This document shows, in pieces, positions 1-64,000 of a DNA stretch of 64,000 nt. Made by a program: the position numbers and the translations under genes. How positions within the stretch are numbered: position 1 is the first letter of the stretch; each line of letters opens with the position of its first letter. Location of the stretch: contig CAJNDO010000009.1 in the NCBI GenBank assembly GCA_905221545.1, positions 1 to 64,000 of the forward strand. The letters run 5' to 3'. Below the pieces are notes generated by a model. It worked only from the letters and a program-made list of their open reading frames with translations. It did not search any database and was not told the origin of the DNA. Source of the DNA: a bacterium. GTDB taxonomy: Bacteria; Bacillota; Bacilli; Lactobacillales; Streptococcaceae.

Positions 1-28
1 ATCATCATAAGTTAATTTCATAATAAAA

Positions 29-72
29 GCACCCCAAAAGTTAGATTTTTTCTGTCTAACTTTTGGGGTGCA
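29..72. repeat. Perfect 17-bp inverted repeat, IS3/IS150-like end
   Basis: Two 17-base arms, GCACCCCAAAAGTTAGA and its exact complement, flank a 10-base T-rich loop. The right arm continues into GTGCAGTTC, so read on the minus strand it begins GAACTGCACCCC. That resembles the terminal inverted repeats of IS150-group IS3 elements (IS861-like) as I remember them. No transposase lies inside the window to its right, so it may be the right end of an element that continues leftwards, or a solo remnant. It could also act as a bidirectional terminator. Confidence 0.5.
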
Positions 73-101
73 GTTCAAAGTGACTTTGGTGCTTTAAAGT
101 T

Positions 102-255
102 AATACTCTTCGAAAATCTCTTCAAACTACGTCAGCGTCGCCTTGCCGTATGTATGTGTTACTGACTTCGTCAGTTCTATCTACAACCTCAAAACAGTGT
201 TTTGAGCAGCCTGCGGCGAGCTTTCTAGTTTGCTCTTTGATTTTCATTGAGTATA
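102..255 (+). repeat. BOX element (A-B-C)
   Basis: The stretch begins ATACTCTTCGAAAATCTC, continues through the CGTCAGCGTCGCCTT core and an internal stem around CTGACTTCGTCAG, and ends TTTGATTTTCATTGAGTAT. This is the boxA-boxB-boxC arrangement of the pneumococcal BOX repeat, with one boxB. It lies downstream of the rgg-family gene and reads toward its 3' end. BOX elements are non-autonomous repeats that occur in many copies in S. pneumoniae and its close relatives. Confidence 0.9.
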
Positions 256-286
256 AAAACATGTTACTCTGTATGGATGTTGATGG

Positions 287-1213
287 CTATTCTTCATCTT
301 CCGTAGGGAATGGAATACCCGTTTTATTTAGTCGTTGAACCTCTTGGATAAATGCATTTTTCCAAGAATACATATATGGTAGTGGGGAAAAGTCGTTCTG
401 GGCATCAATGTAATGAAGAAGACTATTAGCTCGTTCAATAGCCTTAGGGTTGTTTTGTCGAAGTAGATTGTATACTTTATACATGTTCAAAAAAAATAGG
501 GGATGCATTGCAATGGTAGCGTAGGCTTCTTGAGTTAGTATTAGTTTTAACTTATAGATGAGTTTTTCAGCTTTATCGTAGTAGCCATAGCGAGAGTAAG
601 TCCTAACCAAATTAAGACCACAGTGAATATGTATGTGAGTAAAATCTACAATTCTATATTGAACCTCATCTAATTCTTTAACGATTAGATTTTCGAGGTA
701 TTCAAGGAATTGTACTTCAAAAAATTGACCTTCAAAATCAAGGAGAACATTAACAATAACAAAATCACGAATATAAAGTGTATCTATACTTAAGATATAG
801 TCAATCAAGTAATGAATAGCTTCTAGTTCATCAAGGGTGACTTCATCCAATCTCCTTGAATGTTTGCTAATGTATAATTTTAGTGTGTAATATTCTATGA
901 CACTTGTCCACTCACTTTTTTCCCCTAATAGTTGTCTGGCTTTGGTCAAATCCTTTTTACTGATTGCATTATTAAATTGTTTTACTCTTTGAGCATTCTT
1001 ATCTTGAATATTTAACACTTCTGCATAGTCTACTGACTCTAAATTAAATCTGTTCAAAATTTCAAAAAAAGTATCGACTTTGACAGTTGCTAAACCTTTT
1101 TCAAAACGACTGAGGTTGTTGGGAGTAATGGCATCTCCAGCAGCCTCTTTAAGGCTCATATTGCGATCTTGACGGAGTTTATAAATGATTTCTCCATAGT
1201 GATTTGATTCCAT
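287..1213 (-). CDS. Rgg/GadR/MutR-family transcriptional regulator
   Basis: The 308-residue protein has an N-terminal HTH_3 (Xre-type) domain at about residues 8-65, including NNLSRFEKG in the recognition-helix region. A long all-helical TPR-like C-terminal domain follows. This is the standard plan and length (about 280-300) of Rgg/MutR regulators, which sense short peptides or act as stand-alone regulators. The ATG at 1211-1213 is preceded by a GGAGAAC Shine-Dalgarno on the minus strand. The gene is divergent from the LPXTG operon starting at 1405, and the shared 191-bp region carries two palindromes, so local control of that operon is likely. I found no obvious SHP-type peptide ORF beside it, so the signal, if any, is unknown. 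The family call is firm; the target is inferred. Confidence 0.88.
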   Translation of the reverse strand: MESNHYGEIIYKLRQDRNMSLKEAAGDAITPNNLSRFEKGLATVKVDTFFEILNRFNLESVDYAEVLNIQDKNAQRVKQFNNAISKKDLTKARQLLGEKSEWTSVIEYYTLKLYISKHSRRLDEVTLDELEAIHYLIDYILSIDTLYIRDFVIVNVLLDFEGQFFEVQFLEYLENLIVKELDEVQYRIVDFTHIHIHCGLNLVRTYSRYGYYDKAEKLIYKLKLILTQEAYATIAMHPLFFLNMYKVYNLLRQNNPKAIERANSLLHYIDAQNDFSPLPYMYSWKNAFIQEVQRLNKTGIPFPTEDEE

Positions 1214-1272
1214 AATGTTCTCCTTGAGCTTTATTGGTTTTATTATAACTTAAATTTCTCCATTTTTGAAAA

Positions 1273-1345
1273 AACTACTGTTTTTAGTAGATTTTTTTGG
1301 AAAAGTCGGGGAGGGGGATAAATTTCTACTGTTTTCAGTAGAAAT
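1273..1345. promoter_or_regulatory. Twin palindromic operator candidates between rgg and the surface operon
   Basis: The first site, at 1275-1290, has arms CTACT and AGTAG around GTTTTT, with A/T flanks extending the symmetry. The second, at 1322-1345, is a perfect 10-base arm (ATTTCTACTG) palindrome with a TTTT centre. Both share the CTACTGTTTT.AGTAG core, and their centres are 51 bp apart, close to five helical turns. The second ends about 25 bp upstream of the TATAAT box. This is a typical activator position, where an Rgg dimer could help RNA polymerase. Confidence 0.6.
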
Positions 1346-1367
1346 ATCCAAAAAGGAGATTATTTAC

Positions 1368-1375
1368 TGTATAAT
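1368..1375 (+). promoter_or_regulatory. -10 element of the surface operon promoter
   Basis: TGTATAAT contains a consensus TATAAT at 1370-1375, about 30 bp before the ATG at 1405. No good -35 hexamer lies 17 bp upstream (around 1347-1352). A strong -10 without a -35, directly downstream of a palindrome, suggests activator dependence. The ribosome-binding site AAAGGAG is at 1392-1398. Confidence 0.6.
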
Positions 1376-1404
1376 CAAGTCAATTAAAAGTAAAGGAGAT
1401 AAGG

Positions 1405-4356
1405 ATGAAAAAGTCCCTAATTATAACAACTGCTACAGTGGCTGGTTTGGGAGTCACTGCAACTACCCCAACAGTTTTCGCTACTGAAGCGCCAACGGGA
1501 AACACAGTAACTACTGCAGTCAACGATAAGGTCACAGACAAAGACCTGTCTGACGCTGAAAAACGCGCTGTAGATTCCTCTAAAGATGCTGAACAAAAAG
1601 CAAAAGATGCGGGTCAAGCCAAAGACGAGCTTGACAAGGCACAAAAAGACAAATCCGCTAAGAAAGCTGAAAAAGAAGCCATTGAAAAAGACCTTAAAAA
1701 GGCAGAAAGCGCTACACCTGAAAAAATCAAAGATGAAACAGATGATGTAGATGCGAAAGAAAAGGCTAAAGCTGACAAAGACGTAGATGCCAAAGATAAG
1801 GCAACCCAAGTCGACCAAAAGTCTGACGAGGCCAAACGTGCTCATGATGAACTTGACAAGGCTCGTACCGGGGTTGAAAAGGCTGACAAAGAGGTGAAAG
1901 ACGCAACGGACGACTTTGACCCAGCCGCTAAAGAAAAGGCGCAACAAGAAAAAGACGACGCGGATAAAGATGTGCGTATCAAAGACCACGCTAAACGCGA
2001 TGCGGAAACAGAGCTAGAAAAAGCAAAAGAAGACGACAAAACGCGTGAAGCTAAGAAAGTTCAAGAACGCAAAAACAAAGCCGATAAAGAAGCTGATAAA
2101 ACAGCAAAAGAAGGCGATGTCAAAGATGCAAAACAAGCCATCAAAGACGCGGAAGAAAAGCTGAAAACCGCTCAATATCCAAAAGAGGTCGTCCTGACTC
2201 CAGAATGGCGAGACAAAGCGAAAGAGTTGATTCACAAATACAAAGAACCATATCCAGAGCCATACCCAGATATGACAGGTATGGACCTAGACCAAATCAA
2301 CAAAGCTGACGAAGCTTGGAGCGCTCGTCGCAACGTTTGGTTGGACCAGCAACAAAAAGAAATACGAAGATTAGAAAAAGAGTTAGTTGAATTAGACCGT
2401 GAAACAGATGAAAAATGGATGGAAAAAATTCAAAATATCACCACTAAGGGACTTCAAGATGAAGAAACAGACGTCAAATATGACCCCAATAACCTTCCTC
2501 AAGATGTCGTAGATGAATTGAATGACCGATTTATTACTCTTCTCAACAATCTTCGTAAACAATTAGACTTGCCAGAGGCAAAAATCAATACAAATAATAA
2601 AGATTTTGCCAAAGAAGTCGCAAAAGTTTACAAAGACAATGACTATCAAGGCGAAGGCCATTTTGGGCGTGGAATTAATGATGTTGCTCGCAAACGAGGG
2701 TTGAAAGTGTCTGAAAATCCTGGTGTTGAAACTCATTCTCAATATTATGAAAATCTCATGAGTCTCCCTAAGAGCACAGACAAAATGACTAGACAAGAAC
2801 TTATTGCAAGTTTGACAGAAACGTTTATGTCGTTCTTTGCGGAAGGGTACTCAACGGGTAGTTATGGTCACTTCTATAGTCTCTTAACCTCCGATAATTT
2901 GGGATTAAACACCTCTCTTATCAAAGGTGGGCAACTTTTAGTTGACTATGGCGACCCAGATTTGACACACATCTTCCGCATTCACGTTTTAAATGTTGAA
3001 GATAAAATTCTAATCGACAACACTGATTCAACAGCGCAAAAAGCTAAGTTTGATGAACTCTATGGGCCAAACTCGAAAGCCAATCTTCCAACCCCAACGG
3101 TGAAAGACAAACAAGAAGTTGAAGCGGAATTGGAAAAAGCCAAAGCTGATAAGAAGACAGCTGAAGACAACTTGGAACACGTGAAAACAGAGCTTCAAGA
3201 AATTGAGAAACGCATTGCCGACTTGGAAAACGAAGTGTCTGAAACACCAACCAAAGAAGCAAAACGCACCGAAGCTGTCAAAGAGCTTGAAAAAGCGAAA
3301 GAAAAAGCAGAAGATGCCAAACGTAAGTTGGAACGTGCAACTCTTGACGACAACGCCAAATCATTGCGTCTAGAAAAAGCTCGCAAGGCAAAAGCCGAAG
3401 CTGATAAAGAATTGGCTAAGAAATTGGCGGAAAGTCAACAAAAAGATAAAGACTTGGAAAATGCGAAGATTGAGCGATTGAAAGCGGACAAAGAGTTGAA
3501 AGACGCAGAAGACGCACTACAAAAAGCAAAAGACAAGTTGGCAGAAACCCTTCGTTTGAGCCAAGAAAAAGGCAAATTGGAAGCAGAATTGCAAGCTAAA
3601 TCAAAAGAGTTGGATGAAGTCTGCAAACACGTAGACGACTTGAAACGCGACGTGAAGCAAAAAGAAGACGAAGCCGAGAAAGCGAGAAAAGTCAAAGACG
3701 AAGCGGAACGAGAGTATCAAAAACTACTTCTTCGTAAGACAATCGACGACGCTATCATTCCAGAGCAACCAGAATTCAAAGGTGGCGTGAACGGTGAAGG
3801 TCTAATCCAACCAGAACTACCAGAGTTCCCACTAGATAAATTGCCTAAGGATGATGAGCCTAAGGATGATGAGCCTAAGGATGATGAGCCTAAGGATGAT
3901 GAACCAGGCAAAGAACCAGGCAAAGAACCAGGTAAAGAACCGGGCAAAGAACCAGGTAAAGAGCCAGGCCAAGAACCGGGTAAAGAGCCGGGCAAAGAAC
4001 CAGGTAAAGAGCCGGGCAAAGAACCAGGTAAAGAGCCAGGCCAAGAACCGGGTAAAGAACCGGGCAAAGAACCAGGCCAAGAACCGGGTAAAGAACCGGG
4101 TAAAGAACCAGGTGAAGAACCAGGTAAAGAGCCGGGCAAAGAACCAGGCCAAGAGCCAGGTCAGGCTGGTAACCAAGATGTGAAATCTGTGGGACAAGCA
4201 CCAAGCTATCAAGCGCCAGCAGTTTTATCTCCAGCCCAAGAAGAAGCTGGACAAAAAGCATTGCCAAATACTGGCAGTCAAATCAGCCTCCTAGCTTTAT
4301 TAGGATATGGCTTATTGGCAGGGTTGGGCATTGTTTTAAAGAAAAAAGAGGGATAA
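1405..4356 (+). CDS. LPXTG-anchored coiled-coil surface protein with SEC10/PgrA-like core
   Basis: This 983-residue sortase substrate has a signal peptide at 1-27 (MKKSLIITTATVAGLGVT..., cleavage near VFA). It has two Lys/Glu/Asp/Ala-rich coiled-coil blocks at about 40-340 and 570-800. Between them, at about 370-560, is a globular region with NNLRKQLDLP, GEGHFGRGIND and GSYGHFYSLL, resembling the SEC10/PgrA surface-exclusion family. A proline-rich wall-spanning stretch of DEPKD and PGKE repeats occupies about 812-925. The C-terminal sorting signal is LPNTG, a hydrophobic segment, then KKKEG. The plan is PspA-like, but the anchor is sortase, not choline. The function is unknown; adhesion or immune evasion is possible. 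It is the first gene of the probable four-gene operon and starts at the ATG with AAAGGAG in front. Confidence 0.85.
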   Translation: MKKSLIITTATVAGLGVTATTPTVFATEAPTGNTVTTAVNDKVTDKDLSDAEKRAVDSSKDAEQKAKDAGQAKDELDKAQKDKSAKKAEKEAIEKDLKKAESATPEKIKDETDDVDAKEKAKADKDVDAKDKATQVDQKSDEAKRAHDELDKARTGVEKADKEVKDATDDFDPAAKEKAQQEKDDADKDVRIKDHAKRDAETELEKAKEDDKTREAKKVQERKNKADKEADKTAKEGDVKDAKQAIKDAEEKLKTAQYPKEVVLTPEWRDKAKELIHKYKEPYPEPYPDMTGMDLDQINKADEAWSARRNVWLDQQQKEIRRLEKELVELDRETDEKWMEKIQNITTKGLQDEETDVKYDPNNLPQDVVDELNDRFITLLNNLRKQLDLPEAKINTNNKDFAKEVAKVYKDNDYQGEGHFGRGINDVARKRGLKVSENPGVETHSQYYENLMSLPKSTDKMTRQELIASLTETFMSFFAEGYSTGSYGHFYSLLTSDNLGLNTSLIKGGQLLVDYGDPDLTHIFRIHVLNVEDKILIDNTDSTAQKAKFDELYGPNSKANLPTPTVKDKQEVEAELEKAKADKKTAEDNLEHVKTELQEIEKRIADLENEVSETPTKEAKRTEAVKELEKAKEKAEDAKRKLERATLDDNAKSLRLEKARKAKAEADKELAKKLAESQQKDKDLENAKIERLKADKELKDAEDALQKAKDKLAETLRLSQEKGKLEAELQAKSKELDEVCKHVDDLKRDVKQKEDEAEKARKVKDEAEREYQKLLLRKTIDDAIIPEQPEFKGGVNGEGLIQPELPEFPLDKLPKDDEPKDDEPKDDEPKDDEPGKEPGKEPGKEPGKEPGKEPGQEPGKEPGKEPGKEPGKEPGKEPGQEPGKEPGKEPGQEPGKEPGKEPGEEPGKEPGKEPGQEPGQAGNQDVKSVGQAPSYQAPAVLSPAQEEAGQKALPNTGSQISLLALLGYGLLAGLGIVLKKKEG
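3844..4163 (+). repeat. In-frame tandem repeats (DEPKD x4, then PGxE x21)
   Basis: A 15-bp unit (CCTAAGGATGATGAG) is repeated four times from 3844. It is followed by about 21 copies of a 12-bp unit encoding PGKE, PGQE or PGEE up to about 4160. Synonymous variation (CCAGGC, CCAGGT, CCGGGC, CCGGGT) shows higher-order blocks. All units are multiples of three, so slippage changes the length of the wall-spanning stalk without shifting frame. Confidence 0.95.
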
Positions 4357-4359
4357 AAA

Positions 4360-4716
4360 TTGAAAAAGAAACTAGCATTTGTATTATCGTTAGTGACTAG
4401 CTTATTGCTTCTTGCAGCCTGCTCATCAGCAGATGGAACCTATGTCTATCAAGGTAGCATGCCATTTATGGAAGAAGCAACTGTGACTATCCAAATCAAG
4501 GGTGACAAGGGACAAGTTCATACCAAAGGAAAAACGATTGGTATCCTAACAGAAGGCAAGCCAACGGAGCAGACAGACGAGATGAAGGTCAATCAGAAAG
4601 AAAAGACTCTTGAATTGTCTTCACTAAAACTAGGTTATGAAATCAAAGGTGGAGAGTTGACCATTACTTCAGATCCTTCTGGTGTACTAGCTGGTAAATC
4701 TTTTAAAAAGAAATAA
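4360..4716 (+). CDS. Small lipoprotein, unknown function
   Basis: This is a 118-residue protein. A lipoprotein signal peptide (MKKKLAFVLSLVTSLLLLAAC) places the lipobox LLAAC at residues 17-21, so the mature protein is probably a lipid-anchored domain of about 98 residues on the outer membrane face. The mature part is predicted mostly beta (alternating VTIQIKG, KTLELSS, LTITSD). I do not recognise a named family. The start is TTG at 4360, only 3 bases after the stop of the LPXTG gene; its Shine-Dalgarno (AGAGGG) lies in the end of that gene, implying coupling. It sits between the sortase-anchored protein and a second, larger lipoprotein. No catalytic motif is visible, so a binding or chaperone role is only a guess. 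Confidence 0.75.
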   Translation: MKKKLAFVLSLVTSLLLLAACSSADGTYVYQGSMPFMEEATVTIQIKGDKGQVHTKGKTIGILTEGKPTEQTDEMKVNQKEKTLELSSLKLGYEIKGGELTITSDPSGVLAGKSFKKK

Positions 4717-4727
4717 AGGGAGGGACT

Positions 4728-5819
4728 ATGTCCAAGAAAGGCATCTTTAGTAGCTTGTTAGTGGCTAGCTCAGTGCTTTTATTAGCAGCCTGTGGGCAGC
4801 AAGCTAGCCAGACAAGCGAAGCTGAGTCGGCTGACGCCACAGTTCAAACCAATGCTTCAGACGCCAAAAAAGCTGAACAAGCCAAGATTGATTACCAGAT
4901 TGTCTATCAGAATATCTTAGACTCCTATAGAGAGCGAGTTAAGACAGCACAAAAACAACAAATGCCACAGAATTCGACAGGTGACAAAGAAGAGTCTTAT
5001 ATCGATTCCATTTTGTTTGATTACCAAGGGAAAGACATCAGCTATACTTTCTACGACATCAATAAGGATGGCAAGAAAGAATTGCTGATTAAGCAAGATA
5101 AGGTCTTGCTTGGGATTTACTATCTGACAGATCAGGGAGCCCAGCTAGTCAAGGCTGGTGGGGTTGCTGGTAAAGGTGGTTCACGTCAAATCTTGATTCC
5201 TTATGAAAATGGCGCCATCTCTTACTTGATTTTCAGCGCTTCTAGACCGGAGGCCATTGCTAAAACTTATCTCTTTGCAGATGGCCGTTATCAGGAAGCC
5301 AGCTCAGTCAACTATGATTTGAGAGAAACCAAGGATCCTTCAAGTTTACAAGGGTTAGATGGGATTAAAGAGGTGGACTTAGAAGGCTTGAACTGGTTGA
5401 TTTTTGATGATGCTTCAGCAAGTCGTCCTTTTATTGACCTAGAGGAGCAGGCTAAGGGCCCAGGTGCTCATTTGGCTGAGATTCATCAGAAAAACTTTAG
5501 CAGTATCAAAGGTACTTGGAAGAATAACAAGGGTGGCGAAGTCACTTTTGATGAGAATGGCTTTACAAATGGAGCGGTCTTGACTGATGCAGCACCGAAG
5601 ATTGTAAATAATATGGCTCAATTTGGTATGACTTCAAGTAGTGGTGTAGGTGGCGCATCTGTTACCCTTATTCCACAAGGAGTTGTGCATCCAGACTTTA
5701 ATGCAGGCGATGCAACTTATACAGATGCGTCTGACAGTAGCAAGGATCGGTTGTTGATTGCCCAATATGCAGGTGCATTATCCGATCCAAACGAATTTTA
5801 TTATAAGGTTAGTGAGTAA
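4728..5819 (+). CDS. Lipoprotein with EF-hand-like loop and DUF6287-like C-terminus
   Basis: The 363-residue protein has a lipoprotein signal (lipobox LLAAC at about residues 18-22, mature start CGQQ). A low-complexity linker rich in Ala, Ser, Thr and Gln follows. A middle domain contains DINKDGKKELLI, a calcium-binding-style Dx(N)xDG loop seen in VCBS/FG-GAP-like repeats, and a C-terminal domain begins near SSIKGTWKNNKGGEVTF. That last domain resembles the streptococcal DUF6287 family as I recall it, an unverified assignment. The ATG at 4728 has GGGAGGG eight bases upstream, and the gene lies 11 bp after the small lipoprotein gene. It is probably co-transcribed with its neighbours. A surface-exposed binding role is plausible but not shown. 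Confidence 0.75.
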   Translation: MSKKGIFSSLLVASSVLLLAACGQQASQTSEAESADATVQTNASDAKKAEQAKIDYQIVYQNILDSYRERVKTAQKQQMPQNSTGDKEESYIDSILFDYQGKDISYTFYDINKDGKKELLIKQDKVLLGIYYLTDQGAQLVKAGGVAGKGGSRQILIPYENGAISYLIFSASRPEAIAKTYLFADGRYQEASSVNYDLRETKDPSSLQGLDGIKEVDLEGLNWLIFDDASASRPFIDLEEQAKGPGAHLAEIHQKNFSSIKGTWKNNKGGEVTFDENGFTNGAVLTDAAPKIVNNMAQFGMTSSSGVGGASVTLIPQGVVHPDFNAGDATYTDASDSSKDRLLIAQYAGALSDPNEFYYKVSE

Positions 5820-5836
5820 AAAAGGAGAAATAAAAT

Positions 5837-6760
5837 ATGAAATTAAAACACGTATTGACAGGAACAGTGATGGGGTTGAGCCTCGTGATGGCAGGGGTAT
5901 GGAACTCTGTAGGAGCTAAGAATCTTTCAGATCATTTTGAAAGAGCTACAGTTCGTCCTGATGATGGTAATGATATAAATTTTTCAGGTTACACAACTCT
6001 AGTAGATATTGATACAAAAGAAGAGTTAAAGTATTTGGGGCGTGGAAGAGGTCCTGCAGAGACAATTGAAGGATATACTTATGTGAATAGTGTAAAAATT
6101 GATTCTCCATTAGGAGATAACTTGTTCCACCAATACAAGAAGAATGAATCTAGTCCCAAATATAACCTACCAAATGTTGATACAGTATCAATTCCAAAAT
6201 ATCCATTACCAGCTAAAGAACCTATAGGACCAGAAAACGAGTCTAAAAAGAATTATGTAATCCCAGATCCAGGTTTTACATCAGGAGATCCTTTGAACAG
6301 AAATTCAAAAAAATCTGTAGAAACTCCAAAAGCTAAACAAGTAGGTTGGGTTTTAGAAAACGGTAAATGGTTCTACTTTGACCAGTCAGGACGTAAACAA
6401 GTAGGTTGGCTCCAAGTAGGTGGTGTTTGGTATTATCTTGCTAATGATGGTCAAATGCAACTTGGCTGGCTCTACATCGGGAATGCATGGTACTACCTTA
6501 ATGGCTCAGGTGCAATGGTAACAGGATGGTTCCAAACAGGCGGTGTTTGGTATTATCTTAGTGGCTCAGGAGTCATGGTAACAGGTTGGCTTCATCAAGG
6601 GAACACTTGGTATTACCTAAACGGTTCAGGTGCTATGAATAAAGGTGGCTGGTCTCAAGTTGGAAAATCATGGTATTACTTCACAAACTCAGGAGCTCTT
6701 TTGGTAAATACTACAACACCAGATGGCTATCGCGTGAATGCTAATGGTGAGTGGGTGTAG
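5837..6760 (+). CDS. Choline-binding surface protein
   Basis: This 307-residue protein has a signal peptide at 1-27 (ending VGA). An N-terminal unique region of about 130 residues (DDGNDINFSGYTTLVDIDTKEE, then Pro-rich segments) has no recognisable domain. Six tandem choline-binding repeats at about 165-285 follow the pattern GW(4)W/FYF/YL(2)DGSG. They should attach the protein non-covalently to phosphocholine of teichoic acids. The length and plan are close to small Cbp proteins of the CbpC/CbpF/CbpJ kind, but I cannot assign one. The ATG has AAAGGAG nine bases upstream. The gene is 17 bp after the lipoprotein gene with no terminator between, so it is probably the last gene of the Rgg-linked operon. 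Its coupling to choline restricts the locus to the pneumococcus group. Confidence 0.88.
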   Translation: MKLKHVLTGTVMGLSLVMAGVWNSVGAKNLSDHFERATVRPDDGNDINFSGYTTLVDIDTKEELKYLGRGRGPAETIEGYTYVNSVKIDSPLGDNLFHQYKKNESSPKYNLPNVDTVSIPKYPLPAKEPIGPENESKKNYVIPDPGFTSGDPLNRNSKKSVETPKAKQVGWVLENGKWFYFDQSGRKQVGWLQVGGVWYYLANDGQMQLGWLYIGNAWYYLNGSGAMVTGWFQTGGVWYYLSGSGVMVTGWLHQGNTWYYLNGSGAMNKGGWSQVGKSWYYFTNSGALLVNTTTPDGYRVNANGEWV

Positions 6761-7064
6761 GAGTGACAGAGCTATAGTCATACTTGATAGATAAAATATA
6801 TTTTAGATATATCGTATTTAAGGTCCATTTGCTAGTATTAGCAATGCAAGAAAGAGTTCAATATCAATATTCTATGATGAATAATTTGGAAATATAAATT
6901 GTTAAAAATATACCTTCACAACAAAGTGACAAGCATCTCCAAGAGGGGGTGCTTGTTTGTTCATTTGATGTTTATGCAAGCTGATATGCTCAATTTTTCT
7001 TTGGTTTGACAGTCTATTGAAATAAGACTATAATCAAGCTGTATCAGTTTTCGAGGAGGTTTGG
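6761..7064. other. 304-bp intergenic region after the surface operon
   Basis: This A/T-rich stretch has no convincing ORF. It has a small hairpin, TTGCTA-GTAT-TAGCAA, at 6829-6844 without a T-tract, a terminator at 6929-6960, and the RBS GAGGAGG before the acetyltransferase ATG at 7065. A -10-like TATAAT lies at 7029-7034 just after GACTA. Confidence 0.6.
6929..6962 (+). terminator. Probable terminator of the surface operon
   Basis: The arm ACAAGCATCTCC pairs with GGGGGTGCTTGT across the loop AAGA, with one G:T pair, and is followed by TTGTTCATTT. It lies about 170 bp after the choline-binding protein gene. Confidence 0.7.
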
Positions 7065-7475
7065 ATGCACTTTAGATTGGAAAATAAGGAATCCCAGAAG
7101 GCGCAAGAAATTGGGAATTTGATTCGTGCTTATAACCGTTCCAAAAGAGAAGAGGATGAAAGTGAGCCATTGAATCTTTATGTTGAAGATGAAAAAGGCA
7201 ATCTTCTGGCGGGCTTGGTAGCTGAGACTTTTGGAAATTGGCTAGAAATCGAGTATTTGTTTGTGAAAGAGGAACTGAGAGGGCAAGGAATTGGTTCAAA
7301 ACTATTGCAACAGGCAGAAAGTGAAGCTAAGAATCGAAACTGTCGTTTTGCCTTTGTCAATACTTACCAGTTTCAGGCACCTAATTTTTATCAGAAACAT
7401 GGATACAAGGAAGTTTTTAGGTTACAAGACTATCCTTACACAGGGAAAAGATTTTACTATCAAAAGGATTTGTAA
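7065..7475 (+). CDS. GNAT-family N-acetyltransferase
   Basis: This 136-residue single-domain GNAT has the acetyl-CoA binding motif A as LFVKEELRGQGIGSKLLQ (about residues 66-83, R/QxxGxG/A core RGQGIG). A typical end, APNFYQKHGYKE, is near residue 110. The substrate is unknown; such short GNATs modify small molecules or protein N-termini. The ATG at 7065 follows GAGGAGG by seven bases. The gene stands alone, with the surface-operon terminator upstream and a 440-bp gap downstream. There is no sign of linkage to either neighbour. The family call is strong and the function cannot be given. Confidence 0.85.
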   Translation: MHFRLENKESQKAQEIGNLIRAYNRSKREEDESEPLNLYVEDEKGNLLAGLVAETFGNWLEIEYLFVKEELRGQGIGSKLLQQAESEAKNRNCRFAFVNTYQFQAPNFYQKHGYKEVFRLQDYPYTGKRFYYQKDL

Positions 7476-7918
7476 GGAGAATATGAAAGTATAAGGCAAA
7501 GAGGGGAGCTTGACATAAGTCTCGATAAATACCAGTAAAATCCTACAAATTGTGTCTTTCTGGGCGATATTGGGTACAATGCAATCGCACATTGGGAATC
7601 AAGGTCTATCAGGTTAAGAAAAGAACTGCTGTCGTCAAAATTTTGAAATAATTTATTTAAAGTCAACACTCTCTATTTTTTATGGTAGAGAGTTTTTGTT
7701 AATAAAATTTTACAAAATGACATTTATATATTGAATTGGGGTATGGAAATGGGCTCAGAAAAAATTTGAGCAAGACATGGATGAATTGGAGAGTGAAGAA
7801 TAGCTTGTTACTCTTTTCTCAATCCAGCTAAAATGTGATATAATAGTACTAATTTATTGGAATACATGAAAGTTTTTGAAAATTTTTATGTATTTCTAGC
7901 TAAGGAAGTAGGAAAAGT
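7476..7918. other. 443-bp gap with gene debris, orphan terminator and pncB promoter
   Basis: No intact gene is visible. On the plus strand, an open stretch without a start codon runs to a stop at 7649-7651 (ending KVYQVKKRTAVVKILK). A second short open tail, ending KKFEQDMDELESEE, stops at 7801-7803. Both look like the 3' ends of decayed genes, though chance frames are possible. A terminator is at 7669-7697 and an extended -10 (TGATATAAT, 7836-7844) precedes pncB. A TTGACA at 7510-7515 has only a poorly spaced TAAAAT (7536-7541). Confidence 0.5.
7669..7697 (+). terminator. Intrinsic terminator
   Basis: CTCTCTA (7669-7675) pairs with TAGAGAG (7686-7692) and is followed by TTTTT. It is about 190 bp after the acetyltransferase stop and has no intact gene directly upstream. 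Confidence 0.75.
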
Positions 7919-9379
7919 ATGTATCCAGATGATAGTTTGACATTGCACACAGACTTGTACCAGATTAATATGATGCAGGTTTACTTTGACCAAGGGATTC
8001 ACAATAAGAAGGCGGTCTTTGAGGTGTATTTCCGCCAACAGCCTTTTAAGAACGGCTATGCGGTTTTTGCTGGTTTGGAAAGAATTGTGAACTATCTTGA
8101 AGACTTGCGTTTTTCAGATAGTGATATTGCCTATTTGGAGTCGCTTGGCTATCATGGGGAATTCTTGGACTATCTTCGCAATTTCAAGTTGGAGTTGACC
8201 GTTCGTTCTGCCCAAGAAGGGGATTTGGTTTTTGCTAATGAACCGATTGTGCAGGTGGAAGGCCCTCTAGCCCAATGTCAGTTGGTCGAAACAGCTCTTT
8301 TGAACATCGTTAACTACCAGACCTTGGTGGCTACTAAGGCAGCACGTATTCGTTCAGTCATTGAAGATGAACCCTTGATGGAGTTTGGGACACGTCGGGC
8401 TCAAGAAATGGATGCGGCTATCTGGGGAACACGCGCAGCGGTGATTGGTGGTGCCAATGGAACCAGCAACGTGCGTGCTGGTAAACTCTTTGACATTCCT
8501 GTCTTGGGGACTCACGCCCATGCCTTGGTACAGGTTTATGGTAACGACTATGAGGCCTTCAAGGCTTATGCTGCGACCCATAAAAATTGTGTCTTTCTTG
8601 TGGATACCTATGACACCCTTCGTATCGGTGTGCCAGCTGCTATTCAGGTGGCGCGTGAGCTGGGTGACCAGATTAACTTTATGGGTGTGCGGATTGACTC
8701 TGGGGATATTGCCTATATTTCCAAGAAAGTCCGTCAGCAACTGGATGAGGCTGGATTTACAGAGGCTAAGATTTATGCTTCAAATGACCTAGATGAAAAT
8801 ACTATCCTCAACCTCAAGATGCAAAAGGCCAAGATTGATGTTTGGGGTGTGGGAACCAAGCTGATTACAGCCTATGACCAGCCAGCTCTTGGTGCAGTTT
8901 ATAAGATTGTGGCCATCGAAGATGAAAATGGTAACATGCGTAATACCATCAAGCTGTCTAATAATGCGGAAAAAGTGTCTACGCCAGGTAAGAAGCAGGT
9001 GTGGCGCATTACCAGTCGTGAAAAAGGCAAGTCAGAAGGTGACTACATAACTTATGATGGTGTGGATGTGAGCGACATGACAGAAATCAAGATGTTCCAT
9101 CCGACTTATACATACATCAAGAAGACCGTTCGTAATTTTGATGCTGTTCCTCTCTTGGTGGATATTTTCAAAGATGGAAAATTGATTTACACCCTGCCTA
9201 GCTTGACTGAAATTCAGGCCTATGCCCGTAAGGAATTTGACAAGCTGTGGGATGAGTACAAGCGCGTGCTCAATCCTCAGCATTATCCAGTGGATTTGGC
9301 GCGTGATGTATGGCAAGACAAGATGGACTTGATTGACAAGATGCGCAAGGAAGCCCTTGGAGAAGGAGAAGAAGAATGA
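7919..9379 (+). CDS. pncB: Nicotinate phosphoribosyltransferase
   Basis: The 486-residue cytosolic enzyme joins nicotinate and PRPP to nicotinate mononucleotide, the first step of NAD salvage (Preiss-Handler route). The N-terminal [14 protein letters not shown], central FGTRRAQ and [19 protein letters not shown], and [14 protein letters not shown] segments are typical of the NAPRTase family. Its length matches Gram-positive members. The ATG at 7919 lies after AGGAAG; an extended -10 (TGATATAAT) is about 75 bp upstream. Its stop overlaps the nadE start in ATGA at 9376-9379, so the two NAD genes are translationally coupled. In TIGR4, as I recall, this pair is SP_1421-SP_1420, far from the genes that follow here. 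Confidence 0.95.
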
Positions 9380-10200
9380 GTTTGCAAGAAACGATTATCC
9401 AAGAACTGGGTGTGAAACCAGTGATTGATGCCCAAGAAGAAATCCGTCGTTCCATTGATTTTTTAAAGAGATATCTGAAAAAACATCCCTTCCTAAAAAC
9501 CTTTGTACTAGGGATTTCCGGAGGACAAGACTCAACCTTGGCAGGTCGCTTGGCCCAATTAGCTATGGAAGAACTGCGAGCAGAAACTGGCGATAACAAC
9601 TATAAATTTATCGCTGTCCGCCTGCCATACGGAGTGCAAGCTGATGAAGCAGATGCTCAAAAATCCCTCGCTTTTATCCAGCCGGATGTCAGCTTGGTTG
9701 TGAATATCAAGGAATCAGCTGATGCTATGACAGCTGCAGTTGAAGCGACAGGAAGCACTGTTTCAGACTTCAACAAGGGAAATATCAAGGCACGTTGCCG
9801 TATGATTGCCCAGTATGCCCTGGCAGGTGCCCATAGCGGAGCGGTCATTGGGACAGACCATGCTGCGGAAAATATCACAGGTTTCTTTACCAAGTTTGGT
9901 GACGGTGGTGCAGATATTTTACCCCTGTTCCGCCTCAATAAACGTCAAGGGAAACAACTCTTGAAGGAACTTGGTGCAGACCCAGCCCTTTATGAAAAAA
10001 TCCCAACAGCAGACCTAGAAGAAGACAAACCTGGTCTAGCTGATGAAGTAGCTCTCGGAGTCACCTATGCAGAGATTGACGACTACTTAGAAGGCAAACA
10101 AGTTAGCCCAGAAGCTCAAGCGACTATCGAAAACTGGTGGCACAAAGGCCAACACAAACGCCACCTACCCATCACCGTATTTGATGACTTTTGGGAGTAA
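9376..10200 (+). CDS. nadE: Ammonia-dependent NAD+ synthetase
   Basis: The 274-residue protein converts nicotinate adenine dinucleotide, ATP and ammonia to NAD+, the last step of NAD synthesis. The PP-loop ATP pyrophosphatase motif is [15 protein letters not shown] (SGGxDS, about residues 44-58), and [22 protein letters not shown] and PLFRLNKRQ follow. There is no N-terminal glutaminase domain, which fits the short ammonia-using form. The start overlaps the pncB stop by four bases. The gene ends one base before a terminator. Together with pncB it allows NAD synthesis from imported nicotinate. Confidence 0.96.
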
Positions 10201-10201
10201 A

Positions 10202-10403
10202 AACCTCCAGTGGAGGTTTTTACCCTGAGCCTAGAAATGAGAAAGCGAAGAAGGTCCAGTGGACCTTTTTAGCTTCTTGCCTTGAAACTTGAGAGCAAGA
10301 ATAACCTCCAGTGGAGGTTTTTACCCTGAGCCTAGAAATGAGAAAGTGAAGAAGGTCCGGTGGACCTTTTTAGCTTATTACCTTGAGATTCGAAATCAAA
10401 ACA
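10202..10403. repeat. Tandem duplication (101-bp period) of a double-terminator block
   Basis: Two adjacent copies, from 10202 and 10303, share long identity. Each contains two hairpins: AACCTCC-AGT-GGAGGTT (10202-10218, 10303-10319) and AGGTCC-AGT-GGACCT followed by TTTTT (about 10251-10270, 10353-10371). The second copy has a G in the second loop (GGT) and diverges after about 10375. The four hairpins in series form a strong stop after nadE. Confidence 0.9.
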
Positions 10404-10456
10404 AGTTTCAATGGAGATTGAACAGAGAATCATCTATTAGAAAGCGAGGTAACATT

Positions 10457-11008
10457 ATGAAAGCAATCGGTACGCAAGTATTACAGACAGAACGTTTAAT
10501 CTTGAGAAGATTTGTGGAGAGTGATGCGGAAGCCATGTTTCAAAATTGGGCTTCGTCTGCTGAGAATCTGGCCTATGTCACCTGGGATCCTCATCCTGAT
10601 GTTGAGGTCACTCGAAACTCGATTTGTAATTGGGTTGGCTCCTATACAAATCCCAACTATTACAAATGGGCCATTTGTCTCAAAGAAAACCCAGAGCAAG
10701 TGATAGGGAATATCAGCATCGTTGAAATGGATGAGAATGATTCTTGTTGTGAAATTGGGTATATTTTAGGAAAAAACTATTGGGGTCGTGGTATGATGAC
10801 GGAGGCTTTGAAAGCTGTCTTAGACTTTTGTTTTACTCAAGCAGGCTTTCAAAAGGTCAGAGCTCGATATGCCAGTCTCAATCCAGCTTCAGGTCGTGTC
10901 ATGGAGAAGGCTGGGATGTCCTATCTAAAGACTGTTACAAATGGTGCCGAGAGAAAAGGCTATGTTGCAGACCTTATTTATTATCAGATAAGTAAGAAGG
11001 ATAGATAA
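10457..11008 (+). CDS. RimJ/RimL-family GNAT acetyltransferase
   Basis: This is a 183-residue protein from the ATG at 10457, which follows GAGGT; a longer in-frame reading from 10289 would run through the terminator repeat and is unlikely. It has the RimJ/RimL plan: an N-terminal LQTERLILRRFVESDAEAMF, an acetyl-CoA loop YWGRGMMTEALKAVLDFCF (about residues 108-126), then NPASGRVMEKAGM near residue 150. Enzymes of this group acetylate protein N-termini or small amines such as antibiotics or polyamines; the substrate here is not known. It is flanked by the terminator repeats and the Rpn nuclease gene and is probably transcribed alone. Confidence 0.86.
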   Translation: MKAIGTQVLQTERLILRRFVESDAEAMFQNWASSAENLAYVTWDPHPDVEVTRNSICNWVGSYTNPNYYKWAICLKENPEQVIGNISIVEMDENDSCCEIGYILGKNYWGRGMMTEALKAVLDFCFTQAGFQKVRARYASLNPASGRVMEKAGMSYLKTVTNGAERKGYVADLIYYQISKKDR

Positions 11009-11149
11009 GCTTAACATTTATTGCTTATCCTCTGTTCTTATTTTTTATTTACTATTTCATTTATCCTCTCTTTTCCGAATAAATAGATAGTAGCAGTTAA
11101 TCTAGCAAACCTAGATTTAAAACTGTGGTATAATAAAAGGAGGAAAAGG

Positions 11150-12013
11150 ATGATTCTCAGACATCCGGGCATCAGCCCGACCAATGATTTGGTTGCTAAG
11201 AAGATTTTTAGCAACCCAGAGATTACTTGTCAATTTATTCGCGATATGCTGGACTTGCCAGCCAAAAATGTAACCATTTTGGAGGGGAGCAATATTCACG
11301 TCTTGCCTTCCCTGCCGTACTCGGCTCAGGATTTCTATACTAGTATTGATGTTTTGGCGGAGCTAGATAATGGAACGCAAGTAATTATTGAAATCCAAGT
11401 TCATCATCAGAATTTTTTCATCAATCGTTTGTGGGCTTACTTATGCAGCCAGGTCAATCAGAATCTTGAAAAAATTCGCCAACGTGAAGGTGACACACAC
11501 CAGAGTTACAAACACATCGCACCAGTATACGCTATCGCTATCGTGGATAGCAACTACTTCTCGGACGACTTGGCTTTTCACAGCTTTAGTATGCGAGAGG
11601 ACACGACAGGTGAGGTCTTAACCATCACAAACAACGGTCAGGAAAACCATCTGGTCAAAATGGCTTTCTTGGAACTTAAAAAATACAGAGAAACCAGCAA
11701 AGATAGCATTCGCAAGCCATGGTTGGAGTTTTTCGGGAATAAACCCTTTACCCAGCAACCTGAGCGAGCCATCAGCCAGGCAGACCAACTGCTAGACTAT
11801 AAGAGCTGGTCCGAGGAGGACAGGAAAATGTTTAGTGAACAGCGCAGACGCGAAGAACAAGCCTTGCTAGCGCAGGACTATGCCTTGGAAACTGCTAGGG
11901 CGGAAGGGAAATTTTTTGCCTTCCTAGACATGGTCCACCAAGGTCTTCTGACTTCAGAGGTTGCAAGTGAGCAATTGGGCATGACCGTTGCTGAGTTTGA
12001 GGCCTTGTTGTAA
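11150..12013 (+). CDS. Rpn/PDDEXK-family nuclease-transposase-like protein
   Basis: The 287-residue protein starts LRHPGISPTNDLVAKKIFSN, the typical opening of the PD-(D/E)XK family annotated as Rpn recombination-promoting nuclease or putative transposase (TIGR01784/PDDEXK_2). Probable active-site elements are SIDVLAEL (Asp) and VIIEIQVHHQ (ExQ variant) at about residues 65-85. The C-terminal part has LDYKSWSEEDRKMF and ends in a short helical tail with SEQLGMTVAEFEALL. Family members cleave DNA and promote RecA-independent recombination in E. coli; whether this one moves is unknown. An extended -10 (TGGTATAAT, 11126-11134) lies just upstream, with AAAGGAGG. A broken copy of its middle follows at 12024. 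Confidence 0.85.
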   Translation: MILRHPGISPTNDLVAKKIFSNPEITCQFIRDMLDLPAKNVTILEGSNIHVLPSLPYSAQDFYTSIDVLAELDNGTQVIIEIQVHHQNFFINRLWAYLCSQVNQNLEKIRQREGDTHQSYKHIAPVYAIAIVDSNYFSDDLAFHSFSMREDTTGEVLTITNNGQENHLVKMAFLELKKYRETSKDSIRKPWLEFFGNKPFTQQPERAISQADQLLDYKSWSEEDRKMFSEQRRREEQALLAQDYALETARAEGKFFAFLDMVHQGLLTSEVASEQLGMTVAEFEALL

Positions 12014-12023
12014 GACTAGCACT

Positions 12024-12125
12024 AACAGTCTGGAAAACCATCTAGTCAAGATGGCGTTCTTGGAACTAAAAAAATACAGAGAAACCAGCAAAGATAAGGT
12101 TCGTAAACCGTAATTGGAGTTTTTG
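12024..12125 (+). pseudogene. Partial, decayed copy of the upstream Rpn gene
   Basis: This 102-bp stretch aligns without gaps to 11633-11734 of the upstream gene at an offset of 391 bp. Shared words include GGAAAACCATCT, TTCTTGGAACT and AAAAATACAGAGAAACCAGC. It reads as LVKMAFLELKKYRETSKDKVRKP and then hits a TAA. It has no start and no 3' half. Either a tandem gene was lost by deletion or an intragenic duplication decayed. Confidence 0.85.
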
Positions 12126-12143
12126 TAAATCAGTAAGTCAATG

Positions 12144-12183
12144 ACAGATTTTTCCGTGATAAACGGAAGAATCTGTTTTTTTA
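12144..12183 (+). terminator. Terminator after the Rpn locus
   Basis: ACAGATTTTTCCGT and ACGGAAGAATCTGT form a long stem with loop GATAA, followed by a T6 run. Confidence 0.8.
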
Positions 12184-12320
12184 GTTTACTAGATGTTGGC
12201 TCGAAAAACGTAAGATAGATTACCCTTTTACTCATGCTTTTTTGATTTATTTGAAGTATAACCTGATTAAATTCCTATTTTTCCCTATCATTGTCCCTAT
12301 TTTTTCTGGAGTTTTGGGGC

Positions 12321-12326
12321 TATAAT
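12321..12326 (+). promoter_or_regulatory. -10 element of the ccdA operon
   Basis: TATAAT at 12321-12326 lies 33 bp before the ATG at 12359. The RBS ATGGAGGAAGG is between them. The rest of the 12184-12358 gap shows nothing else clear. Confidence 0.6.
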
Positions 12327-12358
12327 AGTCCTATCAAATCAAAGAATGGAGGAAGGCA

Positions 12359-13069
12359 ATGGATAATATAATCTTTTTTATCAGTGTTTTTCTTGCTGGA
12401 ATTCTTTCCTTCTTTTCTCCTTGTATTTTACCCTTGTTACCGGTTTATGCAGGTGTCTTGTTGGATGACAAAGATGGTGCTCAGGCTTCTAGCGGAAAAT
12501 TGTCAATCTCAGTTGTTAGTCTATTGCGAACTTTGGCCTTTATAGCGGGGATATCCTTTATCTTTATCTTACTGGGCTATGGAGCTGGTTTTTTAGGCAA
12601 TTGGCTTTATGCTTCTTGGTTTCAGTATGTGACGGGTGCGGTTATCATTCTCTTGGGCTTGCACCAGATGGAAGTCTTACATTTGCAGGGGCTTTACAAG
12701 GAAAGAAGGATACAATTAAAGAGACAGGGACAAAAGGGTAAGGGCTATAGTCAGGCATTTTTACTGGGATTGACCTTTAGTTTTGCTTGGACGCCATGTG
12801 TGGGGCCGGTTCTAGGCTCTGTTTTGGCCTTGGCGGCTTCAGGTGGTTCAGGTGCTTGGCAGGGAGCTGGTCTCATGTTGATTTACACGCTGGGTTTGGC
12901 GCTACCATTTTTGGTTCTAGCTCTTGCCTCCAGCTATGTTTTGAAACATTTCCGAAAACTCCATCCTTACCTCGGAACCCTCAAAAAAGTGGGTGGTTTC
13001 CTCATTATCGTGATGGGAATCTTGGTGCTTTTGGGAAATGCTTCCATTTTGACTACATTATTTGAATAG
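12359..13069 (+). CDS. ccdA2: CcdA-type thiol-disulfide transporter (CcdA2)
   Basis: The 236-residue membrane protein of the CcdA/DsbD-beta family has six hydrophobic segments. The conserved cysteines are in SPCILPLLPVY (near residue 22) and WTPCVGPVLG (near 145). It carries electrons from cytoplasmic thioredoxin across the membrane. Here the partners follow directly: a lipid-anchored thioredoxin whose gene begins 13 bp after the ccdA stop, then the MsrAB methionine sulfoxide reductase. That is the published pneumococcal CcdA2-Etrx2-MsrAB2 system (TIGR4 SP_0658-0660 from memory). The ATG at 12359 is supported by GGAGGAAGG upstream. Transcription probably starts at the TATAAT at 12321. Confidence 0.93.
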   Translation: MDNIIFFISVFLAGILSFFSPCILPLLPVYAGVLLDDKDGAQASSGKLSISVVSLLRTLAFIAGISFIFILLGYGAGFLGNWLYASWFQYVTGAVIILLGLHQMEVLHLQGLYKERRIQLKRQGQKGKGYSQAFLLGLTFSFAWTPCVGPVLGSVLALAASGGSGAWQGAGLMLIYTLGLALPFLVLALASSYVLKHFRKLHPYLGTLKKVGGFLIIVMGILVLLGNASILTTLFE

Positions 13070-13082
13070 AAAGGAAGAAGAA

Positions 13083-13646
13083 ATGAAAAAATGGCAAACA
13101 TGTCTCCTTGGAGTGGGCTCAATCTGTTGCTTGGCAGCCTGTTCGGCTAAAAACATGTCAGACGAGTCTACTATGAAGGAGCAAACAAAAACAGAACAAG
13201 TCAGTGCGCAAACTGCGACTAAAGGTCAGGCAGTCGCTGATTTTGAATTGACAGGTGTAGACGGCAAGACCTACCGCTTGTCTGATTACAAGGGCAAGAA
13301 AGTCTATCTCAAATTCTGGGCTTCTTGGTGTTCCATCTGTCTGGCTAGTCTTCCGGATACGGATGAAATTGCTAAGGATGCTGGAGACGACTATGTGGTC
13401 TTGACAGTGGTGTCTCCTGGTCACAAGGGTGAACAAGCGGAAGCAGACTTTAAAAACTGGTACAAGGGCTTGGATTATAAAAATTTCCCAGTTTTAATTG
13501 ATCCATCAGGCAAACTTTTGGAAAGTTATGGTGTCCGTTCTTACCCAACTCAAGCCTTTATAGACAAGGAAGGCAAACTGGTCAAAACGCAACCAGGTTT
13601 TATGGATAAGGATATGATTTTAAAAGAATTGAAAGAAATGGGGTAG
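13083..13646 (+). CDS. etrx2: Surface thioredoxin lipoprotein (Etrx2-type)
   Basis: The 187-residue TlpA/ResA-like thioredoxin has a lipoprotein signal (lipobox LAAC near residues 18-21), a Ser/Thr/Gln-rich linker, and a thioredoxin fold from about residue 52. The redox motif is WASWCSICLASLP with Cys83 and Cys86. The cis-proline is in YPTQAFID. It receives electrons from CcdA2 and reduces MsrAB2 outside the membrane. The ATG at 13083 is preceded by AAGGAAGAAG; the in-frame upstream extension to 13062 would overlap ccdA and spoil the signal peptide. The gene is followed by msrAB2 after 9 bp. Confidence 0.93.
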   Translation: MKKWQTCLLGVGSICCLAACSAKNMSDESTMKEQTKTEQVSAQTATKGQAVADFELTGVDGKTYRLSDYKGKKVYLKFWASWCSICLASLPDTDEIAKDAGDDYVVLTVVSPGHKGEQAEADFKNWYKGLDYKNFPVLIDPSGKLLESYGVRSYPTQAFIDKEGKLVKTQPGFMDKDMILKELKEMG

Positions 13647-13655
13647 GGAAAGGTC

Positions 13656-14768
13656 ATGAATGATAAAGTAAAATTGTTTGTCTTGGCAGGGATTTTTTTC
13701 CTAGCCATAACCGGTTTCTATTTTCTATTGATGCGAAATGCAGGGCAGACAGATAGCTCGCAAATTGAGAAAGCGGCAGTTAGCCAAGGAGGAAAAACAG
13801 TGAAAAAAACAGAAATTAGTAAAGATGCAGACTTGCATGAAATTTATCTAGCTGGGGGATGTTTCTGGGGAGTGGAGGAATACTTCTCACGTGTGCCTGG
13901 AGTGACAGATGCCGTTTCAGGCTATGTAAACGGTAGAGGGGAAACAACCAAGTACGAATTGATTAACCAAACAGGTCATGCGGAGACTGTCCATGTTACT
14001 TATGATGCCAAGCAAATTTCCCTCAAGGAAATCTTGCTACATTACTTCCGCATTATCAATCCAACCAGCAAAAATAAACAAGGAAATGACGTGGGAACCC
14101 AGTATCGTACCGGTGTTTATTACACAGATGACAAGGATTTAGAGGTGATTAATCAAGTCTTTGATGAGGTGGCTAAGAAATACGACCAACCTCTAGCAGT
14201 TGAAAAGGAGCCCTTGAAGAATTTTGTGGTGGCAGAGGATTACCATCAAGACTACCTCAAGAAAAATCCAAATGGGTACTGTCATATCAACGTCAATCAG
14301 GCTGCCTACCCCGTCATTGATGCCAGCAAATATCCTAAACCAAGTGATGAAGAATTGAAAAAGACCTTGTCACCTGAAGAGTATGCAGTTACCCAGAAAA
14401 ATCAAACAGAACGAGCTTTTTCAAACCGCTACTGGGATAAATTTGAATCTGGTATCTATGTGGATATAGCAACTGGCGAACCCCTTTTTTCATCAAAGGA
14501 CAAGTTTGAGTCTGGTTGCGGCTGGCCTAGTTTCACCCAACCCATCAGCCCAGATGTTGCTACCTACAAGGAAGATAAGTCTTACAATATGACACGCATG
14601 GAAGTGCGGAGTCGAGTAGGAGATTCTCACCTTGGCCATGTCTTTACGGATGGACCACAGGACAAGGGTGGCTTGCGCTACTGTATCAATAGTCTCTCTA
14701 TCCGCTTTATTCCTAAAGACCAAATGGAAGAAAAAGGCTATGCTTATTTACTAGATTATGTTGATTAA
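13656..14768 (+). CDS. msrAB2: Fused peptide methionine sulfoxide reductase MsrA-MsrB (surface form)
   Basis: The 370-residue fusion has an N-terminal membrane anchor (residues 6-24, [19 protein letters not shown]). The MsrA domain has the catalytic loop [12 protein letters not shown] (Cys69) at about 62-215, and the MsrB domain covers about 230-370 with [11 protein letters not shown] (Cys343) and SGCGWPSF. MsrA reduces S-sulfoxides and MsrB reduces R-sulfoxides of methionine in exposed proteins. The anchor places the enzyme on the outer face, fed by the thioredoxin and CcdA genes just upstream. Such repair suits an organism that also makes much H2O2 through the spxB and lctO genes found here. 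AGGG precedes the ATG. No clear terminator follows. Confidence 0.95.
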
Positions 14769-14800
14769 GAGGGCTTTCCTAAGCAATTAGAGGAGAATTT

Positions 14801-14809
14801 TGCTATACT
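14801..14809 (+). promoter_or_regulatory. Extended -10 promoter of the two-component system
   Basis: TGCTATACT is an extended -10 located 30 bp before the ATG at 14839. The RBS is AAAGGAG at 14826-14832. Confidence 0.6.
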
Positions 14810-14838
14810 GATACTAGTAAGTGACAAAGGAGCAGAGC

Positions 14839-15576
14839 ATGACCTATACAATCTTAATCGTAGAAGATGAGTATCTGGTAAGGCAAGGTTTGACCAAGTT
14901 GGTCAATGTAGCAGCCTACGATATGGAAATCATTGGTCAGGCTGAAAATGGAAGGCAGGCTTGGGAATTGATTCAAAAGCAGGTGCCAGACATTATTTTA
15001 ACTGATATCAACATGCCTCAGTTGAATGGCATCCAGTTGGCCACTCTAGTCCGAGAAACCTATCCTCAGGTACATTTGGTCTTTTTGACCGGCTACGATG
15101 ATTTTGATTATGCCTTGTCTGCGGTCAAACTCGGTGTGGATGACTACTTGCTCAAGCCCTTTTCTCGTCAGGATATTGAGGAAATGTTGGGGAAAATCAA
15201 GCAAAAACTAGACAAGGAAGAAAAGGAAGAGCAGTTACAAGATTTACTGACCGCTAAGTTTGAGGGAAACCTGGCTCAGAAAATCCAGTCTCATCTGGCT
15301 GACAGCCAATTTAGTTTAAAGTCTTTGGCTAGAGACTTGGGTTTTAGTCCAACTTATCTGAGCTCCTTGATTAAGAAAGAGTTGGGCTTGCCTTTTCAGG
15401 ATTATCTGGTGAGAGAGCGTGTCAAACAAGCCAAGCTCTTGCTTTTAACTACAGATCTGAAGATTTACGAGATAGCAGAAAAGGTTGGCTTTGAAGATAT
15501 GAACTACTTTACCCAACGTTTTAAACAGATTGCAGGTTTGACCCCCCGTCAGTTTAAGAAGGGAGAAGGTCGATGA
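14839..15576 (+). CDS. AraC-type response regulator (RR09/ZmpR type)
   Basis: The 245-residue regulator starts at the ATG at 14839 rather than the upstream in-frame GTG at 14821, because AAAGGAG is correctly spaced for the ATG. The receiver domain covers residues 1-120, with phospho-acceptor Asp56 in ILTDINMP and the conserved Lys in DYLLKPF. The C-terminal AraC/XylS double helix-turn-helix is at about 145-245, with LGFSPTYLSSLIKKELG and VGFEDMNYFTQRFKQIAGLTP. This is the YesN class. Its kinase overlaps by four bases (ATGA at 15573). In TIGR4 the pair is SP_0661-0662 (TCS09, also called ZmpR/ZmpS), next to zmpB as here. Confidence 0.93.
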   Translation: MTYTILIVEDEYLVRQGLTKLVNVAAYDMEIIGQAENGRQAWELIQKQVPDIILTDINMPQLNGIQLATLVRETYPQVHLVFLTGYDDFDYALSAVKLGVDDYLLKPFSRQDIEEMLGKIKQKLDKEEKEEQLQDLLTAKFEGNLAQKIQSHLADSQFSLKSLARDLGFSPTYLSSLIKKELGLPFQDYLVRERVKQAKLLLLTTDLKIYEIAEKVGFEDMNYFTQRFKQIAGLTPRQFKKGEGR

Positions 15577-17264
15577 AACGTTCTTCTCTACTAGTCAGAA
15601 TGGTTATTTCCATCTTTCTGGTTTTTCTCATTCTCCTAGCTCTGGTTGGGACTTTCTACTATCAATCGAGTTCATCAGCCATTGAGACCACTATTGAGGG
15701 CAATAGCCAAACGACCATCAGCCAGACTAGCCACTTTATTCAGTCTTATATCAAAAAATTAGAAACCACCTCTACCAGTTTGACCAAGCAGACGGATGTC
15801 CTAGACTATGCTGAGAATCCCAGTCAAGACAAGGTCAAGGGAATTCGAGATCTATTTTTGACCATCTTAAAGGCTGACCAGGACTTGAAAGCTGTGGTTC
15901 TGGTCACCAAATCTGGTCAGGTCATTTCTACAGATGACAGTGTGCAAATGAAGACCTCCTCTGATATGATGGCTGAGGATTGGTATCAAAAGGCCATTCA
16001 TCAGGGGGCCATGCCTGTTTTGACTCCAGCTCGTAAATCGGACAGTCAGTGGGTCATTTCTGTCACTCAGGAACTTATTGATGCAAAAGGGGCCAATCTT
16101 GGCGTGCTTCGCTTGGATATTTCCTACGAAACTCTGGAAGCCTATCTTAACCAACTTCAGTTGGGGCAGCAGGGCTTTGCCTTTATCATCAATGAAAATC
16201 ATGAATTTGTTTACCATCCTCAACACACAGTCTATAGCTCATCTAGCGAAATGGAGGCCATGAAACCCTACATCGAGACAGGTCAGGGATATACCCTTGA
16301 CCACAAATCCTACGTCAGTCAGGAACAGATTGCAGGAACTGATTGGACGGTTATAGGAGTTTCTTCGCTGGAAAAGTTAGACCAGGTTCGTAGTCAACTC
16401 TTGTGGACCTTGCTTGGGGCTAGTGTCACTTCTCTTCTTGCCTGTCTCTGCTTGGTGTGGTTCAGTCTCAAACGCTGGATTGCCCCTTTGAAGGATTTGA
16501 GAGAAACCATGCTGAAAATTGCCTCTGGTATACAAAATCTTCGTGCCAAAGAAGTTGGTGCCTATGAACTGAGAGAAGTGACTCGTCAATTTAATGCCAT
16601 GTTGGATCAGATTGATCAGCTGATGGCAGATGTACGCAGGCAGGAAGAAACGACCCGTCAGTATGAACTTCAAGCCCTGTCGAGCCAGATTAATCCCCAT
16701 TTCCTCTATAATACCTTGGACACCATCATTTGGATGGCTGAATTTCATGATAGTCAGAGAGTGGTTCAGGTGACCAAGTCCTTGGCAACCTATTTCCGCT
16801 TGGCGCTCAATCAAGGCAAGGATTTGATTTCTCTTTCTGATGAAATCAATCATGTCCGCCAGTATCTCTTTATCCAGAAACAACGCTATGGGGATAAGCT
16901 GGAATACAAGATTGAGGAAAATCCTGCCTTTGATAATTTAGTCTTGCCTAAACTGGTGCTACAACCCTTGGTGGAAAATGCTCTTTACCATGGTATTAAG
17001 GAAAAGGAGGATCAGGGACATATTAGAGTTTCTGTTCAGAAACAGGATAGAGGACTAGTCATCCGCATTGAGGATGATGGCGTTGGCTTCCAAGTTGCTG
17101 GCGATAGTAGTCAGAGTCAGCTCAAACGTGGAGGAGTTGGTCTGCAAAATGTTGACCAACGGCTCAAGCTTCATTTTGGAGACAATTACCAGATGAAGAT
17201 TGATTCTGCACCCGACAAAGGAACGACGGTTGAAATATACATAAATAGAATAGAAACTAGCTAA
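15573..17264 (+). CDS. Sensor histidine kinase, LytS/YesM type (HK09/ZmpS type)
   Basis: The 563-residue kinase has a first membrane segment at about 10-30, an extracellular dCACHE-like sensor at about 35-270 (MAEDWYQKAI, ITQ-like VTQELIDAKG), and a second membrane segment at about 278-300. A HAMP region follows, then a His_kinase domain with SSQINPHFLYNTLDTIIWMA, where His376 is the likely phospho-acceptor. An HATPase_c domain ends the protein (VENALYHGIKEKE, EDDGVGF, GVGLQNVDQRL). It pairs with the AraC-type regulator in front, and the two overlap by four bases. The ligand is not known from sequence. A terminator at 17263 separates this pair from the DUF436-zmpB unit. Confidence 0.93.
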   Translation: MKRSSLLVRMVISIFLVFLILLALVGTFYYQSSSSAIETTIEGNSQTTISQTSHFIQSYIKKLETTSTSLTKQTDVLDYAENPSQDKVKGIRDLFLTILKADQDLKAVVLVTKSGQVISTDDSVQMKTSSDMMAEDWYQKAIHQGAMPVLTPARKSDSQWVISVTQELIDAKGANLGVLRLDISYETLEAYLNQLQLGQQGFAFIINENHEFVYHPQHTVYSSSSEMEAMKPYIETGQGYTLDHKSYVSQEQIAGTDWTVIGVSSLEKLDQVRSQLLWTLLGASVTSLLACLCLVWFSLKRWIAPLKDLRETMLKIASGIQNLRAKEVGAYELREVTRQFNAMLDQIDQLMADVRRQEETTRQYELQALSSQINPHFLYNTLDTIIWMAEFHDSQRVVQVTKSLATYFRLALNQGKDLISLSDEINHVRQYLFIQKQRYGDKLEYKIEENPAFDNLVLPKLVLQPLVENALYHGIKEKEDQGHIRVSVQKQDRGLVIRIEDDGVGFQVAGDSSQSQLKRGGVGLQNVDQRLKLHFGDNYQMKIDSAPDKGTTVEIYINRIETS

Positions 17265-17289
17265 CTCCCGGTCAATTCTGGGAGTTTTA
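17263..17289 (+). terminator. Terminator after the two-component operon
   Basis: AACTCCC (17263-17269) pairs with GGGAGTT (17280-17286), followed by TTA. The stem overlaps the kinase stop codon. Confidence 0.65.
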
Positions 17290-17323
17290 TGCGTAATTGA
17301 GAAAGCTTTCTAGTTTGTCTATC

Positions 17324-17352
17324 TTGCTAAAAACAAGAAAAAACGATATGAT
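17324..17352 (+). promoter_or_regulatory. Promoter of the DUF436-zmpB unit
   Basis: TTGCTA (17324-17329) and TATGAT (17347-17352) are separated by exactly 17 bp, 27 bp before the ATG at 17379. It lies downstream of the kinase terminator, so this unit can be transcribed separately from the two-component genes. Confidence 0.6.
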
Positions 17353-17378
17353 AGATAGTGACAAAAGAGGTATCAAGT

Positions 17379-17942
17379 ATGAAGGAAAAAGACATTCAAA
17401 GAGAAACAAGCCAGATTGTAGAAGATGTGTTGGAAAAGGCCAATTTGAAGCAAGGATCTATCTTTGTTTTGGGCCTTTCTTCTAGTGAGGTGATAGGTGG
17501 TCAGATTGGCAAGGAATCTAGCCAAGAAATTGGCGAAATCATTGTAAGAACCATTCTAGATATCCTAGAGGAAAAAGGAATTCATCTAGCTGTTCAAGGC
17601 TGTGAACATGTCAATCGGGCCCTCGTTGTTGAACGTCAGGTGGCAGAGCAGTTTGGTCTGGAAATCGTCAGTATCCTTCCGACTCTTCATGCAGGAGGTT
17701 CAGGTCAGTTGGCAGCCTTCAAGTTTATGCAGGATCCAGTTGAGGTTGAATTTATCAAGGCTCATGCTGGATTGGATATCGGAGATACTGCAATTGGCAT
17801 GCATGTCAAGCATGTTCAGGTTCCGATTCGCCCTCTTTTGAGAGAGATTGGGCATGCCCACGTAACGGCTCTTGCTAGCCGTCCAAAATTAATTGGAGGT
17901 GCGCGTGCGCATTATCCTCAAGATTCTATTAGAAAGTCGTGA
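17379..17942 (+). CDS. DUF436 (TIGR01440) family protein
   Basis: The 187-residue cytosolic protein is of the conserved DUF436 family, found mainly in Firmicutes. Recognisable segments are [15 protein letters not shown] (residues 29-43), [14 protein letters not shown] (about 74-87), and the conserved ending with [21 protein letters not shown]. The function is not established. The ATG at 17379 follows AAAGAGG; an in-frame GTG at 17358 is less well placed. Its stop (TGA 17940-17942) overlaps the GTG at 17939 that begins the zmpB frame, so translation of zmpB is probably coupled to it. Why a housekeeping-type protein should sit in front of a secreted protease is unexplained. Confidence 0.85.
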
Positions 17943-20900
17943 GAATGAGAAAAAAAAAACAACAACTAGAAAAAATCACTAAATATTCGATTCGTAAGCT
18001 AACTGTTGGGGTAGGTCCTGTAGCAATCGGGGCCTTCCTTTTTGGTGCTGCTACCTTTTCAGTAGATAAGGTGCAAGCCAATGAAGTTGGCGGAACTCAT
18101 AGCGTTCATTACCGTTATTTGGCGGAGCAGGAATTGACAGAGTCTGAAAAAGCCTTGATTCACCATGAGGTTCCAACAGAATTTCAATATGATGATATTC
18201 TTTATGTAGTTTATCGCAAGAAGGCAACTAACAGTCAACAACTTCCATACACAGGAAGTAAGGAGCTAGCTCTAGCAGGCCTTGGCTTGGCAACGGCTTC
18301 TCTAGCAGTCTTTTTGGTGTCCAAAAAAGGTCGTAAAGAGGTTCTAGGTGTTCTCTTGATTGGTTCTTTAGGAGCTAGCACTTTTGTACCTTATGGGACA
18401 TTTGCGTTTGAAAATAAGGAATTGCTTTCTTATAACCAAACTATTTCGGCCTCTACACATGAAGGATTAGCTGAAGGGATTATCCACATTGATGGCTATG
18501 AATACATTGGATACTTCAAGGAAGCAGAACTTCATCAATCAAGACCAGTTTCAGCTGAGAAGTCTCAGTTGCCAGTAGAAAAGCAAAGTTCAAAAGAAAT
18601 CGAGAAAACAGAAGTAGCTCAAGAAAGACCTGCGGTTACTCCAGAAACTGTTATTGAAAAACCTGTAGTAGAGAATCCAGTTGCCCCTGCTGTTGAAGAA
18701 AGACCAGTTTCTGAGAAGCCTCAGACAAGACAGGAAGAGAGCTTGGTGGAGATTCCTTTTGAAACGGTGACAAGCCCAGATGCGAATTTAGCAGAAGGAC
18801 AGACGCGTATCGTCACAGCCGGAGTAAAGGGTCAGCGTCGTCTTGTAACCAAAGTTTCGATGGTCAATGGTCAAGAAGTTAGAGAAGTCATTGAAGACCA
18901 AGTGGTTCAAAAACCTGTGTCGCAAGTCATCGCAGTCGGAACTAAGAAAGAGGTGCAACCTACCTCAACTCCAACTCCAGTACCACAAGCTGAATCAAAT
19001 CACCAAGCAGCTAAAGGAACCCAAGAAGAAGGTAAGGTAGGCCAAGCCTTAACGCAACCGGAATTACCAGAAGCCCCAGTTGAAGTAAAAGGTACACAAG
19101 AGGAAGGCAAAGAAGGTCAAGCTTTAACCCAACCAGAAAATCCAGAATATCATGAAGCAAAAGGTGTTCAAGAAGTAAAAGAAGGCGAGCAGCAAGGTCA
19201 AGCCTTAAGCCAGCCAGAACTTCCAGAATATAAAGAAACAGTTTCAACAAAGGGAACTCAAGAGGAGGGTCAAGAAGGTCAAGCACCAGTACAAGAAGTA
19301 AACCCAGAATATAACGTAACAACAGGTACAGTTGAGAAGTCTTCCGAGAGTGAATTAGATTTCACAACAGAAGTAGTTCCAGACGATACAAAATATGTGG
19401 ATGAAGAAGTAGTTGAAACCCCTGGTTCTAAAGGTGTTCAAGTTACGAAAACAACTTACGAAACAGTGGAAGGTGTGGAGACAGATAAAGTTCTTTCTAC
19501 AACTACAGAAGTGAAAACGCCTGCCATTTCTAAAGTCGTTAAAAAAGGAACGAAACCACTTGAAGGAACAACAGTTGAAACAAGAGAAGAAGTCATTCCT
19601 TTTGAAACAAAAGAACAAGAAGATGACACTTTAAAACGCGGAACAAGACAAGTAGCTCAAGAAGGTGTAAACGGTAAGAAACAAATTATTGAAACCTATA
19701 AAACAATTCGTGGAGAAAAAACAAATGAAGCTCCAACAGTAGAAGAAACAGTTCTCCAAGCACCTCAAGATGAGATTATCAAAAAAGGTACAAAAGGTTT
19801 AGAAAAACCAACCTTAGAATGGGCTAAAACAGAAAAAGATGTCTTGAAGAAGAGTGCTACAGCTACTTATACATTGAATAAACCAGCTGGAGTAGAAATC
19901 AAATCGATTAAAGTAGCTCTGAAAGATAAGACTGGACAAGTTGTTAAAGAAGTAACGGTGGCTGAAAATAACTTAAACGCTACCTTAGATAACTTAAAAT
20001 ATTATCAAGGCTACACACTATCCACAACCATGGTCTATGATCGTGGAGAAGGCGAAGAAACTGAGAAATTAGAAGATAAACAAATTCAGTTAGACCTCAA
20101 AAAAGTTGAGCTCAAAAACATCAAAGAAACTAGCTTGATGAATGTGGACGCTGACGGTAATGAAACAGATACTAGTTTGCTTACAGAAAAACCGACAGAC
20201 GTTGCTCCACTTTATTTACGAGTGACAACTCACGATAATAAGACAACAAGACTTGCGGTAAGTTCTGTTGAAGAAGTAGTTGTCGATGGAAAAACATTGT
20301 ACAAAGTGGTAGCAAAAGCTCCAGACTTAGTTCAACGTAGAGATGATGATACATTCAGTGAAGAATATGTTCATTACTTTGAAAAACAAAAAACACACGA
20401 AGGTGATGTATATTATAGCTTTGATGACCTTGTAAAAGCTATTCAAAAAGACCCGACCGGCACATTTAAGCTTGGTAGCAATATCAATGCTGCTAACGTT
20501 AAACCAGCAGGAAAATCTTATGTTACTAATGCTTTCAAAGGAACATTAACAAGCACTGACGGTAATAAATTTACCATTAGCAATATGAACAGACCTTTAT
20601 TCGGAGATATTGTCGGTGGTACTGTTAAAGATTTACTACTTGAAAATGTAAATATCGACATGCCAGGGACTGATAGGATTGCACCACTAGCGAATGTTAT
20701 CAAAAATAATGCGACTGTAGAGAATATTAAAGTAACAGGTAACGTTGTTGGTAATAATGATGTATCTGGTGTTATCAATAAAATTGATGGTAGTGGAAAA
20801 TTAAGTAACGTTGCATTCATCGGTAAAGTCCACGCCGCTGGAAATAAAGGTGGTTACTTAACAGGTATCGTTGGTGAAAACTGGAAAGGTATCGTGGAAA

Positions 20901-23872
20901 AAGCTTATGTTGATGCCGAAATCACAGGTAACAAAGCTAAGGCTGCCGGAATTGTATATTCATCTCAAAACGGTGGTAACAACAGCACTTTAGGTAAAGA
21001 AGGTACTCTTCGAAATTCTGTAGCAAAAGGTTCTATCGAACTTAAAGAAGCTGTTATGTCAGGAGGATTATTAGGTACTAACTGGGCACTAGGGGCTATA
21101 GAAGACAACATCACTATGATGAAAGTTAAGACTGGTGAGATGGTCTTCGGTCACTCTGATATCGATGCTGATGATTACTTCACATACTCTAGAACGAAAC
21201 GTAACTACAGTGTTGAAGGTGTAAGTGAAGGTAAAAAGACTTATAAAAACTCAAATAAAGTCCCTAGCATAACTCAAGAAAAAGCGGATGAATTAATCGC
21301 TAAAATGGGAATCACTGCTGATAAATTCGAAATCACACTTCCTGTTGAAGATAAACTGAACAACATTGTAAGTAAGGCTGATCAATACAAAAATATTGAT
21401 GACTACGACGTATCTCGTGAGCTTGCTTACCGAAACATTGAAAAACTTCAACCGTTCTATAATAAAGAATGGATTGTTAACCAAGGTAACAAGATTCCTG
21501 CTGGATCAAATCTATTAACTAAAGAAGTTTTATCTGTTACTGCGATGAAAGGAAATGACTTTGTCACAGACCTTACAGATGCTGATCATATTATGATTCA
21601 TTATGCAGATAAGACGAAAGAAATAAAAGCTATTACACAAAAAGAATCTAAGGTTCAACAAGTTCGTGAATATAGTATTAACGATTTAGGTGATATTGTT
21701 TACACGCCAAACATGGTTGTAAAAGATCGTACAGATTTAATCAGTGCTATCGAAAGCAAGTTAAGTCCAGTAGAATTACAATCTGATCCGATTTACCAAC
21801 ACTTGGGTAGAACTGGTGGCAACAAAGTCAATGCAATTAAGGATTTGTACTTAGAAGAAAGCTTCAAGTATGTTAAAGATAATCTTAATAAATTCGTTAC
21901 GAAGTTAGTTGAAAATGAAGATCACCAACTTAACACTGATGAAGCTGCAAAACGTGCTTTGATTAAGAAAATCGATGATAATAAGGCCGCAGTTCTTCTT
22001 GGTTTGTCTTACCTCAACCGATACTACGGAGTTAAATTTGATGACTTTAATATTAAAGAATTAATGCTATTCAAACCTGACTTTTATGGTAAGAATGTTG
22101 GTGTGTTAGACTTCTTGATTAAGGTTGGTTCTAAAGAAAGTAATATTAAAGGTGATAGAACTTTAGAAGCTTATCGCGAAACAATCGGTGGAGTTATCGG
22201 TATAGGCGAGTTAAACAGTTTCTTAGACTATAATATGCGTCTATTCACAAGTGACACAGACTTAAACGATTGGTTCATAAAAGCTACTAAAGATAATGTA
22301 TATATCGTTGAACCTAAAACAACAACTCCTGAATTTGCTGATAAGAAACACAGAGCCTACGAGGGATTAAACAACGACATGCACGGTAAGATGATTCTGC
22401 CACTTCTGAATTTAAAAGATGCACATATGTTCTTAATCTCAACATATAACACTATGGCTTACAGTTCATTTGAAAAATACGGCAAGAATACTGCAGAAGA
22501 ACGCGAAGCATTCAAAGCTGAAATCAATAAAGTCGCTAAAGGTCAACAAAATTACCTAGATTTCTGGTCTCGTTTATCATTAGATAAAGTTCGTAATCAA
22601 CTACTTAAGAGCAACAACATGGTACCAACTCCTGTGTTAGATAACCAAAATTACAAGGGAATCAGCACAGACAAATATGGACACACTAATAGCGATAAAG
22701 ACGTAGCACCTATCCGTGAATTATACGGACCAACAGGTCGCTACCATGCTACTGACTGGCGTATGGGAGCTGTAGCTCGTATTTACGGTAACCCTTATAA
22801 GGATGATTCAGTCTTCTTCATGGTTACTGATATGATTAGTGACTTTGGTATCTCAGCCTTCACTCACGAAACGACTCACGTAAATGACCGTATGGTTTAT
22901 TTAGGAGGTTCAAGACACCGTGAAGGTACTGACCTAGAGGCGTTCGCACAAGGTATGTTGCAATCACCTGCTGAAACAAGTCCAAACGGTGACTTTAAAG
23001 CACTAGGATTGAATATGGCCTACGAACGTCCAAATGACGGAAACCAATGGTACAACACTAATCCAAATGACCTTACTTCTCGCGCTGAAATTGATCATTA
23101 CATGAAAGGTTTCAATGATACGCTCATGCTTCTTGATTATCTTGAAGGAGAAGCTGTCATTGATAAAGGCAGTAAAGAACTAAACAACGCTTGGTTCAAG
23201 AAAGTAGATAAGCAACTTCGTGGAGCTAATACGAAGAACCAATACGACAACGTTAGAGATTTAAATGCAGAAGAAAAAGAATATAATTTAACATCTGTTA
23301 ACGACTTAGTAGAGAAAAACTTCATGACCAAACACGGTCCTGGTAATGGTCAGTATGATCCAACTGGATTTGGCTCTGCCTATGTAACTGTACCAATTAC
23401 AGCTGGTATCTATGGTGGTAATACGAGTGAAGGTGCTCCAGGAGCAATGTCATTCAAACATAACACCTTCCGTATGTGGGGTTACTTTGGATATGAAAAA
23501 GGCTTCCTAAATTATGCTTCTAACATGCTGAAAAATGAGTCTAAACAAGCAGGTCATGCTACCCTAGGTGATGACTTTATCATTAAGAAAGTTTCTGATG
23601 GTAAATTTAATACTCTAGAAGATTGGAAGAAAGAATACTTCAAAGAAGTTGTTGATAAAGCGAAAGCAGGATTTAAGCCAGTTACAATTGATGGTACTAC
23701 ATACAGTAGCTACGATGACTTAAAACGTGCGTTTGCTGAAGCTGTTGAAAAAGATAAATCTACTTTAAGTAACGGATCAGTTAAATTTGATAATACTATT
23801 TCCCTTAAAGAGAAAATCTTCAAGAAACTTCTTCAACAAACAAATAGTTTTAAAACTTCAATCTTTAAATAA
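17939..23872 (+). CDS. zmpB: Zinc metalloprotease ZmpB (IgA1 protease family M26)
   Basis: This is a 1977-residue secreted protease. The N-terminus has a YSIRK-type signal ([16 protein letters not shown], residues 16-31) and, unusually for sortase substrates, an LPYTG motif near the N-terminus (residues 102-106) followed by a hydrophobic segment. This is the hallmark of streptococcal M26 proteases. Four degenerate KGTQEEG..GQAL.QPE repeats lie at about 359-455 and G5-like segments at about 260-320 and 500-620. A GLUG-like beta-helix region is at about 870-1020. The zinc site is HETTH at 1643-1647, with Glu1667 (or Glu1662) as the downstream ligand. Start: GTG 17939, or the ATG at 17945; neither has a good Shine-Dalgarno, so coupling to DUF436 is likely. 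It neighbours its namesake two-component system. Confidence 0.93.
19014..19320 (+). repeat. Degenerate in-frame repeats in zmpB
   Basis: Four imperfect units of about 60-80 bp encode KGTQEEG(K/Q)xGQAL(T/S)QPE(L/N)PE-like segments. They lie in the low-complexity linker between the sorting signal and the G5-like region. Their number may vary between strains. Confidence 0.85.
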
Positions 23873-23881
23873 TTGAAATCT

Positions 23882-23908
23882 CTCATCTGCTTTGCGGATG
23901 AGGGTTTT
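23882..23908 (+). terminator. Terminator after zmpB
   Basis: CTCATCTGC pairs with GCGGATGAG (one G:T) across TTT, followed by GGTTTTCTT. It begins 9 bp after the zmpB stop. Confidence 0.8.
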
Positions 23909-23917
23909 CTTATTTTG

Positions 23918-23935
23918 TGCTATACTTAAGGTATG
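23918..23935 (+). promoter_or_regulatory. Extended -10 directly before the pabB start codon
   Basis: TGCTATACT (23918-23926) is an extended -10. Transcription would begin about 7 bases downstream, at or next to the A of the ATG at 23933. No Shine-Dalgarno has room between them. This suggests a leaderless mRNA. Confidence 0.6.
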
Positions 23936-25654
23936 CATAGAAAAACAGTGATTGATTTTAGGGCTTTGGGGGAGAGATACACATTTACCCAGCCCATCAA
24001 AGAGTTAAAAACGAGAGATTTAGCGGAAGTGGCGGACTTGCTGGCAAAAGTGGAAAGTTTCCAAGAGCAAGGCTATTATGTGGTGGGCTATGTCAGCTAC
24101 GAGGCTGCACCTGCTTTTGAGGAGAAATTAGCAGTTCATAAAGCTCCTTTACTGGCAGAGTATCTGCTATATTTTACCGTTCATGATAGCGTAGAAACTT
24201 CCCCTATTCCTCTGACTTATGATGAGGTTGATTTGCCTACAAACTGGCAGGAAGTGACGTCTGCAACAGACTATGAAAAGGCGATTGCCCAGATTCACCA
24301 TCATTTACGGCAGGGAGACACCTATCAGGTCAACTACACCGTCCAACTCAAGCAGGACTTAAGTGCCAATCCGTTTGCCATCTACAATCGTATGGTGGTA
24401 GAGCAGGAGGCGGGCTACAATGCTTATGTGGAACATGACGAGATGGCAGTGATTTCCATGAGTCCAGAGCTCTTTTTTGAGCAAAATGACCGTGAGTTGA
24501 CAACGCGACCAATGAAGGGAACAACCCAGCGTGGAGTGACTGACCAAGAAGATTTGGAACAGGCCAGTTGGTTGGAGCAGGATCCCAAAAATCGGTCTGA
24601 AAACATGATGATTGTGGACCTCTTGCGCAATGATATGAATCGTATTTCTGAAGTGGGGAGTGAGCATGTGGAGCGTCTCTGCCAAGTGGAACAGTATTCA
24701 ACTGTTTGGCAGATGACTTCGACCATCAAGAGTCAGTTGCGAGAGCATGTGGACCTTGTTGAAATCTTCCGTTCTCTCTTTCCTTGTGGTTCCATAACGG
24801 GTGCACCCAAAATTGCAACGATGGAAATCATTAAGGACTTGGAGCCCCAACCCAGAGGAGTTTACTGCGGAACGGTTGGTCTCTTGCTTCCAAATGGGCG
24901 ACGAATTTTCAATGTTGCCATTCGGACCATTCAACTGTATCAAGGGAAAGCCATCTATGGAGTAGGTGGTGGCATTACTTGGGATAGCACTTGGGAATCT
25001 GAATACCAAGAGGTTCATCAAAAGGCGGCAGTCCTTTATCGTAAACAAGCTTGCTTCCAACTGATTACAACTGGAAAAATCAGCCAAAAACAACTGCTGT
25101 TTGAAGAGCAACATATAGAAAGACTGAGAAAAGCAAGTCGATATTTTGCATATCCTTTTGATGCAGAAGACTTAAGACAAAAGATAGAGGAAGAGTGTCA
25201 GGCTTGTGATGCTAATCAAGATTACCGCTTGCGAATTAGTCTCAGCAAGTCTGGAGAGTTTGAACTTAGTCTCCAAAGATTAATACCTCTTAGTCCAAGT
25301 TTCTGTCAAGCTAAATTTTGTCTGCAGGAAGCAGATTTACAGCAAGCTTTTACCTACTTTAAAACGACTCACCGACCGCATTTGAGTTTGGGCGAACAAG
25401 AAATCATTTACCATAATGAAATTGGAGAACTGCTTGAAACCTCTATAGGAAATTTGGTTTTGAAAATCGCTGGAAAGCTCTATACACCGCCAGTCCGACT
25501 TGGTATCTTACCAGGAATTTACCGTCAGCATTTGCTGGAAACAGGACAGGTAGAAGAGAAAGCCTTGACCTTGGCAGACTTAGCCCAAGCAGAAGCAATT
25601 TACGGCTGTAATGCAGTGAGAGGCTTGTATGAATTAAGCCTAGAGGAGAACTAG
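23933..25654 (+). CDS. pabB: Aminodeoxychorismate synthase component I fused to 4-amino-4-deoxychorismate lyase
   Basis: The 573-residue bifunctional enzyme of folate synthesis makes p-aminobenzoate. Residues about 1-375 are a chorismate-binding PabB domain (GDTYQVNYT, MSPELFFE, TRPMKGT, DPKNRSENMMIVDLLRNDMNRI, GSITGAPKIATMEII, VGGGITWDS). Residues about 380-573 are a PabC-like, PLP-dependent fold-IV domain (RLRKASRYFAYPF, ETSIGNLVL, LPGIYRQHLLE, YGCNAVRGL). Component II (PabA, glutaminase) is not in the window. The start is the ATG at 23933, seven bases after an extended -10, so the transcript may lack a leader. The gene is followed with no gap by the hydrolase gene at 25655. Confidence 0.92.
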   Translation: MHRKTVIDFRALGERYTFTQPIKELKTRDLAEVADLLAKVESFQEQGYYVVGYVSYEAAPAFEEKLAVHKAPLLAEYLLYFTVHDSVETSPIPLTYDEVDLPTNWQEVTSATDYEKAIAQIHHHLRQGDTYQVNYTVQLKQDLSANPFAIYNRMVVEQEAGYNAYVEHDEMAVISMSPELFFEQNDRELTTRPMKGTTQRGVTDQEDLEQASWLEQDPKNRSENMMIVDLLRNDMNRISEVGSEHVERLCQVEQYSTVWQMTSTIKSQLREHVDLVEIFRSLFPCGSITGAPKIATMEIIKDLEPQPRGVYCGTVGLLLPNGRRIFNVAIRTIQLYQGKAIYGVGGGITWDSTWESEYQEVHQKAAVLYRKQACFQLITTGKISQKQLLFEEQHIERLRKASRYFAYPFDAEDLRQKIEEECQACDANQDYRLRISLSKSGEFELSLQRLIPLSPSFCQAKFCLQEADLQQAFTYFKTTHRPHLSLGEQEIIYHNEIGELLETSIGNLVLKIAGKLYTPPVRLGILPGIYRQHLLETGQVEEKALTLADLAQAEAIYGCNAVRGLYELSLEEN

Positions 25655-26272
25655 ATGAAACTGGTATTTTTACACGGTTTAGGGCAGTCAGCAGAGAGTT
25701 GGAAAGAAGTTCGGAATCTACTGATAGATTATCCTTCTGAGGCTATCGAGTTATTTCCTTCTGGAGTTAGCAGCTATCAAAAAGCTAAGGAGCGAGTTTA
25801 TCAGCATCTAGCTCAAGAAACAGAACCTTTTATTTTGGTTGGATTGTCTTTAGGTGCTGCCCTGGCACTAGAACTTTCCAGTTACGATTTACCAAATCTC
25901 CGAGCTTTGGTTCTATCAGGATGTCCACTTAAACTGTCCGGTAATATCCTATTTTATCTTCAGCTGCTGATTTTTAAACTACTTCCCAAAAGGGTATTTG
26001 AAAAACAGGGAGCAGATAAGGTTCTTATGGTCGGAGTTTCTGAGGAATTGAAGACACTTGATTTAACGGATATAGCAGGGATTTGCCCCTATCCAACCTT
26101 ACTAATTTGTGGCAGCAAAGATAAACCGAATCTTAGTTCAATGAGAAGTCTTCATAAACTAATATCAGAATCCCAATTTCAGATTATCTCTGACGGCCCT
26201 CATGTCTTGAATAAGGAAAAACCAAAGGAGTTTGTAGAAAAGACCAGAAGTTTCCTTGAATTGCTGAAATAA
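25655..26272 (+). CDS. Alpha/beta-hydrolase family protein
   Basis: The 205-residue protein has the alpha/beta-hydrolase plan. FLHGLGQSAESW (residues 4-15) provides the oxyanion region, and VGLSLGAALALELSS is the nucleophile elbow (GxSxG, Ser near residue 70). A late Asp is in LLICGSKDKPN and a catalytic His in DGPHVLNKEKP. The substrate is unknown; esterase, thioesterase or lipase activity are all possible. The ATG immediately follows the pabB stop (TAG ATG), with CTAGAGGAG inside the end of pabB as its Shine-Dalgarno. Co-transcription and coupling with pabB are therefore likely, but a role in folate metabolism is not implied by sequence. Confidence 0.85.
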   Translation: MKLVFLHGLGQSAESWKEVRNLLIDYPSEAIELFPSGVSSYQKAKERVYQHLAQETEPFILVGLSLGAALALELSSYDLPNLRALVLSGCPLKLSGNILFYLQLLIFKLLPKRVFEKQGADKVLMVGVSEELKTLDLTDIAGICPYPTLLICGSKDKPNLSSMRSLHKLISESQFQIISDGPHVLNKEKPKEFVEKTRSFLELLK

Positions 26273-26321
26273 GTTTGATAAAATAATATTGAAATCGATA
26301 ACATTCCTATAGGAGAAAGTA

Positions 26322-27689
26322 ATGAACAAACGTCTATTTTTTAAAATGAGTTTGGCGACGTTGTCAGTTTTAGCCTTGTTTTCACAACCGGTTTTAGCGG
26401 AAGAAAACATCCATTTTTCTAGCTGTAAGGAAGCTTGGGCTAATGGCTATTCAGATCTTCATGAGGGAGACCCTGGTTATTCTGCCAAGTTAGACCGCGA
26501 TCATGATGGTGTGGCTTGTGAATTGAAAAATGCCCCAAAAGGTGCTTTTAAAGCAAAGCAATCAACTGCGGCTCAAAATAATACAAGTTCAGCAACAACA
26601 AGTGGCTGGGTTAAGCAGGAGGGTGTTTGGTACTACTTTGATGGAAATGGAAATCCAGTAAAAAATGCATGGCAGGGAAGCTATTATCTGAAATCGGATG
26701 GTCAAATGGCACAGAGCGAATGGATTTATGATGCTTCTTATCAAGCTTGGTATTACTTGAAATCAGATGGTTCGTATGCTTATAGTACATGGCAAGGAAA
26801 TTACTATTTGAAATCAAACGGTAAGATGGCACAAGGTGAATGGGTTTATGATGCTACTTATCAAGCTTGGTATTACTTGAAATCAGATGGTTCCTATGCT
26901 TATAGTACATGGCAAGGGAATTACTATTTGAAATCAGATGGTAAAATGGCTAAAGGTGAATGGGTTTATGACTCTTCTTACCAAGCTTGGTATTATCTAA
27001 AATCAGATGGATCTTATGTTTATAGTGCATGGCAAGGAAATTACTATTTGAAATCAGATGGTAAAATGGCTGTCAATGAATGGGTTGATGGTGGACGTTA
27101 TTATGTAGATGCGACTGGTTTGTGGAAAGCTAATTCCAAAGTAACCAATAAAGGTTCTTATTATAGTCTTCAAGGGAAGTATGATGAAATCGTAGTTGCT
27201 AATAAACACTATCCTATGTCCAAAGATTACTATCCAGGTGAAAATGCTACTGCAAAAGCGGCCTTTTTAAAACTGATTGCACAGATGCAGGAGGAAGGTT
27301 ATGCTATTAGCGATAATTATAGTGGCTTTAGAAGTTATGCAACCCAAGCACAATTATATCAAAGTTATGTGAACCAAGAGGGGCAGGCTGCTGCGGACCG
27401 TTATTCAGCCCGTCCTGGATATAGTGAACATCAGACAGGACTTGCTTTTGATGTGATTGGCACAGATGGTCAATTGGTTGAAGATTCAAATGCTGCTCAA
27501 TGGTTATTAGAACATGCGCCAGACTATGGTTTTGTTGTTCGATATCCTCGTGGTAAGGAAAGTATAACTGGTTATATGCATGAGGAATGGCATTTGCGAT
27601 ATATTGGGAAAGAAGCTAAAGACATTGCTGCAAGTGGTTTGACTCTGGAGGAATATTATGGATTTGATGGTGGAGACTATCGAGATTAA
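26322..27689 (+). CDS. Secreted Excalibur / choline-binding / M15B DD-carboxypeptidase-like protein
   Basis: This 455-residue exported protein has a signal peptide at 1-26 (ending VLAEE). An Excalibur calcium-binding domain at about 30-70 has DRDHDGVACE. Choline-binding-type repeats at about 90-265 include SGWVKQEGVWYYFDGNG and a LytB-like 40-residue unit repeated three times. The C-terminal VanY/M15B peptidase domain is at about 285-440. Its zinc and catalytic motifs are SARPGYSEHQTGLAFDV and HEEWHLRYIG. It probably trims D-Ala from peptidoglycan stems while bound to choline. In TIGR4 the counterpart is SP_0667 from memory. The ATG has AGGAGAAAG upstream. The Excalibur-plus-choline-binding combination is notable. 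Confidence 0.88.
   Translation: MNKRLFFKMSLATLSVLALFSQPVLAEENIHFSSCKEAWANGYSDLHEGDPGYSAKLDRDHDGVACELKNAPKGAFKAKQSTAAQNNTSSATTSGWVKQEGVWYYFDGNGNPVKNAWQGSYYLKSDGQMAQSEWIYDASYQAWYYLKSDGSYAYSTWQGNYYLKSNGKMAQGEWVYDATYQAWYYLKSDGSYAYSTWQGNYYLKSDGKMAKGEWVYDSSYQAWYYLKSDGSYVYSAWQGNYYLKSDGKMAVNEWVDGGRYYVDATGLWKANSKVTNKGSYYSLQGKYDEIVVANKHYPMSKDYYPGENATAKAAFLKLIAQMQEEGYAISDNYSGFRSYATQAQLYQSYVNQEGQAAADRYSARPGYSEHQTGLAFDVIGTDGQLVEDSNAAQWLLEHAPDYGFVVRYPRGKESITGYMHEEWHLRYIGKEAKDIAASGLTLEEYYGFDGGDYRD
26715..27075 (+). repeat. 120-bp in-frame tandem repeat (3 copies)
   Basis: A unit beginning near TATCAAGCTTGGTATTAC recurs with a 120-bp period at about 26736, 26856 and 26976. Each encodes the 40-residue segment running from QAWYYLKSDGS through WQGNYYLKS to the next EWVYD. 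The near identity suggests recent duplication or gene conversion. Confidence 0.9.
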
Positions 27690-27736
27690 AAATCTATATT
27701 AGTTGAATGCAAACCTTTGCATAAATGAGTGAATTT

Positions 27737-27764
27737 TGTTATACTGTTACTGTAAGCATTTTCA
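27737..27764 (+). promoter_or_regulatory. Extended -10 and overlapping cre-like site of glucokinase
   Basis: TGTTATACT (27737-27745) is an extended -10. TGTAAGCATTTTCA (27751-27764) matches the CcpA cre consensus closely and covers the predicted start site, a position that would give repression. Confidence 0.65.
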
Positions 27765-27793
27765 ATTACTACACAATGAAAAAGGAGAATATG

Positions 27794-28753
27794 ATGAGTC
27801 AAAAGATTATTGGGATTGACCTTGGTGGAACTTCTATCAAATTTGCAATCTTAACAACAGCAGGAGAAATCCAAGAAAAATGGTCTATCAAGACTAATAT
27901 TTTGGATGAGGGAAGTCATATCGTTGATGATATGATTGAGTCTATTCAACATCGTTTGGACTTGCTTGGATTGGTAGCAGCGGACTTCCAAGGTATTGGA
28001 ATGGGATCACCAGGTGTGGTTGACCGTGAAAAAGGGACTGTTATCGGTGCCTACAATTTGAACTGGAAAACCCTTCAACCAATTAAAGAGAAAATTGAAA
28101 AAGCCTTGGGCATTCCATTTTTCATCGATAATGATGCTAACGTGGCAGCTCTTGGTGAGCGCTGGATGGGTGCTGGAGATAACCAACCAGACGTTGTCTT
28201 TATGACACTAGGTACAGGTGTTGGCGGTGGTATCGTCGCAGAAGGCAAATTGCTTCACGGTGTTGCTGGTGCAGCAGGTGAGCTTGGTCACATCACTGTT
28301 GACTTTGACCAACCAATCGCATGTACTTGCGGTAAGAAAGGTTGCCTTGAGACAGTCGCTTCTGCAACAGGGATTGTCAACTTGACTCGTCGCTATACTG
28401 ATGAATACGAAGGCGATGCAGCCTTGAAACGTTTGATTGATAACGGAGAAGAAGTAACTGCTAAGACTGTCTTTGACCTTGCAAAAGAAGGAGACGACCT
28501 TGCTTTGATCGTTTATCGTAACTTCTCACGTTACTTGGGAATCGCTTGTGCCAACATCGGTTCAATCCTAAACCCATCAACAATCGTCATCGGTGGTGGT
28601 GTATCAGCTGCAGGAGAATTCCTTCTACAAGGTGTTCAAAAAGTCTATGATGAAAATACCTTCCCACAAGTACGCACATCAACAAAATTGGCTCTTGCAA
28701 CTCTAGGAAATGACGCTGGAGTTATCGGAGCAGCATCACTTGTATTGCAATAA
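27794..28753 (+). CDS. gki: ROK-family glucokinase
   Basis: The 319-residue kinase phosphorylates glucose to glucose-6-phosphate in the cytosol. The ROK plan is clear: the phosphate-binding IGIDLGGTSIKFAIL at the N-terminus, IDNDANVAALGERWMGAG with catalytic Asp near 100-110, and GELGHITVDFDQPIACTCGKKGCLETVAS carrying the CxCGxxGC zinc motif. The ATG at 27794 has AAAGGAG at a spacing of 6; the adjacent ATG at 27791 would give only 3, and the longer frame from 27725 would cross the promoter. A cre-like site upstream suggests CcpA control. A strong terminator follows. Confidence 0.95.
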   Translation: MSQKIIGIDLGGTSIKFAILTTAGEIQEKWSIKTNILDEGSHIVDDMIESIQHRLDLLGLVAADFQGIGMGSPGVVDREKGTVIGAYNLNWKTLQPIKEKIEKALGIPFFIDNDANVAALGERWMGAGDNQPDVVFMTLGTGVGGGIVAEGKLLHGVAGAAGELGHITVDFDQPIACTCGKKGCLETVASATGIVNLTRRYTDEYEGDAALKRLIDNGEEVTAKTVFDLAKEGDDLALIVYRNFSRYLGIACANIGSILNPSTIVIGGGVSAAGEFLLQGVQKVYDENTFPQVRTSTKLALATLGNDAGVIGAASLVLQ

Positions 28754-28756
28754 AAT

Positions 28757-28810
28757 AATAAAAGAGGGAAAATGCTAACCTAGAGTTAGTAATGTTCCTC
28801 TTTTCTTTTT
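28757..28810 (+). terminator. Terminator after gki
   Basis: AAAAGAGGGAA and TTCCTCTTTT form the outer stem, and CTAAC/GTTAG forms the inner stem, followed by CTTTTTT. It lies just upstream of the thyA promoter. Confidence 0.8.
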
Positions 28811-28812
28811 TA

Positions 28813-28821
28813 TGCTATACT
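28813..28821 (+). promoter_or_regulatory. Extended -10 promoter of thyA
   Basis: TGCTATACT lies 30 bp before the ATG at 28851. A strong RBS, GAGGTGAG, is at 28838-28845. Confidence 0.65.
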
Positions 28822-28850
28822 AGTTAGGACTATAAATGAGGTGAGAGTAA

Positions 28851-29690
28851 ATGACAAAAGCAGATACGATTTTTAAAGAAAATATTGAACGAATCCTCAA
28901 AGACGGTGTCTTTTCTGAGCAGGCCCGTCCTAAGTACAAGGATGGGACAGTTGCCAACTCTAAGTACATAACCGGTGCTTTTGCCGAGTATGACTTGGCC
29001 AAGGGGGAATTTCCCATCACAACCTTGCGTCCTATCGCTATCAAATCTGCCATCAAGGAAGTGCTCTGGATTTACCAAGACCAGTCAAATAGCTTAGAGG
29101 TGCTTAATGACAAATACAATGTTCACTACTGGAATGACTGGGAAGTGGGAGATACAGGAACCATTGGTGAGCGCTATGGTGCTGTCGTTAAGAAACACGA
29201 CATCATCAATAAGCTTCTCAAACAGCTGGAAGCCAACCCTTGGAACCGCCGCAATATCATTTCGCTCTGGGATTACCAAGCTTTCGAAGAAACAGACGGG
29301 CTGCTCCCATGCGCCTTTCAGACTATGTTTGATATCCGTCGTGTTGCTGGAGAAATCTATTTGGATGCGACCTTGACCCAGCGCTCAAATGATATGCTGG
29401 TAGCCCATCATATCAACGCCATGCAGTACGTAGCTCTTCAAATGATGATTGCCAAGCATTTTGGATGGAAGGTTGGGAAATTCTTCTATTTCATCAACAA
29501 CCTCCATATCTATGATAATCAATTTGAACAAGCTCAGGAATTGCTCCGTCGTGAGCCATCAAACTGCCAACCACGTTTGGTCTTGAATGTGCCAGATAAG
29601 ACTAATTTCTTTGATATTAAATCAGAAGATTTTGAATTGGTAGATTATGACCCTGTTAAGCCCCAGTTGAAGTTTGACCTAGCTATTTAA
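28851..29690 (+). CDS. thyA: Thymidylate synthase
   Basis: The 279-residue enzyme methylates dUMP to dTMP using methylene-tetrahydrofolate. Landmarks are the [13 protein letters not shown] segment (about residues 126-138), the catalytic Cys154 in [11 protein letters not shown], and RSNDMLV, followed by [14 protein letters not shown]. Its length fits the ThyA family. It consumes the folate cofactor whose precursor is made by the pabB product upstream, but it has its own promoter and terminators on both sides. The start is the ATG at 28851 with GAGGTGAG before it. Confidence 0.97.
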
Positions 29691-29700
29691 AAGAATAGAA

Positions 29701-29733
29701 AAAAGAAGTTGAGAATAATCCCAACTTCTTTTG
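29701..29733. terminator. Bidirectional terminator between thyA and DUF3042 gene
   Basis: AAAAGAAGTTG and its perfect complement CAACTTCTTTT flank a short loop, with T-rich or A-rich flanks on both sides. It serves the two convergent genes. Confidence 0.85.
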
Positions 29734-29737
29734 TTTC

Positions 29738-29908
29738 TTAACGTGATACGCGGCGACGAGCTGCTTTTTTACGGTTTTCTTCGATGAAAGCTGCTTTTTG
29801 CTCTTCTGGTTCGATCACTTTCTTTTTAAATGCGTATACTGCACCTGCAACTGCAGCGACAGTTCCTGCGACACCTGTTACAAGACCTTTAGCAAATCCT
29901 TTAGCCAT
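29738..29908 (-). CDS. Small DUF3042 family protein
   Basis: This is a 56-residue minus-strand ORF, read by hand: it starts MAKGFAKGLVTGVAGTVAAV, has a single hydrophobic or amphipathic Gly/Ala/Val segment at about 8-27, then FKKKVIEPEEQKAAFIEE and a basic end KKAARRRVSR. This matches the small DUF3042 proteins common in lactic acid bacteria as I remember them. A good Shine-Dalgarno (AAAGGAGGAAG on the minus strand) precedes the ATG at 29906-29908. The function is unknown. A membrane-associated small protein with one short helix and a charged tail is the most that can be said. It is convergent with thyA and divergent from miaA. Confidence 0.9.
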   Translation of the reverse strand: MAKGFAKGLVTGVAGTVAAVAGAVYAFKKKVIEPEEQKAAFIEENRKKAARRRVSR

Positions 29909-29980
29909 GAGTCTTCCTCCTTTATCTTCTTAATCAGCCAGCCCCCTCAAGAGGTCACATTTTTCTGACTGACCTTTTTG

Positions 29981-29989
29981 TGTTATAAT
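29981..29989 (+). promoter_or_regulatory. Extended -10 promoter of miaA
   Basis: TGTTATAAT lies upstream of the miaA-hflX group. It gives a leader of about 33 bases to the ATG at 30029. Confidence 0.6.
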
Positions 29990-30028
29990 AATAGTAACGA
30001 AAAAATGGGAATTTTTCAAGGAAAAAAG

Positions 30029-30913
30029 ATGAAAACAAAAATAATTGTGATCGTTGGACCGACTGCTGTTGGAAAAACAGCTCTTGCCATTGAAGTGGCC
30101 AAGCGCTTTGGTGGGGAAGTTGTGAGCGGTGATAGTCAACAGGTTTACCGAGGTCTAGATATTGGGACGGCTAAGGCTAGCCCAGAGGAGCAGGCAGCTG
30201 TTCCCCATCATTTAATTGATGTTAGAGAGGTAACCGAGTCTTACTCGGCTTTTGATTTTGTTTCAGAAGCTAAGATGGCTATTGAGGATATTCACAGCCG
30301 TGGCAAACTAGCCATTATCGCTGGTGGTACTGGACTTTATATCCAGAGTTTACTTGAAGGATACCATCTAGGTGGGGAGACTCCCCATGAGGAGATTCTA
30401 GCTTATCGAGCTAGTTTGGAGCCATATTCAGATGAGGAATTAGCCCATTTGGTGGAGCAAGCAGGCCTTGAGATTCCTCAGTTTAATCGTCGTCGTGCTG
30501 TGCGTGCCTTGGAAATAGCCCATTTTGCTCAGGATTTGGAAAATCAAGAGACCTTGTATGAACCGCTGATTATCTGCTTGGATGATGAACGAAGTCAACT
30601 TTATGAACGTATCAACCATCGAGTGGATTTGATGTTTGAGGCTGGTCTTTTGGATGAGGCCAAGTGGCTTTTTGACCATTACCCTGAAGTGCAGGCTGCT
30701 AAAGGCATTGGCTATAAGGAACTCTTTCCTTATTTCCGTGGCGAGCAGACTTTAGAGGAAGCTAGTGAGAGTCTTAAACAGGCGACTCGTCGTTTTGCCA
30801 AGCGTCAGTTGACCTGGTTCCGTAATCGCATGCAGGTTACCTTTTATCAGATTGGAGAGTCTGGTGTGCAGGAGCGTATTTTTAGCCAGATAGAGGAGTT
30901 TTTAGATGATTGA
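30029..30913 (+). CDS. miaA: tRNA dimethylallyltransferase
   Basis: The 294-residue enzyme adds dimethylallyl to A37 of tRNAs reading UNN codons. The P-loop is [15 protein letters not shown] (about residues 7-21), followed by [20 protein letters not shown] with the catalytic Asp, [12 protein letters not shown], and [11 protein letters not shown] near the C-terminus. The ATG at 30029 follows AAGGAAA and gives the usual N-terminus; an ATG at 30005 would add eight residues. The stop overlaps the hflX start by eight bases. This heads a compact chain miaA-hflX-SP_0673-like-rnz-SDR, all on the plus strand and with little or no spacing. Confidence 0.96.
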
Positions 30914-32144
30914 AACAGAGAAAAAAGAGGAACGCGTCCTGCTCATCGGTGTGGAATTGCAGGGCATGGACAATTTTGACCTCTCCATGGAAGAATTGGC
31001 CAGTCTAGCCAAGACAGCTGGAGCAGTCGTTGTAGATAGCTATAGACAAAAACGTGAAAAGTATGACTCCAAGACCTTTGTCGGTTCTGGTAAGTTGGAA
31101 GAAATTGCGCTCATGGTGGATGCAGAAGAGATTACCACTGTCATTGTTAACAACCGCTTGACTCCACGGCAAAATGTCAATTTAGAAGAAGTTCTGGGTG
31201 TCAAGGTCATTGACCGTATGCAGTTGATTTTGGACATCTTTGCCATGCGAGCTCGAAGCCATGAAGGGAAGCTCCAAGTGCATTTGGCTCAGTTAAAATA
31301 TCTCTTGCCTCGCTTGGTTGGTCAGGGAATTATGCTCAGCCGTCAGGCAGGGGGAATTGGTTCCCGTGGACCTGGTGAAAGCCAGCTGGAACTGAACCGT
31401 CGTAGTGTACGTAATCAAATCACAGATATCGAGCGCCAGCTCAAGGTGGTTGAGAAAAATCGGGCGACAGTCAGAGAAAAACGTCTGGAGTCGAGTACTT
31501 TCAAGATTGGTTTGATTGGTTACACCAATGCTGGTAAATCAACCATCATGAACACCTTGACCAGTAAGACCCAGTATGAGGCAGACGAGCTGTTTGCAAC
31601 TCTGGATGCGACGACAAAGAGTATCCATTTGGGAGGTAATCTTCAAGTAACTTTGACAGATACCGTTGGCTTTATCCAAGATTTGCCGACAGAGTTGGTG
31701 TCCAGTTTCAAGTCAACCTTGGAAGAAAGCAAGCATGTGGACCTTCTGGTTCATGTTATCGATGCCAGCAATCCTTACCATGAGGAGCATGAAAAAACAG
31801 TTCTGTCCATCATGAAAGACTTGGACATGGAAGATATTCCTCACTTGACCCTTTATAATAAAGCGGATTTGGTGGAGGATTTCACGCCGACCCAAACGCC
31901 ATACGCCCTCATTTCTGCCAAGTCTGAGGATAGTCGTGAGAACTTGCAGGCTTTATTTTTAGAGAAAATCAAGGAGATTTTTGAGAGATTTACTCTGCGC
32001 GTACCTTTTTCAAAATCCTACAAGATTCATGATCTAGAAAGTGTTGCGATTCTGGAAGAGCGCGACTATCAAGATGATGGAGAAGTGATTACAGGCTACA
32101 TTTCTGAGAAAAATAAATGGAGGTTAGAAGAATTTTATGACTGA
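30906..32144 (+). CDS. hflX: Ribosome-associated GTPase HflX
   Basis: The 412-residue GTPase has an N-terminal HflX domain ([60 protein letters not shown]). A coiled-coil linker follows, and the G domain starts near residue 200 with [16 protein letters not shown], then [13 protein letters not shown] and LYNKADL. HflX splits or rescues stalled 70S ribosomes under stress. It overlaps miaA by eight bases upstream and the next gene by eight bases downstream, which indicates a tightly coupled operon. Confidence 0.95.
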
Positions 32145-32760
32145 TATTAAAACGTTGGCTCTAAAGTATGGAGGTTATACAAGTCTCGATAAGGTCTTTC
32201 TGGATCAACTTCTAGCTGGTAAAACAGAACAGGAGCAGTTGGCCCTCATTACTCCTCCGCCAAGTGTGGTCAATGCCTACTTTGCAGAGCTATACCAGAA
32301 AAAGAGTCCGGAGGCTGCGACTGATTATTTTGCAGAAGTCAGTCAGGAACTAAATCTCTACAATGTTGAGCCAAGTTTCACCCTAGAAAATAAGCCTTTT
32401 ATCCGTCTGAATCTATCTGGTAAATCTTTTGGCTTTTGCTATGAGAGAGAGTGCCTTGGTCGAATTTTCTCTGAAAATGAAGAGAAAATTTCAGATGACT
32501 TACTCTTTGAAATTGCGCAAATTTTCCCCCATCAACTAGTCTTTGAGGAGTCTGGAAAGATTTACATGAAGGCTGTCGGAGATGAGGAAGTTGTTAGTGT
32601 GGAGAGTCTCACGGCTTTGACTGATTTAGAAAGCTTGGCTGATGGTCGTAAGCGTCTCAAAGGCTACAGCCAAGAGGATTTACTGCAAGAAGCTACTGCT
32701 TTTTCTGGTAAGCGCTATTTCCGATCGGAAAACCGCACAGCCATGTTATATATTGATTAA
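32137..32760 (+). CDS. Conserved streptococcal protein of unknown function
   Basis: The 207-residue cytosolic protein has no signal peptide and no membrane segment. I do not recognise a domain. The sequence is acidic, with [16 protein letters not shown] at the N-terminus and [22 protein letters not shown] near the C-terminus. Some genomes label homologues cystathionine beta-lyase, but no PLP-binding lysine motif is visible and the protein is too short, so that label looks wrong. It overlaps hflX by eight bases and lies 14 bp before rnz, so it is part of the miaA-hflX-rnz operon. RNA or ribosome work is a guess from context only. Confidence 0.75.
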
Positions 32761-32774
32761 TTAGAAAGTATCGA

Positions 32775-33704
32775 ATGGATATTCAATTTTTAGGAACGGG
32801 GGCTGGTCAGCCCTCTAAAGCCCGCAACGTTTCAAGTCTCGCCCTGAAACTCTTGGACGAGATTAACGAAGTTTGGCTCTTTGACTGTGGAGAGGGAACG
32901 CAAAATCGCATTCTGGAAACCACAATTCGACCACGTAAGGTCAGCAAAATCTTTATCACTCACTTGCACGGAGACCACATTTTTGGTTTGCCAGGATTCC
33001 TTTCTAGCCGTGCTTTTCAAGCTAATGAAGAGCAGACAGATTTGGAAATCTATGGACCTCAAGGAATCAAGTCATTTGTCTTAACTAGTCTTCGTGTGTC
33101 AGGTTCTCGCCTGCCCTACCGCATTCATTTTCATGAGTTTGACCAAGATTCGCTAGGTAAAATCCTTGAGACCGATAAATTTACTGTGTATGCAGAGGAG
33201 CTGGACCACACTATTTTCTGTGTTGGTTATCGTGTCATGCAAAAGGATTTGGAAGGAACTTTGGATGCTGAAAAACTCAAGGCAGCTGGTGTCCCATTTG
33301 GCCCACTTTTTGGAAAAATCAAAAATGGTCAGGATGTTGTCCTAGAAGACGGAACTGAAATCAAGGCTGCTGACTATATCTCAGCGCCACGTCCAGGTAA
33401 AATTATCACTATTCTTGGTGATACCCGTAAAACTAGTGCTAGTGTGCGTCTGGCTGTCAATGCTGACGTCCTGGTTCATGAGTCCACTTATGGCAAGGGA
33501 GATGAAAAAATTGCTCGTAACCATGGTCACTCAACTAATATACAAGCAGCGGAGGTTGCTGTAGAAGCAGGTGCCAAACGCCTTCTGCTCAACCACATCA
33601 GTGCTCGCTTCCTCTCAAAAGATATCAGCAAACTCAAGAAAGACGCTGCTAGTGTCTTTGAAAATGTGCATGTGGTCAAAGACTTGGAAGAAGTGGAAAT
33701 CTAA
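32775..33704 (+). CDS. rnz: Ribonuclease Z
   Basis: The 309-residue metallo-beta-lactamase-fold endonuclease cuts the 3' trailer from tRNA precursors. It shows [17 protein letters not shown] at the N-terminus, the zinc motif [15 protein letters not shown] (HxHxDH, about residues 61-75), a further Asp in LGDTR, and [14 protein letters not shown] and LNHISARF for the remaining ligands. It is full length for the short RNase Z form. It lies 14 bp after the unknown gene and 20 bp before the SDR gene. Confidence 0.96.
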
Positions 33705-33724
33705 CAGATTGAGAAAGGATAAGT

Positions 33725-34480
33725 ATGCCTACTATTCTCATTACCGGAGCTAGTGGTGGTCTAGCCCAAGAAATGGTCAAACTTTTACCAGAAGACCAGC
33801 TCATCTTGCTTGGTCGAGATAAGGAAAAATTAGCTCAACTTTACGGAAATCATCCCCATGCAGAATTGATTGAAATAGACATTACCGATGATTCAGCCTT
33901 AGAAACTCTGGTAGCAGACCTCTATCTCCGCTATGGCAAGATTGATGTCTTGATTAACAACGCTGGTTACGGGATTTTTGAGGAATTTGACCAGATTTCT
34001 GACCAAGATATTCACCAGATGTTTGAGGTCAATACCTTTGCTTTGATGAATCTATCTCGTCGCCTTGCTGCTCGTATGAAGGAAAGCCGAAAAGGCCATA
34101 TCATCAATATCGTCAGCATGGCAGGTTTGATTGCTACTGGCAAGTCTAGTCTTTACTCAGCGACCAAGTTTGCGGCCATTGGTTTTTCAAATGCTCTGCG
34201 CCTCGAACTCATGCCTTACGGTGTCTATGTAACGACGGTCAATCCAGGCCCAATCCGCACAGGATTTTTTGACCAGGCAGACCCAGATGGGACCTACCTC
34301 AAGTCGGTTGACCGCTTTCTCTTAGAACCAGATGCAGTGGCTAAAAAGATTGTCAAGATTATAGGAAAAAACAAACGAGAACTTAATCTTCCGATTTTGT
34401 TGAACTTAGCCCATAAGTTTTATACCCTCTTTCCTAAGTTAGCTGATAAGTTGGCAGGGGAGACTTTTAATTATAAATAA
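33725..34480 (+). CDS. Short-chain dehydrogenase/reductase
   Basis: The 251-residue classical SDR has the nucleotide-binding ITGASGGLAQEM at the N-terminus (TGxxxGxG-like, with GLA in place of GIG) and NNAGYG near residue 82. The catalytic Ser is in NIVSMAGLIATG, followed by Tyr and Lys in YSATKFA (YxxxK), and PGPIRTGF. The substrate is unknown. An ATG with AAGGATAAGT upstream marks the start. It is the last gene of the miaA-to-SDR plus-strand run and is followed by a bidirectional terminator shared with the LysR gene. Confidence 0.9.
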   Translation: MPTILITGASGGLAQEMVKLLPEDQLILLGRDKEKLAQLYGNHPHAELIEIDITDDSALETLVADLYLRYGKIDVLINNAGYGIFEEFDQISDQDIHQMFEVNTFALMNLSRRLAARMKESRKGHIINIVSMAGLIATGKSSLYSATKFAAIGFSNALRLELMPYGVYVTTVNPGPIRTGFFDQADPDGTYLKSVDRFLLEPDAVAKKIVKIIGKNKRELNLPILLNLAHKFYTLFPKLADKLAGETFNYK

Positions 34481-34526
34481 AAAGAACCAATGCGTAGGTT
34501 GTTGCTGGCCTACATATTGGTTCTTA
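34481..34526. terminator. Bidirectional terminator between SDR and LysR genes
   Basis: AAGAACCAATGCGTAGG pairs with CCTACATATTGGTTCTT, a long stem with one mismatch region and a 10-base loop, A-rich on one side and T-rich on the other. Confidence 0.85.
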
Positions 34527-34533
34527 TCATTTG

Positions 34534-35442
34534 TCAACTATCAAACTGGACTTCTTCTAGTAGATAGTCGATAAAGCGTTCGCCCATCTTGGATAGACTG
34601 GTTTTTTCATGCTGAATATAGACCAGCTCAATCGGGTCGTCAATATCCAATGGGATGGAAACGATGTTGTCTCCGTTGAGATTACTGTTCAAAATCCCTG
34701 TCGCAATGGTATAACCATCCAAACCAATCAAGAGATTAAAGAGGGTGGCACGGTCACTGACCACGATGGATTTCTTGTGGTGTTCTTGGGAAAGAATCTC
34801 TTCTGAAAAGTAGAAGGAATTGTGTGTCCCTTGGTCATAGCTGAGGTAAGGGAAGTTTTCCAAATCAGACAGTTTCACCTTGTCTTTCTTTGCCAGAGGG
34901 TTGGTCTTGCTGACAAAGATATGGGGCTGGGCTGTGAAAAGATGATGAGCCAAGAGGTGATTGTCATCCAGCATTTTTGTTAAAACATCACGATTGTAGC
35001 TGTTTAAGAAGAGGACACCGACTTCACTACGGAAGTTCTTGACGTCGTCGATAATTTCCCAAGTCCGAGTTTCACGAAGGAAGAGCTCGTATTTTTCCAT
35101 ATCACTTTTCTTGAGTAGCGATACGAAGGCGTTGACCACAAAGGCATAGTGCTGGGAGGAAACGCTAAAGAGTTCACGGTGGGCGACAGGATTTTTATAG
35201 CGTTCTTCCAGAAGCTGAGTTTGCTCAACGACCTGACGGGCATAGGAGAGAAACTCCATGCCATCACGGGTCAAGGTAATACCTTTGGGATTGCGGATAA
35301 AGATTTCAATGCCCATCTCATTTTCCAAATCTCTCACAGCATTGGAAAGACTAGGCTGAGTGATAAAGAGCTGTTTAGCTGCCTCATTCATAGAGCCAGT
35401 TTCGACGATTTTGATAATATAATGTAATTGTTGAATTCTCAT
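34534..35442 (-). CDS. LysR-family transcriptional regulator
   Basis: The 302-residue regulator starts at the ATG at 35440-35442. A longer in-frame reading to 35580 would overlap the opposite gene and add an unrelated N-terminus. The winged HTH at residues 1-60 is canonical: MRIQQLHYIIKIVETGSMNEAAKQLFITQPSLSNAVRDLE. A LysR substrate-binding domain covers about 90-295. The overall sequence resembles the CpsY/MetR-like LysR proteins of streptococci, but I cannot name its targets. It is divergent from yqgQ, with about 110 bp between starts. The co-inducer is unknown. Confidence 0.9.
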   Translation of the reverse strand: MRIQQLHYIIKIVETGSMNEAAKQLFITQPSLSNAVRDLENEMGIEIFIRNPKGITLTRDGMEFLSYARQVVEQTQLLEERYKNPVAHRELFSVSSQHYAFVVNAFVSLLKKSDMEKYELFLRETRTWEIIDDVKNFRSEVGVLFLNSYNRDVLTKMLDDNHLLAHHLFTAQPHIFVSKTNPLAKKDKVKLSDLENFPYLSYDQGTHNSFYFSEEILSQEHHKKSIVVSDRATLFNLLIGLDGYTIATGILNSNLNGDNIVSIPLDIDDPIELVYIQHEKTSLSKMGERFIDYLLEEVQFDS

Positions 35443-35553
35443 GTTTTTATTGTACCACACTTGCGACAGAATCGCCAAGGAAGATAGGAAAATCAGGAGC
35501 ATTGTGTGAGTCTCTTCTTGAAAAAAACATAAAATTTTGCTAGAATGAGTCTT

Positions 35554-35775
35554 ATGAAAACATTCTATGATGTGCAGCAATTCCTCAAACGATTTGGTAT
35601 TATTGTTTACATGGGAAAACGCTTATATGATATTGAACTGATGAAGCTGGAACTCTCTCGGATTTACGATGCGGGGTTGATGGACAAACTAGATTATCTA
35701 GAAGCGGAAGCGGTTCTTCGCAGAGAGCACAAGGTAGAATTGGATTATATTGAGAAAAATGGAGAAAAGAACTAA
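35554..35775 (+). CDS. yqgQ: YqgQ family (DUF910) small protein
   Basis: This 73-residue helical protein contains the typical segments TFYDVQQFLKRFG, VYMGKRLYDIELMKLEL and YLEAEAVLRREH. In Bacillus subtilis, yqgQ lies beside the glucokinase gene; here glucokinase is 7 kb away. Structures of homologues show a small three-helix bundle; the function is not defined. The ATG at 35554 is chosen over the in-frame ATG at 35545 because family members begin MKTFYDV, although neither has a strong Shine-Dalgarno. Its stop overlaps the start of the rhodanese-like gene by one base (TAATG). Confidence 0.85.
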   Translation: MKTFYDVQQFLKRFGIIVYMGKRLYDIELMKLELSRIYDAGLMDKLDYLEAEAVLRREHKVELDYIEKNGEKN

Positions 35776-36158
35776 TGGTTACTTGGATTTTGTGGGCACT
35801 TATACTAGCAATGTTGGCGTGGATGGGCTTTAACTATCTTCGTATTCGCCGTGCGGCTAAAATCGTAGACAATGAGGAATTTGAAGCCTTGATTCGTACG
35901 GGTCAATTGATTGATTTGCGCGACCCAGCAGAATTCCACAGAAAACATATCCTGGGTGCACGCAATATTCCTTCAAGTCAGTTGAAGACTAGTCTTGCAG
36001 CCCTTCGTAAGGATAAACCTGTCCTTCTCTACGAAAACCAACGTGCGCAGCGTGTCACAAATGCGGCCCTTTACTTGAAAAAACAAGGCTTTTCTGAGAT
36101 TTATATCCTTTCTTATGGTTTGGATTCTTGGAAAGGGAAAGTCAAAGTTGAGAAATAA
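35775..36158 (+). CDS. Membrane-anchored rhodanese-like protein lacking the catalytic cysteine
   Basis: The 127-residue protein has one N-terminal membrane segment (residues 4-21, WILWALILAMLAWMGFNY) and a rhodanese domain at about 30-125. IDLRDPAEFHRKHILGARNIPSSQL is the standard opening, but the active-site loop reads VLLYENQRAQRVT where a sulfurtransferase would have a cysteine (YCxxGxRS). Glutamate occupies the expected position, so sulfur transfer is unlikely, and a regulatory or phosphatase-like binding role is more plausible. YqhL/YibN-like proteins share this layout. The start ATG overlaps the yqgQ stop. A terminator follows, shared with the pseudouridine synthase gene on the other strand. 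Confidence 0.85.
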   Translation: MVTWILWALILAMLAWMGFNYLRIRRAAKIVDNEEFEALIRTGQLIDLRDPAEFHRKHILGARNIPSSQLKTSLAALRKDKPVLLYENQRAQRVTNAALYLKKQGFSEIYILSYGLDSWKGKVKVEK

Positions 36159-36164
36159 GAAAAC

Positions 36165-36193
36165 GAGCTTGGATATTTCCGAGCTCATTTTTT
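36165..36193. terminator. Bidirectional terminator
   Basis: GAGCTTGGA pairs with TCCGAGCTC (one G:T) across TATT, followed by ATTTTTT. The end of the minus-strand rsuA-like gene touches it. Confidence 0.75.
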
Positions 36194-36917
36194 AACCACT
36201 TTTTCTGAGAAAGTCACGAATGTTTGCTAATTCTTCCGAGTTTAGGGGGCGATAATCTCCCTCTTGAAGATTATCATCCAAGCTCCAAGGCCCAAATTGG
36301 GTGCGCTTGAGCGAGGTCACCTTGACACCAACTGAGAGGAACATTTTCTTGACTTGATGAAATTTTCCCTCTGAAATGGTGATGGAGGCTTGACTGAGAG
36401 AAGGTCTTGCAGATAGAATTTCTAGCCTTGCAGGTTTACAGACAGTACCATCTAAAAAGATAATTCCTTTTTGAAAGGCTTGGATATGATCAGGTGTCAG
36501 GAGTCCATTAACCTCAACTTGGTAGGTCTTATTGACATGATACTGAGGATGAAGGAGTTGAAAGCCCAAAGGACCGTTATCGGTCACGAGGAGGAGACCA
36601 GTCGTATCTCGATCCAGTCGACCGACGGCATAGAGTTTATCAGACTGGATGTCAGGTGGAAGGAGATCCATAACGGTTGGAAGTTCCTTGTCTTTGTTGG
36701 CTGTCACGACACCAGCAGGTTTATGAAGCATAAGGTAGGTGTGCTCATAACCTTGAATGATGCGGTCCTGAAAACGGAGTTCTTGTAGCCCTGTATCGAT
36801 ATTCTGGGCTAGGGAGCGGGCTGGGCAACTATCGACTATAATTTCTCCTTTAAGTAAGGCTTGTTTCATGGCCTTTCGGCTGATTTTTTCTTGGGCTAAT
36901 AAATTATCTAAACGCAT
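36192..36917 (-). CDS. rsuA: RsuA-family 16S rRNA pseudouridine synthase
   Basis: The 241-residue enzyme has an N-terminal S4 RNA-binding domain (MRLDNLLAQEKISRKAMKQALLKG) and a catalytic domain with VGRLDRDTTGLLLVTDNG, where the Asp in RLD is the nucleophile. YLMLHKPAGVVTA and TISEGKFHQVKKMF are also typical. It isomerises a uridine (position 516 by E. coli numbering) in 16S rRNA. Related RluB/RluE proteins act on 23S rRNA, so the exact target is inferred. The gene stands alone on the minus strand, divergent from typA. Confidence 0.9.
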   Translation of the reverse strand: MRLDNLLAQEKISRKAMKQALLKGEIIVDSCPARSLAQNIDTGLQELRFQDRIIQGYEHTYLMLHKPAGVVTANKDKELPTVMDLLPPDIQSDKLYAVGRLDRDTTGLLLVTDNGPLGFQLLHPQYHVNKTYQVEVNGLLTPDHIQAFQKGIIFLDGTVCKPARLEILSARPSLSQASITISEGKFHQVKKMFLSVGVKVTSLKRTQFGPWSLDDNLQEGDYRPLNSEELANIRDFLRKSG

Positions 36918-37027
36918 ACTGTGCCTATCTTATCATAAGTTGTTTGCTTTGAAAAGGCTTGATGTGAAAAGAAAAGCAGAGTGAAAACATTTACACTTGC
37001 TTGAGTTATGTTATTTACTTGAAAATA

Positions 37028-37036
37028 TGGTATAAT
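37028..37036 (+). promoter_or_regulatory. Extended -10 promoter of typA
   Basis: TGGTATAAT lies 43 bp before the ATG at 37079. The RBS is AGAGGAAA. Confidence 0.6.
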
Positions 37037-37078
37037 CGTTCAGTTAGAAAATAAATTTTGAATACTATAGAGGAAATC

Positions 37079-38920
37079 ATGACAAAATTAAGAGAAGATA
37101 TCCGTAACATTGCGATTATCGCCCACGTTGACCACGGTAAAACAACCCTCGTTGACGAATTGTTGAAACAATCAGAAACGCTTGATGCACGTACTGAATT
37201 GGCTGAGCGTGCTATGGACTCAAACGATATCGAAAAAGAGCGTGGAATCACCATCCTTGCTAAAAATACAGCCGTTGCCTACAACGGAACTCGTATCAAC
37301 ATCATGGACACACCAGGACACGCGGACTTCGGTGGAGAAGTTGAGCGTATCATGAAAATGGTTGATGGTGTTGTCTTGGTCGTAGATGCCTACGAAGGAA
37401 CAATGCCACAGACTCGTTTCGTATTGAAAAAAGCCTTGGAACAAGACCTTGTCCCAATCGTGGTTGTTAACAAAATCGATAAACCATCAGCTCGCCCAGC
37501 AGAAGTAGTGGACGAAGTCTTGGAACTCTTCATCGAGCTTGGTGCGGATGATGACCAACTTGACTTCCCAGTGGTGTATGCTTCAGCTATTAACGGAACT
37601 TCTTCATTGTCAGATGATCCAGCTGACCAAGAATCTACGATGGCACCAATCTTTGACACGATTATCGACCATATCCCAGCTCCAGTAGATAACTCAGATG
37701 AGCCTTTGCAATTCCAAGTGTCACTTTTGGACTACAATGACTTCGTTGGACGTATCGGTATCGGTCGTGTCTTCCGTGGTACTGTTAAGGTTGGGGACCA
37801 AGTTACCCTTTCTAAACTTGATGGCACAACTAAAAACTTCCGTGTTACAAAACTCTTCGGTTTCTTTGGTTTGGAACGTCGTGAAATCCAAGAAGCAAAA
37901 GCAGGTGACTTGATTGCCGTTTCAGGTATGGAAGATATCTTTGTCGGTGAAACCATCACTCCGACAGATGCAGTAGAAGCTCTTCCAATCCTACACATCG
38001 ATGAGCCAACTCTTCAAATGACTTTCTTGGTAAACAACTCACCATTTGCTGGTAAAGAAGGTAAATGGGTGACTTCTCGTAAGGTGGAAGAACGCTTGCA
38101 GGCAGAATTGCAAACAGACGTTTCCCTTCGCGTTGACCCAACTGATTCACCAGATAAATGGACTGTTTCAGGACGTGGAGAATTGCACTTGTCAATCCTT
38201 ATCGAAACAATGCGTCGTGAGGGTTATGAACTTCAAGTATCTCGTCCAGAGGTTATCGTAAAAGAAATCGATGGTGTGAAATGTGAGCCATTTGAACGTG
38301 TTCAAATTGATACTCCAGAAGAATACCAAGGATCTGTTATCCAAAGCCTTTCTGAACGTAAGGGTGAAATGTTGGATATGATTTCAACTGGTAATGGTCA
38401 AACTCGTTTGGTCTTCCTTGTTCCAGCGCGTGGGTTGATCGGATACTCAACTGAGTTCTTGTCAATGACTCGTGGTTACGGTATCATGAACCATACCTTT
38501 GACCAATACTTGCCATTGATTCCAGGGGAAATTGGTGGACGTCACCGTGGTGCCCTTGTTTCTATCGATGCTGGTAAGGCTACAACTTACTCAATCATGT
38601 CTATCGAAGAACGTGGTACAATCTTTGTTAACCCAGGTACTGAGGTTTACGAAGGAATGATTATCGGTGAAAACTCTCGTGAAAACGACTTGACAGTTAA
38701 CATCACTAAGGCTAAACAAATGACCAACGTTCGTTCAGCTACTAAGGACCAAACAGCTGTTATCAAGACTCCTCGTATCTTGACACTTGAAGAGTCTCTT
38801 GAGTTCTTGAACGACGATGAGTACATGGAAGTAACGCCTGAGTCTATCCGTTTGCGTAAACAAATCCTTAACAAGGCAGAGCGTGAGAAAGCTAACAAGA
38901 AGAAAAAATCAGCTGAATAA
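37079..38920 (+). CDS. typA: Translational GTPase TypA/BipA
   Basis: The 613-residue GTPase of the elongation-factor family is involved in ribosome assembly and stress adaptation. The G1 motif is [16 protein letters not shown], followed by [17 protein letters not shown] and NKIDKP. EF-G-like domains III and V and the TypA-specific C-terminal domain follow ([33 protein letters not shown]). The ATG at 37079 follows GAGGAAATC and gives the family N-terminus, [19 protein letters not shown]. Codon use is highly biased, which suggests strong expression. It lies 19 bp before a small membrane protein gene. Confidence 0.96.
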
Positions 38921-38939
38921 GAGCTAGAAAGAGATAAAG

Positions 38940-39194
38940 ATGGTTTATTTAATCATAGGAATCCTCTTATTACTACTCTATGTATTTGCGACACCAGAAA
39001 GCATTAAAGGGACAGTCAATATCGTCCTTGTCGTCTTTGCTTTCGTAGCACTTTTGATTTTGCTTATGCTGTCTGTTCTGCAAATCTTTCAGCTACCGAC
39101 AGAATTCTTCATCGCAGTTGCTATGCTTTTCCTAGCATACTTTAGCTTGCGAGATATTACCCTCATGTCGGTCCATAAAAGTAAAAGAAGATAA
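38940..39194 (+). CDS. Small membrane protein (DUF3165-like)
   Basis: The 84-residue protein is almost entirely hydrophobic: segments at about 2-20, 25-47 and 53-72, followed by a basic tail (MSVHKSKRR). It looks like the streptococcal DUF3165 family as I recall it; this is not confirmed. The ATG at 38940 has an AGAAAGAGAT Shine-Dalgarno-like stretch, and the gene lies 19 bp after typA, so it is probably co-transcribed with it. The terminator directly after ends the unit before murD. No functional motif is visible. Confidence 0.75.
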   Translation: MVYLIIGILLLLLYVFATPESIKGTVNIVLVVFAFVALLILLMLSVLQIFQLPTEFFIAVAMLFLAYFSLRDITLMSVHKSKRR

Positions 39195-39219
39195 AAAGAG
39201 AGTTTCGGCTCTCTTTTTT
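39193..39219 (+). terminator. Terminator after the small membrane protein
   Basis: AAAAAGAGAG pairs with CTCTCTTTTT around TTTCGG, followed by a T run. Confidence 0.85.
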
Positions 39220-39309
39220 GCTTGTTAGAATGCTGAATCTGAGCATTTTCATTTAGAATTATTTCCATAAAAATGGTAAAATAGTAAGAGTAGAAATGGA
39301 GTTCGAGAC

Positions 39310-40662
39310 ATGAAAGTAATAGATCAATTTAAAAATAAGAAAGTCCTTGTTTTAGGTTTGGCCAAGTCTGGTGAATCTGCAGCTCGTTTGTTGGACAAGC
39401 TAGGCGCTATTGTGACAGTAAATGACGGGAAACCTTTTGAGGACAATCCAGCTGCGCAAAGTTTGCTGGAAGAAGGGATCAAGGTCATCACAGGCGGTCA
39501 TCCTTTGGAACTCTTGGATGAAGAGTTTGCTCTGATGGTAAAAAATCCAGGAATTCCTTACAGTAATCCAATGATTGAAAAAGCTTTGGCCAAAGGGATT
39601 CCAGTATTGACTGAGGTGGAATTGGCTTACTTGATCTCAGAAGCACCGATTGTTGGTATTACTGGTTCCAATGGGAAAACAACTACAACGACTATGATTG
39701 GGGAAGTTTTGACTGCTGCTAGTCAACATGGCCTTTTATCAGGAAATATCGGCTATCCTGCCAGTCAAGTGGCCCAAACAGCGTCAGATAAGGACACGCT
39801 TGTTATGGAACTTTCTTCTTTCCAACTGATGGGTGTGCAAGAATTCCATCCTGAGATTGCGGTTATTACTAACCTCATGCCAACTCATATCGACTACCAT
39901 GGTTCTTTTGAAGAGTATGTAGCAGCCAAGTGGAATATTCAGAACAAGATGACAGCGGATGATTTTCTTGTCTTGAACTTTAACCAAGACTTGGCAAAAG
40001 AATTGGCTAGCAAAACACAGGCTACTGTTGTTCCATTTTCAACACTTGAAAAGGTTGATGGAGCTTATCTGGAAGATGGTCAACTCTACTTCCGTGGGGA
40101 AGTTGTCATGGCAGCGAATGAAATCGGAGTTCCAGGTAGCCACAATGTGGAAAATGCCCTTGCGACTATTGCAGTAGCCAAGCTCCGTGGTGTGGATAAC
40201 CAAACCATCAAGGAAACTCTTTCAGCCTTCGGTGGTGTCAAACACCGTCTCCAGTTTGTGGATGAAATCAAGGGTGTGAAATTCTATAATGATAGCAAGT
40301 CAACCAATATCTTGGCTACTCAAAAAGCCTTGTCAGGATTTGACAACAGCAAGGTCATCTTGATTGCAGGTGGTTTGGACCGCGGCAATGAGTTTGACGA
40401 GTTGGTTCCAGACATTACTGGACTCAAGAAAATGGTCATCCTTGGTCAGTCTGCAGACCGTGTCAAACGGGCAGCAGATAAGGCTGGTGTCGCTTATGTT
40501 GATGCCACTGACATTGCTGATGCGACTCGCAAGGCTTACGAGCTTGCGACTCAAGGAGATGTGGTTCTTCTTAGTCCTGCCAATGCTAGCTGGGATATGT
40601 ATGCTAACTTTGAAGTACGTGGCGACCTCTTTATCGACACAGTAGCGGAGTTAAAGGAATAA
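39310..40662 (+). CDS. murD: UDP-N-acetylmuramoylalanine--D-glutamate ligase
   Basis: The 450-residue cytosolic ligase adds D-glutamate to UDP-MurNAc-L-Ala in peptidoglycan synthesis. Landmarks are [15 protein letters not shown] at the N-terminal Rossmann-like domain, the ATP loop [17 protein letters not shown] (about residues 114-130), [22 protein letters not shown] and [10 protein letters not shown]. An extended -10 (TGGTAAAAT, 39274-39282) and ATGGAG lie upstream. It is followed by murG after one base and then divIB, the usual division/cell-wall cluster of streptococci. Confidence 0.97.
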
Positions 40663-40663
40663 T

Positions 40664-41722
40664 ATGAAAAAAATTGTCTTTACAGGTGGGGGGACGGTTG
40701 GACACGTTACCCTCAATCTTTTGTTAATGCCCAAGTTTATCGAAGATGGCTGGGAAGTCCATTATATCGGGGACAAGCGTGGTATCGAACACCAAGAAAT
40801 CCTTAAGTCGGGTCTAGATGTCACTTTCCATTCTATTGCGACTGGAAAATTGCGTCGTTATTTCTCTTGGCAAAATATGCTGGATGTCTTCAAAGTTGGT
40901 TGGGGAATTGTCCAGTCGCTCTTTATCATGTTGCGACTTCGTCCACAGGCTCTTTTTTCAAAGGGTGGCTTTGTCTCAGTACCGCCTGTTATCGCAGCAC
41001 GTGTGTCAGGAGTGCCAGTCTTTATTCACGAATCTGACTTGTCCATGGGCTTGGCCAATAAAATCGCCTATAAGTTTGCGACGAAGATGTATTCAACCTT
41101 TGAGCAAGCTTCAAGTTTGTCCAAGGTTGAGCATGTGGGAGCGGTGACAAAGGTTTCAGATCAAAAAACTCTAGAACCCGATGAATTGGTGGATATCCAA
41201 ACCCACTTTAATCCCAAATTGCCAACTGTATTGTTTGTCGGTGGTTCTGCAGGTGCTCGTGTCTTTAACCAATTGGTGACAGACCATAAAAAAGAGCTGA
41301 CAGAGCGCTACAATATTATCAATCTAACTGGAGATTCTAGTCTGAACGAGTTGAGCCAAAATCTTTTTCGTGTTGACTATGTGACCAATCTCTATCAACC
41401 TTTGATGGAATTGGCTGACATTGTTGTGACACGTGGTGGTGCCAATACGATTTTTGAGCTCTTGGCCATGACAAAATTACATGTCATTGTGCCACTTGGT
41501 CGTGAGGCTAGTCGTGGTGACCAGATTGAAAATGCAGCTTACTTTGTTAAGAAAGGCTATGCAGAAGAGCTTCAAGAAAGTGATTTGACCTTGGATAGTT
41601 TGGAAGAGAAGCTTTCTCACTTACTAAGCCAAAAGGAAGATTACCAAGCTAAGATGAAAGCTTCTAAGGAATTGAAATCTCTAGCAGATTTTTATCAATT
41701 ATTGAAAAAAGATTTATCATAA
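40664..41722 (+). CDS. murG: Lipid II synthase glycosyltransferase MurG
   Basis: The 352-residue family-28 glycosyltransferase moves GlcNAc to lipid I at the inner membrane face to give lipid II. It has the N-terminal [14 protein letters not shown] loop (the usual GGTGGH is here GGTVGH, as in other streptococci), [13 protein letters not shown] and [12 protein letters not shown]. The C-terminal donor site includes [11 protein letters not shown] and [15 protein letters not shown]. It starts one base after the murD stop, with AAAGGAATAAT as its Shine-Dalgarno inside murD. It is followed by divIB after nine bases. Confidence 0.96.
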
Positions 41723-41731
41723 GGAAAGTAA

Positions 41732-42976
41732 ATGTCAAAAGATAAGAAAAATGAGGACAAAGAAATCCTCGAAGAATTTAAAGAGTTATCAGAATGGCAG
41801 AAACGAAACCAAGAATATCTAAAAAAGAAGGCTGAAGAAGAGGCGACCCTAGCTGAGGAGAAGGAAAAAGAAAGACAAGCTCGAATGGGAGAAGAATCTG
41901 AGAAGTCAGAGGACAAGGAGGGCTCGGAGAGTGAAGCGGACCCAGAAGATGAAGAATCAGCTAAGGAAAAGTCTGAAGAAAAAGTAGAAGCTCCAGAGGG
42001 TGACAAAAAGGAAGAAGAGATAGAAGAATCAGGGGTTAAAGAGGGCGAGGAACAGGATAAAAAGCTTGCTAAAAAGGCTACAAAAGAAAAACCAGCCAAA
42101 GCAAAGATTCCTGGCCTCCATATCTTACGAGCCTTAACGATTTTATTTCCAAGTCTGCTTTTATTGATTGTCTCTGCCTACTTACTCAGTCCTTATGCAA
42201 CCATGAAGGATATCCGTATTGAGGGAACGGTTCAAACTACGGCTGATGATATTCGACAGGCTTCAGGGATTCAGGATTCAGATTATACGATTAACCTTCT
42301 GCTAGATAAGGCAAAATATGAAGAGCAGATCAAGTCTAACTATTGGGTGGAATCAGCTCAGCTTGTTTATCAATTTCCAACCAAGTTTACTATCAAGGTC
42401 AAGGAATACGATATTGTTGCCTACTATATTTCTGGTGAAAATCATTATCCTATTCTTTCCAGTGGTCAGCTTGAGACCAGTTCTGTGAGCTTGGTTAGTC
42501 TGCCAGAAACTTATTTGTCAGTTCTCTTTAATGATAGTGAACAAATCAAGGCTTTTGTCTCAGAACTTTCTCAAATTAGCCCTGAACTCAAGGCGGCTAT
42601 CCAAAAGGTAGAACTAGCCCCAAGCAAGGTGACATCAGATCTAATTCGATTGACCATGAATGATTCGGACGAAGTCTTGGTTCCCCTGTCTGAAATGAGC
42701 AAGAAATTGCCTTATTATAGTAAGATTAAGCCACAATTGTCAGAACCGAGTGTGGTCGACATGGAAGCTGGAATTTACAGTTACACTGTGGCTGATAAAT
42801 TAATTATGGAGGCTGAGGAAAAAGCCAAACAAGAGGCCAAAGAAGCTGAGAAGAAACAGAAAGAGGAAGAGAAGAAAAGGCTGGAAGAACAGCAGAATAA
42901 ATTGGAAGAAGAGAAGAAAAAATTGGAGGAAGAGAGCAATCGAAACCAAACAAGTCAGCGTTCATCGCGTCGCTAG
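41732..42976 (+). CDS. divIB: Cell division protein DivIB/FtsQ
   Basis: The 414-residue bitopic membrane protein is part of the divisome with DivIC and FtsL. It has a long, highly charged cytoplasmic part (residues 1-125, rich in Glu and Lys, coiled-coil forming) and one membrane segment at about 135-155 (LTILFPSLLLLIVSAYLLS). The POTRA domain begins at IRIEGTVQTTADDIRQASGIQ, and the beta domain ends near residue 350. A second charged coiled-coil tail of EEKKKLEEE-type sequence extends outside. It is third in the murD-murG-divIB operon. In TIGR4, as I recall, several small genes separate it from pyrF; here pyrF follows directly. Confidence 0.93.
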   Translation: MSKDKKNEDKEILEEFKELSEWQKRNQEYLKKKAEEEATLAEEKEKERQARMGEESEKSEDKEGSESEADPEDEESAKEKSEEKVEAPEGDKKEEEIEESGVKEGEEQDKKLAKKATKEKPAKAKIPGLHILRALTILFPSLLLLIVSAYLLSPYATMKDIRIEGTVQTTADDIRQASGIQDSDYTINLLLDKAKYEEQIKSNYWVESAQLVYQFPTKFTIKVKEYDIVAYYISGENHYPILSSGQLETSSVSLVSLPETYLSVLFNDSEQIKAFVSELSQISPELKAAIQKVELAPSKVTSDLIRLTMNDSDEVLVPLSEMSKKLPYYSKIKPQLSEPSVVDMEAGIYSYTVADKLIMEAEEKAKQEAKEAEKKQKEEEKKRLEEQQNKLEEEKKKLEEESNRNQTSQRSSRR

Positions 42977-43019
42977 GTTTACCTTTTCTCCTATAGCTCT
43001 TTAGTTACCATGTTTTTAC

Positions 43020-43048
43020 TTGACAAGTGCTAGTAGAAATAATAGAAT
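43020..43048 (+). promoter_or_regulatory. Promoter of the pyrF-pyrE operon
   Basis: TTGACA (43020-43025) and TAGAAT (43043-43048) are separated by 17 bp. The transcript would start near 43055, just before the attenuator. Confidence 0.8.
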
Positions 43049-43066
43049 AATAGAAAACCTTTAAAG

Positions 43067-43157
43067 CAGTCCAGAGAGGCAGCTAAGGTTAGACGGTGAA
43101 AGGGTGGAGACTACCCATTTTTCGTGGAACCTTGCTGTTGGCAGGTTCCTTTTTTCG
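43067..43157 (+). promoter_or_regulatory. PyrR-type attenuator leader
   Basis: CAGTCCAGAGAGGC (43067-43080) is the conserved PyrR binding loop sequence. It is followed by complementary segments that can form an anti-terminator, then a terminator in which GGAACCTTGC pairs with GCAGGTTCC (43126-43149) before TTTTTTC. PyrR with UMP would stabilise the anti-antiterminator and stop transcription when pyrimidines are plentiful. The 43158-43208 stretch holds only the RBS (AAAAGGAG). Confidence 0.88.
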
Positions 43158-43208
43158 TGGCTTCTGTTGCCCAGACTCTCTCACTAGTAAAGGTAAAAGG
43201 AGAAACCT

Positions 43209-43910
43209 ATGCGAGAACATCGTCCAGTCATTGCTCTTGATTTTCCTAGTTTTGAGGCAGTCAAGGAATTCTTAGCTCTTTTTCCAGCAGAAGAAAGACT
43301 TTATCTCAAGGTGGGGATGGAGCTTTATTACGCAGCGGGTCCTGAGATTGTGTCCTACTTGAAAGGTCTGGGGCACAGTGTCTTTTTGGATCTCAAGCTG
43401 CATGACATTCCCAATACAGTTAAATCAGCCATGAAGGTCTTGTCTCAGCTTGGTGTCGATATGACCAATGTTCATGCTGCTGGTGGTGTAGAGATGATGA
43501 AGGCTGCGCGTGAAGGTCTTGGAAGTCAAGCCAAATTGATTGCAGTGACTCAGTTGACCTCAACGTCGGAAGCCCAGATGCAGGATTTTCAAAATATTCA
43601 AACCAGCCTGCAAGAGTCTGTAATCCACTATGCTAAGAAAACAGCTGAAGCGGGCTTGGATGGTGTCGTTTGCTCGGCACAGGAAGTTCAACTTATCAAG
43701 CAGGCCACCAATCCAGATTTTATCTGTCTAACACCGGGGATTCGCCCTCAGGGAGCTGCTGTTGGAGATCAAAAACGTGTGATGTCCCCTACTGATGCCT
43801 ATCAAATCGGTAGTGACTATATCGTAGTGGGACGTCCCATTACCCAAGCTGAAGATCCTGTTGCAGCCTATCATGCCATCAAGGATGAATGGACACAGGA
43901 CTGGAATTAA
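43209..43910 (+). CDS. pyrF: Orotidine 5'-phosphate decarboxylase
   Basis: The 233-residue TIM-barrel enzyme decarboxylates OMP to UMP, the last step of de novo pyrimidine synthesis. [14 protein letters not shown] begins the barrel, and [14 protein letters not shown] holds the catalytic DxKxxDI-type Lys/Asp tetrad. TPGIRP and [14 protein letters not shown] form the phosphate site. It is full length for the bacterial family. It is preceded by the PyrR attenuator and followed by pyrE after 33 bp, so both are controlled by UMP level. Confidence 0.97.
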
Positions 43911-43943
43911 AGAAATAGATTATAAAAATAAAAGGAGAAGACC

Positions 43944-44576
43944 ATGACACTTGCTAAAGATATCGCTAGCCACCTCTTGAAAATCCAAGCGGTTTACCTC
44001 AAGCCAGAGGAGCCTTTCACTTGGGCATCTGGCATCAAGTCACCGATTTACACAGATAACCGTGTGACACTAGCCTATCCAGAGACTCGTACACTAATTG
44101 AAAATGGTTTTGTGGAAGCTATTAAAGCAGAATTTCCAGAAGTAGAAGTGATTGCAGGAACTGCAACAGCAGGGATTCCACACGGAGCTATTATTGCTGA
44201 TAAGATGAACTTGCCATTTGCCTATATCCGTAGCAAACCAAAAGACCACGGAGCTGGTAATCAAATCGAAGGACGTGTAGCTCAAGGTCAAAAAATGGTA
44301 GTGGTTGAAGACCTTATTTCAACTGGTGGTTCTGTTCTTGAAGCCGTAGCAGCAGCTAAGCGAGAAGGAGCAGATGTGCTTGGAGTTGTAGCGATTTTCA
44401 GCTACCAATTGCCAAAAGCAGATAAGAACTTTGCGGATGCTGGTGTTAAGCTGGTAACACTTTCTAACTACAGCGAACTCATCCACCTAGCCCAAGAAGA
44501 AGGTTATATCACACCGGAAGGATTGGACCTTCTAAAACGCTTTAAAGAAGACCAAGAGAATTGGCAAAATGCTTAA
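43944..44576 (+). CDS. pyrE: Orotate phosphoribosyltransferase
   Basis: The 210-residue enzyme joins orotate to PRPP, giving OMP for PyrF. Landmarks are [31 protein letters not shown], the flexible loop [17 protein letters not shown], and the PRPP motif [18 protein letters not shown] (about residues 118-135). The ATG follows AAAAGGAG by six bases. It is the second gene of the attenuated pyrFE operon. A terminator follows directly. Confidence 0.97.
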
Positions 44577-44582
44577 AACATA

Positions 44583-44621
44583 GAAAATCAGGTAGTCACT
44601 AGGATTACCTGATTTCTTTTT
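44583..44621. terminator. Terminator after pyrE
   Basis: GAAAATCAGGTA and TACCTGATTTC form a stem, followed by TTTTT. It also faces the end of the convergent ABC transporter operon. Confidence 0.8.
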
Positions 44622-44637
44622 GTGATTTCATTGAGTA

Positions 44638-45504
44638 TTAGTCAACTTTTCCACCTTCAACAACTAGGTCATCTGCCTTAGCAGCGTCACCGTAGGTTGG
44701 GTGAAGTGTTTTTTCATAGGCCTTGTGGAAGAAATTTTCCTTGCCTAATTTTTCAATATCTTTATTGATGAAGTCTAGCAGTTCTTGGTTGCCTTTTTGG
44801 ATTGCTGCTGCGATGGTATCTGGATCACCGAGGGAAGTAATTCCTACTTCAAATCCTTTGTTTTCAAGCGCCCAAGCTAGGACTTCCGTATTGTCAGTAG
44901 AGAAGGCATCTCCACGTCCGTCAAGAAGGGCTTGGTAAGAGTCACTGTATTGGTCGTATTTTTGAAGCTTGATTTCTGGATGATTTTTTTCAAAATAAGT
45001 TTCAGCAGTTGTTCCTTTTGTGACAATCAAAGTTTTACCTTCCAATTGTTTGACATCTGTAATGAGGCCAGTCTTAGGTGATACGACACCAAGAGAAACT
45101 TTCATGTAAGGAAGGGCAAAGTCAACTTGTTTCTTGCGTTCATCAGTTACCGTAAAGTTGGCAAGAGTAATATCTACCTTGTTTGAAATCAAGTATTCAG
45201 CACGGTTGGCAGCATCGACTGAAACGTATTTAACCTTCACGCCAAGATCTTGTGCCAGTTGGTTCCCAAGTTCGATATCGTAACCTTGGTAAGAACCATC
45301 ATTGTCAACGTAACCAAAGGGTTTCTTGTCTCCAAATACGGCGATTCGTAGTTCACCGCTTTTTTTGATTTCATCGATTGTGCGAGCCTTGGCAGTGGTT
45401 TTACCAGACGATGAGCCAGCATTTCCACCAGAGCTACAAGCTGTTACCAAGATAAGGGCAAAGGCAAGAGCCAAAACAGTTAAGAGTGGTTTGAGTAGTT
45501 TCAT
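44638..45504 (-). CDS. Amino acid ABC transporter substrate-binding lipoprotein
   Basis: The 288-residue lipoprotein of the SBP_bac_3 (polar amino acid) family has a signal peptide with lipobox VTAC (Cys near residue 23). Then a Gly/Ser linker and the binding domain follow, with GELRIAVFGDKKPFGYVDNDG, YDIELGNQLAQDLG, VDITLANFTVTDERKKQVDFALPY and GTTAETYFEK. The substrate cannot be read from sequence; glutamine, glutamate or cystine-type ligands are all in the family. It is the last gene of a minus-strand operon: permease, permease, ATPase, binding protein. It lies 11 bp after the ATPase gene, with GGAGAT before its ATG. Confidence 0.92.
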   Translation of the reverse strand: MKLLKPLLTVLALAFALILVTACSSGGNAGSSSGKTTAKARTIDEIKKSGELRIAVFGDKKPFGYVDNDGSYQGYDIELGNQLAQDLGVKVKYVSVDAANRAEYLISNKVDITLANFTVTDERKKQVDFALPYMKVSLGVVSPKTGLITDVKQLEGKTLIVTKGTTAETYFEKNHPEIKLQKYDQYSDSYQALLDGRGDAFSTDNTEVLAWALENKGFEVGITSLGDPDTIAAAIQKGNQELLDFINKDIEKLGKENFFHKAYEKTLHPTYGDAAKADDLVVEGGKVD

Positions 45505-45515
45505 AAAAATCTCCT

Positions 45516-46274
45516 TTATAGATATGAGCCAAATTGGCTAAAGTCAAAGACGTTTAAAAATTCCTGAGCTCGTTTGGTCTGTGGATTTGTAAAGAAGGCT
45601 TGAGCCGTTCCTTCTTCAGCGATTTTCCCTTGGTCGAGGAAGATAATGCGGTCGGCAATTGCTTGGGCAAACTGCATTTCGTGAGTTACTAAAATCATGG
45701 TACGGCCTTCTTGAGCTAAGTCATTGATCAGTTCCAGAACTTCACGCACCATTTCTGGATCCAGCGAAGCCGTCACTTCGTCAAAAAGGATGATTTCTGG
45801 ATGCATGAGCAGGGCACGGACAATCGCAACCCGTTGCTTCTGTCCGCCAGATAATTGCCGGGCAAAGCTATGTTGTTTATCCAGCAATCCGACACGTTCC
45901 AGTAATTGCAAAGCTTCTTCTGTTACTTCTTTTTTGTTCCGTCCCTGTGCTTTGATAGGTCCTAGGATGAGGTTTTGAAGGACATCCAGATGGGGAAAGA
46001 GTTCATAGCTTTGAAAGACCATGCCAATCTTTTGGCGAACTAAGTGAAAGTCTTTCTGATTACCAATAATGGACTGGCCATCTAGAAGAATATCTCCACC
46101 TTGAATGCTTTCTAAGCCATTGAGGCAACGAAGCAGGGTGCTTTTCCCACAACCAGATGGTCCTAGGATAACCACAACTTCCCCTTTTTTGATATCTAGA
46201 GAAATACCTTGGAGGATGGGATTGTCTCCGAAGGATTTTTTTAGTTCCTTGATTTCTAAAATAGTTTCAGACAT
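45516..46274 (-). CDS. Amino acid ABC transporter ATP-binding protein
   Basis: The 252-residue ATPase has Walker A GPSGCGKST (about residues 37-45), the signature LSGGQKQRVAIVRAL, Walker B IILFDEVTASLDPEMV (Val-Thr in place of the usual Pro-Thr) and the His switch LVTHEMQFA. It belongs to the GlnQ-like group and energises import through the two permeases upstream. Its ATG directly follows the stop of the second permease gene without any spacing, consistent with coupled translation. Confidence 0.95.
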   Translation of the reverse strand: MSETILEIKELKKSFGDNPILQGISLDIKKGEVVVILGPSGCGKSTLLRCLNGLESIQGGDILLDGQSIIGNQKDFHLVRQKIGMVFQSYELFPHLDVLQNLILGPIKAQGRNKKEVTEEALQLLERVGLLDKQHSFARQLSGGQKQRVAIVRALLMHPEIILFDEVTASLDPEMVREVLELINDLAQEGRTMILVTHEMQFAQAIADRIIFLDQGKIAEEGTAQAFFTNPQTKRAQEFLNVFDFSQFGSYL

Positions 46275-46952
46275 TTAGTTCCTCCAATGTTTTTCTAAGT
46301 GTGTGGAAAGTTTGGAAATAGGAAAGCAAACTGCGAAATACAAGACCAGAATGGTTCCATAAATCCAAAAGGAAGCTGTTGGGATAGTCAGGCGATTGCT
46401 ATCGATGATTTGCTGTCCAACCTTGGTCACTTCCACAACCCCAATCAAAACGACCAAGGAAGTGGTTTTGATCATCCGAGTGACAAGATTGATAGCTTGT
46501 GGTAGCAGTCTTCTCAAGACCTGTGGGATGATGATGTGGTAGTAAAGTTGAACATTGGTCAAACCTAGCGCCTGTCCACTTTCAAACTGATGCTTAGGGA
46601 GGGAAGTGATAGCTCCACGGACCAAGTCCCCCATTTCAGCTGTTCCCCAGAGAGTGAAAACGATAATAGCAGAAGTCTCTCCTGAGATATTGATATTAAA
46701 GTTTCGAGCCAAGCCGAAATAAACGATGAAGAGCAACACCAGCTGGGGCATGATACGGATGAATTCCAGATACAATCGTGTCAAAAATCGTACTACCCTA
46801 GAATGGGAGGTCATGATGATTCCCATGACTGTTCCGAAAATCATAGATAGAAGGACAGATAGGATAGAAATCCCAATCGTAACGCCCAATCCCTGTAAGA
46901 TCCGCAGGAGATTATTTCCTTGAAAGAGTACTTGGATTCCCGAATCCTGCAT
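46275..46952 (-). CDS. Amino acid ABC transporter permease
   Basis: The 225-residue HisM/GlnP-type permease has about five membrane segments and the EAA loop around SGQALGLTNVQLYYHIIIPQVLRRLLP. It is one half of the heteromeric channel. Its start overlaps the end of the first permease gene by 41 bp, and the ATPase gene follows without a gap. The family call is firm; the substrate is unknown. Confidence 0.93.
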   Translation of the reverse strand: MQDSGIQVLFQGNNLLRILQGLGVTIGISILSVLLSMIFGTVMGIIMTSHSRVVRFLTRLYLEFIRIMPQLVLLFIVYFGLARNFNINISGETSAIIVFTLWGTAEMGDLVRGAITSLPKHQFESGQALGLTNVQLYYHIIIPQVLRRLLPQAINLVTRMIKTTSLVVLIGVVEVTKVGQQIIDSNRLTIPTASFWIYGTILVLYFAVCFPISKLSTHLEKHWRN

Positions 46953-47592
46953 GGCGGAGCCTCCTTTCTATCCAGCTAAAGACCAGTGAGATGGGCAGTA
47001 GCATAATCAGATAAGCAATTACCAACATAGCCAGCGCAATGTCTGTCTCATAATAGAGTCCAATCAAGTCCTTGGCGACGTACATGAGGTCGGCCAAAGC
47101 TACTGCTGAGAAAACGGAGGTTTCCTTGATGAGGAAAATGACATTGGCACTAAAAGAGGGTAGGGCTACCGCTGTTGCTTGTGGCAGAACCACATAGCGA
47201 AAGACCTGTACAGGTGTCAGACCGATGGCTAATCCAATCTCATGCTGTGTTTGACTGACAGCTTCTAGCCCACTTCGGAAAGATTCTGCCATATAGGAAC
47301 CTCCTAAAAAGACCAGTCCTAGAGTAGCACAGACTTCCGAAGATAGGACAATCCCTATTCGAGGAAGCCCGAAGTAGAGAAAGAAGAGTTGAATCAAAAG
47401 GGGCGTGTTGCGTGACAACTCGATGTAAGCTGTCGCTATTTGCGTCAAAACAGGGATGCGGTAATGCCGGATGATGCTGACGATTAAACCAAGCAGAAAA
47501 GATCCCAAAATTCCCCAAACTGCAATATGCAAGGTCAGAAGAAAAGCCTTCTGATATAGTGGTAGATATTGTTCAACAATGGACCAATCCAA
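46912..47592 (-). CDS. Amino acid ABC transporter permease (first gene of operon)
   Basis: The 226-residue membrane protein of the same HisM/GlnP family has LSRNTPLLIQLFFLYFGLP, followed by an EAA loop (EIGLAIGLTPVQVFRYVVLPQA) and about five membrane segments. Paired with the next permease, it forms the transmembrane pore. The ATG is at 47590-47592. It is divergent from the lactate oxidase gene, with 215 bp between the two starts. The operon reads leftwards to the binding protein and ends against the pyrE terminator. Confidence 0.93.
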   Translation of the reverse strand: MDWSIVEQYLPLYQKAFLLTLHIAVWGILGSFLLGLIVSIIRHYRIPVLTQIATAYIELSRNTPLLIQLFFLYFGLPRIGIVLSSEVCATLGLVFLGGSYMAESFRSGLEAVSQTQHEIGLAIGLTPVQVFRYVVLPQATAVALPSFSANVIFLIKETSVFSAVALADLMYVAKDLIGLYYETDIALAMLVIAYLIMLLPISLVFSWIERRLRHAGFGNPSTLSRK

Positions 47593-47775
47593 AAATAGAA
47601 CCTCCCATCTAGAAATAATACAGTTATTGTAGCACTTAAAAGCTCCTTTGGATAATATCTATTTTTTATTACCGTGATAAGGATTTTTTATCATAGACAT
47701 AAAATTTCTGAAATTTCCAAACAAAATATTTGAAAAGTTTTGAAAAAAGGGTTAAGATATTTTTGTAATACACAA

Positions 47776-47789
47776 AGTAAACGCTTACT
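47776..47789 (+). promoter_or_regulatory. cre-like site before lactate oxidase
   Basis: AGTAAACGCTTACT is an almost perfect palindrome matching the CcpA cre pattern. It lies 19 bp before the ATG and just upstream of AAGGAGG. Bound CcpA would block transcription, so the gene should be repressed by good carbon sources. Confidence 0.6.
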
Positions 47790-47807
47790 TATTAAGGAGG
47801 ACATTTT

Positions 47808-48944
47808 ATGTCATACAAAACAAGCAATGCAGAAGGCCATGTAGATTTCATCAATACCTATGATTTGGAGCCCATGGCGCAACAAGTGATTCCGAAAGCA
47901 GCCTTTGGCTATATCGCCAGTGGAGCAGAAGATACTTTCACTTTACGTGAGAATATCCGTGCCTTTAACCACAAGCTCATTGTTCCGCATACACTTTGCA
48001 ATGTAGAAAATCCAAGTACGGAGATTGAATTTGCAGGTGAAAAATTGTCTTCACCAATCATTATGGCGCCTGTTGCGGCTCATAAATTGGCGAATGAACA
48101 AGGTGAAGTAGCTACTGCGCGTGGTGTGCATGAGTTTGGGTCTCTTTATACAACTAGCTCTTACTCTACTGTCGACCTTCCAGAAATTACGGAAGCCCTT
48201 CAAGGGACACCTCATTGGTTCCAATTTTACTTTAGTAAGGATGACGGCATTAACCGTCACATCATGGACCGTGTGAAGGCTGAAGGTTATAAGGCGATTG
48301 TCTTGACTGCAGATGCAACTGTAGGAGGCAATCGTGAGGTTGATAAGCGTAATGGTTTTGTCTTCCCAGTTGGTATGCCAATTGTTGAAGAATACCTGCC
48401 AGAAGGTGCTGGTAAATCAATGGACTTTGTTTACAAATCAGCTAAACAACGCTTGTCTCCACGTGATGTAGAGTTTATCGCTGAATACTCTGGTCTTCCT
48501 GTGTATGTCAAGGGACCACAATGCCGTGAGGACGTTGAACGTTCGCTTGCTGCAGGAGCCTCTGGTATCTGGGTAACCAACCACGGTGGCCGTCAAATTG
48601 ACGGTGGACCAGCTGCCTTTGACTCACTTCAAGAAGTGGCAGAAGCAGTTGATAAACGTGTGCCAATTGTCTTTGACTCTGGTATTCGTCGTGGTCAACA
48701 CGTCTTTAAAGCCTTGGCTTCAGGAGCAGACTTGGTAGCTATTGGTCGCCCTGTTATCTATGGCTTGGCCCTTGGTGGTAGTGTCGGTGTACGCCAAGTC
48801 TTTGAACACTTGAATGCGGAATTGAAGACAGTCATGCAATTATCTGGAACTCAGACTATTGAAGATGTCAAACACTTCAAACTCCGTCACAACCCATACA
48901 ACCCAACCTTCCCAGTTGACCCTCGTGACTTAAAATTGTATTGA
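47808..48944 (+). CDS. lctO: L-lactate oxidase
   Basis: The 378-residue FMN-dependent alpha-hydroxyacid oxidase turns L-lactate and O2 into pyruvate and H2O2. Landmarks are GYIASGAEDTFTLREN near the N-terminus, IIMAPVAAHKLAN, WFQFYFSKDD, VLTADATVGGNREVDKRN, and the active-site loop VTNHGGRQIDGGPAAFDSL with the catalytic His. Its pyruvate feeds SpxB, whose gene is 3.6 kb downstream, so the two oxidases can work in sequence to make H2O2. AAGGAGG lies seven bases before the ATG. A terminator follows at 48955. Confidence 0.94.
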   Translation: MSYKTSNAEGHVDFINTYDLEPMAQQVIPKAAFGYIASGAEDTFTLRENIRAFNHKLIVPHTLCNVENPSTEIEFAGEKLSSPIIMAPVAAHKLANEQGEVATARGVHEFGSLYTTSSYSTVDLPEITEALQGTPHWFQFYFSKDDGINRHIMDRVKAEGYKAIVLTADATVGGNREVDKRNGFVFPVGMPIVEEYLPEGAGKSMDFVYKSAKQRLSPRDVEFIAEYSGLPVYVKGPQCREDVERSLAAGASGIWVTNHGGRQIDGGPAAFDSLQEVAEAVDKRVPIVFDSGIRRGQHVFKALASGADLVAIGRPVIYGLALGGSVGVRQVFEHLNAELKTVMQLSGTQTIEDVKHFKLRHNPYNPTFPVDPRDLKLY

Positions 48945-48954
48945 TAAAATGATT

Positions 48955-48979
48955 GCCTCCACTTGATGTGGGGGTTTTT
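48955..48979 (+). terminator. Terminator after lctO
   Basis: GCCTCCAC and GTGGGGG pair across TTGAT, followed by TTTTTCCTT. Confidence 0.8.
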
Positions 48980-48990
48980 CCTTGTGTTTT

Positions 48991-49142
48991 AATACTCTTC
49001 GAAAATCTCTTCAAACCACGTCAGCGTCGCCTTACCGTATATATGTTACCAACTTCGTCAGTTCTATCTAGAACCTCAAAGCAGTGCTTTGAGCGACCTG
49101 AGGTTAGCTTCCTAGTTTGCTTTTTGATTTTCATTGAGTATA
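48991..49142 (+). repeat. BOX element (A-B-C) between lctO and copY
   Basis: It begins AATACTCTTCGAAAATCTC and ends TTTTTGATTTTCATTGAGTAT with one boxB stem (CAACTTCGTCAG...). It occupies most of the 314-bp gap between lctO and copY. In TIGR4 a thiamine gene cluster lies in this interval from memory, so this BOX may mark a deletion or insertion junction. Confidence 0.92.
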
Positions 49143-49194
49143 AACACTTTTGAAATAAAGATTTTAAAAAAAGAGAAAGATTTGAATTTTATAA

Positions 49195-49249
49195 TTGACA
49201 AATGTAGATTTTAGGAGTATACTAATAACTGTAATCGACAAATGTAGAT
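49195..49249 (+). promoter_or_regulatory. cop operon promoter with two CopY operators
   Basis: TTGACA (49195-49200) and TATACT (49218-49223) have a 17-bp spacer. Two copies of GACAAATGTAGAT, matching the cop-box pattern KACAnnYGTA, lie at 49197-49209 and 49237-49249. The first overlaps the -35 and the second follows the start site. CopY should repress here until copper displaces zinc. Confidence 0.9.
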
Positions 49250-49264
49250 TTAGGAGGTGTGATT

Positions 49265-49660
49265 ATGCAGATTTCAGATGCAGAATGGCAGGTCATGAAG
49301 ATTATTTGGATGCAAGGAGAGCAAACCAGTACGGATTTGATCAGGGTTCTGGCGGAGCGGTTCGACTGGTCCAAGTCAACCATTCAAACTCTTTTGGCTC
49401 GTTTGGTTGAGAAAGAGTGTTTGACTCGGAAAAAAGAAGGCAAGTCCTTTGTCTATTCAGCCCTTTTAACTTTGGACCAAAGTCGAGACTTGCTTGTCCA
49501 AGATATTAAAGATAAAGTTTGTTCCCGTAGGATTAAGAACTTGTTGGCTGATTTGATTGCTGAATGTGATTTTACTCAGGCTGACTTAGAAGACTTGGAA
49601 GCTGTGATTTCAGAGAAGAAATCAAGCGCTGTAACAAAAGTAAAATGTAATTGTATGTAA
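49265..49660 (+). CDS. copY: Copper-responsive repressor CopY
   Basis: The 131-residue repressor of the BlaI/CopY family is counted from the ATG at 49265, which follows AGGAGGTG by three to five bases; an in-frame TTA-adjacent start at 49259 adds two residues and is less likely. The winged HTH is ISDAEWQVMKIIWMQGEQTSTDLI..., and the C-terminus has a short metal-binding tail ending VKCNCM. The canonical motif is CxCxxxxCxC; here a CNC pair is the last visible part, so this is a shortened metal site typical of streptococcal CopY. It controls itself, cupA and copA through the two cop boxes upstream. Confidence 0.92.
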   Translation: MQISDAEWQVMKIIWMQGEQTSTDLIRVLAERFDWSKSTIQTLLARLVEKECLTRKKEGKSFVYSALLTLDQSRDLLVQDIKDKVCSRRIKNLLADLIAECDFTQADLEDLEAVISEKKSSAVTKVKCNCM

Positions 49661-49670
49661 AGGAGACGTC

Positions 49671-50042
49671 ATGTTAAATAGTATTGTAACCATTATTTGT
49701 ATTGCCCTTATCGCTTTTATCTTGTTTTGGTTTTTCAAAAAGCCTGAAAAATCTGGACAAAAGGCCCAGCAAAAAAAGGGCTACCAAGAGATTCGAGTGG
49801 AGGTCATGGGGGGCTATACGCCTGAGTTGATTATCCTCAAAAAATCAGTGCCAGCCCGCATTGTCTTTGACCGTAAGGACCCTTCACCCTGTCTGGACCA
49901 AATTGTTTTTCCAGACTTTGGTGTGCATGCGGACCTGACAATGGGGGAAGAGTATGTAGTGGAAATCACGCCTGAGCAGGCTGGAGAGTATGGTTTCTCT
50001 TGTGGCATGAATATGATGCACGGCAAGATGATTGTAGAATAG
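49671..50042 (+). CDS. cupA: Membrane-anchored cupredoxin-like copper chaperone CupA
   Basis: The 123-residue protein has one N-terminal membrane segment (residues 4-22) and an outside-facing or membrane-associated cupredoxin-like domain. Copper ligands described for pneumococcal CupA are all present: Cys74 (SPCLD), Cys111, Met113, Met115 and Met116 (CGMNMMHGKM). It binds Cu(I) and passes it to the exporter CopA. The ATG at 49671 follows AAGGAGACGTC. It is second in the copY-cupA-copA operon, 10 bp after copY. Confidence 0.94.
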   Translation: MLNSIVTIICIALIAFILFWFFKKPEKSGQKAQQKKGYQEIRVEVMGGYTPELIILKKSVPARIVFDRKDPSPCLDQIVFPDFGVHADLTMGEEYVVEITPEQAGEYGFSCGMNMMHGKMIVE

Positions 50043-50051
50043 GAGAATGAT

Positions 50052-52295
50052 ATGACTGAAATTGTAAAAGCAAGTCTTGAAAATGGTGTTCAAAAAATCC
50101 GTATCACGGCAGACAAAGGCTATCATCCAGCCCATATCCAGCTTCAAAAGGGAATTCCAGCTGAGATTACCTTTCATCGAGCAACTCCTTTAAACTGTTA
50201 CAAGGAAATTCTGTTTGAAGAAGAAGGCATCTTGGAACCAATAGGCGTTGATGAAGAGAAGGTAATTCGTTTTACACCTCAAGAATTAGGCCAACATGAA
50301 TTTTCTTGTGGCATGAAGATGCAAAAGGGAAGCTATACAGTTGTTGAGAAGACTCGAAAATCTCTATCACTTTTACAGCGTTTTTGGATTACTAGTATCT
50401 TTACTGTGCCTCTTGTGATCCTCATGATTGGGATGTCGACAGGAGGAATGAGTCACCAAGTCATGCGTTGGGGCACCTTTTTAGCCACAACACCGATTAT
50501 GCTAGTAGCAGGTGGTCCTTATATCCAAAGTGCTTGGGCTAGTTTTAAAAAGCACAATGCCAACATGGATACCTTGGTTGCTCTGGGAACCCTAGTAGCC
50601 TATTTCTATAGCTTAGTTGCCCTCTTTGCAGGTCTCCCTGTTTACTTTGAAAGTGCTGCCTTTATCTTCTTCTTCGTTCTTATGGGAGCCGTTTTTGAGG
50701 AGAAAATGCGGAAAAATACTTCCCAAGCTGTGGAGAAATTACTTGACTTGCAGGCTAAAACTGCAGAAGTCTTGCGTGAGGATAACTATGTTCAAGTCCC
50801 TTTGGAGCAAGTCAAGGTAGGTGACCTGATTCGAGTGCGTCCCGGTGAAAAGATTGCGGTTGATGGTGTCGTAGTAGAAGGTATCTCTAGTATTGATGAG
50901 TCTATGGTGACAGGTGAGAGCCTGCCAGTGGACAAGACAGTTGGAGATACCGTCATTGGTTCAACCATCAATAATAGTGGAACACTTGTTTTTAGAGCAG
51001 AAAAAGTTGGTTCAGAGACTGTTTTGGCTCAGATTGTGGATTTTGTGAAGAAAGCTCAGACAAGTCGTGCGCCGATTCAGGATTTGACGGATAAGATTTC
51101 AGGTATTTTTGTCCCAGCAGTTGTCATTTTAGGGATTGTGACCTTTTGGGTTTGGTTCGTCTTGCTCAGGGATAGTGTAGTTGTGCTTGGAGCGAGCTTT
51201 GTGTCTTCGCTTCTCTATGGAGTAGCAGTTCTGATTATTGCCTGCCCTTGTGCATTGGGACTTGCAACACCGACAGCCCTTATGGTGGGGACAGGTCGCA
51301 GTGCCAAGATGGGAGTTCTCCTCAAAAATGGAACGGTTCTACAGGAAATCCAGAAAGTTCAAACTATCGTCTTTGATAAGACCGGGACTTTGACTGAAGG
51401 GAAACCTGTGGTCACAGATATCATCGGCGACGAAGTAGAAGTGCTTGGATTGGCAGCTTCCTTGGAAGAAGCTTCTCAACACCCACTGGCTGAAGCCGTT
51501 GTGAAACGAGCGAGTGAAGCTGGACTTGAGCTTCAAACTGTTGAAAATTTTCAAGCCTTGCACGGAAAAGGTGTCTCAGGGCAAATCAATGGAAAACAAG
51601 TTCTGCTTGGAAATGCTAAAATGCTGGATGGCATGAACATTTCTAGCACTTATCAAGAAAAACTAGAAGAACTGGAAAAAGAAGCTAAGACAGTTGTGTT
51701 CTTGGCTGTTGAGAATGAAATCAAAGGCTTGCTTGCTCTGCAAGATATTCCTAAGGAAAATGCTAAGCTTGCCATCAGTCAGTTGAAAAAACGAGGTCTT
51801 AAAACAGTCATGCTGACGGGAGACAATGCTGGTGTGGCGCGTGCTATTGCAGATCAAATCGGAATCGAAGAGGTCATTGCAGGTGTCTTGCCAGAAGAAA
51901 AAGCTCATGAAATCCATAAACTACAAGCGGCTGGCAAAGTAGCCTTTGTTGGGGACGGTATCAATGACGCTCCTGCCCTTAGTGTAGCAGATGTGGGGAT
52001 TGCTATGGGAGCTGGAACGGATATTGCCATCGAGTCAGCAGATTTGGTGTTGACAACTAATAACCTCCTAGGAGTGGTTCGTGCCTTTGACATGAGTAAG
52101 AAAACCTTTAATCGAATTCTGCTCAATCTTTTCTGGGCCTTTATCTACAATGTCGCCGGAATTCCGATTGCAGCAGGAGTCTTTTCTGGTGTTGGACTAG
52201 TCCTCAATCCAGAACTAGCTGGTCTAGCCATGGCCTTTAGTTCTGTATCTGTTCTGACTAGTTCACTCTTACTAAACTTTAGTAAAATAGATTAA
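50052..52295 (+). CDS. copA: Copper-exporting P1B-ATPase CopA
   Basis: The 747-residue heavy-metal ATPase has an N-terminal domain (about 1-100) that is not the usual CxxC HMA but a cupredoxin-like copy related to CupA (LNCYKE..., [12 protein letters not shown]). Membrane helices, the actuator loop [11 protein letters not shown], the ion-binding [15 protein letters not shown] (CPC), phosphorylation site [13 protein letters not shown] motif (SQHPLAEAV) and [10 protein letters not shown] follow. It pumps Cu(I) out of the cell. The start is the ATG at 50052, after GGAGAATGAT, 9 bp after cupA. The related domain in CupA and CopA suggests direct copper handover between matched folds. Confidence 0.95.
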
Positions 52296-52317
52296 AAGCT
52301 GGCTTGCTCGCTTTTTA
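52293..52317 (+). terminator. Weak terminator after copA
   Basis: AAAAGC and GCTTTT form a 6-bp stem with a 10-base loop, followed by a T-rich stretch. It overlaps the copA stop codon. Confidence 0.4.
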
Positions 52318-52334
52318 TTATAAAACAGAGATTA

Positions 52335-52448
52335 AAAACGTTTTCAAACTGTACTGTAATAGAGAATGAAATCTTCTGAGCAGATTCTTAGTAAACTAAA
52401 AATAAATGTGATAAATTAGTATTGTAAAAATTTGCTGAAACGTTTTCA
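52335..52448 (+). promoter_or_regulatory. Two cre-like sites upstream of spxB
   Basis: AAAAACGTTTTCAA (52335-52348) and TGAAACGTTTTCA (52436-52448) both match the CcpA cre pattern. They are 100 bp apart within the 211-bp leader region of spxB. I could not place a convincing promoter with confidence; the rest of the gap is A/T rich. Confidence 0.6.
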
Positions 52449-52506
52449 AAAACTATATGAAATCTTTTTTAGTAGATTTAAAAATATTTGAAGGAGAGTT
52501 ATCATT

Positions 52507-54282
52507 ATGACTCAAGGGAAAATTACTGCATCTGCAGCAATGCTTAATGTATTGAAAACATGGGGCGTAGACACAATCTACGGTATCCCATCAGGAACAC
52601 TCAGCTCATTGATGGACGCTTTGGCTGAAGACAAAGATATCCGCTTCTTGCAAGTTCGCCACGAAGAAACAGGTGCTCTTGCAGCGGTTATGCAAGCTAA
52701 ATTCGGCGGCTCAATCGGGGTTGCAGTTGGTTCAGGTGGTCCAGGTGCGACTCACTTGATTAACGGTGTTTACGATGCAGCTATGGATAACACTCCATTC
52801 CTAGCAATCCTTGGATCACGTCCAGTTAACGAACTCAACATGGATGCTTTCCAAGAATTGAACCAAAACCCAATGTACAACGGTATCGCTGTATACAACA
52901 AACGTGTAGCTTATGCTGAGCAATTACCAAAAGTAATCGACGAAGCTTGCCGTGCTGCAGTTTCTAAAAAAGGTCCAGCTGTTGTTGAAATTCCAGTAAA
53001 CTTCGGTTTCCAAGAAATCGACGAAAACTCATACTACGGTTCAGGTTCATACGAACGTTCATTCATCGCTCCTGCTTTGAACGAAGCTGAAATCGACAAA
53101 GCTGTTGAAATCTTGAACAATGCTGAACGCCCAGTTATCTATGCTGGTTACGGTGGTGTTAAAGCTGGTGAAGTGATCACTGAATTGTCACGTAAAATCA
53201 AAGCACCAATCATCACAACTGGTAAAAACTTTGAAGCTTTCGAATGGAACTATGAAGGTTTGACAGGTTCTGCTTACCGTGTTGGTTGGAAACCAGCCAA
53301 CGAAGTGGTCTTTGAAGCAGACACAGTTCTTTTCCTTGGTTCAAACTTCCCATTTGCTGAAGTTTACCAAGCCTTCAAGAACACTGAAAAATTCATCCAA
53401 GTCGATATCGATCCATACAAACTTGGTAAACGTCATGCCCTTGATGCTTCTATCCTTGGTGACGCAGGTCAAGCAGCGAAAGCAATCCTTGACAAAGTAA
53501 ACCCAGTTGAGTCTACTCCATGGTGGCGTGCAAACGTGAAGAACAACCAAAACTGGCGTGATTACATGAACAAACTCGAAGGTAAAACTGAGGGTGAATT
53601 GCAATTGTATCAAGTTTACAATGCAATCAACAAACATGCTGATCAAGACGCTATCTATTCGATCGACGTAGGTGACACTACTCAAACATCTACTCGTCAC
53701 CTTCACATGACACCTAAGAACATGTGGCGTACATCTCCACTCTTTGCGACAATGGGTATTGCCCTTCCTGGTGGTATCGCTGCTAAGAAAGACAATCCAG
53801 ATCGCCAAGTATGGAACATCATGGGTGACGGTGCATTCAACATGTGCTACCCAGACGTTATCACAAACGTTCAATACGACCTTCCAGTTATCAACGTTGT
53901 CTTCTCAAATGGTAAATATGCCTTCATCAAGGACAAATACGAAGACACAAACAAACACTTGTTTGGTTGTGACTTCCCTAATGCTGACTATGCGAAAATC
54001 GCTGAAGCTCAAGGAGCTGTTGGATTTACAGTTGACCGTATCGAAGACATCGATGCAGTTGTAGCAGAAGCTGTTAAATTGAACAAAGAAGGTAAAACTG
54101 TTGTTATCGATGCTCGCATCAGTCAACACCGTCCACTTCCAGTAGAAGTACTTGAATTGGATCCAAAACTTCACTCAGAAGAAGCAATCAAAGCCTTCAA
54201 GGAAAAATACGAAGCAGAAGAACTCGTACCATTCCGTCTCTTCTTGGAAGAAGAAGGTTTGCAATCACGCGTAATTAAATAA
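52507..54282 (+). CDS. spxB: Pyruvate oxidase
   Basis: The 591-residue thiamine-diphosphate and FAD enzyme turns pyruvate, phosphate and O2 into acetyl phosphate, CO2 and H2O2. It has the N-terminal PYR domain ([34 protein letters not shown]), the central FAD domain ([11 protein letters not shown]) and the C-terminal TPP-binding motif [21 protein letters not shown] (GDG...N-like). It is the main source of pneumococcal H2O2. Codon bias is strong. AGGAGAG precedes the ATG. Two cre-like sites lie upstream, and the copper and methionine-repair systems in this window handle the oxidative load. Confidence 0.97.
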
Positions 54283-54292
54283 TTCCTTCGTG

Positions 54293-54326
54293 GAACTTAA
54301 AAAGATCGGAGCAATCCGGTCTTTTT
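54293..54326 (+). terminator. Terminator after spxB (repeat copy 1)
   Basis: AAAGATCGGA pairs with TCCGGTCTTT (one G:T) across GCAA, ending TTTTT. A near copy of the whole 34-bp unit recurs at 54738-54771. Confidence 0.85.
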
Positions 54327-54340
54327 ATGGAGGATAGTAA

Positions 54341-54688
54341 ATGAATTTAAATCAATTAGATATTATCGTTTCAGATGTTCCCCAAGTCTGTGCTGACTTG
54401 GAGCGTATTTTGGATAAAAAAGCTGATTATGTTGACGATGTTTTTGCTCAATTCACGATTGGCAGTCACTGCCTCATGTTGTCTCAAAATCATTTGGTTC
54501 CTATGGAAAACTTTCAGTCAGGCATCATTCTTCACATCGAGGTTGAGGATGTAGACCAGAACTACCAACGGTTGAAAGATCTTGGTATCACAGTTTTAAA
54601 CGGCCCAGCTGTAACCGATTGGGGAACAGAGTCCTTATTAGTTAAAGGCCCTGCCGGTCTTGTGATTGATTTTTATCGTATGAAGTAG
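54341..54688 (+). CDS. VOC superfamily (glyoxalase-like) protein
   Basis: The 115-residue single-domain vicinal oxygen chelate protein begins LNQLDIIVSDVPQVCADLERIL and has HIEVEDVDQNYQRLKDLGI and GPAGLVIDFYRM. This is the beta-alpha-beta-beta-beta repeat of glyoxalase, dioxygenase and antibiotic-resistance relatives. The usual metal ligands cannot be assigned with confidence. The ATG at 54341 follows GGAGGATAG. It sits between spxB and a SemiSWEET gene and is flanked on both sides by near-identical terminator units. Confidence 0.85.
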   Translation: MNLNQLDIIVSDVPQVCADLERILDKKADYVDDVFAQFTIGSHCLMLSQNHLVPMENFQSGIILHIEVEDVDQNYQRLKDLGITVLNGPAVTDWGTESLLVKGPAGLVIDFYRMK

Positions 54689-54737
54689 GTAATGCTATTA
54701 TCAAATTTTTACCTAAAATTTAAACATTCTTGGAGCA

Positions 54738-54771
54738 GAACTTGAAAAGATCGGACTAATCCGGTCTTTTT
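54738..54771 (+). terminator. Terminator after the VOC gene (repeat copy 2)
   Basis: This nearly repeats the unit at 54293-54326 (GAACTT, AAAAGATCGGA, AATCCGGTCTTTTT), differing at a few positions. The stem is AAAGATCGGA/TCCGGTCTTT with loop CTAA. Confidence 0.85.
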
Positions 54772-54885
54772 CTTATCATAAGACTGTGATAGTTTACATT
54801 TTTATAACAAAATTTCCAAATTCTTGTTTGTTTTTGCATCAAATTATAAAATAGAAAGCATAAAAGAATAAAAGAGGTTTTGAAA

Positions 54886-55146
54886 ATGTCTGAAAAACAA
54901 ATGAAAGTTTTAGGTTGGCTAGCGACCTTCATGTCCGTTATGATGTATGTGTCTTACTTCCCACAAATCATGAATAATCTTGCCGGTCAAAAAGGGAATT
55001 TTATCCAGCCCTTGGTTGCAGCTATCAACTGTAGTCTTTGGGTTTACTACGGTCTTTTCAAAAAGGAAAGAGATATTCCCCTTGTTGCTGCCAATGCACC
55101 TGGTATCGTGTTTGGTCTAGTAACGGCTATCACAGCTTTGATTTAA
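54886..55146 (+). CDS. SemiSWEET sugar transporter
   Basis: The 86-residue protein starts at the ATG at 54886; an in-frame TTG at 54880 is unlikely. It has three membrane helices (about 8-24, 38-55, 64-85), with the PQ-type SYFPQIMNNLAGQKG and the conserved INCSLWVYYGLFKK, both typical of bacterial SemiSWEETs. These proteins dimerise to form a sugar uniporter. The substrate is unknown; bacterial members move sucrose or glucose. The RBS is AAAGAGGT. A terminator follows and the gene lies just before the broken glycosidase gene. Confidence 0.9.
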   Translation: MSEKQMKVLGWLATFMSVMMYVSYFPQIMNNLAGQKGNFIQPLVAAINCSLWVYYGLFKKERDIPLVAANAPGIVFGLVTAITALI

Positions 55147-55173
55147 AAAGAAGACTGGTTTCAGTCTTTTTTT
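55145..55173 (+). terminator. Terminator after SemiSWEET gene
   Basis: AAGACTG and CAGTCTT form a stem with loop GTTT, in an A-rich then T-rich context (AAAAAGAAGACTG...TTTTTTTC). Confidence 0.85.
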
Positions 55174-55266
55174 CGTACATGTAAGCAAGAACAGTACCAT
55201 CATTACCCAGATACTTCCAAACTTTTTATCTCCTTTTTAGTATAATAGAAGTAATAAATCAAGTGA

Positions 55267-56716
<1,450 letters not shown>

Positions 56717-56797
56717 AGCACATTTGTTCACTATTTTTATAAAATCTTCTCCCTACTTTATATAATAGGAAAAAGAGTTCAATTAGACCTAGCTTTT

Positions 56798-56806
56798 TGC
56801 TATAAT
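56798..56806 (+). promoter_or_regulatory. Extended -10 promoter of manA
   Basis: TGCTATAAT lies 31 bp before the ATG at 56837. It is preceded by AGACCT-type A/T-rich sequence without a good -35. The RBS is CAGGAGATC. Confidence 0.6.
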
Positions 56807-56836
56807 GAGGGAAGAAAAATCAGACAGGAGATCAAG

Positions 56837-57781
56837 ATGTCAGAACCATTATTTTTACAATCAGTTATGCAAGAAAAAATCTGGGGTGGAACCAAGCTAC
56901 GTGATGAGTTTGGCTACGATATTCCAAGTGAAAAAATCGGAGAATATTGGGCCATCTCAGCTCACCCAAATGGTGTCTCTAAAGTTGCAAATGGTCGCTA
57001 CGAGGGAACAGACCTAGCTACTTTGTATGCGGAACACCGTGAGTTGTTTGGCAATCGTCCAGAACCTGTATTTCCACTTTTGACCAAAATCCTCGATGCC
57101 AACGACTGGCTCAGTGTCCAAGTTCACCCAGACGATGCCTATGGACTAGAGCATGAAGGCGAGCTTGGAAAAACAGAATGCTGGTATATTATCGCTGCAG
57201 ACGAAGGTTCAGAGATTATCTACGGTCACAATGCCAAGTCAAAAGAAGAACTCCGCCAGCAAATCGAGGACAAGAACTGGGATGCCTTGCTGACAAAAGT
57301 GCCTGTTAAGGCCGGAGATTTCTTCTATGTACCAAGTGGGACTATGCACGCTATTGGTGCAGGTATTTTAATCCTTGAAACACAACAATCTAGCGACACA
57401 ACCTACCGTGTCTATGACTTTGACCGTAAGGATAATAATGGCAACTTGCGTGAACTTCACCTTGAAAAATCTATCGATGTTTTGAACATTGGCGAGCCTG
57501 CTAATAGCCGTCCTGTAACTGTTAAAGCAGATGATTTGCGTTCAACTTTACTTGTCTCTAATGATTTCTTTGCAGTTTACAAGTGGGAAATTAATGGGAA
57601 AGTTGACTTTGAAAAGACAGCTGACTACAGCTTGTTCAGTGTCTTGGCTGGTCAAGGTCAACTAACTGTTGACGGGAAAAACTATCCAATTCAAAAAGGT
57701 AGCCACTTTATCCTACCAAGTGATGTTGAAGCTTGGACCCTAGAAGGGCAAGGCTTGGAATTGATTGTTAGTCATCCATAA
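56837..57781 (+). CDS. manA: Mannose-6-phosphate isomerase (class I)
   Basis: The 314-residue zinc enzyme interconverts mannose-6-phosphate and fructose-6-phosphate. Landmarks are IWGGTKLRDEFGY, GEYWAISAHPNG, LSVQVHPDDAYGLEHEGELGKTECWYI (metal-binding QVHPDD and E residues), and FFYVPSGTMHAIGAGILILETQQSSD. Its length matches the short Firmicute type. It stands between the damaged glycosidase gene and the convergent sodium symporter gene, with a bidirectional terminator after it. Confidence 0.95.
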   Translation: MSEPLFLQSVMQEKIWGGTKLRDEFGYDIPSEKIGEYWAISAHPNGVSKVANGRYEGTDLATLYAEHRELFGNRPEPVFPLLTKILDANDWLSVQVHPDDAYGLEHEGELGKTECWYIIAADEGSEIIYGHNAKSKEELRQQIEDKNWDALLTKVPVKAGDFFYVPSGTMHAIGAGILILETQQSSDTTYRVYDFDRKDNNGNLRELHLEKSIDVLNIGEPANSRPVTVKADDLRSTLLVSNDFFAVYKWEINGKVDFEKTADYSLFSVLAGQGQLTVDGKNYPIQKGSHFILPSDVEAWTLEGQGLELIVSHP

Positions 57782-57786
57782 CAAAT

Positions 57787-57819
57787 AAAGGACCTGAGTT
57801 TATTACTCAAGTCCTTTTT
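57787..57819. terminator. Bidirectional terminator between manA and the symporter gene
   Basis: AAAGGACCTGAGT pairs with ACTCAAGTCCTTT around TTATT with one mismatch, followed by TTTTT. It sits between two convergent genes. Confidence 0.85.
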
Positions 57820-57821
57820 GA

Positions 57822-59162
57822 TTACATAAATTGGGCGATGAAGACCACGATGATGATAATTGGAATGATAAAACGAAGAAGGAAGAGCCAGACTTGGAAA
57901 AGTCCTTGTTTCCATGCTCGTTCATCAAGATGGAGTTCCTCCATAGCAAGAGCCTTTTTGAAGATATAGCCTGTAAAGAGAGAAAGGCAGAGGGCTCCAA
58001 ATGGCATGAGGAGATTGGAAACCAAGAAATCCATAGCGTCAAAGAAGGTCTTCCCAAAGATGTGAACATCTGCCATAACACCGTAAGATAGGGCTGAAGG
58101 AATTCCAAAGACAAAGGTCAAGATTCCTAAAATGGTGCTCCACTTGGCACGCTGACTGTTGTCCTGATTGGTGATATTGCCCACATTAATTTCCAACATC
58201 ACGACAGAAGAAGTGACCGTCGCAAAGAGGAAGAGCAAGAGGAAAAGGATGTAGAAAATGGTTCCAAAAGGCATCTTGTCAAAGAGTTGAGGCAAGACGA
58301 TAAACAGCAGGCTTGGTCCCCCTTCAGACTGGATATTGAAGGCTGACATGGCTGGGAAAATGGCGAGACCTGCCATGATGGATACCGAGATATTCATGGC
58401 TACGATGGAGATTCCTGATTGAACCAGATTAGTTTTCTTGTCCAAGTAAGAAGCATAGGTCAGCATGGCTGTCACCCCTAGTGAGAGGGCAAAGAAAGAT
58501 TGTCCCAGAGCGTAGAGGAGACCAGCGCTGGTCAGTTTTGAAAAGTCTGGTTTGAGGAAGTAAAGAACCCCTTCCATGGCATTTGGCAAGCTGAGAGAGC
58601 GCCCGATGATGACAACAAAGATGATAAAGAGTAGAGGCATCATAACCTTAGAAGCTCTTTCAATCCCTTTTTGAACCCCACGTGATACAATAAAGATATT
58701 CAATAGGATAAAGGCAGCTTGAGCTCCTAGGGCAATGGATGGATTTGAAATGATTGAAGTAAATAACTGAGCATAATCACCCGTTCCGCCAAGTTGGAAC
58801 AATTTCCCGAACTCAATACCCAGATAAACCAGAATCCATCCCCCGATAACACTGTAGAAAGATAAGAGGATAAAAAGGGCAAAGGCACCAATCCAACCGA
58901 TAAAGTTGTACTTACTATTGTTACCAAGTTTTCCAAAGGTTTTGATTGCTGAAACGCCAGCACTTCGACCGAGGGCAAACTCAGCTAGCAAAAGGGGGAA
59001 ACCGATTAAAATAGTGGAGATGAGAAAGACAAGTAAAAAGCTTCCTCCACCGTTAGCAGCAGTCATGTAGGGGAATTTCCAAACGGCTCCAAGTCCGATG
59101 GCTGAACCAGCAGATGCTAGGATAAAGCCCAGTTTAGAACCCCATTGCGATTTTTCAGACAT
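57822..59162 (-). CDS. Neurotransmitter:sodium symporter (NSS) family transporter
   Basis: The 446-residue membrane protein has about 11-12 helices. The NSS signature is at the N-terminus: WGSKLGFILASAGSAIGLGAVWKFPYMTAANGGG holds the unwound helix 1 that binds Na+ and the substrate amine. It starts at the ATG at 59160-59162, because the upstream in-frame extension to 59225 has no signal or family match. Bacterial relatives (LeuT, MhsT, TnaT) carry amino acids such as leucine or tryptophan; the substrate here is unknown. It reads toward manA and ends at the shared terminator. Confidence 0.92.
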   Translation of the reverse strand: MSEKSQWGSKLGFILASAGSAIGLGAVWKFPYMTAANGGGSFLLVFLISTILIGFPLLLAEFALGRSAGVSAIKTFGKLGNNSKYNFIGWIGAFALFILLSFYSVIGGWILVYLGIEFGKLFQLGGTGDYAQLFTSIISNPSIALGAQAAFILLNIFIVSRGVQKGIERASKVMMPLLFIIFVVIIGRSLSLPNAMEGVLYFLKPDFSKLTSAGLLYALGQSFFALSLGVTAMLTYASYLDKKTNLVQSGISIVAMNISVSIMAGLAIFPAMSAFNIQSEGGPSLLFIVLPQLFDKMPFGTIFYILFLLLFLFATVTSSVVMLEINVGNITNQDNSQRAKWSTILGILTFVFGIPSALSYGVMADVHIFGKTFFDAMDFLVSNLLMPFGALCLSLFTGYIFKKALAMEELHLDERAWKQGLFQVWLFLLRFIIPIIIIVVFIAQFM

Positions 59163-59345
59163 AGTTAAACTCCTAAAATTAGTATTACAAAAGAAAAAGC
59201 TACTGCCCTTGGCAAATAGCCTCATACGTACTCAAAATGAGCCTTTCTTTTGATTGATAGACTTGACTATCCTATCATGTTTTCTAAGGTCTGTCAAGAA
59301 AACCATTTTCATGTTATGATAAAGTAAAAAATTTCGCAAAAACGC

Positions 59346-59376
59346 TTGACTCTGACCTAAGGGGAGGGGTTATACT
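59346..59376 (+). promoter_or_regulatory. MerR-type promoter with 19-bp spacer
   Basis: TTGACT (59346-59351) and TATACT (59371-59376) are separated by 19 bp, the long spacer recognised by MerR-family activators. The spacer CTGACCTAAGGGGAGGGGT contains only an imperfect dyad. It lies 127 bp before the regulator's ATG, with a BOX element in the leader. Autoregulation is likely. Confidence 0.65.
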
Positions 59377-59383
59377 ATCATTG

Positions 59384-59491
59384 TAATACTCTTCGAAAAT
59401 CAAATTCAAACCACGTCAGCGTCGCCTTACCGTACTCAAGTACAGCCTGCGGCTAGCTTCCTAGTTTGCTCTTTGATTTTCATTGAGTATA
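59384..59491 (+). repeat. BOX element (A-C, no boxB) in the merR leader
   Basis: It begins AATACTCTTCGAAAATCAAA and ends GATTTTCATTGAGTAT. The gene's RBS AAGGAGG starts at the last base. A second BOX of the same type lies in inverted orientation at 60234-60338 and, from my comparison of the two, differs at about eight positions. Confidence 0.92.
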
Positions 59492-59502
59492 AGGAGGAAA
59501 TC

Positions 59503-60243
59503 ATGTACCATATAAAAGAAGCTGCGCAGCTTTCAGGTGTCTCTGTCAAGACCCTGCACCACTACGATAAGATAGGACTTTTGGTTCCTTTAAAGTCGGA
59601 CAACGGCTATCGAACCTACAGTCAGGAGGATTTGGAACGCCTTCAGGTCATTCTTTATTATAAATATCTAGGTTTTTCTTTAGAAAAAATAGCAGAGCTA
59701 TTAAAGGAAGAAAAGACAAATTTATTGCCCCATCTGACCAGACAGTTGGACTATTTGACTCGAGAAAGACAACATCTGGATACCTTGATTTCCACCTTGC
59801 AAAAAACCATTCAAGAACAAAAAGGAGAAAGAAAAATGAGCATTCAAGAGAAATTTGCTGGATTTAACTACCAAGACCATCAAAAATACCACCAAGAGGC
59901 GGTAGAGAAGTATGGACAAGAAGTTATGGATCAAGCGCTGGAGCGCCAAAAAGGTCACGAAGACGAGGCTACGGTTGCCTTTAACCAAGTCTTTCAAGCC
60001 TTGGCACAAAATCTCCAAGCTGGTCTGCCTGTAACAGCAGCCGAAAATCAAGAAGAAGCCGCTAAACTCTTGCAAGCCATTCGTAGTTATGGATTTGACT
60101 GCTCTATTGAGGTATTCGGTCATATTGGTAAAGGCTACGTCTATAATCCAGAGTTTAAGGAAAACATTGATAAATTTGGTTCTGGAACAGCCCAGTATAC
60201 ATCAGATGTTATTGCCCACTATGTCCAAACTCATACTCAATGA
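59503..60243 (+). CDS. MerR/TipA-type transcriptional regulator
   Basis: The 246-residue protein has an N-terminal MerR winged HTH (MYHIKEAAQLSGVSVKTLHHYDKIGLLVP, residues 1-29) and a coiled-coil dimer region at about 75-108. A TipAS-like antibiotic-recognition domain follows at about 115-245 (FAGFNYQDHQKYHQEAVEKYG, AIRSYGFDCSIEVFGHIGKGYVY). TipA-type proteins sense small hydrophobic ligands and activate their own or transporter genes. The ATG at 59503 is chosen because AAGGAGG lies five bases upstream; a longer reading from 59473 would run through the BOX. The stop TGA at 60241-60243 lies inside the downstream BOX. Confidence 0.92.
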   Translation: MYHIKEAAQLSGVSVKTLHHYDKIGLLVPLKSDNGYRTYSQEDLERLQVILYYKYLGFSLEKIAELLKEEKTNLLPHLTRQLDYLTRERQHLDTLISTLQKTIQEQKGERKMSIQEKFAGFNYQDHQKYHQEAVEKYGQEVMDQALERQKGHEDEATVAFNQVFQALAQNLQAGLPVTAAENQEEAAKLLQAIRSYGFDCSIEVFGHIGKGYVYNPEFKENIDKFGSGTAQYTSDVIAHYVQTHTQ

Positions 60244-60338
60244 AAATCAAAAAGCAAATTAGGAAACTAGCCGCAGGCTGTACTTGAGTACGGCAAGACG
60301 ACGTTGACGCAGTTTGAATTTGATTTTCGAAGAGTATC
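60234..60338 (-). repeat. Inverted BOX element (A-C) overlapping the merR stop
   Basis: On the minus strand this is the BOX order A then C, so on the plus strand it reads TACTCAATGAAAATCAAA...TTTTCGAAGAGTAT. The gene's last codons (H-T-Q-stop) are read from its boxC end. It is complementary, with few mismatches, to the BOX at 59384-59491. Confidence 0.92.
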
Positions 60339-60347
60339 AGACCAAAT

Positions 60348-60376
60348 AAAATCGGAGGAGTGATCTTCCGATTTTT
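60348..60376. terminator. Bidirectional terminator after merR
   Basis: AAAATCGGA and TCCGATTTT form a stem with loop GGAGTGATCT, followed by T-rich sequence. It also serves the DUF1697 gene on the other strand. Confidence 0.8.
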
Positions 60377-60390
60377 ACTAAATTCAAGTA

Positions 60391-60912
60391 CTACTTGCTT
60401 AATAATTTTTCTACCACATTTAGTTTTCGCATGGTCAAATCTACATTGAAAAGTTTTTCAAGATAGTTAGTATTGAGCTTTTTTTGTTTTGCAGTTCTAG
60501 GGAGATAGAGGTAGAGACAATGGTTACCGACACAAATTTCTTCTTCACCGTAATCAATTTTTAATTTTTCTAAAGGAAGACTTTGAATAGGTTCTTGATA
60601 AAAAATCACGTGTACACGGTCATAAAGATAGTGTTCTCCAAACGGATTTTCTTGGACAATGTTTTTAAAAATGTCCTTATTCTTAATGATTATTTTGAGA
60701 TCGGCTTCAATCTTTTCCTTTATTAGAGTATGAACCTGTTCTCGTATTTCTTCGAGAGCTAAGTTACTTTCAAGAATAATATTTCCACTTTGAATATAAG
60801 TTCGAACTTGTTGAAAACCAGCTTCTGTCAAGATATCTACTAGATAAGACATTTTAGGGATAGCATTTTTTCCATTAGGAGTCACTCCCCTTAGCAAGAT
60901 AATATGTTCCAA
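60391..60912 (-). CDS. DUF1697 family protein
   Basis: The 173-residue cytosolic protein has the family opening ILLRGVTPNGKNAIPKMSYLVDILTEAGFQQVRTYIQSGNIILES, in which a beta-strand is followed by the conserved SGN(I/V). The first residues read MEHIILLRGV. The function is unknown; some structures show a ferredoxin-like fold. The ATG is at 60910-60912, after AAGGAAGT on the minus strand. It is upstream of the merR terminator and divergent in no case: it reads left, after the flavoprotein gene that also reads left, so co-transcription with it is possible. Confidence 0.85.
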   Translation of the reverse strand: MEHIILLRGVTPNGKNAIPKMSYLVDILTEAGFQQVRTYIQSGNIILESNLALEEIREQVHTLIKEKIEADLKIIIKNKDIFKNIVQENPFGEHYLYDRVHVIFYQEPIQSLPLEKLKIDYGEEEICVGNHCLYLYLPRTAKQKKLNTNYLEKLFNVDLTMRKLNVVEKLLSK

Positions 60913-60960
60913 AGGACTTCCTTTCTTTTGGGGCGGATTGTTTCGTTTAGTAATGTATAT

Positions 60961-62180
<1,220 letters not shown>

Positions 62181-62191
62181 CAAGAATGCAA

Positions 62192-63037
62192 TTAATCAAT
62201 TTCATATCCCATCAGCAAACCGCCATCTTCTGCATAGAAACTGCAGAGACCAGATGTTGGGAGAATTTTAATATCCGCTTGTGGGAAGGTTTCACGGATT
62301 CGCTCTGAGAGCTGTTGGCAACATTTCTCGTTATTGCGTTGGGCCATGACAACACGGCCTCCAGCATATCCAGCTTTTATCAACTCTTCATAGGCTGCCT
62401 GAATCGATTTCTTTGGACCTCGTGCTTTTTGTAGTAGTTCGAGAGTTCCGGTTTCACTAGCTTCTCCAACCATACGGATGTTGAGAAGGCCAACGACTGT
62501 ACCGATAAGCTTGCTCAAACGGCCGTTCTTCACCAAGTTATCGACTTTGGCTAGAACAAAGAGCAACTTGGTTTTTTCTTGATAAGCAGTTATAGCTTCA
62601 ACCACTTCTTCAAAAGATAGGCCCTGGTCAATCAAGTCATTTAATTTTTCTACGAGCAAGTCAACTTCCCCACCAGCAGACAAACTATCAATCACATGAA
62701 TCTTAGTGTCAGGATGTTCTTCCAGATAAATATTCTTGGCTAGTTGAGCACTATTGTGACTGCCAGAAAGAGTACCAGTGATGGTTACTAGGAAAATGTT
62801 TTTGGCTCCTTCAAATGCTCGCAAATAATCATCTGGGCTTGGACAAGCTGATTTTGAAGCTTCTGCGGTTGCATACATGGTTTCCATCATTTGGTCAATG
62901 TCAAGACTGGCATCATCAACAAAGACCTGATCAGCTACTTGAATGGTTAAGGGGACACTTACAAAGGTTGTATCAATAGCTGGTGTCTCCAGCTGACGAT
63001 AATCACAACCAGAGTCAGCAATAATCTTCCAAGTCAT
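62192..63037 (-). CDS. DegV family fatty-acid-binding protein
   Basis: The 281-residue cytosolic protein has the DegV fold: IIADSGCDY at the N-terminus, SVPLTIQVADQVFVDDASLDID, SACPSPDDYLRAFEGAKNIFLVTITGTLSGSHNSA with the Thr and Ser that contact the fatty acid carboxylate, and HVIDSLSAGGEVDLLVEKL. DegV/FakB proteins deliver fatty acids to the FakA kinase. The ATG at 63035-63037 follows AGAATTTC on the minus strand. It is divergent from the TetR regulator gene, with 124 bp between starts. Confidence 0.93.
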   Translation of the reverse strand: MTWKIIADSGCDYRQLETPAIDTTFVSVPLTIQVADQVFVDDASLDIDQMMETMYATAEASKSACPSPDDYLRAFEGAKNIFLVTITGTLSGSHNSAQLAKNIYLEEHPDTKIHVIDSLSAGGEVDLLVEKLNDLIDQGLSFEEVVEAITAYQEKTKLLFVLAKVDNLVKNGRLSKLIGTVVGLLNIRMVGEASETGTLELLQKARGPKKSIQAAYEELIKAGYAGGRVVMAQRNNEKCCQQLSERIRETFPQADIKILPTSGLCSFYAEDGGLLMGYEID

Positions 63038-63161
63038 AGAAATTCTCCATCTTTGTCAGTTATACATTGACAAAGGTTCTGTCTTTTTTTACAATTATAT
63101 CATGAAAACCCTTGAAACAAAAGCCTCATCCGTCTGTTGTGACAAGTAGAAAGAAAATGTT

Positions 63162-63719
63162 ATGTCTGAACGTAGAATCTCTGAAAAGTCTCTTGAAAAT
63201 CTCAGAAAATCAAACCAAGAATCCAATTTATTAACCAGAGAAGCCATTGAAACAGCCCTCTTGCAACTCTTGGAAAAAAAGGACCTGACCAAGATTAGTA
63301 TTTCTGAATTGGTCAAACGTGCAGGTGTTTCGCGTGCGGCCTTTTACCGCAATTATGATTCCAAAGAGGAGATTTTAGAAAGCGTCTTTAAACGGAGTGT
63401 CCATAATATCATGGAACAGCTGCATCATTACGATCTAAAGACAGACCTTTATCTGGTATGGGTTCACCTTTTCCGGGAGGCAAGAAAGGAAGCCAGAGTG
63501 ATTCAATTGGCCTTGGATTACCATCTGGAAAAAATCTTTGTCCAAGCCATGCAGGAATTTCTAGAAAAATACCATGGAAAATCAAAAGGTGTCAGCTCTT
63601 ATCTTCATTCCTTCTGGAGTTCAGCCATTGTATCTGTTCTCCTAAAATGGATCAAGGATGGCATGAAGGTACCAGCTGAAAAGATTGCGGATTTAGGTTT
63701 ACCATTTTTTAAAAAATAG
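63162..63719 (+). CDS. TetR/AcrR-family regulator
   Basis: The 185-residue regulator begins MSERRISEKSLENLRKSN and has the TetR HTH at about 22-70 (AIETALLQLLEKKDLTKISISELVKRAGVSRAAFYRNYDSKEEIL). A helical C-terminal ligand-binding domain follows (DUF/TetR_C_7-like), ending KIADLGLPFFKK. The ATG at 63162 lacks a strong Shine-Dalgarno (AAAATGTT). The gene is divergent from degV, and its target is not known. Its stop is 18 bp before the dCMP deaminase gene. Confidence 0.88.
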   Translation: MSERRISEKSLENLRKSNQESNLLTREAIETALLQLLEKKDLTKISISELVKRAGVSRAAFYRNYDSKEEILESVFKRSVHNIMEQLHHYDLKTDLYLVWVHLFREARKEARVIQLALDYHLEKIFVQAMQEFLEKYHGKSKGVSSYLHSFWSSAIVSVLLKWIKDGMKVPAEKIADLGLPFFKK

Positions 63720-63737
63720 AGAAAAAGGAGAAGAGAT

Positions 63738-64000
63738 ATGACTGAAAAAAGACTAGCCTGGGATGAGTATTTTGCAGCCCAAGCCCTACTGATTGCCAAT
63801 CGTTCCACTTGTAAACGTGCCAAAGTGGGCGCGATTCTGGTAAAGGATAATAAGGTGATTTCCACTGGCTACAATGGTTCGGTGTCAGGGACTGAGCATT
63901 GTATTGACCACGAATGTCTGGTCATTGAAGGCCACTGTGTTCGCACCCTTCACGCTGAGGTTAATGCCATTCTCCAGGGGGCTGAACGTGGTGTTCCTAA
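63738..64000 (+). CDS. Deoxycytidylate deaminase, 3' part outside the window
   Basis: The first 87 residues of a zinc-dependent cytidine deaminase-fold protein run to the window edge without a stop. Family segments are AWDEYFAAQALLIANRSTCKRAKVGAILVKDNKVISTGYNGSVSGTEHC, and the catalytic LHAEVNAILQGAERG (HAE, the zinc histidine and the proton-shuttle Glu), ready for a downstream PCxxC. It makes dUMP from dCMP, which feeds thymidylate synthase. AAAAGGAGAAGAG lies before the ATG at 63738-63740. Its location directly after the TetR gene suggests a shared transcript. Confidence 0.92.
   Translation, partial: MTEKRLAWDEYFAAQALLIANRSTCKRAKVGAILVKDNKVISTGYNGSVSGTEHCIDHECLVIEGHCVRTLHAEVNAILQGAERGVP

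What the first reader, a model, noticed from the sequence alone, without database searches (positions are those of the whole stretch)
287..6760. Rgg-linked operon that displays proteins by three different anchoring chemistries
A divergent Rgg/MutR regulator faces four genes with gaps of 3, 11 and 17 bp and no terminator between them. They encode a sortase-anchored LPXTG coiled-coil protein, two lipoproteins, and a choline-binding protein. A single transcript delivering wall-covalent, membrane-lipid and teichoic-acid-bound proteins together is unusual and suggests one surface complex spanning the envelope. The gene content was seen; a shared complex is inference.
Basis: partly seen in the sequence, partly recalled or inferred. 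Interest (0 to 1): 0.72.

Follow-up and report, generated by a model that had tools for sequence, protein, structure and literature searches.

The report
Rgg-switched modular surface-protein operon
A Streptococcus close to S. mitis carries a swappable set of four surface-protein genes beside a regulator gene, and the control DNA between them has two matching regulator-like sites around a stretch of Gs that varies in related strains, a possible dial for what the cell shows on its surface.

Summary
A divergent Rgg gene (287-1213) faces four close-packed genes: a wall-anchored PrgA-like CAP-domain protein, two lipoproteins and a choline-binding protein, with gaps of 3, 11 and 17 bp and no terminator-like site at the junctions. 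Co-transcription is plausible. The proposed single fixed complex is not supported: the parts are separable. Of seven genomes with this Rgg, four have both lipoproteins, two a different choline-binding gene, two a 74-aa remnant of it and three none; the LPXTG gene is another protein in three. The insertion site is empty in 79 of 90 genomes compared. What is constant is the switch region: two copies of CTACTGTTTTNAGTAG 50-52 bp apart in seven of seven loci measured, each 27-28 bp from the -10 box of its own promoter. Between them lies a G tract, pure G9-G11 in three relatives, interrupted here (G4AG5). A distant Rgg lineage has similar site pairs 51-58 bp apart around G13-G20, though that repeat is statistically weaker. 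Genus-wide, 31 of 61 long G tracts lie just before exported-protein genes, against about 6% of random positions. My reading: an Rgg-controlled modular surface cassette with a tunable, probably phase-variable spacer, apparently locked in this strain. Binding and switching are inferred.

The parts
287..1213 (-). rgg: Rgg/MutR-type regulator (HTH plus TPR-like C-terminal part)
   Evidence: HTH_3 25.4 bits; family profile to solved regulator chains E 6.2e-15
1242..1270 (-). predicted rgg promoter, TTCAAA-17-TATAAT
   Evidence: -10 to site 1 distance 27-28 bp in 7 of 7 locus-A copies measured
1275..1290 (.). operator-like site 1, CTACTGTTTTTAGTAG
   Evidence: 2 sites in 64 kb with up to 2 mismatches, 0.19 expected; conserved in relatives
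1308..1317 (+). interrupted G tract GGGGAGGGGG, in the spacer between the two sites; pure G11, G11 and G9 in three relatives
1326..1341 (.). operator-like site 2, CTACTGTTTTCAGTAG (part of a 24-nt dyad)
1370..1375 (+). predicted -10 box TATAAT of the operon; no good -35; 28 bp after site 2
   Evidence: 28 bp in 7 of 7; not among the promoter-like sites
1405..4356 (+). LPXTG-anchored coiled-coil stalk protein with PrgA-type CAP head
   Evidence: TIGR04320 121.9 bits, LPXTG; PrgA by sequence and by fold
4360..4716 (+). lipoprotein A, 118 aa
   Evidence: lipobox LAAC in the sequence
4728..5819 (+). lipoprotein B, 363 aa, C-terminal DUF6287
   Evidence: PF19804 36.4 bits, cut-off 26.3; model pLDDT 83
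5837..6760 (+). choline-binding protein, 307 aa, with an N-terminal part that differs between strains
   Evidence: PF19127, PF01473, PF19085; variants and remnants
6928..6957 (+). terminator-like stem-loop after the operon (13 pairs; the T run is poor)

Best explanation
This is a modular surface-display cassette of mitis-group streptococci under a local Rgg regulator. Shown: the gene order, the three anchor types, the insertion site in relatives, the swapping and loss of parts, and a symmetrical control region with two copies of one dyad, each 27-28 bp from the -10 box of its own promoter and about 51 bp apart. Inferred: Rgg binds both dyads, activates the operon (which has no good -35) and its own gene, and pairs across the roughly five helical turns between them. 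The G tract between the dyads is a slippage-prone spacer in relatives; changing its length leaves each dyad fixed to its own promoter but changes the spacing and angle between the two Rgg dimers, so it should tune or switch the operon. Here the tract is broken by an A at near-canonical spacing, which should hold this strain in one state. The product is a set of partly independent surface proteins: a PrgA-like CAP head on a long stalk, two membrane lipoproteins and a teichoic-acid-bound protein whose exposed part varies. It need not be one complex.
For: Twin sites: only two in 64 kb with up to 2 mismatches, 0.19 expected; the 15/16 repeat across the spacer is reached in 0 of 300 shuffles for the window and for G032, 1 of 300 for G107's 14/16. 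Spacing 50-52 bp in 7 of 7 copies, site-to--10 distances 28 (operon) and 27-28 (rgg) in 7 of 7; two copies keep 51 bp with a spacer that holds no G tract. Pure tracts G11, G11, G9 in G032, G259, G107. A distant Rgg lineage (locus C, about 23% identity) has similar site pairs, spacing 51, 52, 53, 53, 58 for G13, 14, 15, 15, 20; a further Rgg-type locus (L224, G15) repeats 15/16 with 0 of 300 shuffles. Runs of G13 or more: 6 in 12 chosen genomes, 0.0097 expected per 2.1 Mb. Of 61 G12+ tracts kept, 31 have an exported-protein gene just downstream in sense, against 116 of 2000 random positions and 51 of 800 random non-coding ones; antisense only 5. Modularity.
Against: In this window the tract is interrupted, so switching may not occur in this strain; G093's is interrupted too and G197 and G200 have none. 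In locus A the spacing is nearly constant (50-52), which fits a fixed spacer as well as a switch. The repeat test is weak for G259 (67 of 300), for single copies of locus C (2 to 92 of 300) and for L145 (46 of 300), and tracts at other promoters used as controls give 14 to 292 of 300, so locus C alone is not clearly set apart. G9+ tracts stand at 10 of the 25 Rgg loci; locus B has none. Counts of G9+ tracts are not above the dinucleotide expectation (31 in 12 genomes against about 3.8 per genome). Genome-wide the site pattern with up to 2 mismatches is rarer than its reversed control (3 to 10 against 16 to 20 per genome in five genomes), so no wider regulon shows. Length variation was seen between species' representatives, not within one strain. 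No binding or expression data exist here.
Confidence: 0.55

Rival explanations
1. One obligate envelope-spanning complex: the four products assemble from membrane to wall surface and are made together for that reason.
For: Close packing and conserved order in G032, G107, G138, G259; in the four genomes with a close lipoprotein A, lipoprotein B follows it; DUF6287 lipoproteins share a same-strand run with LPXTG or choline-binding genes in 8 of 37 cases against 1 of 25 other lipobox genes and 17 of 552 other genes.
Against: G093 keeps Rgg and the LPXTG gene (76% identity) without the other three; the choline-binding gene is a 74-aa remnant in G032 and G259; the LPXTG protein is replaced in G107 while lipoprotein A stays 88-89% identical.
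Confidence: 0.15
2. The G tract is an inert or stiff spacer with no role in switching; only the roughly 51-bp distance between the two sites matters.
For: L134 and L135 keep 51 bp with an unrelated spacer; the window and G093 have interrupted tracts at 51 and 52 bp.
Against: Pure long G tracts recur in a second Rgg lineage, where they differ from 13 to 20 between species, and sit inside or beside promoters of other surface genes mostly in one orientation.
Confidence: 0.3
3. A mating- or phage-barrier module: the PrgA-like head cleaves or masks surface partners, as PrgA does in enterococcal surface exclusion, and the other genes support it.
For: PrgA similarity by sequence and fold; passages of PMC10588982 describe PrgA as a protease domain on a long stalk that gives surface exclusion.
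Against: TIGR04320 proteins above cut-off occur in 94 of 147 genus genomes, several in many of them, so the family is not tied to this cassette; the catalytic state of this head was not tested.
Confidence: 0.15
4. The twin dyads belong to another DNA-binding protein, and Rgg acts elsewhere or only represses.
For: No binding data; a single site with 1 mismatch exists elsewhere in G032, G138 and G259.
Against: Among the five genomes searched, pairs about 51 bp apart occur only at this locus (in G138 the two sites lie at the ends of two contigs, and G001 lacks the locus); similarly placed pairs lie beside some other Rgg genes.
Confidence: 0.2

Closest known systems
Rgg/SHP and other RRNPP regulators next to their targets
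   Same: Regulator gene divergent from its likely target operon; operator-like site just upstream of the operon's -35 region (the usual layout is recalled); profile match to solved regulator chains
   Different: No convincing short peptide gene in the 191-bp intergenic region; two operator-like copies with a G tract between them
PrgA (Sec10/PgrA) of enterococcal pCF10
   Same: LPXTG anchor, coiled-coil stalk, CAP head
   Different: Chromosomal cassette linked to lipoproteins and a choline-binding protein; a PrgB-like partner or secretion genes were not searched for
Phase-variable promoters with repeats that move a regulator site (Bordetella fim C tract, Neisseria nadA; both recalled)
   Same: A slippage-prone repeat near the promoter of a surface gene
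   Different: Here the repeat lies between two operator-like sites of divergent promoters, so both site-promoter distances stay fixed and only the site-site spacing changes
CSC/WxL cell-surface clusters of lactobacilli (recalled)
   Same: Several surface proteins with different anchors in one cluster
   Different: Other families; the parts here are separable and swapped

Membership tests
Rgg/MutR regulators | N-terminal HTH | tested here: met
   PF01381 25.4 bits, cut-off 23
Rgg/MutR regulators | Rgg C-terminal (TPR) part | tested here: inconclusive
   PF21259 17.7 bits, below cut-off 27; the profile of 19 relatives aligns to 4yv6 over positions 5-290, E 6.2e-15, and to 10lg, named MutR family, over 5-273
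Rgg/SHP quorum-sensing pair | short hydrophobic peptide gene beside rgg | tested here: inconclusive
   only the intergenic regions were scanned; a TTG-started minus-strand frame recurs at one place in 6 of 7 locus-A copies but differs in length and sequence and has no clear ribosome site; no ATG-started peptide is shared
Sec10/PgrA (PrgA) surface proteins | TIGR04320 above cut-off, CAP fold, LPXTG anchor | tested here: met
   121.9 bits against 70, LPXTG 22.1 against 15.9; Foldseek 6z9k E 1.7e-7 on a model of pLDDT 78
Sec10/PgrA (PrgA) surface proteins | role in surface exclusion or proteolysis | not testable with these tools
   needs assays
Choline-binding proteins | choline-binding repeats | tested here: met
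   PF19127, PF01473, PF19085 above cut-offs
Homopolymer contingency loci | uninterrupted long tract in the promoter region | tested here: not met
   window tract is G4AG5; met in G032, G259 and G107
Homopolymer contingency loci | tract length differs between isolates or cells and changes expression | not testable with these tools
   one genome per species held; lengths differ between species

The most novel reading that the evidence does not exclude
Streptococci carry a family of Rgg-controlled surface cassettes in which a slippage-prone poly-G tract sets the distance between twin Rgg operators of two divergent promoters, so that random tract changes re-phase the two Rgg dimers and switch the cassette without touching either promoter. 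This is one part of a genus-wide set of poly-G contingency promoters in front of exported-protein genes.
Probability: 0.45. Interest if true: 0.82.

Novelty: new variant of a known kind. Interest (0 to 1): 0.62.

Why it matters
If the twin-operator spacer works as proposed, a deterministic local regulator and a random slippage switch would be wired into one short region, and the surface of commensal streptococci close to the pneumococcus could be reshuffled in two ways: by changing which cassette parts are present and by changing tract length. It would also mean that surface-protein expression cannot be read from gene presence alone in these species. The idea is directly testable from sequencing reads of isolates.

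Tried and rejected
Fixed complex as the main reading: weakened by G093, the remnants and the swaps. Distant lipoprotein A relatives as a guide to function: they lie in varied contexts (an AAA+ pair, mobile-looking neighbourhoods, others) and gave no clear role; my own HMM for lipoprotein A drifted to signal peptides and was not used for counts. Lipoprotein B fold: good model but no solved relative at E 0.001, so no function from it. Pheromone peptide gene in the intergenic region: nothing convincing. Rfam on 1-10500: no match at gathering scores. An excess of G9+ tracts per genome: not found; only length, place and orientation are unusual. A hand classification of 29 of the 31 G9+ tracts in 12 genomes, most chosen because they hold Rgg loci, put 22 at surface-gene or Rgg-surface loci; two tracts were not fetched. 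I replaced it as main evidence by an automatic rule with controls.

Rows dropped: 23 of 120 GNAT hits (those at 68-73% identity) were left out; of the 97 kept, 2 were split over contigs and 5 had no permease row among those I gave the script. In one search, 11 of the 86 G12+ places were not given (5 of these had been seen in earlier loci); of the 75 given, 11 tracts (genomes G003 and G255) were dropped as G-rich or N-rich stretches and 3 as contig edges, leaving 61. The random controls come from the 40 regions L149-L188 and use shorter windows than the tracts. Those 40 regions were picked from the hit list; for a few (G096, G090, G130) I had already seen a choline-binding neighbour, so the 8 of 37 is not blind, and it counts orthologous loci more than once. 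G138's cassette is inferred across a contig break.
Full report
WHAT IS THERE. The gene coordinates and gaps of the finding are exact. The first gene's product is a PrgA-type wall protein (TIGR04320 121.9 bits with cut-off 70; LPXTG domain above cut-off). PrgA itself (6z9k, 6z9l) is found by sequence (E 1.9e-7 and 3.1e-6), and an AlphaFold2 model of the middle region (25 sequences, mean pLDDT 78) has the PrgA CAP domain as its best solved match (E 1.7e-7, probability 1.00). Lipoprotein B carries DUF6287 at its C-terminus; its model is good (pLDDT 83) but has no confident solved relative. The last gene encodes a choline-binding protein. The three junctions hold no plus-strand terminator-like site, and a strong stem-loop follows the operon.

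WHERE IT SITS. The window's own assembly is not held. Close relatives of lipoprotein A (88-97% identity) occur in 4 of 284 genus genomes: G032, G107, G138 and G259. The named collection gives S. mitis OD_317805_11, S. mitis SK667 and Streptococcus sp. 2342 for relatives of lipoprotein B, on contigs whose lengths equal those of G107, G138 and G259. In G032, G107 and G259 the cassette lies between an amino-acid permease gene and the GNAT gene that also follows it in the window; in G138 the two halves stand on two contigs. The window itself starts too late to show the permease. Over 97 genomes with a GNAT gene of at least 80% identity, 90 have both flank genes on one contig; 79 of these 90 show an empty site of 99-165 bp and 11 carry inserts of 4 to 30 kb. 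Four of the 11 inserts are this cassette (G032, G093, G107, G259). Four others carry a giant LPXTG gene, two of them with another choline-binding gene (G200, G094, G265, G109). One (G262) has runs of N, and two (G110, G217) were not fetched. The site is a hotspot for surface-protein cassettes.

WHAT IS CONSTANT AND WHAT IS NOT. An Rgg of 63-80% identity occurs in 7 of 284 genomes. An LPXTG gene starts divergently from it in 6 of 7 directly; in G138 the two genes stand at the ends of two contigs. In G107, G197 and G200 the LPXTG gene is another protein, and that of G107 has a Pfam CAP match of its own (23.7 bits, cut-off 21.1). Lipoproteins A and B are present together in 4 of 7. The choline-binding gene is whole but of another N-terminal type in G107 and G138, a 74-aa remnant in G032 and G259, and absent from the fetched locus in G093, G197 and G200. 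In G200 the cassette lies elsewhere in the genome beside a copy of the permease's end, a sign of movement. So the four genes are not obligate partners, while Rgg plus a wall protein is the stable core.

A WIDER FAMILY. Other Rgg genes face surface operons of the same flavour: locus B (Rgg, two choline-binding genes, a small gene, a DUF6287 lipoprotein) in G001, G107, G261 and G232; locus C (Rgg, choline-binding genes, a DUF6287 lipoprotein) in G067, G107, G077 and G096, the last two with other genes between; and Rgg with LPXTG genes in several more. In 40 regions picked from the lipoprotein B hit list, 8 of 37 DUF6287 genes share a same-strand run with an LPXTG or choline-binding gene, against 1 of 25 other lipobox genes and 17 of 552 other genes. 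The 8 include orthologous loci, and for a few regions I had seen the neighbours before, so this is suggestive only; most DUF6287 genes (29 of 37) have other contexts.

THE SWITCH REGION. The 191 bp between rgg and the operon hold two copies of CTACTGTTTTNAGTAG (1275-1290 and 1326-1341); no other copy with up to 2 mismatches lies in the 64-kb window, and 0.19 are expected. Over the window and six relatives (G032, G259, G107, G093, G197, G200) the two sites are 51, 52, 51, 50, 52, 51 and 51 bp apart; site 2 ends 28 bp before the operon's -10 box in 7 of 7, and site 1 lies 27-28 bp from the rgg -10 box in 7 of 7. The layout is mirror-symmetrical. Between the sites lies a G tract: G4AG5 in the window, GGGAGGAGGGG in G093, G11 in G032 and G259, G9 in G107, and none in G197 and G200, which nevertheless keep 51 bp. 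G138's contigs end inside this spacer: site 2 and the start of a G run close one contig and site 1 opens the other. The 15/16 repeat across the spacer is reached in 0 of 300 shuffles for the window and G032, 1 of 300 for G107 (14/16) and 67 of 300 for G259, whose sites are degenerate. In five whole genomes, pairs about 51 bp apart occur only here; single matches with up to 2 mismatches are fewer than for the reversed pattern, so no wider regulon shows.

INDEPENDENT RECURRENCE. Locus C, whose Rgg is about 23% identical, has a pair of similar sites (TTACGNTTTTTTC or TTACGNTTTTTC beside the tract, ATACGNTTTT after it) around G13, G14, G15, G15 and G20, 51, 52, 53, 53 and 58 bp apart, again with a fixed distance to the -10 box. 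A further Rgg-type locus (L224) has a 15/16 repeat across G15 that 0 of 300 shuffles reach, and L262, also beside an Rgg-like gene, has 12/16 across G17 (3 of 300). For single locus C copies and L145 the repeat is weaker (2 to 92 of 300; 46 of 300), and eight tracts at other promoters, taken as controls, give 14 to 292 of 300, so those loci alone are not clearly set apart. Of the 25 Rgg loci, 10 have a G9+ tract; locus B has none. In G107 the only two G9+ tracts of the genome are the Rgg promoters of loci A and C, and in G077 the only one is locus C; G138, G093 and G197 have none.

GENUS-WIDE TRACTS. Runs of at least 12 G occur at 86 places in 49 of 284 genomes. I examined 75 of these places in 70 loci; after dropping 11 tracts in G-rich or N-rich stretches and 3 at contig edges, 31 of 61 tracts have an exported-protein gene (signal-peptide, YSIRK or serine-rich-repeat type by a simple rule) starting within 300 bp in sense with the G strand or overlapping the tract near its start. 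Only 5 have one in antisense alone; random positions give 116 of 2000 and random non-coding positions 51 of 800. The controls come from regions fetched for lipoprotein B relatives, and orthologues recur among the tracts. Some tracts sit inside the -35/-10 spacer (L199: TTGACA, 9 nt, G9, TATACT). The count of G9+ runs is not above expectation (31 in 12 genomes, about 3.8 expected per genome); runs of G13 or more are (6 in those 12, 0.0097 expected per genome), with the caution that the 12 were mostly chosen for their Rgg loci.

MECHANISM. Shown: gene content, modularity, site geometry, tract placement. Inferred: that Rgg binds the two dyads, activates, and that tract slippage changes output. 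The layout makes a sharp prediction: tract changes cannot alter either site-promoter distance, only site-site spacing, so they should act through cooperation between two Rgg dimers about five turns apart. In this window the A within the tract should suppress slippage, so this strain is probably fixed at 51 bp.

LITERATURE. Searches of the held library listed no paper that, by title and abstract start, treats poly-G promoter tracts in streptococci or this operon; one search listed 10 of 28, and most subscription journals are not in the library. I read passages only of PMC10588982 (PrgA), PMC8895709 (Rgg and phase variation treated in separate sections) and PMC6722419 (comparative genomics of the mitis group; no mention of Rgg, SP_1417 or surface exclusion in its main text). 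The Bordetella and Neisseria comparisons, the Rgg/SHP layout, the identity of 4yv6 and the lactobacillar clusters are recalled.

On recounting I corrected the number of tract places not given to (11, not 16), added the shuffle results against my reading and the reversed-pattern control, and weakened the peptide-gene test to inconclusive. None of these moved my odds.

Noticed in passing
L073:9668-12088, L089:10488-12908, L091:1100-4133: A SpoVK/CbbX/EccA-like AAA+ gene followed by a small gene lies after the cassette in G032 and G259, and a similar pair lies beside a distant lipoprotein A relative in G162.
   Followed up: partly
L097, L098, L100, L101: At the same insertion site other species carry giant YSIRK/LPXTG genes (2391-2941 aa) after a small coiled-coil gene, with G10-G14 tracts 315-422 bp upstream of that small gene.
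   Followed up: partly
L193, L191, L195, L208: Long G runs inside coding regions: a gene that looks like a restriction-specificity subunit, a glycosyltransferase-like gene, and a choline-binding gene after its signal peptide, where slippage would shift the frame (the first two names are by eye).
   Followed up: no
L211, L241-L244: G154 has five LPXTG genes each preceded, 128-129 bp upstream, by G13 on the non-coding strand: the reverse orientation and a constant length.
   Followed up: no
window 100-262: Stretch after rgg that resembles the pneumococcal BOX repeat (recalled; no Rfam match).
   Followed up: no
window 7006-7034: A perfect 12 of 12 sigma-70 consensus (TTGACA-17-TATAAT) before the GNAT gene, after the operon.
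   Followed up: no
L148:2610-4052: A DUF6287-like domain in an LPXTG protein divergent from an Rgg gene (by my own HMM).
   Followed up: no
G003 loci L223 and L248-L251: G-rich, low-complexity stretches that look like assembly artefacts; left out of counts.
   Followed up: no
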